DNA of 64,000 nucleotides from Panopea generosa (lineage: Eukaryota > Mollusca > Bivalvia > Adapedonta > Hiatellidae). A program made the translations under genes and the position numbers. This document shows, piece after piece, positions 1-64,000 of this stretch. The first letter of the stretch is position 1. Each line of letters starts with the position of its first letter. The stretch is from NCBI GenBank assembly GCA_029582155.1, contig CM055895.1, positions 46,016,750 through 46,080,749 on the forward strand, read 5' to 3'. Under the pieces are notes generated by a model. It was not told where the DNA came from. It worked only from the letters and a program-made list of their open reading frames with translations, and searched no databases.

Positions 1-480
1 ACAGTAAAATTAATAGCTACAATATAAATTATTATGATATCCTAAAGGTTCATTGGAATTCAGCATTTGGCATCTTAAATATCCAAAGTCTCCAAACTCA
101 TCCCTCCTAGTAACAATATCAACAGCTCTTAGGTACATGGCATAACGGATGTAGGAAGTTAAAGTAATAAATACCACCCACCAAAAAGACAAAACACTTT
201 TGCTTCTATGGATATAGGTTCATTTCAAAGAAAAAAATATGGTGGATTTAACATAATATTAATATGAGGAATATCATTATCTATATATGCTCTCTCTCTA
301 TATATATACAAACACCCTCATTACCCACCTTCCCTCAAACACACACTAAAAACTACCCCCACACACATCACCAGCACTCATGGAAAAATAAAAACAACAA
401 AATATATTCAAATAAAAATTAAACACATTAAAACAAAGCAAACTATGCATCCATGGGATATATCAATAAAGCCAAATATC
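1..480. other. AT-rich intergenic DNA, no clear gene
   Basis: A 60-codon minus-strand ORF lies at 10-192. Part of it (about 60-140) resembles DNA near 39690-39780 on the same strand, sharing TTTGGAGACTTTGG, which suggests a dispersed repeat rather than an exon. The rest is AT-rich with short (TC)n and CA-rich tracts near 290-370. Confidence 0.3.
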
Positions 481-740
481 AAGTTTCATCAAAATCGGTC
501 CATCAATAAAGATTTTAGAGGTCTGAAACCGTCAGCCAATCAGAGTCCAGATCATCTAATTAATATGCACCAATTCCATCCATTGTTGAACTTGACCTGG
601 GTCTTGTTGATATAAAGCCAAATGTAACTTTTTGTCAATATCAAACTTTTTGTCAATATCAGTCCATAAATAAAGACTTTAGAGGTCGGAAATTATCAGC
701 CAATCAGAGCCCAGAAATCGTTCACAATACCCAAATATGG
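480..740. repeat. Internal duplication (about 180 bp apart)
   Basis: The motif AATAAAGA.TTTAGAGGTC followed by TCAGCCAATCAGAG occurs near 508-545 and again near 670-710. Two diverged copies of one unit are visible; no coding signal. Confidence 0.4.
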
Positions 741-784
741 AACAAGGGAGGTATAGAAGGTCAGATACTCCAAGAGTATGCAAT

Positions 785-1000
785 TCAATTTGTTTTTGTT
801 TTCCACACGTTTCAGGCTAAATATGGCATATCCAGTTTTATTGGTGGAGAAAGACCTAAGATTAAATTGGAGTAGAACAAGCGTCCTTTGTCAAGTAACT
901 CGCAAACTTTCCCACTTAAGTTTTTGGAGCGAACGGGACTCAAACCTACAACTTTAGTAGTGAGAGGTAAATGATATTGAGATAGCATCTTAAACCAATC
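785..1000 (-). mobile_element. tRNA-derived SINE-like element, family S2, copy 1
   Basis: It shares GGCATATCCAGTTTTATTGG, a middle part (AAGTAACT..CAAACTTTCC) and a tRNA-like B-box region read on the minus strand with copies at 5555-5760 and 57040-57285. All three copies have the same orientation. It lacks a clear tail. Confidence 0.55.
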
Positions 1001-1398
1001 AGTCTAGGATGTCCCTGATTCAAATTGTAAATGAACTAAACTAAGTATTTATAAGTACAAAAATATAATCATGTAACTGTTTTCAAAAGCTAACACAGTA
1101 AAACTTTGTTGACTCAAACACCGGTGGATGGAACACCACATATAACTTGAACCATGTATCTGGTCCAGACCGAATTCCTATTTCGATGTGTGTATATACA
1201 TGTACATGTATAGTATGATGTTGGACAATATTTGGCTCAAACAACCCTTAACTTGAACTATTTTGTCCAGTCCTGTCGGGTTTGAGCCATGGAAGTTCTA
1301 CTGTAGATTGTATCCAGTGAAACATGACAGAAATTTTTGCTGATAGGGACTTATATTTCGCACTATTTCTTTGTTATTGATGGCAAACGGATAATGAA
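1001..1398. other. Intergenic DNA, nothing recognised
   Basis: No ORF, splice-flanked exon or repeat partner was seen in this stretch. Confidence 0.4.
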
Positions 1399-3050
1399 CA
1401 AGAAATGTCACTGGTAAGTATTGCATGCCCCCTTATATGGTTGTTGAAAAATAACAATATAATTATGTTATAATACATGTAGCTGGCGATGTATCCATGA
1501 ATATAAAGAGTAATGGACTGATGTTTCAGACTAGACATGCATTTTCATGTTTTTTACATTAAAGCATGACCTTGACCTTGAAATCTGATGTATTGAGCTG
1601 AGTATTTCAACAGTTAAATGCTGTTGAAACACCATCATGACATGCTGATCACTTGTGTCAAGCTATTTTAAAATCCCTTAATGTAAGACAAAGTTACAGA
1701 TCAAATGTTGATAAATTGAGCCAAGTGTTTTTGAAATCCATCCATGAATGATAAAGTTAAGGGACTTGAAATCTCAAACAGTTTCAAAGTGTTGTCATAC
1801 ATTCTAAAAGTGTGACCTTGACCTTTGAGGTAAAGGTCTAGGTCTTACTTATGACAAGTCGTCATGTCATCTTGATAAATTGAGCCATGTTAAAGGCAAA
1901 GTCACAGACCAGACACAAAATATCAATGAATGAATGAATAGGGTTTTACGGCGTACCAACACATTATAGGTTATTCGACGCCAACAGGAAGGAAGATTCC
2001 TGGTTCACTCTACATGTACAAAAACAACAAATTAACATATAGATTGAAATACATCAACAAATGAATATGCAGAATGAACCTAGAACCTTGATACCTGCAG
2101 AACTGCAGAGTTTCAGCAAATTCTATAATATTACTCAATTTGTAGCTTCTTACGACATGCATAAGCCACAGTGATTCTATTCTTGCCATCACTCATGGCT
2201 CCCTGGAACCACACAGGTGTTGATAATTTAACTACAATAGTGAACATGACAAAAAATGATAAAATGAACATGACACACATTCTGAGGATTCCTACCCCTC
2301 TGCAGAGATCGACAGTGATTCTATTCTTGGCTGGAACCACATAGGCTCACGATATTAAACAAACTGAAAGTGTGACATTGATCTTTGAGGAAAGGTTCTG
2401 GGTCTTACATGCGACACTTAATAATGTCATGTTGATCAACTGAGCCAAGTGTTTTTAAAATTTATCTATAGATGGCAGAACGGACAAGAAATTTTAAAAT
2501 ACTGAAAGTCAAAGTTAAATTGTGACCTTGACCTTTGAAGTGGGAGTTTGGGTATTAAGTGCAACATGTCGTCATGTTATGCTGATCATTTATAACAAGT
2601 ATTTATAAAAATCCATAAATGCATGACAAAGTTGCAGGCCGGACACGTAATCTCACACAGACTCAAAGTGTTGTTAAACAAACTAAAATAGTGACCTTGA
2701 CCATTGAGCTACAGGTGTGGGTCTTATTCGCGACACGTTGTCATGTTATGTTGATCATTTGTAGCAAGTATCATTAAAATCCATCTATGCATGACAAAGA
2801 TACAGGCCAGACACGAAATCTCACACAGACTCAAAGCGTATTCAAACAAAACACAAATTGTGACCTTGACCTTTGAGCTACGGGTGTGGGTCTTACTTGC
2901 GACATGTCGTCATGTTATGTTGATCATTTGTACCAAGTATCAACAAAATACACCTATGCATGACAAAGATACAAGCCGGAAGCGAAAAACCGGACGGACA
3001 GACACTGTGATTACTATATGCCACCCCAAAACATTTTAGGGGGTGGCATA
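1399..3050. mobile_element. Pearl-like element with ~165-bp tandem core, copy 1
   Basis: It begins AACAAGAAATGTCACTGGTA and ends in a hairpin, TATGCCACCCC...GGGGTGGCATA (about 3016-3050). The core repeats a unit of about 155-170 bp marked by GTGACCTTGACCTTTGAG (near 1811, 2368, 2522, 2693 and 2860). A second copy is at 59089-59837. Bivalve pearl elements have this plan of a unique start, a tandem ~160-bp core and a unique end; this match is from memory. It is interrupted by another repeat at about 1921-2350. Confidence 0.65.
1921..2350. mobile_element. Insertion inside the pearl-like element (repeat family F, copy 1)
   Basis: The tandem unit breaks after ACCAGACACAAAAT and resumes at TTAAACAAACTGAAAGTG. 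The insert's first 200 bases (GGGTTTTACGGCGTACCAAC ... AACTGCAGAGTTTCAGCAAA) match 57929-58123 closely and 62007-62115 partly, so it is a dispersed repeat. The remainder (about 2126-2350) has no partner here but contains two copies of ACAGTGATTCTATTCTTG. Confidence 0.6.
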
Positions 3051-3540
3051 AAAATTGAATACCAGTACTAGAATTCTCATCTTAAACTTGCAGCAAACAC
3101 TTGGTAATTTGATTTAGAATGATGTACCATTTTTGCTACATAGTTCAGTGCTCCAGATAAGCATTTCTTCAAATGAGTATGTTGCCATTTAAATTAGTAT
3201 GCAATGCTTATTTTTGAATGTTAACGGTAAAAATCGCCATTTAAAACAAAGTAATCAACACTGAAATTGGGAATAACTAATGCTTTCTTTACCCCTTAAT
3301 TCAAATTTCAATGCTTTATTCAGAAATTTCAATGCTTAAATACCACCAAACAGTGCTGATCCCGAGCACTGGTAGTTGTAGTAAACAGCTGATTCATGTT
3401 CATGTGCAAATAAAGAAAGAACAAAGAGAATGACTTCCAGGAAACTGAAATGAAAGTTATTTAGAATAATGGGTAATATATCAATGATATTTGTTTCGAT
3501 TAATTGTTATTTATGATGGTTTCCTGATTTTTGTTTAGCC
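3051..3540. other. Intergenic DNA, nothing recognised
   Basis: AT-rich; no exon signature or repeat partner was seen. Confidence 0.35.
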
Positions 3541-3577
3541 GCGAACACCAGCAGAGGCTCTTGTTGTAGTTTATATA

Positions 3578-3631
3578 ATGGAAAGTATCGAAAACGACGA
3601 AAAGGAAATAAATGCATCGAAATTTACAAGA
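3578..3631 (+). CDS. Possible orphan first coding exon
   Basis: An ATG at 3578 opens 18 codons (MESIENDEKEINASKFTR) ending in phase 0 at a strong donor, GTAAGT (3632). A TTTGTTTAG just upstream could be an acceptor for a 5' UTR exon. The residue mix is acidic and gene-like, but I find no matching downstream exon before RRS1, which needs a different phase. It may be a chance ORF or the start of a gene with distant exons. Confidence 0.25.
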
Positions 3632-4560
3632 GTAAGTAATATAGAAACTTGGCTCAAACTTTCCTTATTTGGCGAATGTTTTCTCTTTTTTTTACCCTAG
3701 ACAGGGTAGGCCCTTCTTGAAAATCTATATACATAAAATGTTGAACTAATGATCTGAAATGACATCTGGATGAATGATCATTTCACTTTAGTTTGTTTCA
3801 ATATAAGTTATATATAACCTGTTTAGAATTTTTACAATGTGACCCAGTCACATCATATTATTGAGTGTTTTACTTTTACTCAATATCCCATCGGAGCATG
3901 CTTGCTCCAAGAACCAGAAGTCCCCTGCTGGATTTCTGGTTGAGTTTTGCTAAGAGCTTTCCAAATGTACTCCCTCAGTGCCTTGTTCAAAGCCTTTTGA
4001 AAGCATGCACTCCTCAGGGCTGGAAAATTCCACTCATCCGCTTGCTATGACGAGTGAACATTTGGTCAGGACAAGTAAGATATAAGAAATATTTCTTTGA
4101 CTTCAAACATTCAATGTTGGAAAGGAGGGACAAGTAGCTTTTATCAGAAATTTCAAGCCCTGTCCTGTGGAGGGGTATGAAGCAGTTGGTTCTTTTGTCC
4201 AGGGAGAGTCTTACCCAATGCATGTAAATGATCTCACTGAACTTCAATGTGAATGAGTGATTCAAATGCGTGTAAACATGTGAACGTTGTGCATGTACAA
4301 AATCCTTGTGAGAGGGTGTTCAGTATCAGCAGATAGATAGACTGACTTGAAGTTCACAACAGCCAGTATAAAGCCTTTATTGATACAGATAGCCATATAC
4401 ATGTATTTTAATCCTAAAACAAGCATAACAGCAGCAAAAAAATTACATTATAAATTAGTATTTTTGGCTAAATTTTAAATCATAACATTGAATAAGCCAC
4501 TGCAAAATATGGAGAAAATATAAATGAATATTTTTGTGCACATTTTTCAACTTTCAAAAC
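3632..4560. other. Intergenic or intronic DNA, nothing recognised
   Basis: ORFs of 61-83 codons on both strands at 3865-4265 show no splice context or family motif. Short runs such as ACATGTATTTTAATCC are not informative. Confidence 0.35.
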
Positions 4561-4592
4561 TGCTGCAATTTTGAATGGGGTTTTATGCTATA

Positions 4593-5552
4593 CGAGGGGG
4601 GGGGGGGGGGGGTCAGAAAGTTTGTAGACTTTTGCCATATCATTTTTAGTTATCATTGTATTCTAATAATTCTCAGGGAGCCTGTGTCGCTACATATTTG
4701 CAGTAATCTTGCAAAAAATTGATAAATTTTCATCATTAGTTTATATTCTATAGTAACTATGCAAACGTTAGTTTTTGCTTTTTTCTACCTCTACTATTCA
4801 AACAAGTGTAGCATTGCCAAAACAGGTTTTATTTCTAAAATAGAAAATATCAATATGTACTGTATCATATGCTTATTTACATCCTTTAAAAAAATGGCAC
4901 CAATTATGCGCATCTCAAATATGATGTTACTGTATGCTATTTTGTTTGAAACAAAATGACGTAGGGGCACTGGAAAATGGAATACCGCAGCTCTGTAAAG
5001 TTCTGCTCCATGTCAGTTAATACACCTGCTCAAACAGAGAAACAAAAGTATGTACAGTGAATCAAATGTTTCAACGTTTCTAGTGTTTAAATATCACAAA
5101 ATTAATGTTTTTGAGATGGCCAGGAATCCATCATTGAAAAGAGCAAAAGGGAAGTCGATTTGAAGACATATCGGAATTAAAGCATGTTTTACAGAATTTT
5201 GTGTCCAGTATACCATCTTCAGATTTCGTTAACATGTTCAATCAATGGTGTAGATGGTTGCAAAAACATACAGACCACCGAAGATAGTATTTTGAGAAGG
5301 ATTGGTTCAGTAAATTTGTTACAAAAGCACCCATTTAAAATATTGACGCCGATTTTTGGTGAATATACCCTCATCATTTTGCCCTGACAAATCTAACTGC
5401 TTCGCTTTAAATAGCGCCTTATTTTTTTAATAGTTGATGTATCAAAATATGTCTCATATACATTTATTTCAAATACAATAACACTATTGTGCATTGTGAA
5501 ATTGATATAATGAGATATGTCAAAAGTCTACAAACTTTCTGATTCCCCCTCG
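4593..5552. mobile_element. Tc1/mariner-type inverted-repeat element
   Basis: Ends read CGAGGGGG...TCAGAAAGTTTGTAGACTTTTG at the left (4593-4638) and the inverse at 5515-5552, both flanked by TA (4591-4592 and 5553-5554). The left end has expanded to a run of 17 G. TA flanks and CGAGGGG-type ends fit the Tc1/mariner superfamily. I see no transposase ORF, so it is non-autonomous or decayed. It splits SINE S2 copy 2. Confidence 0.65.
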
Positions 5553-5554
5553 TA

Positions 5555-5760
5555 TTCAACAATTTCAAGTTATATATGGCATATCCAGTTTTATTAGCAG
5601 AGAAAGACCTAAGAATAAAAAATCTGGGTAGAACCACTGTCTTTCGGTAAGTAACTGGCAAACTTTCTAATAAAAAGTTTTTGTAGCGATCGGGACTCAA
5701 AGCTACAAACTTAGTGGTGAGAGGTAAGCAGTCAAGAGATGGTGCTATAGGCCACTCGGA
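5555..5760 (-). mobile_element. SINE family S2, copy 2 (split by the mariner-type element)
   Basis: Matches 57050-57285. Joining 4573-4592 to 5555 onward restores the family sequence GGGTTTTA.GC.A followed by TTCAAC..ATTTCA, so the mariner-type element landed inside this SINE. Confidence 0.6.
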
Positions 5761-5934
5761 AATTTTTCATCCACTACAGGCCAGCTGAAAAGGCAAAATC
5801 TGCATGTCACAGGGTTAGAAATCAGAAGTTGTTCTGTGCCATGCTGATTAGAAAATTTTTAAGTTTGAAACTCACCTTACAATTTTTTTATGCAAAATCA
5901 GTTGTAGTTGTATGGTGTTTAGCATTGCTTTCAA

Positions 5935-6235
5935 CAAATTTTCTGTCATATTGCTACGGTGTCTACTTGAGACAGTATTCTAAGCGCTGTCACACTGGAG
6001 TATCATGCCGCGGACACATGGTATGATAACCCACCCAGTCACATTATACTGACACCGCGCCGACCAGACCTAGAACTCTCATTTAAATGCTGAGCGTCAA
6101 GCGAGGAAGCTTCTAGTACCATTTTTTAAGTCTTTGATATGACCTGGCAGGGGATTGAACCCACGACCTTCCGCATGCGAGGCAGACGCTGTACCACTAG
6201 ACAATGCCACTGTCCTATGCAAAATCAATTTGATT
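5935..6235 (-). mobile_element. tRNA-derived SINE (family S3)
   Basis: On the minus strand the 5' end reads TAGTGGTACAGCGTCTGCC (A-box type), then GGGTTCAATCCC (B-box type). A body follows with CGGCGCGGTGTCAGTATAAT and GTGACTGGGTGGG, a core I associate with mollusc SINEs. Orientation follows the tRNA-like head near 6215. Confidence 0.65.
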
Positions 6236-6708
6236 CTAATAGATTTCTTTACATGACATTGGAATGATGCATCTTGTGTTTAAGAATCTTATATTAATTA
6301 GGATGAAAATACTGCATTATTCCAACAAATTTGGGTCATTATTTCATTGTGGGAAAAGAAAAATGATGGGGACAAGTAATGCCTGGGGACAATTGAATTT
6401 ACAAAGACAATTGTCTTGCAGGCAACTGTTTACAAAATGTTAATGTCTATCTCTACAAGATATGTACTGTCAAGTCAAGATGAAGTTTTTATTTACCCTC
6501 ACAATCTGAACCGGTCATTTTGACAAACATGTCCTGTAACTCTACATGCAATGTGATGTACCCTATTAAGTGTCATTTATTGTGTGGAAACAGATAGAAA
6601 AGTAGCACTCAAGGTGTGGTTAATTTAGTGTTGTGTATCCAGGCAAATACTATGCAAGATGAAAATACTTAAAAACTCACCTATTCTTTTCAATGTCAAA
6701 TATAATAT
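6236..6708. other. Intergenic DNA, nothing recognised
   Basis: AT-rich with no repeat partner or exon seen. Confidence 0.35.
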
Positions 6709-6716
6709 TATGATAC

Positions 6717-7134
6717 GGGTGCAGGACGAAGCGTACCACTGTCTTTCCGTACCACTGCCTTTACGTACCATTTCTGGACGAAGCGTACCACATATAGATA
6801 ATATAGTAGTAAATACCTGGTGGGACGCTCGATAATACGTTGTAAACTAGATGTGAATAACAAGTATCATTTGCTGAAATCAGTGGTAAATTAAAGCAAA
6901 CTGACAAAAAGAAAGTAGTAATGGGTATTATAAGGTTAATTAATCCCGATTAATTAGACAAGATGAACATTAGATAAAAAAAAATAACATAATACACATT
7001 TGAACAGTTTAACAAACAATACATAAATATTATTAAATTTTCCCTATATAATCTATATATGGTACGCTTCATCCTAGAAACTGGTACGCTTCGTCCTGGT
7101 ACGGTAAGGCAGTGGTACACTTCGTCCGACATTC
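6717..7134. mobile_element. MITE with ~85-bp terminal inverted repeats and 8-bp target duplication
   Basis: Left arm 6717-6806 and right arm 7044-7134 are inverted copies, each with several GGACGAAGCGTACCA units. The element is flanked by TATGATAC at 6709-6716 and 7135-7142, a perfect 8-bp target duplication. There is no transposase. An 8-bp duplication fits hAT-like or related superfamilies. Confidence 0.8.
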
Positions 7135-7142
7135 TATGATAC

Positions 7143-7509
7143 TGTGACAAATATTGTTATGTACAATAACAATTCCAAAAAGCTTATTAATGTTACTGCA
7201 CTGGTCATTGCTACTCATTTCAACATTACAAAAATAAAATATGATTGATATTAATTGTACATTCGGACATGTACACTTTTAGTACTAATTGGTGACGTCG
7301 CATGGGCCTACATAAAATGACATGAAAAGTCAAATTAGCCGTTGTTTAAAGAAAAAATGCCCCACCTTCCGAGATTCTGGTCAGCAATTTGCTTCACACG
7401 CAAAAAGTTTTTGCGTAAATTTTCTTTTTTAAACATCGCTTCAACATGTATTCATTTCAGCATTCTTTTAAGATTGTCCACAACACTTAAATTGATCAAA
7501 AAGATAAGA
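7143..7509. other. Intergenic DNA upstream of the RRS1 promoter
   Basis: Nothing recognised. An ORF at 7342-7530 lacks family signals. Confidence 0.35.
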
Positions 7510-7667
7510 ACAGTTCTTCCGGAATCATAATCGATGAATCTGCTCCTACTCCCGGAAGTGGAAAAGGCTAAAAATCCGGAAATGAGTTTTATTTGTAACG
7601 CTTAATTTCATTGGCTATTGTTTAATATTTACACCAATGGAAATTAAGTTAACAATTAAAGATAAAT
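7510..7667 (+). promoter_or_regulatory. RRS1 promoter / 5' UTR region
   Basis: Three ETS-type GGAA cores sit in 70 bases upstream of the RRS1 start: TTCCGGAA at 7517-7524, CCCGGAAGTG at 7551-7560 and TCCGGAAATG at 7575-7584. An inverted CCAAT box (ATTGG, 7610-7614) follows. There is no obvious TATA box. Clustered ETS sites with CCAAT are typical of housekeeping and ribosome-biogenesis promoters. The transcription start is not determined; it must lie between these sites and 7668. Confidence 0.5.
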
Positions 7668-10600
7668 ATGGCCGATTTGGTAGAAAACGTGTTGCGAGAA
7701 GCTGCTGAAAAAGAGTCAAAATACAAAACAAATGAAGTTTACAAAGACATTGATCTTGATATAGACGAAGGCAATTTGCTTACATCAGATTCTAATCCGG
7801 TTGATTGTAAAAAATTAAGGTAATATTATTAAAGGTAGTTGTAATTTGAAATGTTATATATTTTCGCGACTAAGTAATTCTTAACTTTAGATATAATTGT
7901 CATTCATAAACTTTGTTGTGCTAACTTTTTCTTCCACTTCTATCATATCCATACTGATGCCATTAAAACTACCCTAAATTCTGTGTCTAGCTTGTATAAT
8001 CTACTGACTTTGCTTGCATACCAAGTTTTGGTTCCACTCCACATGTGTTGAAAGTATCTGGTGATGATACTTTTATCTATCATCGCCACGGGTTTACCTT
8101 ATGGGCGACACCTCTAGAAAAGTATTAGTAATTTTAGATTTTTGGATGATAGTGTAGAGTGTACAACAGACCCTTTTGTCCAACGAAGTTCGGAACCTGG
8201 ATAATCTGGCCCCACTCCAAAAACAGCCATGGAGAATCTGGCCCCAAGATGATCCGGCCCCACTCCAAAACAGCCATGGAGAATCTGGCCCCAAGATGAT
8301 CCGGCCCCACTCCAAAACAGCCATTGAGAATCTGGCCCCAAGATGATCCAGCCCCACTCCAAAACATTTAGCATGGTCCGTCCGGCCCCACTTTCTTGTA
8401 ATTGCAATATTAGGGTTATTTATCACAAATAATATAACATTTAGGGCTTCTAAAATTTCAAAATGCAAATCGGTCCAGGTGTTTTACTGCCGTAAGATTC
8501 ACACTTATTTTGAAAAAAATCACTAAAATCGCCTTATATGTAGGCATACCCCATCCACCATGTCAGCTGCACCATGTATTTCTCTGTTTATTCATTAATA
8601 GACAACTCTCTCAAGTTTATTTTTGTATTATTTATAACTTATCATAAACTATCATAATGTGTTCATTTTAATGACGGACATTATGTTTTCACTTTACTGA
8701 ATAATTTTCATTCAATTAAAAATGCTCAGTCATTTGAGGAATTGAACTGGAAGTGTCGTATGTACAGGAAGTTGCGTGAAATCATTACTGTGGTAACCAA
8801 TGTAATGATATATTTTTTTATTTTTAATATGTGTTGCGCTGTAGCTAGAAACTATGTACAATTACCAAAAAACAGCTATTAACTATGACTTTTAACAGAC
8901 GTAACCAACTTAATGCATGCGAAGAAAAACATTCAATCTAATTTTATGTTACCATGATTGTTCAGTACACAATGTATTTCAGTAGGCTAGAAGCAGTGTA
9001 GAAGCAGAGTAATTTGCTTAATAACTGAATGTTGTTGTTATTGTTTAACTGATTAACATAAAGAACGTATTGCTTATTTAAAATTATCGTTTTTATATAG
9101 TTTTGTGTTTTCTTGTATATGTCTTATAAATAATTCCCATTATGAGTCATTTTTCAATAAGAATCCCGCAGTAATTAATATGTGTTTTTTAAATTATCTT
9201 ATAACTTTTCAATATTTCATTAGAAATACCAAATAATAGTTGATACTAAATTTAAAATTAACATGGTGGCGGATTTTCCATGCTAAATGGGGCCATATAT
9301 CACATGGACGTTTCATCCAGGGGCCAGATTTTCACGGGGCCGGATATTCCATAACTCTGAAATTAGGGGTAACTCTCCATGTGCCCAAACACTACTTTAT
9401 ATGTAGCACTGATCCATTTTGTTTGTCAGTTGTACAAGCGCACAAAAATCATAATATAATATTTTTATTAGTGAGTGTATGTAGTATCATACAAAGAAAG
9501 GACTACCAAAATACCAATGGAGTTTGACTTTGATTCACGTTCTGTGATGCACATGTAGTAGCATAAAGAGATTTTTCATTTTGCAAGTGTAAAATAAGCC
9601 CTGTCATTAGTGAGCAATTCAGACTTGATGAACCCCATGGCCTTGTAGGAGTTTTAAAACTCTTCCACACTGGTCAATCACATGAAGGTTATTTACAAAC
9701 CTCAAACACCATTGTTGTCACATTTCCCTTACAGAGAGTCTGACCTAACTTGAACAAAGACACCTTTCCTGTAATTGCCACAATTGTTATTTCCAATTGC
9801 TATGCCTACAATATATAACATATTATATGTGCTTTATTCTCTTAACTTTGCTTTAGTATTCTTTAGTTTTTGTAAATGTCATCTGTTCTTTAACTTCACT
9901 GCCTTAGTCAACTGTTTATCTGCACTTTATGTTAATTTCAACATGTTTTAGTTAGATGATTTCCTGATTTATCCTCTGGTTTAAATTCTTGCTCTGTATT
10001 GTTTTATTATTAACCTGAGATAGTATAATATAACTAAATTTCATATACTTGTGTGGATGTGTGTGTGTGAGTGTGTGCAGGTAAATGTGTGTGTGTGTAT
10101 ATGTGTGTGTATATATGAGTGTGTGTATGCTTATGCTACATGCAAGTAATAAATAAATATGTTAACATGTAATGAAACTTTGTTACTGTCGGCAAATAGC
10201 TTTGCAACTAGTGTTTTATATTTGTAAATTCGACACAAAATAAAGTTTCTTGATTCAGAATTCAAACCATATCCATATAACCTTTACGCTCTTTAATTAT
10301 ATAAATTTTATCAAGGACCTCATATACTGGAATGACAGGTGTATTTTTGTAATGCAGTACAGGCAATAATTTTATTCCCCCAATCTTGGGCAAATATTTG
10401 GCCCCATTTTCCTCATCAAAACATACTTTTCCGCATATGTAATGGGAAAAAAACATCAAAATAAAAAGATATTTTTAATGGGGTGTAGCACAATGAAGAA
10501 CAGGTATATTTACTGTTTTAAATAGACACTTATAATTTGCATTGTTTTGATTCCCCTCCTCCCCATTTTCATCATTACAATGTTATTTTCCTCTATGGAG

Positions 10601-13600
10601 GGACCCACCCCCATTTCCCCAAAAAATAGAATGAAAACCATGACAGTAAATAACGCTATTGTCTCCAAATAAATGAGATTTATACAACATTTCAGATCTT
10701 CCAAAGAAGAATACTTGGCAGCATTGGCAAGAGACAACACCCAGCTTCTTATCAACAAAATTTGGCAGGTAAAGGATACAACACATTTATCATAAGTGGG
10801 GTTGTAGTGGATAGAGTTGGCCGCTCATGCTAGAAGTTGCGAGTTTGATCCCCAGCTCGAAATGATTCCTAAAAAAAACTGACATTAAGTATGGGTTCTA
10901 CCCAGGATGCGGACTAGAGAATGGTTCATATAAAATAAATTTGTATTTATAAACGAACACATTCAACATTACATAGGGTTCCTAAGTATCAGAGAATAGT
11001 CAGGGATATATTTTTCAAAGCCAGAAAGTTGTTGGATTTTTGAGAACTGTTAAGCACATGTTGAGTTGAGTCAGGTAATTTATGTTTGGTAAGAATCATT
11101 CATCACAATAATGGGACATCACTTTTTTAATTTGAAAAAAATGTTATACTCAGTTGTTTACATTAACATTGACACATTGTATTGTGTGTTTTGTAATGAT
11201 GCAGTTATTAATAGGTCTGTTATTGAAGAGTATACCTTACATGTATTTGAAATAAGTTGCATTGTACTGAGGGTTCTCAATATGAAATGGCTGCAGGCTG
11301 AAATGACTGTGTAAAAATCATTTTTGGCTGTTCAAATTTTCATTTAATCTTAAAAAAAAAGCTTATACACATTGAATTTGTCAAAAGACTGGTCTCGACC
11401 TGTACACTTTGAGTTTAGGCTTCTTACTAGCTTTCTTCCTGAAAACCCTAGAACATTCCTAATTAGTGATGCGGATTAAAGTACATTTTTATAAATTTGA
11501 CTATAATTGTCTTGTATTTGAACATAGTTTATTATACTTACAGCTCCCCACAACAAGGGTAGATGATGTTGTTGTAGTTCAGGTGAGTCACAGTAAATTA
11601 CCTTTGTTTATTCGGTCATTTGAGAATTTTTTTTTATTTTTATCATTGACAGATTCGAGCCAAACTTGATCCAAAAGCTTTATGTGAGAATGATTGGTTG
11701 TTACTTGCGGATTGGTTGTGGTTCTACTCAGATAAATGTTGCTGTATCTGAGTCTTCCACTGGGATGATAAAATCTTGTTCATTTTAACTTACAACTGGC
11801 AATGTGTTGAACATTATTTTATTCACTGATGTTTATAAAATTAATTTAAACTTTATACAAATTTGTTTCAAGTCTGATGTTTTTGTCTTTAAATTGTATC
11901 AATAAATGAAACTAAAAGTTTGCTAGGTATCACTTTGTTGCGTGGAGCTGCAGTTTGGAAATATGCAAGAAAGGATTCCATACTGGCTAAAAAAACGTAC
12001 AATTTAAGAACCTTGATCTTCAGAACAAATCAATGGAGTGCAAACTATTACTTATGGAATGCATAATCAGTAAGCAATTTTGCTTAAACTTGTACATTAA
12101 GCTTAGTATCCTGAGCAAAATAGAGTTATATACAATGTTATCATTGGCCTTTGTTGAGTATGAAATGTGTAATCAACTTTTGTGTTTAGTTGCGTTTAAG
12201 TTTTGGTGTTTGCCTACAATCTCAACCTTTGCAGGGATGGCAAGTTTTATCCCATAGACGAGCTTTGTTGTCATCTGACAACTCTTGATATACATTATTG
12301 TATGACAGGTATACACATTTTTTAATACGGTTTAGGCCAGGTATATATAATTTTCAGGAAATCAACAAGATTATGTGGAAATTTATATTTTTACTTTCTC
12401 TTGCAGTTACCAGATCCTAAAACACAAGTACCAAGAGAAAAACCTGTAAGTCTGATACCTTAGTCTGTTTTGTGTTTGTATTTTATAAAAAGCTGTTTAA
12501 ACAAGGAATATAAATTTTATAGTAATTGTCATTAAGAAATCTGTATTATTTGTTGAACATTAATGAGGTGTGACTGAATAAATACAAGGGTTCAAATGCA
12601 CACAGTGTATACTCAAAAAGTTATGCTAAGTTTATGTTTCCCTGATTTATTCACATAAAGTTAAGCTGAGTTTATGTTTCCCTGATATATTCACATATAA
12701 TTAAGCCAAGTTTATGTTACCCTGATATACTCACATAGTTAAGCTAAGTTTATGTTTCCCAAATATAGTCACAATTAAGCTGAGTTAAAGTTCCCCTGAT
12801 ATACTTACAAATTTGAGCTAAGTTTATGCTTCTTGACACACAAGGTTATGCTATTAAAGTTTGTTCCCTGAAATATTTATGAAGTTTGGCGGTTCAAACA
12901 AAAAATATTCGAAGTGATGTAAACTATCTGTGTTGTTGGCTAGCCTGCCATAATAAGCTGTCCAAGCATAATTATGTAGACATTATTGTGTTTTTTAGGT
13001 ACCTAAGTTGAAAAAGTCGACAAAATGGGAAGACTATGCCAGAATGAAGGGTATCCAAAACAAGAAAAAGTCACGTATGATGTGGGATGAGAAATCTCAG
13101 GTAAGAAAAGAATGAGACAGAGCTTTGTGAAAATAGGAATGGCATGGTATGAATATAAGTGCTTCTATCAGATGTTAGAGGTTTTCCATATAATATCTTA
13201 AAGTACAATTATAGTACAGTTTGTATTTTAATTGTTTCATTGTTTTGTGTCATGTTAAAAGGAAAGTGAAATATAAACTATGTGCTGTATGCATAGTTAA
13301 TGTTTTGATTCTATATTGGCAACATATTAAAACATGTCAATCAACGGATTTTTGAAATGGCAGGACCATACATTTCACGAGATTGATGGCAACATTATAT
13401 ATTTAAAAAAAATTTCATGACCAAATCAGTTTGGTACAACAGGACTTTTTCAAATGTTGTGTAGATGGACATGAGAAATAGCTCTCAAGATATATTTGTG
13501 TTCTTTTTAGCTCTACTGGCCAAAGGCCAGAAGTGCATATGCGATGGCGCTTTGTCCGTCGTCTGTCATCTGTTAGCAGCACTTTCTCGGAAACCACTAG

Positions 13601-16600
13601 ACCAATTAAACTGGAGCTTCACATGGATGTTTCTATTGCATAGGAGACTATACAGAAGATTTTTTTTTTCGATCTGATATTCAAGATGGCCACCATTACT
13701 AAAAATAGTCCAAAACTTAATGATGACCAACTATAGTTTTGTTAGATTTGTTCAAATGGTGTCCCTAGGGTTAAAAAGGACCCCGCCCCGAGGGTTCAAC
13801 TAGGGGACACATGTCACTATAACATTATTTTTTTTTATTTTTTTTAAATAGAAATGATTTTGCCTATATCTTCACAAAAGCATTGTTAGGTGGAGGTGGT
13901 TCAGATTTGTAAAAATGACTGGGTTCCTATGTCTTAAGGGGACAGGAGGGACCCCAAAAGGGTACAAATTGGGAATTACTAAAATCGTTTTCTTAAGAAC
14001 CGGTATGTCAGATTTGTACATATTTGATATAAATTATCCTTAAGTGTAGGGGTTTGATTGCAGATAAGAATTTAGGGGCTAAAATTTATAGGAGCCTTGT
14101 AAGTTCAATGATTTTTCACGGAGTAATGGCCCTTTAATTGAGTCTGTGACCAAATTCTTGTCCGGGCTTTTTCTCTATAACATCTGGTTGGAATTTTATG
14201 AAACTTGCTAGGATGCATCATTACCAAGTGCAGATGCGCATATTGTCTTTGTGTTCAGGTTCAATGATTTTGCACTGAGTTATGGCCCTTTGATTCTGTC
14301 TGTGACCAAATTCTTGTCTGCGCTATTTCTCTACAACCCCATGTGGGAATTTTATGAAACTTGGTAGGGTGCATCATTACCAAGTGCAGATGTGCATATT
14401 GTCTATGTGTTCTGGTTCAATGATTTTTCACAGAGTTATGGCCCTTTAATTGAGTCTGTGATCAAATTCTTGTCCACACTATTTCTCTACAACCTCAGGT
14501 TGGAATTTTATGAAACTTGCATGATTTCCAAGTGGAGATGTGCATATTGTCTTCATGACGCTATTTAGCTACAACCTCTGGTTTCAATTTTGTAAAACTA
14601 GCTAGGATATGCACATATTGTCATTTTGTTTAAGTTTAATGATTTGCGAATGAGTTCTGTCAAGTGCAGAGCCATATATTGTTCTTACTATGCAGTTTTT
14701 TTTTTTTCAACCAAGTAGCCATCAGCACTAAGGAAATATGGTACAGAGTCAAACAATCACTTGGGGAGCATCCATCGGTTCCACCGATATTTTCTTGTTT
14801 TTATTTATTCTGAAACCACTTGGCCAATTAAACTGAAACTTTGCATGGATGTTCCTTTTGCATAGGAGACTATACAGAAGATTTTTTTTCTATCTAAAAT
14901 TCAAGATAGCCACTGTTACTAAAAATAGTCCAAATTTAAAAAATCTTCTTCTCATGAACGGCCCAACAGATTTTCAAAATGTTTATGTAGTAATGATGAC
15001 CAACTATAGTTTTAGTAGATTTGTTCAAATGGTGTCCCTAGGGTTAAAAATGACCCTGCCCTGATGTTTCTATTGCATAGGATAATTTCAAAAAGTGCTA
15101 TGGCACTATGAGCATGGAGCGTCCTCAGGCCCTCCTGGGCCTCTTGTTATTGTTTCCCTCCATGAATAATTTTTTAAAAATTCTTTTGATCTTCTATGGT
15201 AAAAAGATTATTAAATTGGCCAATGACCATTGATTTATGAACACACTTCACATACTGTAATGTTTATGCCCCACTATTTGAAGAATGCTGAAGTGGGAAA
15301 ATGTCATCTCCTAATCTATTACTTTGTGTGTTAGTTTATTTGGTTTTCGCTGAATAACTTCTAAAAGGGTCTATGTATTTATTTAATATTTGGTGTGTAG
15401 CTGTGTAATCATAAAATGCAGGTCAATACAAATGTATTTGTCTGTGTTGGTAAAATTTTATAGTTGTTATGGCCCCTTTTTGACTTAATTTTTGGTTGAA
15501 TTTAGTAACATATAGTTGGGGCCATTAGTCTCTCACATATCTAGTAAATAATAGTTTTAAAACAAAAAATTGGCAAATTTACTTAAAATGGTCATTAGAG
15601 CCTCGTGACATTTTAACTTTATGAATTTTAAAAAATTGTTTGTGTAAAATATATGCAGGAGTAGAAGCTTCAAAGTCTAGTGTATTTTCATATGGACCAT
15701 GTAATTGTGGAATTAAACATTTTTACCATGAAATGCCATGGGAAAATGGAAATATGTCATTTCCAATTTATTTTTGACAGAATTTTTATAATTGTTTGGT
15801 GTTATTATGCAATGAACTTGAAGAAGAAAGTAAATTGTTTTTTTCATTATTATATGGACATGTTTAGTCGTACAAGCCAAGATGGGGATACAATAGAGCT
15901 GAGGACAATACTAAAGACTGGTTGATAGAGGTACCACAGAACGTAGGTACGTATAAACAGACATCGATCAGTATTATAAGTTCTTACCCTATGTGGGTTG
16001 AGGTATGAATAGAAAATCTGAACTGAAAAAACCATGAATGATTCTTTTTCTTGAATACCAAACCCGTTAAATACTTTTTTTTAAAAATTAATTCATCTTT
16101 ATATTTCACCATGTTCTCTTTTTAAGACACCAAATTATGTTATTTATGTTGTGTATTTGTATTTGCCACATCATGGATAGTTCTCCATTAAAATGTGAGA
16201 ATTTTATCCTGGACCTAGGATGAGATAGAAATATCTAGTCCCAGTAAAAAAAATGGAGATATCTTTACCCCAGTATGCAAGAAAGTCGTCCATTTTGACA
16301 TTGTAATCAGGCTGACCTTGCTGTTGATTGAATTTGTTATCTTTAGAAACAACAATTTCTGAACTATCACATTTTAATTTTAACTTGTATACAAGGCTTA
16401 TTGAGGGGTGATAAATGTTGGTATTGAGATAAGTAACTAACTTGTCCTTTAAAACTGGATGCCATAATGTAACCTATAGTGTGTTGAAAATTGGCGATAC
16501 ACCCAATTTAAAATGCTGTTGGAATTGTAACTTGGATACCTGTGTGACTTGGATGAGATACTGTAAAAGGACAGATTTTTTAATATAAAAGACTGACATA

Positions 16601-19600
16601 TGTTATTCTTGAATAATTATATACAATGTTGTATTGTGCCACTAGTATAATTCTTCAGTGCAATCAGCAACCTCAAGCAATGTTCAATAAATGTCAGAGT
16701 AATAAGGATTTGTTAAATCATACTTACCAATTATATATTTCTGATAGGAAACGTTTGTTATACTTCGCCATTTATACAAAATGACAAAATAATTATTTTT
16801 TAAATTATCATTAATGAATTATTAATTTGTTGATAATTGTACCAATTTCAATTTTTAGTGTGAGTACTAATGAAGAAAAAAATTAAAATACCATGAATTG
16901 GTACTTTAAAATCCAAACCTTATTGACAAAAAACATGATTTAATGCATTTTAGATCCAAATGAAGATATGTTTGCCAAACGAAAGCAGGCTAAAAAGGAC
17001 AGAGTGGACAAAAATGAATTACAAAGACTGAGAAATATAGCCAGATCACAAAGTAAAAGTAACAAAGGTAAGTATAACTTCTGTATAAATACAGCAAACC
17101 TTCAAAACTCTTTAATTATGCAAGTTGTGGTATACTGTTCCTTATAATGACATGCACTGTTTAGCATAGTTATCTATACCATGCAACCATATAAGCATTT
17201 TAACCTCGCAAACTCACGACACTACTTGCCATGGTTGGTTTGTTTGAATATTTAACGTCATTTTTATACCACCAGATGATCAGTTAACCCAACCTCTCTT
17301 TTTTTTCGGATCCTGGAAGGTTAACCTGTACTCAAATACACCTTCTTTGCAAGTAACTGATACCTTTCTCACTTGAATCAGCAGCGAGAAACGAATGACA
17401 ATGAGACGCAATGTCGTATATCAATAATCACAGAGACTAACCAGATTGGGATTCAAACTTGTGATCCCTAGATTAATAGTCAGACATGCAAACCACTGAG
17501 CTAACTGGGCCTGGCGTCTTGTTTGTAGGGTGAGAAAATGCGATTATATTAACAAAATATCTTTTGATTTTGTTTATACCAAAATACAAACGGTGTATGT
17601 AAGGATCATTTATGTGATTGTTTGATTAAGCAAGTATTGTGATCTGAATTAAAAATGTATACTGATACAGCATATTCAAATCACTGGTAGCCATGTTCCA
17701 GAGTACCAGACTTCTTGTCAGGTATAAATCACTTTACTGTAGGTACAGTTCTTATGGAAAAGATTATTCTATTTTTCATAGATGTTGGACTTTAAAGGGA
17801 GTATATCAGAAAAAAAACACACTATAAATGTCTTAAAAAATAGAGTAATTATTAAAATGGATGAAAACCATCTCATCATCATCAATAAATTAAATCTGAA
17901 TGATTTGGTAAGTTAAATCCACCAAAACATGATATAATTGATAAATTAAATATGAATGAAAACTTAAAATGAAATCCCCATTCTAAAAATAGACAGTACT
18001 TAAATACTGCTTCACGTCATTCAAACTCTTTTTCTAAGATGAAACAGTTTCTATTACGTGTAAGCCTGTATCAATGGCAGATCTACTTTTTCAAACACTG
18101 GGCGTACGCATCCCATAAACTCCTATATTTTATTCAAATTCACTATATTTCTTCTGAAAAACATGTGGTCCTGTTCAGATTTTTGTTGTGCCCCTCCAAA
18201 CTGAAATCCTGGATCTGCCCCTGTGCATTAAGGATAATTTTGAAATCAAAATGAAACCACTTAACTCATTTAATACGTCACAAAATATGTTGCACTTTTA
18301 AGCAGGAAATCTAGTTTAGTCTAACTAAGGCGCGTTGCCAAAGTTAGGAAACCCCTTTTAATATATTATTTTGGCATGATATAATTGATATTCTTTTGAT
18401 CAGTCAATGGTCAGTAATTATATATAGGCATGATATAGTGGGAAAATATGTTTTATAGAAAAATATATCAAAATTGAAAATTGTTATAGTTATATAAGCT
18501 TTAGAATTAAGGATATTATGAATAATTACATTTAGGCACTGTCATAGTCATAACATGAATATTAGCAGTCTTAGCTAATAGAGAAAATCACAATGAATTT
18601 TCATAATCACTTGCAATATACTTACATTGTATTCTAGGTATTTTTTGCTCCACACACCCCGAATCCTGATAAATTGCTAGATGAGCATATTTATTTAGTG
18701 CACAGTACACATAAACGTGTATTGAAGTATAGATGTAAGTGTTGTTTGTTATTTATTATAGATATTGTTAAAATGTCATACTGTCTTCAGAAACTTACTT
18801 CAAGCTATTGTCGTAATTATGTTTATATAATAATTGATCAATCGTTTTAGTTCCTGGCGTGGGATTAACTCCTACAGAAACACCAAGCAAAGACTATCTC
18901 GGGAAAGCGTTGGCTGTAGCAAAGAAATCCACAGCTTCAATAGGAAAATTCACAGATGCACTTCCAAAGGAAAAGCCATCGAAATATACAGGCAAGAAAA
19001 GAAAAGTAAGTGTATATAGATACTTGTTTTATAACACTGTTTACCATAATTGTACTATAACACATACAGCTAAAAAAGACATAACATCAAATATAAAGAA
19101 GTACAATTATATATATATTTAAAATGAATACTTGACCAAACTGATGAATTTAACACCAATAACTTCCAAAAGAAAATCCATCAAAGTGAACAGGCAAGAG
19201 TAAATGCTGGTGTATATTGGGGATTGTTCTTCAACATCTACAGGGACAAAGCTTGACAAGAAAAAAGATATCATAAAAGAGAAATGTAAAGAAGCAAGTG
19301 AGCAAATTGATGAATCAAACTGCTTATGCATGATCTGTCACTCCATTAGGGAAGTCGTTATAAGTTCAGTCTTACTCTTATGTGTTGTTTAAGATTTTTT
19401 TCACAGAGTCAAAGATTGAAGAATTACTATTGATTTCTTTTGGATATATATCCATTACATGTAAGATGATAAAAGATACAGAAAAATTCAGTTTTTTTTA
19501 AAGGTCAAATACTAGCTTTAATATAATAGTTTGTATATAAAGTATAATATAATCTTTTTATGTTGATATCTATAAGAATAGAAAAAACTTTGACACAGTC

Positions 19601-22173
19601 TTACATTAACTAAAACAATTAAACCTAGTTTATGAGAACCACTCAAGGAACATGCTTTGTTAGAGCTCGTAGTATACATGTCCTTGCCTTTTTACATGCC
19701 CATGTATATTTATACGAAACATTTAAGCACATGTTTTTTTGTTTGATATACAAAAATTCTTCTTTATACTACACATTATATTCGCACAAATCAGTCGAAC
19801 ATATCTTGAATCATCACCAAATTACATCATTATACTGTAGCGCAGAGCTAATCAGTGACTTTTTTAACTTATGAAACAGAGGTCAAACTGTGGTGGCTTC
19901 CCAATTAAAAAAACATGTTTTTTCCCAATTGAGGCCCAAAAAATTCCTAAAGAAAATGATATATATATATATTTATATTTTTTTTTAATTTTAGGAACTT
20001 TTATATATACACATGTTACAGTTACAGTTACAGTTAAATTGACACAAAATCTCAATTTAATTGGACTAGAACTACTAGATAAAGAAAAAATCTGACCTCA
20101 TTAAAACACCAATTTAATCAACCTCAGAGCTCCAGATGTTTTAATTTAATGAGATTCTACTGTACATACATACTCTTTTTCCATATTTTAGGCTTCTTGG
20201 CCTTTCTCAAGACACAAACATTTTCACATATAATATATTATGAACTTGTAGTATCACTTTACATTCTGAATTAAGTTATTACTAACTTATTTAAGCTCAG
20301 TTGTGAAGAAAGCTCAAAGCTTATTTAAACCACACTAGAGTCTGCTTCCTGGGTAGAACTAGTACTGAGTATTGTTTCTTGAGAGGCATCAAGTCAAGCG
20401 GGGATTGAACCTGTAACCTCTGGTGTGAGCAGCCAACAGCTCTTCACTACTGCCCCACTTTTATTACTTAGCATTGATTGTATAATATTTTAGTTTGAGG
20501 AAAACTATGGTGATATGAAAAAGGAAACAGCGAAACAGCTGGAGATCTTGAACGACCTTGGTAATAAACCAATAGTAGATGCCACCAGGGCTGCCAACAT
20601 ACACAACAATCAGTGGGAAACCGAGAGGTAAGGGGGCTTGGGTCATCCAGGGAGATTCTCACATACTTGTTATGTTTGGTTTGTGAAGTCCATTTCCTGG
20701 GTAGGGGTTGGTGATCTTTATGAGCAGGATAAGGTCAAACCTGGGATCCAACTCACTACTACTGGTGTAAGGCTCATAAAATTTCAAAATCAAATAGGTC
20801 CAGGTATTTAACTGCCATAAGAATCACACTTGTTTCTTAAAGAATCTCAAACCACCATGTTTATTCCTAGGTATATGTACCCCACTTGCCATGCATTTTT
20901 TCAGTCTGTTTGTTAAAAGAGAACTCTTTTTTATTTATCTTTCATTTTATCTGTTTTGAGTACAACTAACCATTTCTGCATCTGTATATTTTAATTTCTA
21001 AACTTACATATTCAGCTTTAAATAAAAATAAATTGTTTTTCATTGTGAACAGTGTAGCTTTATCATTTTTTAAGCTCCCCCACAGGGGGAAGCATATAGG
21101 CACCACTTCGTCCATCCGTGCGTCCCCAAGTTCTTGTCCGGTCTATTTCTCTATAACATCTGGTTGGAATTTTATGAAACTTGCTAGGATGCATCATTTC
21201 CAAGTGCGGATGCACATATTTTCTTTGAGTGATGTTTTTCATGGAGCTCTGGCCCTTTTGTTTTGTCTGTGACATATTCTTGTCTGCGCTATTTCTCTAC
21301 AACCCCATGTGGGAATTTTATGAAACTTGCTATGTTTGTGTTAAGGTTGATGATTTTTCACAGAATTATGGCCCTTTTCATCCTGTCTGTGACCAAATTC
21401 TTCTCCACTCTATTTTTCGTCAACCTTTGGTTGGAATTTTATGAAATTTGCTAGGATGCATCATTACCAAATGGAGATGGGCATATTGTCTTCATGACGC
21501 TATTTAGCTACAACCTCTGGTTTTAATTTTGTAAAACTAGCTAGGATATGCGCATATTGTCATTTTGTTTCGGTTCAATGATTTGCGAATGAGTTCTGTC
21601 AAGTGCAGAGCAACATATTGTTCCTGCTATGCAGTTTGGTAATTTTCAACCAAGTAGTCGGTACAGAGTCAAACACTCACTTGTGGAGCATCCATCGGTT
21701 CCACCAATATTTTTCTTGTTTTAAATAATGACTAGTGTATCAGATAATATATCGGTACATGTATCTCTTGAGAGTGTTTTTTGGTAATTTAGTTCCTATG
21801 ATGGTACCTGGAACTCCAAAATATTTTTGTAATTTTCAGATCAAAGCGTAGAAGAGAAGACCCCAATCTTGGCAAGAAAAAAGCAGCAGGGAAAAGAAGT
21901 AATCAAGGCAAAAAGGGGAGTTTTGGAAAAATAAAAACACAAGGAGGGGGAAAATCAAAGATGCATAGTGGGGGTGGCAGAGGACGAGGTGGTAGTGGGG
22001 GTGGTAGAGGACGCGAAGGTAGCAGTATGGGTGGGAGAGGTGGTAGTATGGGTGGGAGAGGTGGTAGTATGGGTGGTAGAGGTGGTGGTATGGGTGGAAG
22101 AGGTGGCAGTAGAGGTGGTGGTGGTGGGAGAGGACGAGGTGGGGGTGGGAGAGGAAGAGGCAGAGGTAGATGA
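7668..22173 (+). CDS. RRS1: RRS1, ribosome biogenesis regulatory protein (10 coding exons)
   Basis: Coding exons: 7668-7819, 10696-10768, 11544-11582, 12407-12445, 12999-13100, 15868-15946, 16954-17067, 18851-19005, 20494-20627 and 21840-22173. All introns are GT...AG and all phases join, giving 1221 nt and 406 aa. The family acts in the nucleolus, where RRS1 with RPF2 brings 5S RNP into the pre-60S particle. Diagnostic family blocks are visible: LARDNTQLLINKIWQ (about 61-75), WEDYARMKGIQNKKKS (about 110-125), PRWGYNRAEDNTKDWLIEVP (139-158), FAKRKQAKKDRVDKNELQRL (167-186), and a block of Lys-Ser-Thr-Ala-Ser-[IV]-Gly type near 225. Residues 337-406 form an arginine-glycine tail with four SMGGRGG-type repeats; the human tail, as I recall it, is lysine-rich GGKRKGG instead. 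The start ATG is the first in the exon and precedes MADLVENVLREAAEK. The gene is far more intron-rich than the single-exon human copy. Confidence 0.95.
8195..8392. repeat. 47-bp tandem repeat in RRS1 intron 1
   Basis: About four copies of a unit containing CTGGCCCCAAGATGATCCGG and CCCCACTCCAAAACAGCC. It is GC-rich against an AT-rich intron, and open in several minus-strand frames only because of the repeat. Related inverted sequence (GGGGCCAGATTTTC, GGGGCCGGAT) lies at 9288-9350. Confidence 0.8.
8440..8625. repeat. Dispersed repeat shared by RRS1 introns 1 and 9
   Basis: It aligns with 20775-20935: AAAATTTCAAAAT.CAAAT.GGTCCAGG, then ACTGCC.TAAGA.TCACACTT, then CCACCATGT. Both copies are in the same orientation. 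Family unknown. Confidence 0.55.
8626..10695. other. Rest of RRS1 intron 1
   Basis: AT-rich intronic DNA with a (GT)n-rich tract at about 10050-10130, followed by ACAAAATAAAGTTTCTTGATTC near 10236, which looks like the tail of an old retroelement. No other exon-like segment was seen. Confidence 0.4.
10793..10935 (+). mobile_element. tRNA-like SINE fragment in RRS1 intron 2
   Basis: GTAGTGGATAGAGTTGGCCG (A-box-like) and GCGAGTTTGATCCCC (B-box-like) are spaced as in tRNA-derived SINEs, followed by GGGTTCTACCCAGGATGCGG. It is truncated. Confidence 0.5.
12615..12840. repeat. ~44-bp tandem repeat in RRS1 intron 4
   Basis: Five diverged copies of GCTAAGTTTATGTTTCCCTG followed by AT-rich spacer with ATATACTCACA. 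Confidence 0.75.
13509..15148 (+). mobile_element. Composite element A1 (AGCTC...CTCTTGTT family) in RRS1 intron 5
   Basis: It starts AGCTCTACTGGCCAAAGGCC and ends TCCTGGGCCTCTTGTT. Element B1 (about 14104-14800) sits inside. After B1 the early A segment recurs (CATAGGAGACTATACAGAAG at about 13640 and 14862), so A is partly duplicated around B. No coding capacity was recognised. A minus-strand copy begins at 63541. Confidence 0.65.
14104..14800 (+). mobile_element. Element B1 nested in A1
   Basis: It shares internal ~130-bp units (TTCTCTACAACC.C.TGTTGGAATTTTATGAAACTTGC followed by TAGGATGCATCATTACCAAG) and the end GGTTCCACCGATATTTTCTTG with B2 at 21073-21720 and B3 at 53229-53930. Confidence 0.65.
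15149..15867. other. End of RRS1 intron 5, nothing recognised
   Basis: AT-rich; no repeat partner or extra exon was identified. Confidence 0.35.
15947..16953. other. RRS1 intron 6, nothing recognised
   Basis: About 1 kb of AT-rich intron without visible repeats or exon-like segments. Confidence 0.4.
17270..17516 (-). mobile_element. tRNA-derived SINE family S1, copy 1
   Basis: The minus strand reads AGTTAGCTCAGTGGTTTGC, then GGGATCACAAGTTTGAATCC, a recognisable tRNA head, followed by a body containing TGACATTG/CATTGCGTCTCATTGTCAT and a GGTTAACTGATCATC end. Related copies: 23826-25205 (split), 43845-44020, 48075-48310 and 61725-61965. Confidence 0.7.
17793..18440 (+). mobile_element. Dispersed element E, copy 1, in RRS1 intron 7
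   Basis: It aligns along most of its length with 33574-34290: TTTAAAGGGAGTAT, AATCCACCAAAAC.TGATA, TCTAAGATGAAACA, TTAGTCTAAC..AGGCGCG, TATTTTGGCATG. No ORF of note. It contains a short insertion at 18075-18223. Confidence 0.6.
18075..18223. mobile_element. Small hAT-like MITE inside element E1
   Basis: It is absent from element E2. Ends are inverted (TGGCAGATCTAC and its near-inverse GGATCTGCCCCTG). Flanks TGTATCAA and TGCATTAA are an imperfect 8-bp duplication. Confidence 0.5.
19130..19200 (+). pseudogene. Decayed partial duplicate of RRS1 exon 8
   Basis: CTTCCAAAAGAAAATCCATC followed by AAAGTGAACAGGCAAGAG resembles the end of exon 8 (CTTCCAAAGGAAAAGCCATC followed by GAAATATACAGGCAAGAA), and the donor is lost. 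It lies 125-200 bases after exon 8 in intron 8, suggesting a local tandem duplication that has decayed. Confidence 0.5.
19201..20493. other. Rest of RRS1 intron 8
   Basis: AT-rich with a short (ACAGTT)n tract near 20017-20035. A fragment at 20340-20455 (GGGGATTGAACCTGTAACC) looks like a degenerate SINE head on the minus strand. No other exon-like segment was seen. Confidence 0.35.
21073..21720 (+). mobile_element. Element B2 in RRS1 intron 9
   Basis: It starts AGCTCCCCCACAGGGGGAAG, a short stem-loop, contains the ~130-bp internal units of this family, and ends ACCAATATTTTTCTTGTT. It is the copy with the clearest left end. Confidence 0.65.
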
Positions 22174-22174
22174 T

Positions 22175-22213
22175 AATAAAATTATATTTATAAACATGTG
22201 TTGTTGTAGTTCA
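22175..22213 (+). terminator. RRS1 poly(A) signal and GU-rich downstream element
   Basis: AATAAA at 22175-22180 begins one base after the TGA stop (22171-22173). A GT-rich stretch follows at 22195-22213, as expected of a downstream element. Together they predict a 3' UTR of only about 15-30 bases. Confidence 0.6.
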
Positions 22214-22641
22214 TCTCAGGTATACTTATGTGAAATGTAAATATAACTGGTAAGCTCACTTACTATTTATTATCAGATAGACAGGGCAATGTCTGAATTA
22301 GAATGGCTTGGTCATTTAAAGTACCCGGTATCACCTATAAAGACTCGAGCTAAACTAATCTGATCACAGTGTCCATCCATTCATTGTATGGCCATCTGTT
22401 ATCTTTTAGGTTTTCTGCTCTCTGGCACCTGCATTTTTCACTGGGTCTTCACCAAACTTACTAGCACCTGCATCTTATATTAGGACTTCACCATACTTAC
22501 ACAGTGGTAATATAATTGTGTCTTGGACAAGGATTTTATCTTGCCAAATCATATAATACTGGCCCTTGAATTACCAAAAAATACATTGCACCCTTCATTG
22601 AATCCTCACCAAATTTTCACAAAAGTTCTGTAACCACAGTA

Positions 22642-23520
22642 TATTGGACAATAATCCATGGTGTATGACCGCAATACTTGGTCAAATTGGACAATAACCT
22701 ACGATGTTGTATGACCATAATACTTGGTCAAATTTGACAATAAGTTAACCAACGGTGTTGAATGACCGCAAAACTTGGTCATATTGGACAATAACCCACA
22801 GTGTTGTATGACCATAATATTTGGTCAAATTGGACAATAACCAACAGTGTTGTATGACCATAATACTTGGTCAAATTGGACAATAACCCACAGTGTTGTA
22901 TGACCATAATACTTGGTCAAATTGGACAATAACCCACAGTGTTGTATGACTGCAATACTTGGTCTAATTGGACAATAACCCACGGTGTTGTATGACCATA
23001 ATAATTGGTCAAATTGGACAATAACCCATGGCGTTGTATGACTGCAATACTTGGTCTAATTGGACAATAACCCACGGTGTTGTATGACTCTTATACTTGG
23101 TCAAATTGGACAATAACCCACAGGTTAGTATGACCATAATACTTGGTCTAATTGGACAATAACCCACAGTGTTGTATGACCATAATACTTGGTCTAATTG
23201 GACAATTACCCACAGTGTTGTATGACCATAATACTTGGTCAAATTGGACAATAACCCACAGTGTTGTATGACTGCAATACTTGGTCTAATTGGACAATAA
23301 CCCACGGTGTTGTATGACTCTAATACTTGGTCAAATTGGACAATAACCCACAGTGTTGTATGACCATAATACTTTGTCAAATTGGACAATAACCCATGGT
23401 GTTGTATGACCGCAAAACTTGGTCAAATTGGACAATAACCCATGGTGTATGACCTCAATACTTGGTCAAATTGGACAATAACCCATGGCGATGTATGACC
23501 GTAATATTGGTCAGATAGGA
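22642..23520. repeat. 46-bp tandem array (~19 copies)
   Basis: The unit contains ACTTGGTCAAATTGGACAAT, AACCCACAGTGTTGTATGAC and CATAAT. Copies are 85-100% alike by eye. Since 46 is not a multiple of 3, a long minus-strand ORF (23009-23389) merely cycles through all three frames. Confidence 0.9.
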
Positions 23521-23825
23521 AACCTTATGTCTGTCAGTTCTGACCCTTCAATTGTCAAAACTCACTGTATTGGTCTTCTGTGCACTGTTGCAATAACAAT
23601 TTCCATATTTACAAAATAATTTCAGATAAGTTCTTAAATTGACTAAATCTGATATTTCATGTCTCAAGTTATGACCATTGACTGGCCAAAAATTGCATTG
23701 ATCTTGTATACTTCCTGTTATTGCATATTAGAACAATCATATACCAGTTTATACAATTCAGTTTTAGAGCAGCCATATTAACCATATTATAGATTTGTTT
23801 TGCTTGAACATTTAGCATTGTTTAT

Positions 23826-25205
23826 ATGCCATTGAGGGCTAACCGACATTCAGTTAACCTAACTACCTATCCTAGGATTTTGGAAGGTTAACTAGTACTT
23901 GAGGGCACTGATCTCTGTAAATAACTGATAACACACTGGAGTCCAATGAAAATGAGATGCAGTGTCATATATCAATCTTCTTTTTTAGCTCACCTGAGCC
24001 GAAGGCCCAAAGGTGAGCTTTGTGATCGCCTGGTGTCCGTCATCTGTCGTCAGTCGTTAACTTTTAGGTTTTAACAACTTCTCTTCTGAAACCACTGGGC
24101 CAATTTTGATATAATTTCACAGAAATGTTCCTTGGGTGACCCTTTACCAAGTTTGATCAAGCCATCTTGTTTCATCAAAAAACATAGCAGCCAGGGGGTG
24201 GGGTTAGTTTTATGTCAAATTACTTGTTTTATAGCATAAATGTCTGTATATAGCAATTATTATAAGAAGAAGTAATAAACTCTTTAAATAATTTTTTTTT
24301 TTTGCTATTATTATACAATATTATACCAGATATGTTTTAAAAGATAATTCATCATAAAAGATGAATGATACAATTATAATCAATGATTGAAGATTGAAAT
24401 ATTATTCATATATCATGAACCATTTAAAAATAGGTGTTTTTTTCTAAATTTAAAAGTCAGAGTTTTTATGGTTCAGACAGGGATGGTTTACTGCTTCATA
24501 ATAAAGCAATACCATATTTTTAGCTAGTTTTATCACAGCAAGAAGTGTGCTTGAGATTTTCAGTGTCAAAGTGTACTTGAAATCTTGGAGGAGTAGTTTA
24601 ATTGTTTTTGAGGGAGAGTGCACTGCGACAAAGATTCTTTCAAGCGATAGAATTTGTGAAGGTTTGTGTTTGAAATTCATAGGAATATTTATTGTGCTGG
24701 AACTGTGGATTGTTTCATGCACAATTGTTTAGTCTGAAGGTTTAGTTTGAAACTGTTCTCAAACATAACAGGTTAGTTTTGTGCTGGAACTGGATTTTTA
24801 TCTTAGTTCGAAGACTTAGCAGCTATAGTAAAAACTTCAAAAGCCTTCTTGTCAGAATCTACTGACCTGATTTTGATGTAATTTCAGACATTTACCATGG
24901 GTGAACCTCTACCAAGTTTGAACTCTTTTATGCATCTGTTACATCTTCAAAACAAATAAAAATTCTAACTACTTGCCCATCTCGTCTTTCTGGAACTTTG
25001 AGTGTACATGTATTATATAATCTACTTATGTTGGGTGACTCAAGGTTAGTCAGGTGAGCGATATAGGGCCATCTTGGCCCTCTTGTTTGTTTCTTTCAAT
25101 GTCACACATCAATCATCACGGGGACTATGGTCGTGTGAGGATTCAAACTCGTGCTCCCTGGATTAAAAATCAGACGCACTACCAACTGAGCTACCCGGGA
25201 CCAGT
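23826..25205 (-). mobile_element. SINE family S1, copy 2, split by element C1
   Basis: The SINE tail part (23826-23980: ATTGAGGGCTAACCGAC ... TCAGTTAACCTAAC) and the tRNA-like head (25088-25205: AGGATTCAAACTCGTGCTCC, ACCAACTGAGCTACCCGGG) are separated by 23987-25086. Confidence 0.7.
23987..25086 (+). mobile_element. Element C1 (AGCTCACCTGAGCC...GGCCCTCTTGTT)
   Basis: Its start and end match C2 at 50633-51297, and the interior from about 24260 to 24830 is nearly identical between them. C1 keeps an extra 5' part (AAAGGTGAGCTTTGTGATCG, ACCACTGGGCCAATTTTGAT) missing from C2. It is inserted in a T-rich site within SINE S1. Confidence 0.7.
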
Positions 25206-27476
25206 CCATTACATAGAAATGCAACATTGTACATGGTAACATAGATTAACAACACAACTGTGGTTTTAGTGGATAAGATTTTAATAAAACAGAGAGGTAA
25301 CACATCCATAAAGCTGTATAAATATATTATAGCAAAAATATACATCATTCTAGTAGAAATAAAAATAAGTTATATATACCAATATGCTTATGTATCACAA
25401 TGTGGCAATGTTTGTATTATACTAATATATATGCAAGCACAAGATTAATGTACCAGTATAAACCCAGGGACCACAATATAGTTTTCACTAAATTGATTGG
25501 CACATGAAGTTGTCCTTATTAGTTTAAATTGATGGATGATAAATATTCAACGTCTTGCCATTTGTGTGAAACCGTGTTGTTAAATTGAATTTTACATGCA
25601 CCTTAAAGTAAGTATAAAGTTATGCTAATATTTCAATAATTTTTGCAGTTCTTTAATACATGAAATAGAAAATATCTGAATAGTTCTAATTTCATGGGAA
25701 AAGCAATGCAACACGGTTTGCATTATATAAATGAATATCTACATTAAGTAAAATGCATCCATGGTCACACTGGAACATTGCAGCAAAAGCTCAATATAGT
25801 ATTTATACTGGTATTAAACATAGAATTACTACAGTTATTGCTGACAGAACACAAAACAAATATGTGAGGCACTTTGGTCAACTTTGCATATAGATAAGAA
25901 ACATTTAAAACATACATTATTGGTCAATGTCGCCGTTTCTGAGATAAAGGAAGCTTCTAAACCATGATGCAAGATCTTCTACGCAGAAGCGCTGAAATTG
26001 TATAGTCACATAAGTTGGTATGTCAGTTTCAGTGTTCACAAATTGATATTTTACTAAATACAACAATTTTTACTTCATTACAGTGAATTACTGCTTGTAA
26101 TTTCACTGTTTTTAACATTGACATTATCAAAAATAATTCGCTGAGAAATCTCTACAATTCATTAAAAAAAAAAGTTAAATAAATGTAAATGCAGAACCTC
26201 TTGCAATCACTGAATCCATAATAATTGTATGTACCATAGACAAGTTGGTGACTAAGCTTTCTTTAACTACAAATAAAACAAGATAATACTGGTCTGGTAA
26301 CACTTAACAGATTCCTTCAAGCAGGTGTGTTGCTGTGCAAATGGAAATTCCCATGTTCCAACATGGTAAGCACTCTACTCCAGCTACTGTGATGTGACGG
26401 ATACCTATCAACAAGACACGCAAGTCCTCGTGTAGTGTACCGGTAGAGATAATCTGATGTAAAAATAAGTTGCGTTTACATCGAAACAAAAAATAAACAT
26501 CTTGAACACCTGGACTGCATTTCGCAAAATAAAGCTTACAACAACTCGTCTTAATAATTTAAATATTCATCCAAATCAACATGGGTGACTTGAATTGTGC
26601 ATAAAATGGTATATTTCTGAAAATGCAATCATTTTAAGCGTCTATCAATTGAAATTGACTTTTTGTGAAATGCGGCCCTGCACTGCAATGCACTCTACGA
26701 TTTATTGATTATTGCATAATGAAAATGGGGTAATTATATTTGAAGTGATGCAGCACATTTTGAAGAAGCTACAAGAATCAAGAATTGGAAGCATACAATG
26801 TTTTTAAATATTCCTTTATAAATACTAATTAAGGGGAAAAATGCATGAATTTCTAAATTATTATTTCAGTACAAAAATTTATGAATACTTCTATTCCAAA
26901 ATAAATCCTTATAAAGGTTGGTCTATTCAAGCATAATTGAGAAGATTAGAACGTAGATGGTCGAAATTCCATTCACTAGTATGTAACATACCTTCAACAC
27001 CATGATGAGCTTCAATTTAATCTTTTCTGTCATAACTAGCTTGTATATTTTCTAGTTTAACATCTCTTTACTTGAACACATTCTTATATTTATATATTTA
27101 CATATTTTCTGCTTAAATACACACATGTTCTACCAGTAGTTCTATTAGTTTAAACACTTTATGTTTTTTTTACTTTGTTTGTGAAAACACATTCAAACTC
27201 TTCCTGAGTAAAACTGGTGATGCACATATGTGGATAAAGTGTCCTACTTAAGTAGTGGCGGGAGAATCCACAACCATCTGTTTGTTGGTTTTGTGCTTTG
27301 CCACATGCTCCACAAATAATTTATGTTGGAATATTGCATTTTTTTGCAATAACTTGTTTTGATTGTTCATTTGCAACTTTAAAACTGGTTCAATATCAAG
27401 ACACCTACTAGTACATGTCTAAAGTACTTTCAAATTGGTTGTTTGCCCTATGTATTGTTTAAAGTAAAGTACCTCA
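25206..27476. other. Downstream region of the TEX33-like gene, no gene seen
   Basis: About 2.3 kb of AT-rich DNA without repeats I recognise. It probably includes the 3' UTR of isoform B; a minus-strand AATAAA is at 26701-26706, among other candidates. Confidence 0.35.
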
Positions 27477-27820
27477 CTACCCAACACCTTTTTCATACAT
27501 ATTCCAAAATTCTGTGTCCTTTTTTTGTCCGCTGTTGTTTATTTTCTCTGGTGTTTGTGGGGGTGGTGTTACTGGTGGACTCTCAAAAATAAAATCTTCA
27601 AATGCCGGTTGCTTGTTTTCTTCACCTTTCTTGCTTGGTGCCGTTTTGGGTTTTGACCTTGGCGGTGGTTTCTTTCGCGGTTGTGTAGACCTTACTGGAG
27701 CTGTTTTTGTTCTTGAATTATCATTTGTCCAATTTCGTTCGAACTTTGGTGCATTTTCTATCATTTCTCTCCAGCTTTTAGTTAAACGATTATGAATAAA
27801 TTGCTGTTCACTCCACGTGC
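27477..27820 (-). CDS. TEX33: Alternative last exon B of the TEX33-like gene
   Basis: The acceptor TTAATGCAG precedes 27820, and the exon stays open in phase 1 to TAG at 27479-27477. Joined to exon 2 in place of exon A it gives 454 aa. It begins STWSEQQFIHNRLTKSW, which aligns without gaps with exon A (SKWAEHNVLRQRMTKAW): both share W, E, R, TK and W at matching positions. So A and B look like tandem duplicates of one terminal exon. B then continues into about 80 residues rich in Pro, Lys and Arg (RKKPPPRSKPK, PPVTPPPQTPEK), probably disordered, and ends WNMYEKGVG. A separate transcript or paralogous gene cannot be excluded, but the acceptor phase and homology favour alternative splicing with exon 2. 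Confidence 0.65.
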
Positions 27821-28156
27821 CTGCATTAAGTATAGCAGAGTTAATGTTAAGAAGGTGAAATTTTTCTGAAAAAATGTTTACAACCTTAGAGTGAAAGTGC
27901 AGTGCAGAAAGGATGGTAGAACAGTGAAATCAAGCACTAGTGGAGGTTGAAGCAGACATTCTGGATGAAAAGAAAATGAACGATGAACTGCTATATCACA
28001 AAATATTATTTTACACCTGGTAAAGTTTTAATTACAAGTGTGATTATTGAAAATTATTCATTCAGAGATTAAAAGTGGTTAGCAAAAAATGAAATGTGTG
28101 TTCAAGCTGGTTAAACTAGTCCTTCAGGAAATAGTTTTGAAAGTAATATCGCTTAA

Positions 28157-28162
28157 TTTATT
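28157..28162 (-). terminator. Possible poly(A) signal for isoform A
   Basis: The + strand reads TTTATT here, i.e. AATAAA on the - strand, about 363 bases beyond the exon A stop and upstream of exon B. This position would let exon A end its own transcript. The motif is short and common in AT-rich DNA. Confidence 0.35.
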
Positions 28163-28231
28163 GCAAGTAGATCTATAAAATAACTTCAATAGAAATTGAA
28201 ATAAAAATATACTTTCTAAAAGGTAACAGCT

Positions 28232-28430
28232 CACTGCTGTACAGTGCAACACAAAACAGACATGGGACTTTGGTGCAGGAATTACTGCTTTACAACGTTA
28301 TACAAAAAGACATGGGACTTTGGTGCAGGAATTACTGCTGTACAACGTTATACAAACAAGACATGGGACTTTGGTGCAGGAATTACTGCTATACAATGTA
28401 ACACAAAAAAAGACATGGGGAATAGAACAG
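28232..28430. repeat. ~51-bp tandem repeat (3.5 copies)
   Basis: The unit contains GACATGGGACTTTGGTGCAG, GAATTACTGCTGTACAACG and TTATACAAA. It lies between last exons A and B, in the predicted 3' UTR of isoform A. Confidence 0.85.
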
Positions 28431-28524
28431 TGCAATACAAAAAAGACGAGGAAAATATAAATTTATCAAAGTGATGAATGAATTCAAAGGCGTGAGGCTG
28501 ATTGAAAATAATTGTAATTTTGAA

Positions 28525-31500
28525 TCATTGTTTTTTCTTTTGGAGTGTTTCAACGAAGTACGCTTCCCAGGCTTTTGTCATTCGCTGACGAAGAACATTG
28601 TGCTCTGCCCATTTACCTACAATCACAAAGAAATCATTGAAATCATATATGGGGATGGTGTTAGTACAGCAGTGGGAGAGGTGCAGATAAGTATGAAAGA
28701 AGAGAAAACAGAGTCAATTAAGTTAAGAGCACATCTATGATATAAAAAATGAGAAATTATTATATATATATATGTCATTTAAACATTAATACATTTAAAA
28801 TTGCAATATTAGACATTAAAAATGCAGGTTGTATAAGACCTCCAAACCAAAATTAAGAATTGTCATGTACATAAGCAACAATGCTCCAGCTCATGTAATG
28901 CATGTTACTGGATCAGCAAAGTTGTATAGATAAAGGTAACATTCTTAATTGAATGGAAACACTGAATTAAAGCAAGAACATAATGAACATTTAATTTGAT
29001 GCGTTCATACGTTTATTCAAGAGAGTGAACACTTTCGACCACATAAACCGCCTAATGATTAATGTTGAATTACAGAGCAATGATGTTTTGTTGACATGTA
29101 CATGCATATATCTTCTCTTCTATCTTTCCACCATTATCTTTTCAAATTACTGTTTATCCTCTGTTTGATCAATGTACTAAGCATTTCGCACTTTACTTAT
29201 TCTTCCCAGTTTTTACATGAATAGTGTATACTATTCAGAGAATATGTTTTCGCTTAAGCATTGTATTTTTTTTTTATAAAAGTACAACTTTCTAATAACA
29301 CTTTAGCCATGCATTAGTTTTATGTAATATTGTATTTGGGGAAGAGTCGCAACTAACGTTGTAAGAACGTGTGACGCGAACCAATTGTATATTTATGGCA
29401 ATGAAATATGTTTAAACTAAACTAAACCGAATAAACATTAAATTATTGACAGAGATAGAGCTGATAATTTATATAAGAAAATATATTTCAAATCATTTAA
29501 ATTTATTTTACAATAAAATAACTTGCGTTATCCACATTCAAGGGGCTTAATTTTATAATATGTAATATGGACTTATAGTTAATAAAATTTGTGCAACACT
29601 GAAAAGCTATTTTGCGGCAATACATACAAGGTAATAAATGACGGCTATTACTCTATATATTAACAACACCAGAGTATTTATGAGATCCATTATGCAAGTT
29701 TACATAATGTTTACATATATATTATATAATGATACTCTTGGAGCTTATATAACAATCAGACGCCGGGGGAGCGTAACAGACACGTACTGATGATCAAGTG
29801 CCAGAACCCACGTGAATCCTCCCCATAACGTGCATTTATCGAAAATGTACACACACGTCCCACAATGCCATGTCTACTACAAGTAGATATAAAACAGATT
29901 TCTGATCAAAGAGTTTTCTTTTTTCAAATTCTTGATTGCGTGTTGTGGTACTAAAGACAATTGGCGAATCCATGTGATTTGATGCCACGTAGTTGTGTAA
30001 ACAATAGAGAAAAAGTGCCTGTTTCAAGCAACACTTTTGCAGGTAACTTTCTTAATATTTTATAAAATTTCACAAAACAAAGACAAACACCATCTCTTTA
30101 CATAGATGAACCACCAGTGCTGTCAAGTGGACATGCAAAACTAGTGTTTTTATTTTGGGCAAAAAGTGCAATGGCGTATTTTTGTAAATTGCACCTTTCC
30201 ATACTATAATTGTTTCAACTGAGCATTTTACGCCGTTGCATATTTTGCAAAAAAAAACTACTAGATTTGCATGTATATCAATAGTACCGATGGTGCATCT
30301 CTATACAGAGATGGCGTGCATTTTTGTTTCGTGAATTTTCATGCATTATCATCGATTTTCACACCACTCCACATGGGTTCGCCACCTTCAGAATGATCGG
30401 GATTTTTGTAGATTTGAGGCAAATTTGAATATGTGCCTTGAGTGATGGGGGCATGAAGGTTATTAAACATGTACCTTTTTAACTGTAATTTGGAAATCCG
30501 AGGGAGCTCTTGACCCCCTGTCCCACACCCAGATTCAACAATGTGTATGCTATACATCTAAGAAAAATCTCCTATTTATTAATGCATAGCCACAGTCAAC
30601 CAATTAACTACCTTATTTAGGTGCAGAATCAATGGTTCAACCACAGAATACGCATGGAATTTCAAATGATACTGTTTACATGTACCGAACCAAAATTTAT
30701 TATAAATAATTTTCTATACTTACTAAGTTCATCTTTCTGATAACGCCATTTGTCCGGATCCTGGTATTTGAATAGATGCACTTGGTCATTGAACTCTGTC
30801 TTTGTGGTGCTAATTTTGTGATCCATCGTATACCCTGGAACTACATTCATTCGCAAGGCGTTGCCTAGCATTTCGTATTCGGGATTTAGTTCTTTTGTGA
30901 ATTTTGGTACGACAAAAGGTTTGCTTTTTCTTTCTACACTGGCTCTCATGTCGTCTTGTTTTCTAAGAGTCTTTTCAACAGTTGCTTTATCAGACAGTAA
31001 ATTATCACAAACTCGACTGCCAAACTGATGTTTAATATTTGGCGGGAGATCAACGACAGCGGCGCCAGTACGGCGTGCTGTGCGGGCGCTTGTGCTTCCA
31101 TTTGCAGGCGGCATGTTTCCTTCTGCAAGGGCACCTCTTAGGTCGCCTTTCCCGTAACCCTGATTTCTCATTTGAATCTCAGTCCTTTCTCTGCGTGGGA
31201 AATCCATGCCTGGTTTAAGTACGTCACCGATATAACTGTAATTATGAATGGGTGCCCTACGACCGTATTTATCTCTATTATAACTCTGATTTTTGTTTAA
31301 CCCAACAATGTTAATCTCACGAGCTCCTTCTAGATCTTTTCCTGTGAACCACTGAGACCGACTTGTTCCAGGTGCCTCGGGTGCCGAGTTTGCACCGTCA
31401 ACTCGGGATAGATTGTACAATGCTTCTTCTTCCTTTTGTTTGAGGCTGTCTCTGGCAGTACAGGCGACACCTTTCTGGTTATTAACCGCACGTCTAGACT

Positions 31501-34500
31501 TCTCTAAAACTATAGCACCTGAAATTATATTGTGTTATACATAAAATTGTCTTATTCTTTCGATGTACGTGAGAGTAAACTATAGACGGCATCATAATCC
31601 TTGCTGACAATACTGCCGGCCGTTTAAATCACAGTAACCTTAACACCGCGTTAGGATGGAATTTCGAATCATGGTATTTCCTACAGTTAATACATTTAAA
31701 GTAACATGTGTGGTGTCCTTGAGCAAGACACTTTATCTGCATACGCTTTGTACTGGTTCTACCGAGGAGGACTTCAAGCGTGATTTGCCTAGATATTATT
31801 ACAACTTTTTTTCATATCAAGTGCGATAGGTAATGGAAAAAGAATGACATTTTATTACGGTTGTCGCTTAATTGTTTTGCTTTAAACTTATTTATTTTGC
31901 TTTGATTGTGAAAATCGAAGTAAAATAAATAAATTTAAATTAAAACAATTAATCGGCAATCCTGACAAAATATCATTCTTCTTTTATAACCAAATTGTAC
32001 TTTGGATTTTGAAAATATTGAACAAATAGATTTTTACTTTATTAGTGGAGAGTTTAGCTAATGGAGATTTAAGAAACTCGACCAATATTGCCAGTCACCA
32101 GCAGCACACCGATTCATGTAACCATTTATCAGAGCCGGTAGTTTCAATCTCTGTTCTCGTAAACTTCCTGTAAAGTTTATTCCCTTTTATAGTTTGTGAC
32201 GAGAGATGGGAATGAAGCTGAACAGGGTACCAGGTGGGTTACTGTCATACGCTCGTTCGATTGAATTAAAACTATTTAACCGACGTGAGCTGACCAGCAG
32301 ACAAGTAGCGGGGACGTCATCAAAATAACCACCTCAGCAACGTGGCACATGGCGATCTATCATCTGGTAAACACATGTGATTAACACATGGTAACCAACA
32401 TTACAGTAACACAGCAACCTTATATACAAGTCCACATTTATAAAAAAATCACAGAATAAACCATACTCTTAACTTCAACTATTTTGTGGATTTCCTGTTC
32501 TCGTATACAATATCAACATTGCACGACAACACTGTATGAGATCCACATTATATGATATCTACACTATATGAGATCAACATTATATGAGAACAACAGTGTA
32601 TGACGGTTTGTTCCCAATAAACAAGATTAAAGCAAAGACAAAAAATGCAAATCCAAACTTTTATTATAAATTGACAAAATAAACCACATTCAACAGTTAC
32701 TTTTTTATGACGTTTCCTCTCCTCGGTTCCTTCCCATTAAACAATATTTAAAGAAAAAAGAGAAAAATACGATCCCCATTTTTATCATTAATATACAAAA
32801 TAAGCCATATTCTTCAATTGTTTATGGAGCTCCTCTCCTCGGGTTTTCCCCTTTAACAGATTTAAAGCAAAGTCAAAATTGTCAGTCAAAATCTTTAATA
32901 CAAATTTACAAAATAAACAACATTTTACTTCAAATATTTAACAGAGTTCGACATCTTATTTTCTTGCCATTAAACACGATTTAAAGAAAATACTAACATG
33001 CAAGCCTAAACTTTTATTCTTTTAAATTAACAAAATAAACAAAATTCTTACTTCAACTTTTTTATAAAGGTCCCCTTCTCGGTTCTTCCAATTGAATAAT
33101 ATCTAAATGCAAGTCCAAAGTCTTAACCATTTAATGTGATTCAGGTATGTTTGTATTAAAACCCACTAAGTGTTATACACGCACACCGGTTATAAAGTAT
33201 ACGGACAATAATAAAGTTCTGTGCGTTCTTTATTGATCTGACATGTAAATCCTACAAATGTGATTGAAATAATCGATAATCTGCACTGACAATGGTAGTC
33301 CAGGTACATTGTGAAATATAAATGACAAAGTAAATTTGAAATCCAAGACAGACAATCAACAAAGTGGAAATCTTTTGATACACTCACCCAGGTTATCAGA
33401 CGCATGCACCGATAACCATGCCCTGAAGTCCTAGTGATCAAGGGTGTGTATTAAACAAAGGCAAGACGTATATGTCTGGGTATATTTGAATACACTATAA
33501 ATCAGTGACAGACGGGCAGACTAATATCAATACAATGTACATGACTGAAATTTCGGATGGCACATTTAAAGTCTTTTAAAGGGAGTATTCCAGGATAAAA
33601 CGTCAAACATGTTTTAAAAAAAAAAAATAAATAATTATCAAAAAGAATAAAACACATCTCATTATCCTTAATAATCATAAACCGAGTTAGTTTTGTATGT
33701 CAAATCCACCAAAACGTGATAAGAGCGATATTTAAATTTGAGTTTCTAAAAACTATTTGACATCGTCATTCTGAATCTTTCTAAGATGAAACAATTTTAA
33801 CTACGTGTCAACCTGAATAACGGATCAAATTGAAATCAAAGTAAAATCGTATTACTCATTTAATATGTCACATAATGTGTTTCCATTTAAGGACGGAAAT
33901 CGATTTTAGTCTAACCTAAGCGCGAAGCCCAAGTTGGAAATCTCCTTTTTAAAATGCTATTTTGGCATGTTTAAATATATATATTTTGGCCAATATGGGG
34001 GTCAGTGAATATATATACACTCAAAGGAAAAAGAAAGATTACTTTTTGGTTTTTAAATTATTTCATTATTGGCTAAGTTTATTCATGTGATGGAAAATGA
34101 ATTGATTTTTTATTATTGTTTTGTTTTGAAATGAATTAAATGTTTGTTTTTTTATTCAACAATATGATGAAATATAAATATACAAAATTTATATGCAATG
34201 CATTTATTGTTCCTTGACCTGTCGACGTTTATAGGTGTGTATACTTTCTTTTTCCTTTCACTATATATAATAAATACAGGCATGGCATATTGGAAAAATG
34301 TTTTTAGCCAATTTTAAAATTTTTGAAAAAAATCCTGAGAAATTCTCGTTTTAACTCTTTGCCCTGGAACCTTTGGCTGTAGTTAATGTGTGTGTTACCA
34401 AAGTACATGTAGAACTAATAAATATAACTGACTATTTCCAATTATCAACTATTTAATTTTTTTTCTGAATTTGAATAATAACGTGTCGAAAACGAAATAC

Positions 34501-37500
34501 ATGTATGTTGAAATTTATACGAAATATGTTTAAAGGTAGTTTACTCATTTTAACAAAAACATTTTACAGCAAATCATAGAAATATATATTTTTATATAGA
34601 AAAAAATATTTTCGATATTTAAAGATATGTTTTCTAATTTCTTACTTTAAAAATGAGCGTAAAGTTAGAAATTAATGCATAAATAACTGTTAGTGTAAAG
34701 GTTAAATTTATACTTTATATTGTATATAGTAAAAGAAAAGTTTACCACCCAAAGTTACAATTATTCCGTTTCTTTTGATACCAAAATCACAATAATAGGT
34801 CTGTTGGTTCGGGAGGAGATTCCAAGATTGCCCAAGATTCCAAGATAGACAAGCACCGGCAAACAATGACGCAGCTTTAATGTCGGTAGGAGCTGTGCCG
34901 ATTTTAACTAAAATTTACTTCAAAAAGCTACAGTTTCTATGACAGCTCTGTAGATTATCATGTAACTACTTAACTAAACAGATATTCGTCCACAGACTGG
35001 TCAGGTGTGCTAATTGCATTGAGAGACAATGTTTAGGTTTGGTGCCCGACATATTCAGAATACTGCATAAATATGGGCTCTTTAGTTATATAAAGGAATA
35101 CATACAATTTGCTATTTTTCCGTCAAAAGACACGTGGAAGTCATGCTTCAATGCCATATAATTAAATATGAACAAAAACAATGTTTTGAGAGAATAAGTC
35201 AAACATTATCGATTGAGCAAATGCTTCTCCGCCCTTGGCTTTCAATGCCCTTGTATTCTCTGGAGGCTCAGTCGTAATAACCGTCTGTGAAAATGTATTG
35301 CTCCAGTGCGGTTAAGATAATTTATGCAATCTCTTTTCCTATCATACAGCCGATATATGTAATAACTGTACCTTTAAGGTTGACAACCTTATGATACATC
35401 AATCAATATTGTTTTGTGCGTGCAATGAACGTGAACGCAGTCGTGTACGAGCAGTTACTGTTGAACATATTAGCGTTCAGTGCTTTAATAGATAAATAAG
35501 TCAGTCACATGCCTATCAAATTATAGACCTTCTGACCGGATTTCAACATTATCACCCAAGTGCTGATAATAGTGAAACAGTTATGTTAACTGCTGTAAAA
35601 ACATGCCATAAACTTATCATGTAAGTACATAAGTTAAATGAAGGTGACCAATGATATTATATTCCAACAGTAACATTTTAATTATGCAGCTAGTCTGCGC
35701 ATTGTGCTCAAATCAACCAAAGAAAAGTGACTTTGTTTCATTTATTTCAATATGTATTTCATTACCAGTCCATTATTTACCTACTTGACTCGTGTTTTGT
35801 TTTGGAAAGAAAGATACCTTGGTACAAACCGTCTTATGGCTTTCAATAGTGTATGCTTAATAGTGTACGTACATGTATTGGTATTTTGGTTCAAGTTGAG
35901 GTTGTTCCGAGTTTGAGTCTTGTGTTTCTTCGCGTCAAGACTCAATTAGTGGGTACAACTAGCTATTGAATGCATGTAATTAATATGTATGTGTGTATAT
36001 ATGTGACCTTTCGGTTCCATTTATGATTGTACATGTATATGTGTTGTATTATAACATGTCGCTCTCCCTTCGGTGGAGGTAATAAAGATATCTATCTATC
36101 TATCTATCTATCTTTCTACTTATCTCTGTTTATGCGTGTCTGCATTTCTAAACCAGTGTCAAGACACTGAACCGTCGTGAATATTTTAAACACGTGTACA
36201 CGATATCAGGGTATTTCAACATGCCTGGCAATACACAATAAACGGTAGTTGCGGTTACAGGTAGGAAAATATGTTTAATAAGAAAGAAGTACAATGTTTA
36301 AAAAAAATAGATTTCTTTGAATGCTCACTATCGCGTGAAGTTCAAATAAAACAGATGCAGGACTATCTACATTTGTATTAGTACCAAGCCCTTAGTCTTT
36401 TCCTTATGCTTCTACCACACAACATGCTATTCGATCCGTCGCCATGAATTGTTTTGTGTTTCAGTAGCAAAGCAGTATATTCTGAACATTTCTGATACTG
36501 AAACACAATTACACAATCAATATCCATGTATTCAAATTATGAAGAGATATACGTTAATGATAAAAAACAGCAAGGACTTAGAAACAAGCCAATCACACAC
36601 TGTATTGCCCGCCCCAGGTATTTGCAGACAAAAAGGACCGAACAAATATATATGTTGTAGTGAAAATCGTGGTTAAAAGCAATAACACAAATTTAACTGA
36701 AATACTGCTTTTTCAAGCCCGTGTTATTTGTTCTTTCATCATATACTTTACTCAGTTGTCTTCTGTCCACGATGACATCATTGTGCCCACATTGCCATGT
36801 GGATGTTTTTACATATTGCCATTTCTCAAAACTATTAAATTTCAAGACGAAACACGTTTTATAGCTCTGGGCCTAAATTCATCAACAATTTGAGTCTGAG
36901 AATCGGACTCCGACTCAAATCTTTTTTGTATGTTATTTGAATCTCAAATTTTTGACATTTTGCGTCTGAGTCTACATCTCAGGTTCAAAATATTGTTGAA
37001 TTTAGGTCCAGGGCCCAGTTGTTCAAAGCACTGTCAACTGTCTCATTCCCCAATTTAAGGTTAATCTTACAGTCTAAGAAGACTCCTGACCTATAACCGG
37101 AAGAAGAATAAGAAGAAAAAGAAGAAGAAGAAGATGACTTATTTAAGGCAACACTTTTCTGGCATTTGTCCAATTGTACTCGATAATAAAACGTTGAATT
37201 TTAAAGATATTGAACAAACACTATTCACCTAGCGAAGTGTTAAGCTAACAGAGTTTTAAACAACTGGACCTAGGATGTTAACAAATGGGATTTATTTATT
37301 TGTCTAAAGTAAATCAATTAGGGCGTACATGTTTCTGAAATTGACCTTATTATATAGTAGTATGTGAAGGTCCTCTACCCAGTTCATCGAAAGTTGCTTG
37401 AGCTTAAATTTTGATTTTGTCAGAGAAGGGTCAGACAAAATAATCCCCCTTTTAATTGATGCTTGCACCCATCCTCCTCCACATCTCCAGTTATTGTAAA

Positions 37501-38113
37501 AAGATATCAACAAACTTGGCGTAAACCACCACCACATGGTATGGTGTCGATTTTGACAAAGAACAAAAGCGCTGAATGATTACAAATCGTGCAAACCTCT
37601 ACATCCTGTCCCAACTCTGTTTGAGAATTTGCTCGAAAACTACCACGGTGGTACAACGTATACCGGATATTGCCCGAAACTGATAAGAATTTTAAAGAAT
37701 TCCAAATGATTTTTGTCAACAAAATAAGTATTATTATTAACACAATTATCTACTGTTTTTTGTGACTACAACATAAAAGATTTATGTGATTAATAAGTAA
37801 CTGATGTGACTACGTTATTCTCTCCCTCTCCCAAATCCGCCGTTGAAACATATTTGATTTCAGTTTTGAATCTTTATTGTCTCATACCTGGTAATCCTCG
37901 CTTAACGTCGTCTGGCAGTTCAAACTTCTGTCCTATTCCTTTCACGTTGGGTGTCCTTGGTACGGCTACCTTCTTTACATCTATTGATTTGCTGTCTCCG
38001 TCCTGAATTTCCAGAATACTGCCAAATAATGAAGATTTAGGCATTGCCTCGGTCTTCCTGGAGGTGTACCCGTCGCCCGCCAGTCGGGCGGTACTGCCGA
38101 TTGCCACCGCCAT
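28525..38113 (-). CDS. TEX33: TEX33/CIMIP4-like putative ciliary microtubule protein, isoform A
   Basis: Exon 1 is 38113-37888 (226 nt), exon 2 is 31518-30724 (795 nt) and last exon A is 28616-28525 (92 nt). Donors are GTATGA and GTAAGT; acceptors are TTTCAG and ATTGTAG. Both junctions are phase 1 and the product is 370 aa. The start ATG at 38113 has context AAAAATGG. Residues 236-340 look like the conserved core: NIKHQFGSRVCDNLLSDK, then MLGNALRMNVVPGYTMDHK, then FNDQVHLFKYQDPDKW. I recognise this as the TEX33 (CIMIP4) family from memory, a protein of cilia and sperm flagella; no search was possible. There is no signal peptide or membrane segment. The middle is Arg/Ser/Gly-rich and probably disordered. 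The C-terminus SKWAEHNVLRQRMTKAW may form a helix. The gene structure is firmer than the family name. Its neighbour TXN2 is divergently transcribed about 3.4 kb away. Confidence 0.7.
28617..30723 (-). other. TEX33-like intron 2 (to exon A)
   Basis: It contains a retroelement-like tail near 29350-29440 (GTATATTTATGGCAATGAAA, then TATGTTTAAACTAAACTAAAC). Minus-strand ORFs at 29836-30027 and 30339-30557 have no supporting splice phase. Confidence 0.4.
32430..33100. repeat. Degenerate ~115-bp tandem repeat
   Basis: Five or six diverged units share ATGCAAGTCCAAACTTTTAT, ACAAAATAAAC.ACATTC, TCCTCTCCTCGGTTCTTCCC and AATTTAAAGCAAAG. Confidence 0.6.
33574..34290 (+). mobile_element. Dispersed element E, copy 2
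   Basis: Homologous to 17793-18440 in the same base order, but interrupted by a MITE at about 34017-34263. It lies in the long intron of the TEX33-like gene. Confidence 0.6.
34017..34263. mobile_element. MITE inside element E2
   Basis: Ends are inverted: CACTCAAAGGAAAAAGAAAG at the left (34017-34036) and CTTTCTTTTTCCTTTCACT at the right (about 34245-34263). AT-rich (TATATA) flanks lie on both sides. Copy E1 lacks this insert at the matching place. Confidence 0.65.
36050..36115. repeat. Retroelement-like tail with (ATCT)n
   Basis: GGTGGAGGTAATAAAGATAT is followed by a run of CTAT units. AATAAAG plus a microsatellite tail is typical of SINE/LINE 3' ends. Confidence 0.5.
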
Positions 38114-38450
38114 TTTTACTCGCTGCAAAGTTTAATGAGGGTAATGTTCAGTCAGATACATCAACAGTAATGTTCAGACTATAAAATTAACATTCTGGTT
38201 TGTTTTAAACAACAGCAATGCAGTGTTGATCGAGTTTACTTGTTTTCACACAGCAGATCAGGCGTTCAGCAAATGCGTTTTTGTTGCTCGGTTCCCTAAA
38301 ACTATCGCGTACTGCGTGCTTAGTTAAAGTTGAGCGAATGTCAAGAAAATATGTAGCTCTGAATTGAACGCAGCTCTGTGAACGTATAACCATATATGGA
38401 AATATTAATATCTTGGTAAACTTCATATTTAGCTTCGGAAGGCATTAATC
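38114..38450 (-). promoter_or_regulatory. Upstream region of the TEX33-like gene
   Basis: This lies immediately upstream of the start ATG at 38113. A TTTGCAG just before the start (38123-38129 region) could be a splice acceptor, so a non-coding first exon further upstream is possible. I see no TATA box and no convincing RFX X-box. Confidence 0.25.
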
Positions 38451-39050
38451 ACTTGCTGTTGTTTTTGATTTATAAAAAATATATTATAAATAAAAATATC
38501 AAAATACAAATTGAATTTATTTCTATCATACCGATAAAAAAGTGAAATAAACATACATGCTACACTCTTTTGTTAGAACAAATGTGCAAGGGAGCATGCC
38601 TTTTTGTAACTAAAAACCAGAGTTGTGTCCCTTTTGAAACTCAATCGATATTAAGGGTTTGCATACTTGTACTGAATTGCGTTGCTTCTACATTTACATA
38701 ACTAAGTGCATGTATGTACTTAAAGATTTAAAGTGTTAATGATTATAGGCATTTCAGTTTAATTGTAATCTGATAATTATAAATATCTGCATGATTTAAG
38801 AGTTTAGGTATATATTTACTAATCAATGTAAATGTTGGCGAAATTCGCCCCTTATATGCTTTAATTTCATATTTTATTCATGTAACTATATACTTTTCAG
38901 ATATAATGTTTATCAAAACTGACTGTCGAAAATAAGCATAATTCACGTTTCGTGTATAGGTGGTTGTGTTGCTTTACAGACCCTTAATTAAAACACACTG
39001 TTGTAGTTGCAATATGTAAATTTTATGCTAAAGTTTGGTTAAATAGTAAA

Positions 39051-39378
39051 CCCTGTGGTATTTATATGGACTAGACCCCGGATAACAGTATATACCAGTC
39101 CTGTGGTATTTATATGGTCTAGACCTCGGGTACCCGTATCTACCATTCCTATGATATTTATATGGTCTAGACCTCGGGTACCCGTATCTACCATTCCTAT
39201 GATATTTATATGGTCTAGACCTCGGGTACCAGTATCTACCAGTCAGGTGATATTAATATGGACTAAACCTCGAGTACCAGTATCTACTTATATGGACTAG
39301 ACTAAGACCTCGGGTAACAGTATCTACCAGGTCTGTGATATGTATAATGGTCTAGACCTCGGGTACCAGTATATAAGT
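39051..39378. repeat. 48-bp tandem array (~6.5 copies)
   Basis: The unit contains GATATTTATATGGTCTAGAC and CTCGGGTACCAGTATCTACC. Each copy carries palindromic TCTAGA and GGTACC sites. The period is 16 codons, so one frame stays open (39055-39300), but there is no sign that it is expressed. Confidence 0.9.
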
Positions 39379-40667
39379 AAACTTTCTTAACTAATTATCC
39401 TTGCATACTAGTTAGTCTGGTTACCAACTAAAAAAGAACACAAACTAAAATACACATTTCCTGCTTCCGGCAAAGGCATCACACAACTATGACTTAAACT
39501 TGACAATATAGGAAAAGTCGCATATTCTTGGAATATAATTTCACTTTATTTATTTACCGACGACTTAGAGCTAATGTAAATGTTGTACAGTTCCAGGGGA
39601 CTTGCGTTATAAAACGGTTGTTCTGGTGACTTGGAAATACGAAACAGCATATCTTGGTGTTGGCCTATGAACTGACATTACAGAGTTTTAACCATTCTGT
39701 GTAGCATGATACAAGAGATGAAGACGTCCAAAGTCTCCAAACGTATTGGCCTGGGGGAGTAACAACTATGGCAACATAACGACGCATGATATATGATTAA
39801 ATATATGAAGAAAATAACAATTTGATAGGATCAAGTAATTAATAAATAGTCATATCTGCCAATGAAAGTGATTAAATATCAACACGGATGATAGTATGGG
39901 ACGACTTGATGTTGTAGTTTAATTCGCATTTAGAAGTTCGTGTCTATGTTTCAAAGCTGTAATAATATATTTAGCACTATTACAAATGATAGTTATATAT
40001 GTTGTAATCAAAATTCCATGCATTTCTCTGATCAGTGTTAATATGTCACATATAAATACGAAATGAAATTCGTTCTCGGCGTCTTGGTTACACCGTTTAT
40101 TAATTCTCAAGTGTCTAGCAATGTTTCTGTGTATTCCCTGTTCTAAAGGTCGTCTACCGGTAAGTAGATAAATCATCGCAAAATATGTGCCAGGCATTTA
40201 GATGGAATCTAGTTAAAGGTTGACCACATACACCTACTACTCACTAAGGGAATCTGTTTTAAGAAATAATCACGAGTGAATGAATCTGCCTAACAGCTGG
40301 TTACATAGACCCAATAATTATACATGATAATCATGGGCGGTTAGGTAGACTACTAATCATAAACGACCAATCTGCTTAAATGTTAGGGTGACTTTGGTAA
40401 ATTACTAACCATAAATGACCACTCAGAATTCAGAGGGTATCTGCTTAAAGATTGACTTGGTAGACAACTAATCAATAATGACAACACTTCAGTCCAAGTA
40501 AATCTGCTTTTGAAGGTTTGCATTATAATAACCAACTATATTGCGAGAGAGTCTGCTAGGTATACGACTAGTCATATACTGTAAACATATACATGTTTTT
40601 CTAACCATACAGAATAATCTACTTGAAGGTTGAGTTAATAGTTGGCTATAGACCCACTAATCACAAA

Positions 40668-40701
<34 letters not shown>

Positions 40702-41544
40702 GCCTTCTTCTTCTTCTTCTTCTTTTTCTACTTTTTCTTCTCGGTACTGTGCAGTGCTCCTTTGAAGCATACTCGCACATTGTGAAATTATGTACACGTG
40801 AAGTAGGGCCTACTGTGCAATTAAAAACAGGTTAAACCTTTCACCTATTCACCTCATCTTAACAACCATCCTAGCCTGGAATACGTCGATGGCTGGTGTG
40901 TCGATAAGGCTGAATGGGAGGGAGTTCTATAGTCTTATGATATAGTCAACATTCAGTCCAATGATGTCGATTTAATAATGGTTTCGTTATGTGCAGTTCT
41001 AAAAATAGATGTTAAACAATTACCATGCGCATTCCTGACAGTGAATGTTTTAGAGCTGCAAGTTATCACATTTGCAAACTAAATCAATTTCGTCCTTTTG
41101 CACGTTTTGCCTTAGTGATACTGGGATTTAATCGATCAATAATTTCCATACACATACTGTAGGTCTTGATCTAACTGCAAGTGCTAAGTAATTGTTGAAT
41201 TTATAAAATGGTACATTTAATAGTCCTTATTATTTTAAGAAATATTTCTAATAGATCTATATTTGGCAACAAAAGCCCATAACAAATCAGCGTTAAACAT
41301 TAAAGACAAGACATGCGTACTGCGGTATGCCTATGCTATTTATTTAAAATCCAATTCAATTCAAGTTGTATCCTTTGACAGGTCGAATGTTATTTATACG
41401 ATGTCAATCATTACAACGATGATAAAAATAAAACTGTCAAATTACCTTAGCATTGCTAATTTACTCCATATATAAAATGATATCAACAAAACGTCAGCGT
41501 TTCACTTTTCCTATCTGCCTGGCAACTGTCGTTGTCACTGACGC
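39379..41544. other. Intergenic DNA between the divergent TEX33-like and TXN2 genes
   Basis: No gene seen. It contains (CAT)n at about 40667-40701 followed by (TTC)n at 40705-40730. A 100-base segment near 39690-39780 resembles 60-140. Confidence 0.4.
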
Positions 41545-41550
41545 ATAAAT

Positions 41551-41731
41551 CCGGAAGTGTGTCCGTCAAATATTGTCTTCACGTGATTGTCACGTGATCA
41601 TAGTACGTAGAAGAATACAATTAGGTTTGTAAACTTCCGATAACCGACAACCTTCTTTCGAATACACTTTTTAACCGTGTTATTTGTATATTTACTGTTA
41701 TATGAATTGACAGCTTCGAGAAAAAGTTTAG
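41551..41731 (+). promoter_or_regulatory. TXN2 promoter and probable non-coding first exon
   Basis: CCGGAAGTG (ETS site, 41551-41559) is followed by two E-boxes CACGTG at 41580-41585 and 41591-41596, spaced 11 bases apart. Downstream, AGTTTAG followed by GTATGC gives a good splice donor after 41731. It pairs with the acceptor before 44475, making a 2.7-kb 5' UTR intron. The E-boxes sit in a near-palindromic TCACGTGA context of the kind bound by USF, MITF or TFEB factors. The exact transcription start is not determined. Confidence 0.5.
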
Positions 41732-44474
41732 GTATGCTATTTTGCAAATTTTATTTTGAAAATACCATCCAATATTTATTTATAAAGCGTTAACCTACAT
41801 ATCCTAGTCTTTTTCATCGGTTTTCGCGATTAAAAAAAGTAGTCTAAAAACTCATATGCATATATGTCTGTATCTGTTACGTCCCGGAAAGGCCTCAATA
41901 ATGAGAGGTTAATTCCGGGTGAGAAAGTGTGCTTAAGAGTTTACATAAGTAATGATTTCTATTTTAGTTTTTCTTTGAACGATCATGGTACAGGTAGTTG
42001 TTATTACGATTGGTAGCAAATTCCAATCATTGACTGTCTGTGGGAAGAAGGTATTTTTATACAGTTCTGTGTTGTGCATTGAAAATGTTTATAGTTTGTG
42101 CTATTACTGCTTCTTGTTCTCAACTAGTTTTGTTGAGATAGTCGTCTACAGATACGGCCTACATGTTACAGCCACAGGGACAAGTGACAATATATAAGGA
42201 CTTGTATAATAATGACAAGGGCACTGTTGTAAACAATCACAGCAACTCAAACTCATAGTGCAACATCTTGCACGTCTCTAAGGAGCCTTTTAAAGATTTT
42301 TATTTTGTGCCTCCCGAGTTACGGAGTGCAGTTAAGATATCCAAATAATAAAAAAGCTGTCCATTCACAACTTATTTAATCAGGATACACAAACTCAATA
42401 ATAATTAATTTCCTGTGCATATCCCATAAACTATTCACTCCCATGTTGCTGAAGCATTTCATCCCATTGGTGCAATAAGGTTCCAAGTGTATATGATATA
42501 AGAAGGCACTTGGTACCTTTTTGCACCAATGGGACGATTTTTATCTGTTTAGCAGTTCATACTTATCTAAAATCTATTTTGTATAGAAGAAGTACCAGTC
42601 ATATCAAAAAACATAAATCATAGTCTCAGAACACACCTTTACACTCACATACTTAATTCCGGGGGCATTTGTCACTTTGTTGTTTAAGATACAAAAAGTA
42701 AATTTTGTATTATGAGAGCCAGGTTTTGGATTTGTGTAACCATGTAATAACCCTTATAATATTTTTATGAATAATATTTTATATTGTACCATATTGCTAT
42801 ATTAGGAATTTCTGTCAAAAGTAATTAATACAGTTATTAAGACTAGATAAATAATAAATAATCGCTTGAATATAAACAATCCTAAGTTTTATCAAAGTGT
42901 ACAAGTAAATTAGCTTATAGTCATGAGGTGTCACATATGTTGTACATACCAGTCTTGAAGGAAATATTAGTGCCAGAAAGTTTGCATAGTAGTTCAGTCA
43001 CAAATTGGGTACATCCTATATAATGTAAGTGAGAAGTTGTCTGAGTGATGGGTATTGGTTGTTAATGAATGGAACTGACCAATTAGCTATGACCAATGAA
43101 AGAAAGGATTAATAAGGTTGATTAGGGAGTTTAAAGATTATGAGAGAGATGATTGAGTGGTACTAAATATGGGAGGAGTTTGAGAAGAAAGATTGTAAAA
43201 TATGAGAGTAAGGAAAATGAAGTTGGAAAGGTTAAGAAGAGAAAACAGATTGAATGGTAAGAAGTGACAGTTGGTTGAGAAGTAAAGGTTAAGGTAGTTA
43301 AGAAAGAAGGAGAAAGAAAGGAAATAGGAAATATTAGAAGTGAAGAAGAATTAAGAAGTTAATGTTAAAGTGAACTGTAAGATATGAACTTGATGATTAA
43401 GTTGATATTAAAATAATGTTGTAGTATTATATAAACATTCCCCGAAGTGATAACATAACTATTCAGCTTGTTTCATTTGGTTGAATATTGTCACATTTTA
43501 TCAGACATAGTAAAAGGACACTCTTTATGATTTATTATGCAGTAATATTTAAACTAGATCGTTTCTTCGTATAGGCTGAACATATAAGGTTAAGATTTTG
43601 TTTTTTTGGTTCTAAAAGGTATAAAACTACTTTGGCAATGATAAGTATTATTTATGTTTTTTTCTTAAATAAACATTAAGATAATTTTTGACAACATAAA
43701 CCCATAACAAAAGTAAAAAAAATGACAAGTAACAGAGCCCTTCCTTAAGTTAAAACTTTGAAATATTTTAAGTATTCTGAAATAATGAGTATTGTTGAGT
43801 ATTGTTAGGCAACTGGGGAATTGTGTGGGTGGGGGTGGGGCAAACCCTGGTTAGCTTAGTCAGTAGCAGGTGTTCAAATCCCTGCCCAACTGTTTGTCCA
43901 TGATGATTAATATACAATATTGTGTCTCAATGTAATTTGTTCCTCATCATGGTTTCAAGTGGGAAAGAGTGGTTAGGTTAACTGATCACTGTTAGCCCTC
44001 AATGGCATAAAAGGATGCTAAATAATCAATCAGTCAGTCAACTAGAAAATTTGATCAAAGGAGATACACAAGTTGTAGCTATGCTTCATTCATGTTTCTT
44101 AGGATATAAAGTAACATAAAAAAAATGGTATTAGTAGTAAAGACTTATAGCTGCAGTGCTGCAAAATTTCTTGTATGTTAATTACTTATAATACCATTAA
44201 AGTCAGTGTATAATGATTGTCATTGGTGAGATAATGACTTCCTCGGTTCAGTTGTGGATTTAAACAGAGTGTATTGAATAAGGTGTTGTCTGCTCACACC
44301 AGAGGTTCCAGTTGGTGCCAAGTTTGAACAAATGATATTGCAAAAACACTACCTAGGACTTGAAACTGAGACTGAGGAGCAATTCACCAAAACTTTGAGC
44401 ATTTTTTTAATCTCAATCAATAATTAACCAGTATGAATGAATGGTTGTATGACTTTCATTGTTTTTAATTACAG
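41732..44474 (+). other. TXN2 5' UTR intron
   Basis: It contains a strongly purine-biased tract (43080-43400) and a SINE S1 fragment (43845-44020). The rest is AT-rich with no exon-like segment. Assignment as an intron depends on the first exon proposed at 41731. Confidence 0.45.
43845..44020 (+). mobile_element. SINE family S1, copy 3
   Basis: GGTTAGCTTAGTCAGTAGCA and GTTCAAATCCCTGCC form a degenerate tRNA head on the plus strand. The tail GGTTAACTGATCACTGTTAG followed by CCCTCAATGGCAT is the inverse of the minus-strand copies. Confidence 0.65.
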
Positions 44475-44484
44475 CATATGCAGA

Positions 44485-47400
44485 ATGGCAGCAAGAACTT
44501 TACTGCGTAGACTGAACCATGTTAATCAAAGGTTACAAATGAGAGGTTTGGCTGGACTGACCAGGCCATTAACGTCTGTCCATCTAAACCAACAGAGGTT
44601 AACACAAGTTCCAGATGTACAGCGTTACAGTCAGATACGAGGCCTGTGTTGTAAAACTGGCGATGGAATGATCATTAACATACAGGATGAAAATGATTTT
44701 GAGGAGAGAGTTATGAAGTGTAACGTCCCGGTAGTGATTGACTTCCATGCTACGTATGTATTTCATTGTCAACCTTTCTATTTGGTCCTCTATGTTTTGT
44801 TCTTTTTTTGTTCATTTCATTGCTAACCCTAGTACATTTTTCTATACTGAGCATGTATTTCATTGCCAATCCTGGTACATTTTTCTTGGCTCTGTATATA
44901 TTTCACTGCCAATCCTAGTACATTTTTCTTGACTCTGTATATATATTTCACTGCCAATCCTGGTACATTTTTCTTGACTCTGTATATATTTCACTGCCAA
45001 TCCTGGTACATTTTTCTTGGCTCTGTATATATTTCACTGCCAATCCTGGTACATTTTTCTTGACTCTGTATGTATTTTACTGCCAATCCTGGTACATTTT
45101 TCTTGGCTCTGTATATATGTCATTGCAAATCCTGGTACATTTTTTCCTGGCTCTGTTACCATGTATTTTATTGCAAACCATGGGGCCAAAGTTAAAAAGT
45201 TGTTTGTTTGCTGTCTCCCTACCTACCCACCAATAAAAAAAATGCCTACTCAAACAAACAAAAAATCAGATTTGGAAAAACTATTGTATAAGAGTTTTTT
45301 CCCTATCAGACTTCTCAATTTTTGGAAACAATTTCTTCCATGCTGTGTATTTTATTGTCAGCTTTAATACATTTCTTCCATGTTCCGTTTAATTGATTTT
45401 TTTTTATCTGAAACTTATACTTTCTGTATGTGCAGTTTCTGTACACATGTCTGGACACTCTGATTCCATACCTGATTACCTGCGTCATCATCATGATATT
45501 ACATTACCGAGTATAAAGTGTACAAGTAATATTGGTTATATTCTGTGGGTGGTTGACACTTATGTAAGTTACATTTATACGTAAACTACACTAAACATAA
45601 ACTTAAGATGTAGTGAAAACAGAAATTAAAATTACCTTACTGTTTAAATGGGACTTCATTATTGTCATAAAATATTAATTTTTTAGGTGTATTCGTTTAC
45701 TATATTCCCAGAACTGAATGCTGTTGGGGTTCCGAGAGTGAGGTAGATGCATTTTGTAAAAAGGGGTTGTTTATTTGGGCTGAGAAATCAGAATTAAATA
45801 TTAAATGAAGTGTGTGAAAAATTTCATAAAACATGTTTCCAGTGATGAGGCATTTATTCAGTTTTAAAATGTTTAAATCAGACTTGAAATCTACACAACT
45901 TGATAAAAATGAATGAGGGTATTTATTCTGAATTTATGGTATATTGAATGTGTATTAAAAGCCAAACAGGTGTTTGTTGTATAATTGAACGTTGATAATG
46001 ATTGTCATTTCAGGTGTGTTGAATAATTGAACAATGATAATCTTATTTTAGGTGTGTTGTATAACTGAACGTAGATAATGATTGTCATTTCAGGTGTGTT
46101 GAATAACTGAACAATGATAATCTCATTTTTGGTGTGTTGTATAATTGAACAGTGATTATCTCATTTTTGGTTTGTTAAATAATTGAACAGTGATTATCTC
46201 ATTTTTGGTTTGTTAAATAATTGAACAATGATAATCTCATTTTAGGTGTGTTGAATAATTGAATGATCATAATCTCATTTTAGGTGTGTTGTATAATTGA
46301 ACAATGATAATGTCATTTTAGGTGTGTTGTATAATTGAACAGTGATTATCTCATTTTTGGTTTGTTAAATAATTGAACAATGATTATCTCATTTTTGGTT
46401 TGTTAAATAATTGAACAATGATAATCTCATTTTAGGTGTGTTGAATAATTGAATGATCATAATCTCATTTTAGGTGTGTTGTATAATTGAACAATGATAA
46501 TGTCATTTTAGGTGTGTTGAATAATTGAACGACGATAATCTCATTTAAGGTGTGTTGAATAATTGAACGACAATAATCTCATTTTAGGTGTGTTGAATAA
46601 TTGAACGATGATAATCTCATTTTAGGTGTGTTGAATAATTGAACGATGATAATCTCTTTTTAGGTGTGTTGAATAACTGAACGATGATAATCTCATTTTA
46701 GGTGTGTTATATAATTGAACGATGATATTCTCATTTTAGGTGTGTTATATAATTGAACGATGATAATCTCATTATAGGTGGTGTGGACCATGTAAGCTGC
46801 TTGGGCCACGTCTTGAAGCTCTGGTCGGTGCCAGGAAAGGCGAAGTTATTCTTGCCAAAATTGACGTTGACGAAAATACCGAGATTGCTATGAGATACAG
46901 GGTACAGTAATTTCTTATTACAAGCATATGATCAGGCAAGAAAAATACACTGAAAGTCGGTATTACAATTATATTGTAATAATATAGAGCTATTCCCCTA
47001 GTTCACATATTTAACATCTCTAGAAAGCCTTTAAAGATTATTTTGTTTTGCGTCTACTGAGACAGCAGATCAGGTATCCAAATAATAAAAATATACCAGT
47101 ATGCGCCATTTTTAATCTGGCTTCTATTTCCCAGGCAACAAGAAAAGTGCTGGGTTATGCTTACCCAACACACCCAACATTAAAATTATTATCAACCATA
47201 AATCACGACCATGTTCAGGTGCAAAACCAGGTATAAGCACGTACACCAATTCATACAATTTGTCAGCAAAAGTAATACATAAAAATTCCAAATATATGTA
47301 ATAAGAGGGTATCCCCACCTGACTCTTCTGTTTAGGTTTCAAATGACAATCGACTTTCATAACCATCATGAGCATGAATGCATTATGGATACATATTAAC

Positions 47401-47829
47401 TATTGTAGTTTTAAATGGCGAGACATTGTCATGGCATGATAAGCAATGAGTTTTAAAATGATTTTCCAAACCTTGCTAAAATGAAGTATAAAAGTGACAA
47501 ACAAATGCCACATTAACACTGCAATATAATACGAGAATGAAACATTTGCCATATAATTTTCAAAATGTTCTTAATGGAGTCCAAACCCCGCACCAATGGG
47601 AGGGGGAGACTCCCTTCTACACTTGCCCTCAACTCATTGTGATTTGCTCTGATCAAATTCGTTTAAGTATGCCCTTGGTCACAGTTTTAACATCAAATTT
47701 CATAATTTCTTTCAGATTCAGTCTGTACCAACAGTTATGGGAATCAGAAACCAGGAACAGATAGACAGGTTTATTGGTCTTCAAGATGATGATAAAATAG
47801 AAACTTTTCTGGATAAACTGATTGGTTAA
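44485..47829 (+). CDS. TXN2: TXN2, mitochondrial thioredoxin (3 coding exons)
   Basis: Exons are 44475-44753 (coding from 44485), 46778-46901 and 47716-47829: 507 nt, 168 aa, close to the human length. TXN2 reduces protein disulfides in the mitochondrial matrix, working with TXNRD2 and peroxiredoxin 3. Residues 1-55 form an Arg-rich, acid-poor presequence starting MAARTLLRRLN. The thioredoxin fold follows: VVIDFHATWCGPCKLLGP (83-100) with active-site Cys92 and Cys95, KIDVDEN (117-123), SVPTV with cis-Pro136, and C-terminal FLDKLIG. All catalytic residues are intact. The intron after 44753 splits the Thr90 codon just before the active site. An out-of-frame ATG at 44478 in the same exon is a poorer start choice. 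Confidence 0.95.
44754..45180. repeat. 43-bp tandem array at the 5' end of TXN2 coding intron 1
   Basis: About nine units of GTATATATTTCACTGCCAAT followed by CCTGGTACATTTTTCTTGGC and TCT. The first degenerate unit starts exactly at the splice donor (GTATGTATTTCATTG, 44754). Later units keep GTATAT or GTATGT in the donor position. Confidence 0.85.
45960..46777. repeat. 38-bp tandem array at the 3' end of TXN2 coding intron 1
   Basis: Twenty-one units of AGGTGTGTTGAATAATTGAA followed by CGATGATAATCTCATTTT. The last unit supplies the real acceptor (CTCATTATAG, ending 46777). Sixteen upstream unit boundaries keep AG and five read TTTTTGG. Confidence 0.9.
46902..47715 (+). other. TXN2 coding intron 2
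   Basis: 814 bases from GTACAG to TTTCAG; nothing else recognised. Confidence 0.6.
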
Positions 47830-47833
47830 ACAA

Positions 47834-47839
47834 AATAAA
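47834..47839 (+). terminator. TXN2 poly(A) signal
   Basis: AATAAA starts four bases after the TAA stop, followed by GT-rich sequence at 47841-47852. The predicted 3' UTR is very short. Confidence 0.55.
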
Positions 47840-48074
47840 AGTTCCGGTGTAGATAGATAATAATTGGTCAGAGGAAAAAACATGTTTTTTTATAAAAACA
47901 GTTTTATGTTGATATTTATTTTTCAACAAATAGGAACTATATATTATGACATATAGTTGTATGTGTGAATACAACCTGACATATACCCTGGTGGCATTTG
48001 TAAGAACTTAGTAACATAGCGACATGTGAAAATAGCCAGTTTGTTTGCTTGTTTGAATTTTTTACATCATTTCC

Positions 48075-48310
48075 ATGCCATTGAGGGCTAACAGATGATC
48101 AGTTAACCTAACCACCCTTATGCCTAGGTCCAGTACTCGGGCACACCCATCCTTGTAAGTAACTGATAACTTTCCCACTTGAATCAGAGGTGAGAGATGA
48201 ATGACAATGAGATGCAATGTTGTAAATCATCATCACATAAACTGTGACAAGACGGGGATTCAAACTCGTGACCCGTGGATTGAGTCAGACTGGGTACTGA
48301 ATGAGCTTTA
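48075..48310 (-). mobile_element. SINE family S1, copy 4
   Basis: ATTGAGGGCTAACAGATGAT ... GGGGATTCAAACTCGTGACC, the same layout as the minus-strand copies; the head ends near 48305. Confidence 0.7.
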
Positions 48311-48561
48311 TGCATATATCACAGAGCTATCAATCACTGAGCGATGAATCGTTGAAGGATAAATCATTGAGCAATGAATCTCTGAGCGATTAATATGTAG
48401 TGATAAAACACCAGGTCAATCATAACACTACTTCACTGATAAGTTATGTCATGAAATTGTTGTCACTGATCATAGTACTGTAGATGTATATTGTTTGAAT
48501 CACCGGTTTCTGTCAAAAACATTTTGTTTTTTGCAGATACAATTTCATTTGCACATGTATA

Positions 48562-49033
48562 CAGGGCCGTAGCCAAACTTTACACGAGACACAATCCCAA
48601 CTTTGCTATGGATGTCAGGAGCATGCTCCCATGAAAAATTATTCGCTCCTGACATGCATTTCCTGTGTTTTTTTCTAATATTTCAGATACATTTTAAGCT
48701 GTTCAGATCTATAAAACAAATTGCAATTTATACATTTATCCATTTTAACACTATCTTGAATACATGTTGGTAGCTATTTAGACCCGACATAACAGAACAT
48801 ATCAACTCTTAGTAACACACTGTAAGACAAGTATTTGCTGGGTATTTTAATACATTCATACTAAATTATTATATGTGAAGGGTATGTCATTTTTTTGCAA
48901 GAATAATTAATATTTTCGGGATAACTTTATTATTTTATTTTTAAAAAAACACTAATAAACATTAAATTTTGAACCTCCACAAATTCTATAGGAGGCAAGT
49001 GCCTCCGTTTGCCTCAGTGTGGCGACGGCCCTG
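48562..49033. mobile_element. hAT-type MITE (CAGGGCCG ends)
   Basis: Ends CAGGGCCGTAGCC (48562-48574) and GGCGACGGCCCTG (49021-49033) are imperfect inverted repeats of the hAT CAGGG type. GTATA flanks both sides (48557-48561, 49034-49038), shorter than the 8-bp duplication expected of hAT. No transposase. Confidence 0.7.
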
Positions 49034-49595
49034 GTATAAATAAAAGTATCGGGAGAGTAATGTTATTCAGTGGCAAATATTTGAATATCTGTCAAGTAAA
49101 ACAACAATTGCACCAAAAATGGATTTTAAAGGAGAAAAAGCAATGATTAGTTGTCAAGTCAGCAAACATTTAAATATTTTTATAATAACTTGTAATATTG
49201 TAATAAAAACTTTCAGCATTTCTTGATATAATTATTGGCACTTGACACATTAATTTGGTTCTAACCTAGATTTCTGAATCATTTTTTATTTAAATTTTTA
49301 TCCATTAAAATTTGGGATTGAAATTTGCCAACTATTATCATCCTTTTGTGAATCTCAAATTGTATAAGCAGAATTTATAAAAAAATGATTTTTTTTTTTA
49401 CCACTTTAAAAAGACTAAAACATAATTTGTTGATTCTTAAAAATTAGTGTTACAATAAAATAAAAAACTGGAACAAGTGTCCCAAACTTTAGGTAAAAAT
49501 TAAAGTAATGTGATTTCTTAGTTACATAATATGCACATATTCCAATTATAAAACCTATTAAAAATTCAATTGGTTATTTTAAAACAATGCTTTTA
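49034..49595. other. Intergenic DNA, nothing recognised
   Basis: AT-rich with no repeat partner or coding signal. Confidence 0.35.
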
Positions 49596-50632
49596 AGTCA
49601 CGTGAGACAAAGTCTCATTGACATTTTGTGATTGCCTTTTGTGTGTTGCATCTGTTGTACGTCCGTAAACAATTCACATTTTTATTTCTACTTAAATTTA
49701 AAGACATTTTTAGGCCATTTTGGTACTTAAAGGTGGATCAAAGTTGTGAATTTAAAAGTTCCCACCCCCATGGGGCTTTGTTAGGTGGGGCCAAAACAGC
49801 CAAATTCGTGGTAAACTTTTAACAAGCATAAGCGTTGTTATTGAGGTCCATGGTTCATTAAAAATTTTATAAATAACATGCCCCTGGGTCTTGACATACA
49901 TTTACTTTACAAAATCCATAAAGAGAAAATGACAAAAAATAACTTAATGAATGCTTTATGGGGTGTTTAGTTGTTGATGACACTATAATTAATATCCATG
50001 TTTTATTGAGTGCCCCGTCCCCTCTGTTGCCTTTGGGACGGGGACAAAACAGTCAAATTCAAGGTACACTTTAAAAATCTTCTCATTATTATTAAATGGT
50101 AAGCATGATTATTGAGGCCTATGGATCCTTTATAAAAAATGTGAATTGCATACCCCTGGGTCTCAGCATAAGTCCCTGGGGGTAAGGCCTATTTGATAAA
50201 ATTATATAAGAGAAAATGATAAAAAAACAACAGTATTTCTCATGACTGAATGCTTATTTGAATGTTTTTTGGTGTGATTTGCTGACATGAGTCAAAATTC
50301 ATGTTTGAATTTGTGCCCCTGACCCCCTAGGGACCTAGGATATAATATACTTTTGGTGGGAGGGTGCAGTATTATGAAATTCCTTACCCCTTGGTCTTTT
50401 GTTGATGTCCCAGGGATGGGGTAAATTTGCCAAAAACTGTAGGTAAACTTTCTGAAACCAGTGCTTTGCATAGATACACTGACTGTTAAACCTTCTGACT
50501 TATTAACTACTTGTTCCTTTGAGGCATAAAAGGGAAGCGGCTATGCTTTTGCAAAACCATATTTGTATATCGATAGTATTATGTAATTGCAAAAATACTC
50601 AGGTGAACGTAAAGGTCCATGGGCCTCTTGTT
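49596..50632 (+). mobile_element. Element D (ends GGGCCTCTTGTT)
   Basis: It starts about AGTCACGTGAGACAAAGTCT and ends AAAGGTCCATGGGCCTCTTG + TT, the same end type as A and C. It has repeated internal units around CCCCTGGGTCT and TTGAGGCCTATGG. It directly abuts C2. Confidence 0.55.
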
Positions 50633-51297
50633 AGCTCACCTGAGCCGAAGGCACTTATTATAAGAAGACATAATAAACTCTTTAAATAAACTTTTTTCGC
50701 TATTATTATACAATATTATACCAGATATAAGTTTTATAAGATAATTCATCATAAAAAGATGAATGATATAATTATAATCAATGATTGAAATATTATTCAT
50801 ATATTCATATATCATGAACCATTTTAAAATAGGTGTTTTTCTGAATATAAAAGTCATAGTGTTTATGGTTCAGACAGGGATGGTTTACTACTTCATAATA
50901 AAGCAATACCATATTTTTAGCTAGTTTCATAACAGCAAGAAGTCTGCTTGAGATTTTCAGTGTCAAAGTGTACTTGAAATCTTGGAGGAGGAGCTTAATT
51001 GTTTTTGGGGTAGAGTGCACTGCGACAAAGATTCTTTCAAGCGATATACTTTGGAAAGGCTTGTGTTTGAAACTCATAGGAATATTTATTGTGCTGGAAC
51101 TGTGGATTGTTTCATGCACAATAGTTTAGTCTGATGCTTTAGTTTGAAACCGTTCTCAAATATAACAGGTTAGTTTTGTGCTGGAACTGGATTTTTATCT
51201 TAGTTCGAAGACTTAGCATGTATTATATAATCTAATTATGTTGGGTGACTCAAGGTCAGTCAGGTGAACGATATAGGGCCATCTTGGCCCTCTTGTT
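50633..51297 (+). mobile_element. Element C2 (short form of C1)
   Basis: It starts AGCTCACCTGAGCCGAAGGC and ends ATCTTGGCCCTCTTGTT. The interior matches 24260-24830 closely; about 250 bases after the start and a segment near the end, present in C1, are missing. Confidence 0.7.
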
Positions 51298-51323
51298 ATG
51301 GTTTTGTTTTGTATAGTACCACT

Positions 51324-51402
51324 GGCAACCCTTAGTGTAACAAAAACCCTTAGTGTAATAACAATTGTTACACTAAAGCTTTTTGTTACACTAATGATTG
51401 CC
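51324..51402. repeat. 79-bp near-perfect hairpin
   Basis: GGCAA at 51324 pairs with TTGCC ending 51402. Each arm holds two TTAGTGTAA-type units, centred on AACAATTGTT. Confidence 0.75.
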
Positions 51403-51808
51403 ACATAACACTTAATTTCTCAGCAACAACTGTATTAGAATCTGTGGAACATTGTTCCAAGTCTCCTTTCGTTCAGTTCTTGTCTGCATTGTATGTGTGA
51501 AATTAAATATAATATTACATGCATGTTACTGTTATTTAATGAACAAATGTACGAAAATAGTCCTCCATGGTTAAAGGCAAAATCACGAGATAATGGGTTT
51601 GAGCACTGCTCAGTCCAAACAACTGTATGTGAGAAAGTTTTCCTGTTATTTACAGAAGGATGGTGGTTATTATTTCTGAGGGCTTCCTCTGCCAATAAAA
51701 CAGGATGCCATATGTGATGTGTAATGTTTTGAATAAGATGTTATATGTCATTCAAATGCAGTCTTATTGTAAATGATAAGTATCATTATAAAAGTGATAT
51801 ATATATAT

Positions 51809-52600
51809 ACTACTTAACCAGAGCCTTCTCAGATATGCCACATAGTGAGGAACTACATTACCAGAGCCTTCTCAGATATGCCACATAGTGAGAAACTACT
51901 TTACCAGGGCCTTCTCAGATATGCCACATAGTGAGGAACTACTTAACCAGAGCCTTCTCAGATATGCCACATAGTGAGGAACTACTTTACCAGAGCCTTC
52001 TCAGATATGCCACTTAGTGAGGAACTACTTAACCAGAGCCTTCTCAGATATGCCACTTAGTGAGGAACTACTTAACCAGAGCCTTCTGAGATATGCCACA
52101 TAGTGAGAAACTACTTTACCAGAGCCTTCTCAGATATGCCACTTAGTGAGGAACTACTTAACCAGAGCCTTCTCAGATATGCCACGTAGTGAGGAACTAC
52201 TTAACCAGAGCCTTCTCAGATATGCCACATAGTGAGGAACTACTTAACCAGAGCCTTCTCACATATGCCACATAGTGAGGAACTACTTTACCAGAGCCTT
52301 CTCAAATATGTAACATAATAAGGCACTACTTTATTAGAGCCTTCTCATGTCTGCAACATGATCAGGGACTATTTTTCCTTCTCAGATTTGCCACAATCAA
52401 GGCATGTATTAAGGAGGTGCTACTTCATTAGAGCCTTCTCATGTCTGCAACATGATCAGGGACTACTTTATCAGAGCCTTCATACATGGTACAAGGAACT
52501 ACTTTATCAAAGCCTTCTCAGATTGGCTACTGAATAAGGAACTACTTTACCAGAGGATTTTCAGATCTATCACATGATCAGGAACTACTTTACTAGAGCA
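51809..52600. repeat. 43-bp tandem array (~18 copies, the last third degenerate)
   Basis: The unit contains GAACTACTTAACCAGAGCCT and TCTCAGATATGCCACATAGT. Copies are clean to about 52320, then decay and lose register. Confidence 0.9.
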
Positions 52601-53228
52601 TCCATGGCAGAGTAGTCTCGGGTGTTGTCTCAAGATCATTTAGCTCTCACTGCCAAGGTCATTGGTTCTAACACAACTCTGTCCAAAGACTGCATTATGT
52701 TAATTTGCCCATTACTTATGGGAATATGGTGTTTTTCTTAGATTTATGTCTGAGGTGTTCCTCCACCAATATAACTGAATACATATTGAAAATATATACA
52801 TGTATGTGCAATGCATTGGAAATTGCGTAAAACGGTTTAAACCCTGTTCTCAGTTCCAGTTTATTAGATTAATCTATATGCAGTGCTCTTGCATTCTTCT
52901 TCAAAGCAATAGATTTACACAGTATAGCAGTTGTACAACACAGAATAAGTAACACGGGAATGGATTATTGTCCATTGACCTAGGCCCTTTGTGTAGTAAT
53001 ATTAAATATATATTACGGAATTCATTAACACTAATGCTTCACAACTGAACAAACAGAAATAGGACTTCTTGACACAGTTCCTCCACTACCAATTTAATCA
53101 CTTTAAATACAAGCAATTGCTTTTGAAGTAGTTTGTTAAATTAGCAAATGTAATAAATATATCTTTCACTTGACCATGTTAACACGTTTTAGCTAATAAT
53201 GTTTCTTGCTTGTCAGATTTTTCCAAAA
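52601..53228. other. Intergenic DNA, nothing firm
   Basis: Short SINE-like scraps near 52640-52700 and 52750; otherwise no feature. Confidence 0.3.
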
Positions 53229-53930
53229 ATGCACATATATATTTTTTGTGTTCCGGTTCGATCATTTTTCACAGAGTTATGGCCCTTGATTCTGTTTGTG
53301 ACCAAATTCTTTTCTGCGCTATTTCTCTACAACCCCATGTTGGAATTTTATGAAACTTGCTAGGATGCATCATTACTAAGTGTAGATGCGCATATTGTCT
53401 ATGTTCCGGTTCAATGATTTTCACAGAGTTATGGCACTTTCATTGAGTCTGTGACCAAATAATTGTCTGCATTATTTCTCTACAACCCCATGTTGGAATT
53501 TTATGAAACTTGCTAGGATGCATCATTACCAAGTGCAGATGGGCATATTGTCTTTGTGTTCCTGTTCGATGATTTTTCACAGAGTTATGGCAGTTTCATT
53601 CCGTTTGTGACCAAATTCTTCTCTGCTCTATTTCTTTACAACCTCTGGTTGGAAGTTTATGAAACTTGCTAGGATGCATCATTACCAAGTGGAAATGTGC
53701 ATATTGTCTTCATGGCACTTTTTCCCTACAACCTCTGGTTTTAATTTTTGTAAAACTAGCTTGGATCTGCGCATTTTGTCATTTTGTTCCAGTTCAATGA
53801 TTTGGGAATGAGTTTTGTGAAGTGCAGAACCACATATTGTTCCTGTTTGGTATTTTTGAACCAAGTAGCTGGTACAGAGTCAAACACTCACTTGGGGAGC
53901 ATCCATCGGTTCCACCGATATTTTCTTGTT
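53229..53930 (+). mobile_element. Element B3
   Basis: Same ~130-bp internal units and the same end (ACCGATATTTTCTTGTT) as B1 and B2; the left end is truncated. Confidence 0.6.
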
Positions 53931-55692
53931 TTTAAAGTTATAAACCTTTGTAGTTTAGGAATTAAATGTCTTATAAACTGGACAAGGATTTCCACGTATT
54001 TTTACCTGGTACAGAATTTTCATCCAACACCCCCTCCACGCACTCATCCTACCCTTTTGTGACGTTGGAACAATTTATGACAGGACATATTAAAACATAT
54101 AACGTAATATATTTAATTTGACATCTTAAAAGTCATCTTGGTAAAATTTAATAATAATTTAAATCAAAATGATTATTCAATGTGTTTGGTATGCAAGAAA
54201 AACAATCTTACATGACTTATTTAGTTCAGAATGAAAACTCTGTCCCTTACGATAACTGTTTTTGCGGGAACTTGGCTCAAAAAACAGTTATCTCTCAGGA
54301 CAAAATTTTCTACATGAATCGCCAACCCATGTAAGATTCTTATAATCTTGTATGCAGGGGAAAACATTAAATCATTTACACTGTATGTAACTTATACCAG
54401 ATAAGTTACAAAGCATTATGGGAATAAATAAAATACATGTAAATAAATATTGATGGTAAATAAACCATAAATGAGAAATACAATACAGAAACTGTTTATT
54501 TGTTTGTATAAAGACATAACTGTGGGACTAGAGAGTCGGTGGTATTTTGATATATCAACCATAATGTGCATTGTACATGTCATAGGTTAAACACAAGCCC
54601 ATCACACAGTAATGGGTTAACAAACAAAAACAAAAATATTTGATAAAATTAATAATGCAGTTTGAAACAATTGTCTCTCCAGACATGACATTTATAATTA
54701 GCATAATATACCAAGGTCATTTGCATAAGCACACCGATTTGTTTTATATTAAAGAATTTGTCATTCTAATTGGAAACACAAAATGTGTCAGTTTAAAAAC
54801 TCATTTTGTCAGTTAATTAGGAGAATAGTATAATATGTGTTTGTTTAAGAATTCCGTTTGTCAGTGATATAAGAGGCATAGCTCATGTCAGTTTAAAATT
54901 CAGTTTAATAAAATAGGAAATGCAGTTTAAAAAATCAGTTAAAATAAAATTGGAGATATAGCAAAAAAATCAAGTGATAAAAACCATTATTTTAACCTTT
55001 TACTCAATAGATACGCATTTTCCCGCACAAAACACAGAAGGCCTTTGAAAACAGTACAGTAAGAGTTCAGATTGCTTGTAACGAGCAATCTGAACACTTC
55101 CTGCACTGTTTTCCACTCTGTCAGTTAATATAAACCTAATTCAACCAATAATTCTAAAGCCTTCTATATTAGGTGTCCAAAGGCGTCTATATGAAGTAAA
55201 GGGTTTATATACTATATGTCCAGTCCAACTCATCTCAAGCAGCCAGTCAAGGGAAGGAGCAAAAGAGGCCTTTTAAGACAGGATGTTGTTTAATGCAGGA
55301 TAATTTGCTCTGAAAGCATATAAATGGAAAATAACAAATTTGGCTGCTTAATAGCAGTGACTGCTTAAACAACTTTGACCTTATTTCAGATCTTTCATTG
55401 TAAATTGTAATATACATGTATTCAGATCTTTGTGCCATATCTATAGATCCATTGTTTAGCTTATCATTTAATCAGTGTTTACATTTCAATATACATTTAC
55501 ATTTATATAAATCTGGTGACACAAAATGATGGGATACTCTTTATTGGCAAAACGCAAAATTACAGACTAGGCTAACAAATTATGATTGAATAATCAACAA
55601 AAAATGTTTTGCTTCAAGAAAATAAGAAACCACAATATATAAAATATATTAAAAATCATTCTGAGTGTTAAATAAAAAATTAACAAACTATA
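53931..55692. other. Intergenic DNA with a short hairpin
   Basis: A 13-bp perfect stem, GATAACTGTTTTT / AAAAACAGTTATC, lies at 54251-54292. Segments near 55240-55370 and 58180-58320 are similar (AGCAGCCAGTCAA.G...TTAAGACA followed by TTACTCTGAAAGCATA), suggesting another dispersed repeat. No gene seen. Confidence 0.4.
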
Positions 55693-55703
55693 AACTGAAT
55701 CGG

Positions 55704-56878
55704 CTATTTTGAAACTACATCATTCTATTTTTAGATGGAACCTTTTGTATTAGGGGTGTTTGTAGTATGATAGCATATATGTTACATAAGCTATAAAATA
55801 AACTAGATATCAATACTAAGTGTGGTGTACTACAATCTGTTATGATAGCGTAGTGCTAACGGTTTGAACTCTCAATCCAAATGTCACGAGTACGAGCCTT
55901 GTTTATGTTGATTTTTTTTTTCATTTTATTTTCCATAAAAGTACCTAGTGTACTGTTTCAATTTTTGTAAGTGTTTGTAGCAACTCTTCTCTATATACAT
56001 TGCCTGTATACAGGACTCACTTAAGAATTACACCCCTTACACGACGGTAACAAGGTTTTTACGCCAAAGAAATTAGAGCTGTGTAAAGCGGTTTGGCAAA
56101 ATACATAAAACTTCTTTCTTTGTGCATATGGGGACATTGGAATATTTTCATTATTTCTGCCAAGTTTGGATGACATTGGGAACTGTTTGATAAAACCATT
56201 GAAATTGTGAAAAAGCAACGTGGTCAACCTCAAGTTTTTTTTCCGCATAATTAACCCAACAGAGGACAATCTATGGGAACAATGCACTTTTAGAACCATT
56301 GATAATGAATCCAGTGTTCAAGAAGCCCATGTCTCTATGTGCAGAACAGTACAAAATTAATTGTTGTGTGAGATATATAGTGTAGGGTCTCACCACACCA
56401 AGTCAAAACCATCCAAAACAATTCTGTCTGATTGTTGCTTCCGATGAGCCTCCGATGCCGGTGCCGACTTGCTGCTGCGGATTACAGCTGACGTAATATG
56501 TACGTGTGCATATGAATAAAACATTGTAAGTAAATTTTCTCCGCAAACGTTGATTTTAACAAAAAAATGTTGCATTTTATTAATTTCGTAGTTGTTTTAA
56601 CGGACAATAGTATAACACAGTTAATATTATATATCAAGGCACTCTGATACTTTTATTGTAAATAAAAATTCAACATAGGTACATCTCGAACTCGCGACAT
56701 TTGGGTTGACATTTAAAACCGTTACCACTACGCTATCAGAACAGACAGTGGTACAAACACTTATTATTGATATCTAGTTTATTTTATAGTTTATGTAACA
56801 GATAAATCGGCTATCATACTACAAACACCCCTAATACGGAAGGTTCCATCTGAAAATAGAATGACGTAGTTTCAAAAT
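55704..56878. mobile_element. Mutator-like (MULE-type) non-autonomous element
   Basis: Terminal inverted repeats of about 230-240 bp (55704-55940 and 56640-56878) begin ATTTTGAAACTAC and are about 80-85% alike by eye. The flanks are AACTGAATCGG at 55693-55703 and at 56879-56889, an 11-bp direct repeat. Long inverted repeats with a 9-11 bp duplication fit Mutator-like elements. Each arm carries tRNA-like boxes (GATAGCGTAGTGGTAACGG; GCGAGTTCGAG). I see no transposase in the ~700-base middle. Confidence 0.75.
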
Positions 56879-57039
56879 AACTGAATCGGTTTATACATGC
56901 ATGATAAAAATATAAACATGTATACATTATACTTAATTTTTGTTTACATATCATGTATGTTAAAACAAGTTATTTATAAAACATGGCAACAGAATGTCAT
57001 ATCCAGCTTATTAGAACCGTTTTACCATTTGTGTTTTTT

Positions 57040-57285
57040 TGTTGCTTTTTTAATGGGTTTTAACGCCATTTTCAACACATTTCAGGTTATATATTGCATA
57101 TCCAGTTTTATTGGTGGACCTCAGAAGGTATCTGTGTAGAACCACTGTCCTTCCACAAATAACTGGGAAACTTCCTTGAATAGAGCTTTTAGAGCAAGCG
57201 GGAACTGAACCTATGACCTTAGTAGTGAGAGGTTAGTGATCTAGAGATGGCGCCACCGACAACTCAGTCACGGAGGACCCTGCCT
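57040..57285 (-). mobile_element. SINE family S2, copy 3
   Basis: The most complete copy: AATGGGTTTTAACGCCATTT, GCATATCCAGTTTTATTGG, then GGGAACTGAACCTATGACC, whose inverse is a B-box-like tRNA element. Confidence 0.6.
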
Positions 57286-57928
57286 TATAATTGTCAAATA
57301 ATGGTTAGAATGTGTTTGTTGTAGCAGATACAACTTTACATAAAAGTATAGTTATGTAATACATGTATACACTGTATAAGGAGTTTATAAACATAATAAA
57401 TGTTAAAATGCATTACTCATCCCACAACTTTCACCAAAATGAATACTTCACATAATTAATTTAGAGATCACAATTTATACCTATGAAGTAAATTATATAA
57501 AAAAAGCTCAATTTTTATTTTCAAGCAAAATGAATGTAAAAGATAGATCAGAAAACATTTACAAAAAAATACGAATGGGTAACAGTTGTGAATTTATGCA
57601 AAAATACTTGCCTAAAATTATAAAACTATGCCAGAATGAGACATCACTCTAAGGCTTATTTATAAATGAAAATCAAAGATACTAAAAAATGCAAGTATTG
57701 TCAAATATGTAAGCAATATTGGGTAATAAAAACAAATTAAAAAAAAACATTTAAAAGTAAAAAATAAAAACATGCGAAATAAGTAATGAAAGGTAATTTA
57801 TGCCAAAAAAGCAAAATACATGTCAAAATGATAAAACTGTCCCAATAATTTGACATCATTAAATGAATGTTGAAGCAAAAAATAAGACTTCATATGGCTA
57901 AGTAAAATCCAAGTATCCTCATATATAT
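57286..57928. other. Intergenic DNA, nothing recognised
   Basis: AT-rich; no feature seen. Confidence 0.35.
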
Positions 57929-58123
57929 AATGAATAGGATTTTACGGCATACCAACACATAGGTTATTTGACGCCAACAGGAAGGAAGATTCCAGGTTCA
58001 CTCTACATGTACAAAAACAACAAATTAACATACAGATTAAAAAAAATATATCAACAAATGAATATGCAGAATGAACCTAGAACCTTGATACCTGCAGAAC
58101 TGCAGAGTTTCAGCAAATCATAT
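57929..58123. mobile_element. Repeat family F, copy 2
   Basis: Close match to 1927-2123 (ACGCCAACAGGAAGGAAGAT; AATATGCAGAATGAACCTAG; CTGCAGAACTGCAGAGTTTC). A shorter copy is at 62007-62115. Confidence 0.65.
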
Positions 58124-59088
58124 ATATAAATAAACCATCATCAATTTGGTAAAAATAGACTTTGACGCAATACAGTCAAACTACAAGTCTTTAGCAGCCA
58201 GTCAAAGAAAGAAGCCTTGATGGTCTTTTAAGACAAGTTTTGCTCAATAAAGGTTAATTTACTCTGAAAGCATAGAAATGGAAAATAGCAAATGTGGCTG
58301 CTCAAAACAAGCGACTGCTTAGCAGGTGACAACTGACACAAGTTTGATAGTATATACAGTAAACTATAACACTGTTAATTTGTTTCTTTATGCCCTAGAT
58401 ATATTGATGTTCAAATAGTTTTATAAAAAAACATTACTAAATGTAATGGCACAGAGTCTGCATTGCCTTTATTCAAGAAACTATCCTACTACAATGCCCA
58501 TACCATTCTTGACCATATAAATCTCTTGTGGTTTTCAGGTCGAGAACAGTGGTTTATTTGTTGTTGTTTTTTTTATCAAAACTAAGGCTTTATCTTAATT
58601 ACTATTAAAAAGAATGATCTAGGTCAATCACTATTGATTATTGTCTTTGTATATCACTTAACAAGTTTCATTTTGGAATAATAGTACAAAAATTACAGTT
58701 ATATAAGCCAGTGAACTTTATCTCTGCCTTAATTAAGAATGGGGAAATATCTTATCTAATCTCAACAAGAATTCCGCTGAATGATATGTCTCGCCATGTC
58801 TGCTTTGACCGTTAATACACACATGGGACAGAAAAAAACTAAAATATTATATTACATTCTATGCAAGAGTTATCTAACTTGGTTAATGTAGTAGGTTTAA
58901 TGACTACGAAATATTGTAGGAAGTATTGTGTGAAGTTTTGATCAAATACATTAAGTGATTTTTGAGATATGAATTTGAAGGTAGTTGCGCACAAAACTTA
59001 AACCAGTATTTCTAAGAAAAACATAGTTAAAAAAAAACAAACAAAACTTTAACCAGTATTTCTAAGTTAAACATATTTATAAAAAAAC
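58124..59088. other. Intergenic DNA, nothing firm
   Basis: 58180-58320 resembles 55240-55370. A direct repeat, AACCAGTATTTCTAAG, occurs near 59000 and 59050. No gene seen. Confidence 0.35.
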
Positions 59089-59837
59089 AAGAAATGTCAC
59101 TGTTAAGTGTCACATGCCCCCCAAATGGTCTGTGAAAATAAAAATATATGATATGTTATGCTGATCATTTGTAGCAAGTATCAACAAAATCCATCAATGC
59201 ATGACAAAGTTACAGGCCGGAAACGAAATTTCACACAAACTCAAATTGTTGTCAAACAAACTCAAATTGTGACCTTTACCTTTGAGGTATGGGTGTAGGT
59301 CTTACTCGCGACACGTTGTCATGTTATGTTGATCATTTGTAGCAAATATCAACAAAATCCATCTATGCATGAGAAAGTTACAGGCCAGAAACGAAATCTC
59401 ACACAAACTCAAATTGTGACTTTGACCTTTGAGGTACGGGTGTGAGTCTTACTCGCGACACGTCGTTATACTATGTTGATCATTTGTAGCAAGTAAGAAC
59501 AAAATCCATCTATGCATGACAGAGTTACAGGCCGGAAACGAAATACCGGACGGAAGGACGTTCTCACAAATGGGTATTTAAGTGGCTTCTTTGCGTCAAT
59601 CGTATTACTTGTGTGGCTAAATTTTAGCTAAAAAAGAGAAAAAAAGCCACCTAAGAGCTGTTTTTTAAGTGTCTAGAACAGCCACTTAATGTTTTTTCAA
59701 CAGCTTTTCAACTGTCCATAAAAATTACTTACCCTAAATCCTAGACACTTAAATACCCATTTGTCTGCCCGGACAGACGGACGGACGCTGTGATTACTAT
59801 ATGCCAGCCAAAAAAATTTTTGGGAGGCATAAAAAAA
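59089..59837. mobile_element. Pearl-like element, copy 2
   Basis: It starts ACAAGAAATGTCACTGTTAA and ends TATATGCCAGCC...GGGAGGCATA. It has about two core units (GTGACCTTTACCTTTGAGG, GTGACTTTGACCTTTGAGG) and so is shorter than copy 1. It is interrupted by a MITE near its end. Confidence 0.65.
59566..59764. mobile_element. MITE nested in pearl-like copy 2
   Basis: Perfect 19-bp terminal inverted repeats: ACAAATGGGTATTTAAGTG at 59566-59584 and its inverse at 59746-59764. The insert interrupts the CGGACGGA... region that is continuous in copy 1. The target duplication is not clear. Confidence 0.75.
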
Positions 59838-59867
59838 AATTTAAATAAATTAAAAAAAAGAAAAGTA

Positions 59868-60320
59868 CTCAGCATCTGCATTATATAATGCAGGTTGTTA
59901 GTTGTAACTATGACCAAAGTATGAGTGTCCTAGCACTAGTACTTGTTGAGAAATAGTGTAAAACTGAAAACTTAAGGTTGGAGCTAAATGCAAAATTAAG
60001 CATCAAACAATATCAATGGACCATGAAATGTAAGCCACACTCAGCATTTGCAGAATATAATATAATGCAGGTTGTTAGTTTTAACTTTGATCCAAGTATG
60101 AGTGTCCTAGCACTTGTACTTGTTGAGAAAAAGTGTAAAAACGAAAACTTAACGTTGGTGCTAAATGCAAAATTCAGCATCAAACAATATCAATGGACCA
60201 TGAAATGTGGGTCACACTTAGCATCTGCAGAATATAATATGATGCAGGGTGTTAGTTATAACTATGATCCACGTATGAGTGTCCTAGCACTTGTAAAACG
60301 AAAACTTAACGTTGCTAAAT
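59868..60320. repeat. ~175-bp tandem repeat (2.5 copies)
   Basis: Units start CTCAGCAT.TGCA near 59868, 60040 and 60217 and share TATGAGTGTCCTAGCACTTG and CAATATCAATGGACCATGAA. One frame is open for 115 codons (59978-60325) with a repeated SIKQYQWTMKC peptide; there is no evidence that it is a gene. Confidence 0.75.
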
Positions 60321-60329
60321 ATTAATGTT

Positions 60330-60560
60330 TGACGCCGTTGCCGTCAACAGAAAAGCAACACCTTAATCTTGTTTTTCCTTCGTTGCGGCGAGACAATAAA
60401 AACTAAACAAATTGCTGTCTTGTACAGCTCTGCTTCTGCATCATTTCTGCAGAACTTATTGGTGTGTTCTTATTTGATGGCCTCATGGAAGATCGACCTG
60501 TTCAATGAGTTCCCTTGTTAAATAAAAACTTTATTATTATTATTATTATATTCCTAAAAT
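60330..60560. repeat. Retroelement-like tail with (TTA)n
   Basis: GCGAGACAATAAAAACTAAA, then TTGTTAAATAAAAACTTTAT followed by a TTA microsatellite; typical of a LINE or SINE 3' end. Confidence 0.4.
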
Positions 60561-60960
60561 GTGATCAATGAATGGTGCAGCAAGCATTCCACATTACATA
60601 AAAACAGCACCAAACGATTACCCTAATTGTGATAATGTAAGAATGATACTACAGATTAAATAAAAAAAGTTTTTGCCATGTTCTGCTTTAAGTAGAACCC
60701 CACTACCCTGCAGTACAATCATTGTTAGAAATAATATTTAACTGAGGTAAGCTCTGGAAGGTAGACAATGGAATAACAAACAACTGAAATCCTTGGGTCA
60801 TAAAATGGATCTAGGTAGGAATGTAAAATATAATGAAACAGAGTAAAAAAATAAGCAAGAAAATCACAATCAGATGTTACACAAACTAATATCATGGTGG
60901 GCACAGTAAACAAACATTTAATATTGGCATTAAATATGTACGACTATGTATGTGTATATG

Positions 60961-61046
60961 CATTGTTGAATACCCACGGGTAATTCTGATACTCTCCATG
61001 ATGGGCGGAGAGTATCGGAATTGACACCCAGGGGTATCCGACAATG
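60961..61046. repeat. 86-nt hairpin
   Basis: CATTGTTGAATACCC...GATACTCTCC pairs with GGAGAGTATC...GGGTATCCGACAATG around the loop ATGATGGGC. The stem is about 36 bp with a few mismatches. Confidence 0.7.
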
Positions 61047-61049
61047 ATG

Positions 61050-61255
61050 TATATTCAAGATATATGATTATATTGCAAGATAAATACGCATATTTCTGTA
61101 ACATGTATTATGGTATGTGCATATGATACAAGACAAATGCTTATATTGCTAAATAAATACACAATTCTGTAACACATATGATGGTATTTATGTGCATATT
61201 GTACTAGATTTACACTTGTATAGCTAGAAAAATACACACTACTGTAAATGCTAAG
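61050..61255. repeat. ~75-bp degenerate tandem repeat
   Basis: Two to three copies of ATGGTAT.TGTGCATAT, TATATTGC.A.ATAAATAC and CTGTAACA. Confidence 0.5.
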
Positions 61256-61724
61256 TAAACACGTTTACAACATAAATTTGTCTTTGATACTGCATTTGCC
61301 TGGGAAATCTTTGTCTTGAAGAAAGCATGAGGGCTGTGTTCAGCAACATTAAACATAAATGCTCCAGAACGGATTCAACATAAAAATGGAACTTGAACCA
61401 CTTAAGTGCTGTTCATTTTTTCACTTTATATCACGGGAACAAACATTAGCAAACATTTCTTAAGAGTGTTTACTCAATATATTAGCTAATTTTTACAGTG
61501 AACACATCATGCAAATAACTAGTATTATCAAACATTAGATAATACATTGAATGTTTAATGTTAATGTATAAAACCCGGGTAGGTTAAATAATTAAGTAGA
61601 ATAGTTTAGAACTGGGAGAACATTTCAGGCTAGTTAATTTAATACATCTTTGGAAGACACTACTCAGATTTCACATAATTTCTTTGGTTTACTACCATAT
61701 AAATACTGTTTGACAGCCTGTATC

Positions 61725-61965
61725 CAGAGAGCCATCTGAGGCTACCAGATGAACAGTTAACCTGAGATCCTGGAAGAATAACCAGTACTCAAGCACACCC
61801 AAACAATCTCCGCATGTAACTGATAACATGAATTAGTGGTCAAAAATGAATAACAATGAAATGCAATGTCATATATTGACAATCACAGAGACTGTGTTGC
61901 CAGGTGTGGATTTGCACTTGTAACCACTAGATTGATAGTCGGGCACTACCGACTGAATCTCCTTC
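61725..61965 (-). mobile_element. SINE family S1, copy 5
   Basis: Layout as in the other minus-strand copies (AACAGTTAACCTGAGATCC ... GTGGATTTGCACTTGTAACC), more decayed. Confidence 0.6.
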
Positions 61966-62006
61966 TTTACTACATGCAGATAGAAAAGTCTTTGCTATTA
62001 TCAAAG

Positions 62007-62115
62007 AATGAATAGATGAATGAACAGTGTACCAATATATTATAGGTTATTTAATGCCAACAGAAAGATTCCAGGTTCACTACAGGTAAAAAACAACAAA
62101 TTAACATACAGATTA
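62007..62115. mobile_element. Repeat family F, copy 3 (partial)
   Basis: Shares TTATAGGTTATTTAATGCCA, GATTCCAGGTTCACT and ACAACAAATTAACATACAG with copies 1 and 2. Confidence 0.55.
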
Positions 62116-62705
62116 AAAACAAATTCTAAATGTCAAAGAATAAAGCCTTGCTGATAAAACAACTTTATTTATGTCATATATTATAGTTAAATAAAACAGG
62201 AAGCTGTAAGATAATAATACAACCAAAACAGCAAGGTCACACTCCACTATTACAACTTATAGGGGCAGATTTAACATATATTTCCCAGGCTTTCAGCCAA
62301 ACAATAACTTTAATGTTGTAGAGACCACACAGATGAAATCCTAGACTAGTTCATAACATATATACATTGTAATTTTACAACAACTAAGTAATATATACAG
62401 ATCAACTATACACACAACACTTTATTACATTTTTTTTTCCTAAAAAAATATAGACATTCGAAGTGATATTATAGAGTTTGGGTGATAGTTGAGTGCAACT
62501 ACAAATAATGCACACGTAAGAATGCAGCACAATAACATTGTTTACTGTTATCAAAACTTCCCAAATTTTTTATACTGTGCTAATGCATGTTTGAACATTT
62601 AAATAAAATTCAGTTGTTTTTTTCAAAAGTTCAGTTTGGCTGTACATGGACTATGTTTGCTTAATATGTTCATTCTTTAGATTATGATCGTGATTTGATA
62701 TGTGT
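62116..62705. other. Intergenic DNA, nothing recognised
   Basis: AT-rich; no coding signal. Confidence 0.35.
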
Positions 62706-62710
62706 TAACC

Positions 62711-63535
62711 CATTCAAAATGGACCATATACGCATTCAAAATGGGTCATACACACATTCAAAAAGGGCATTATACACATTCAACATGTCCAATACACACA
62801 TTCAAAATGGACCAAACACACATTTAAACTGGACCACACACATTCAAATTGGACCATACACATTCAAAATGGACCACACACACACATTCAAAATGGACCA
62901 TCTGCACATTCAAAATGGGCATTGCATACATTCAAAATGGGAATTATACACATTCAAAATGGATCTTAAACACATTTAAACTGGACCACACACATTCAAA
63001 TTGGACCATACACATTCAAAATGGACCATCTGCACATTCAAAACTGACCACACACATCCAAAATTGACCATACACACATTAAAAAGTGCATTACACACAT
63101 TCAAAATGGACCATACACACATATTTAAAATGGACCATACACACATTCAAAATTGACCATACACATTCAAAATGGACAGTGTGCACATTCAAGATTGACC
63201 ACACACACACATTCAAAATGGACCATACACATTCAAAATGGATCATCTGCACATTCAAAATTGACCATACACATCAAAACTGGACCATACACATTCAAAA
63301 TGGAACATACACACATTCAAAATGGACCAGACACATATTCAATATGACCATACACACATACAAAATGTATCATACACACATTTAAACTGAACAATACATA
63401 CATTCAGAATGGACCATACACACATTAAAAATGGAACAGATACACATTCAAAATAGACCATATGCACATTCAAAATGGACCATACACACATTCAAAATGG
63501 ACCTGATACAGATTCAAAATAAACCATAATTATAT
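62711..63535. repeat. 20-22 bp tandem array (~38 copies)
   Basis: The unit is ACACATTCAAAATGGACCAT with AC or a few extra bases. Unit length varies (18-24), so open frames such as 62695-62979 and 63086-63385 are by-products. Confidence 0.9.
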
Positions 63536-63540
63536 ACATT

Positions 63541-64000
63541 AACAAGAGGCCCAAGAGGACCTGAGGACACTCTACTGACTCATAGTGGCCATAGCCTTTT
63601 TTGAAATTTCACAATATTTACCCTCTTTGGGGGGCCATCTTAACAACTTATGGATAAATACCCCCAGCACACCCATACCGAACAAAAACTTAATTGCTTG
63701 GGTATGAAAAGGAAATACTTTAAATTCCCATACCATTCATCTGTAGAAAAAATATAGTCCCTGGTACACCATTAGCAATTTGTTGAGCAGAAATGATTCA
63801 AATTTTAAAAAAATTTTTTTTGTACAAATGGATGCAAAATGAAAAAAAAATCAGTTTTCCATATAATATTTCTATGTAAATTTAGCCACTAAATTCTTAT
63901 CTGCAATCAAACCCCTACATATAGGGATGATTTATGCCAAATATGAACAAATCTGATATACCGGTTCTTAAGAAAACAGTTTTTGTAATTCCCAATATTT
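63541..64000 (-). mobile_element. Element A2 (minus strand, cut by the window end)
   Basis: It starts AACAAGAGGCCCAAGAGGAC, the inverse of the A1 end. At 63890-64000 it matches the inverse of 13965-14085 (AAACCCCTACA; ACCGGTTCTTAAGAAAAC). Confidence 0.7.

Follow-up and report, generated by a model that had tools for sequence, protein, structure and literature searches.

Recursive splice sites, or ratchet points, are known as single, conserved sites in very long introns, at which an AG|GT word joins an acceptor to a donor so that splicing regenerates the donor. In a human example of a repeat that carries splice sites, the minisatellite of IFI6 (6-16) reportedly gives multiple splice donors. 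The closest described relatives of the structure reported here are the "mirages" of amphioxus. These are minisatellite-like tandem copies of an intron/exon boundary, located at the 3' or 5' ends of introns and many of them with AG/GT signals, which show length turnover and instability, are reported not to disturb splicing, and occur in Adh3, troponin C, the globins BflGb6 and BflGb9, and PGBD5 (excerpts of PMC3087553 and PMC3902484). A related idea is that introns can be gained by tandem duplication of AGGT segments (cited in PMC3087553; excerpts of PMC4974935). This kind of array is therefore already known, and has been described before mainly in lancelets. Among the open-licence PMC papers searched, we saw no mollusc mirages (excerpts of PMC3862624 and PMC4732748), and no related report in which recursive splicing is combined with minisatellites.

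We analyzed a 64,000-nucleotide stretch of the Panopea generosa genome (hereafter the window), which contains a TXN2-like gene of three exons (Table 1). When joined, the exons encode a complete mitochondrial thioredoxin: the spliced protein matches Pfam PF00085, and its best PDB match is 1uvz ("THIOREDOXIN, MITOCHONDRIAL"; E 1.5e-39), colinear over the junction. A genome search for thioredoxin gave six matches, of which three are exons 1-3 of this gene and three are weak, thioredoxin-like matches on contigs C8 and C11 and on a distant part of C2; no second strong TXN2-like copy was found in this search. The genome is low in GC (0.337). One of seven long open reading frames of the window that were scanned has a Pfam match, a TEX33 family frame (PF15400, E 3e-13) at 30665-31534 on the minus strand, which neighbors the TXN2-like gene. 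TEX33 and TXN2 both lie at human 22q12.3, and their linkage here may be old.

Table 1. Features of the TXN2-like gene and its first intron (window positions).
Feature	Positions	Strand	Description	Basis
TXN2-like exon 1	44485..44753	+	codes from ATG: MAARTLL...VIDFHA + AC	splice translation, mitochondrial thioredoxin match
Intron 1	44754..46777	+	2,024 nt, GTATGT...ATAG	
43-bp array, 5' end of intron 1	44754..45154	+	clear units 44808/44851 to 45154; donor 44754-44773 is a diverged in-register copy	
38-bp array, 3' end of intron 1	45969..46777	+	21 units; AG at 16/21 upstream boundaries	
Five-unit block 46131-46320, copied as 46321-46510	46131..46510	+	189/190 identical	
Last 38-bp unit with functional acceptor CTCATTATAG	46739..46777	+	candidate branch points TTGAAC (A 46757) and TGATAAT (A 46766), by inspection	
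Exon 2	46778..46901	+	124 nt, TWCGPCK...MRYR, donor AGG|GTACAG	
Exon 3	47716..47829	+	IQSVPTV...KLIG, then stop	

Intron 1 is lengthened by tandem copying of both its own ends, and together the arrays account for about 60% of it (809 + 401 nt). The sequence-only reading of this DNA had described an array of 38-bp units that runs into the acceptor of the exon encoding WCGPCK, and we confirm it. Tandem Repeats Finder reports period 38 and 20.3 copies at 46005-46780, and splitting at GGT boundaries yields 21 units, the first of 44 bp, the third of 42 bp, and the other 19 of 38 bp. The array ends exactly at the G of the acceptor boundary. Its start had been placed at 45960; we find that 45960-45967 lie outside the array and that the first unit begins at 45969, and a degenerate extra unit before this point is no better than chance (345 of 2,000 shuffles and 239 of 3,708 other stretches are as good). 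At up to 3 mismatches, the 38-mer unit has 15 matches in the window versus a mean of 0.00 in 100 shuffles. As had been proposed, the real acceptor is in register with the repeat, whose units reproduce the 3'-terminal sequence of the intron. The units share about 3-4 nt with exon 2 (the GTG after AG), and past this GTG their similarity to the exon is no more than expected by chance (permutation p 0.46).

AG|GT signals are present in many but not all units. The earlier count of AG at 16 of the 21 upstream boundaries is reproduced by unit splitting; the other five read TGG (46131, 46169, 46207, 46359, and 46397). These five are not independent: units 5-9 recur as units 10-14, so that 46169 and 46207 have their duplicates in 46359 and 46397, and such a near-identical block in the one haplotype analyzed points to recent turnover. 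The other units are 0.82-0.95 identical to the last one, and some units that lie five apart are identical. Intron 1 contains 55 AGs in total, and the outcome of splicing was listed for those from 45961 on. The real one aside, these number 21 (16 boundary decoys, 4 elsewhere inside the array, and 1 just before it), and splicing to any of them leads to a stop, while 46777 alone yields TWCGPCK. The claim that use of a decoy would truncate the protein is supported.

The earlier description covered half of the structure: the donor at 44754 is also in register with an array of its own in the same intron. This second array, of 43-bp units, spans 44814-45156 with 7.9 copies (Tandem Repeats Finder), and its phase is that of the donor, in that the units start with GTATATATTTCACTGCC or GTATGTATTTTACTGCC and the intron starts with GTATGTATTTCATTGTC. 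After the donor GTATGT, 12 of 14 bases match a 43-bp unit; across both strands of the window, none of the 3,668 other GTA/GTG sites reaches this match, and none of 3,162 other 60-nt stretches scores as high against the unit as the donor stretch does. Other tests of donor membership are weaker: nhmmer gives E 0.031 for 64 kb versus 0.12 at an unrelated site (35751), and shuffled versions of the donor stretch reach its score 19 times in 2,000. Between the donor and the first clear unit, positions 44774-44807 show little similarity. On a human matrix, all six decoy donors of this array fall short of the native donor (3.07 bits), with a score of 1.67 for one and -2.72 for the other five, and reading through from exon 1 to any of them encounters a stop at 44824.

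Based on these features, the locus resembles the amphioxus mirages in having tandem minisatellites at intron/exon boundaries, here of a TXN2-like intron 1, with AG/GT in many units. It differs in its GC-poor genome, in an exon overlap of only 3-4 nt, and in the presence of arrays at both ends of one intron. Unit sizes also differ: the array here has 21 units of about 38 bp, the two haplotypes of BflGb6 have 6 and 3 units, each 150-160 bp long, and the units of Adh3 measure 10-72 bp. As in IFI6, minisatellite units are splice sites, although those of IFI6 are donors and those here are acceptors. The decoys share with recursive splice sites the juxtaposed AG|GT acceptor and donor, a layout that would regenerate a candidate donor on splicing; unlike the known sites, they are predicted from sequence and form a tandem array in a 2-kb intron. 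Lastly, duplication between AGGT words beside a splice site recalls the proposed route of intron gain, except that what is seen here is the lengthening of an existing intron and not a new one.

Where did the two arrays come from? At up to 3 mismatches, a search of the 1.474-Gb assembly finds 15 matches to the 38-bp unit and 6 to the 43-bp unit, all within intron 1 (these counts are lower bounds, as the search skips very common words). With no match to either unit outside this intron, the arrays most likely grew in place, and we reject a transposon or dispersed satellite as their source on the same grounds. The 3' array has AGGTG at both edges, at 45968 and at the acceptor, which points to a microhomology-mediated duplication of some 40 bp flanked by two copies of this word. 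In the scenario that we favor, this 5-bp microhomology probably founded the 3' array, which would then have expanded and contracted through ordinary array turnover, and a similar event at the 5' end may have copied the start of the intron. Because the exon cannot be overwritten, the array would end where the exon begins, leaving its last copy as the one that is used. Taken together, we regard two home-grown, mirage-type minisatellites that grew neutrally, with the last copy in use, as the probable explanation of the locus.

To place these arrays in context, we surveyed minisatellites in the window plus 200 kb nearby, which is the neighborhood of the locus and not a random sample. These 264 kb contain 43 arrays that cover 8.6% of the sequence, and 4 of the 30 arrays with at least 5 copies, the 38-bp array included, have AGGT in at least 70% of their units. 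Given that minisatellites are common in the neighborhood, an array that touches a splice site is not very unlikely in this genome. If growth was purely neutral, finding two in-register arrays in one intron calls for some coincidence, but a modest one if about 9% of the DNA consists of such arrays. With the duplicated units 10-14 of the 21 left out, there are 17 variable columns among the 38, and those of the AG|GT core vary no less than the others (P 0.39); this comparison gives no signal of selection for keeping or removing decoy AGs.

The survey also returned a number of other repeats. The edges of 16 window arrays were listed, and the window's other AGGT-rich array is a 48-bp array at 39052-39372, whose roughly 6.8 units carry AGGT 6 times on the minus strand. 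In the nearby sequence, the arrays L029:1689-2725 and L031:1885-2922 agree in period (50 bp), copy number (20.6), and number of AGGT words and lie about 20 kb apart, and L030 and L032 hold a similar pair (45 bp, 16.3 and 21.3 copies); both pairs perhaps reflect local segmental duplication. Two further window arrays, at 14103-14520 and 53245-53710, have similar 156-bp units, both containing TTTTTCACAGAGTTATGGC, and may resemble the dispersed satellites of bivalves. A 177-bp tandem repeat of 2.3 copies at 59883-60322 has a 122-aa open frame across it with no Pfam match.

We next consider how the true acceptor is chosen. Acceptor strength does not decide the choice: on the human matrix, the real site scores 4.28 and 11 of the 16 intact decoys score at least as high, with 46739 at 6.87. 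By inspection, TTGAAC, TGATAAT, or variants of them provide every unit with candidate branch points; a short run of pyrimidines is also present, as is AG in the majority of units, and each 3' unit thus appears to be a self-contained acceptor. How the spliceosome picks the last AG had been raised as a real question. We find a smaller puzzle than was claimed, as there is no AG between 46739 and 46777, nor between the candidate branch points of the last unit and 46777. A candidate branch point in the last unit, such as the A of TTGAAC about 20 nt upstream of the true AG (by inspection), would therefore make the real AG the first one encountered, and the question that stands is which branch point is chosen rather than how AGs are skipped. 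The GC content of the array is 0.27 and that of exon 2 is 0.50, which would make exon definition across exon 2 the plain explanation: the last unit is most likely picked because it borders the GC-richer exon 2 with its donor, and the lack of any other AG between its candidate branch point and the true AG would be a second factor. Base pairing between the 5' and 3' arrays as a means of joining the intron ends is ruled out by duplex energies (-12.3 versus a shuffle mean of -20.3). With 20 shuffles each, the RNA structure of the first 800 nt of the 3' array is weaker than that of shuffles (-151.1 versus -169.2, sd 7.2) and that of the 5' array is slightly stronger (-64.5 versus -57.7, sd 5.6).

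Other explanations of the array assign it a role in expression or dismiss it as an error. The sequence-only reading had suggested a rheostat, in which decoys take a share of splicing, their products undergo nonsense-mediated decay, and copy number sets TXN2 output. The stop after every non-real AG from 45961 on, the decoy acceptor scores on the human matrix, and the stop at 44824 fit this idea, but early stops are expected anyway in AT-rich intron sequence, the AG positions carry no selection signal, and the amphioxus mirage arrays are reported without aberrant mRNA (excerpts of PMC3087553 and PMC3902484). We therefore view the rheostat as possible but unsupported, and on balance unlikely. The array could also be an artefact of assembly, given that assembly easily collapses or inflates runs of near-identical units and that the 190-bp block copy, with its identical units five apart, could be such an error. 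Most units differ, however, and their differences help to anchor reads; the contig is also chromosome-scale, at 100 Mb, and we consider an artefact very improbable.

A further reading starts from the sequence downstream of the decoys. AG|GTGTGT is present at 15 of the 21 upstream boundaries, or 15 of the 16 decoys with AG, and by matrix score splicing onto one of these decoys would rebuild a donor; as with recursive splice sites, later rounds of splicing could then reverse the error. Under such a tandem ratchet, splicing exon 1 to a decoy would form the donor TAC|GTGTGT, which would be respliced to a later AG until the poor donor TAC|GTGGTG is reached. On the human matrix, the regenerated donor scores 3.54 bits, the native TAC|GTATGT 3.07, and the true junction -0.74; in place, the decoy TAG|GTGTGT scores 7.87 on this matrix, above 98.2% of 3,748 plus-strand GTs of the window. 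With the exception of 46739, each of the 15 lies 76 nt or more from the true AG. GTGTGT follows 15 of 16 AG boundaries and GTTTGT 4 of 5 non-AG boundaries among the 21 upstream (Fisher p 0.004), but this p is not a fair test because most of the association traces to a single lineage of related units. The U1 duplex energies fail to tell the cases apart and tend in the opposite direction (-2.1 for both the regenerated and native donors versus -3.3 for the true junction; in place, -5.8 for the decoy versus -6.3 for the true site). Moreover, the amphioxus arrays are reported to splice normally, and recursion is absent from the mirage section of PMC3087553. On this evidence we hold it to be quite unlikely that splicing onto any of the 15 decoys is undone in this way. 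Of the earlier claim that every decoy is a poison acceptor, the stop after each decoy stands, while the poisoning holds only if splicing ends there, as 15 of the 16 are also donor-like. If the ratchet were real, true poisoning would be confined to the last decoy, 46739, since the 38 nt between it and the true AG are probably too short for a further intron; splice-site arrays would then be self-correcting, which would explain why genomes tolerate them.

In summary, the arrays of intron 1 are both real and striking, and they most likely represent a neutral double array of the mirage type in which the last copy is in use. The locus is an example of an intron that has grown by copying both its ends. 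It also offers a natural test bed for acceptor choice, as one of a row of near-identical modules must win in a gene without a second strong copy. Finally, it extends to a bivalve genome a pattern known mainly from lancelets.
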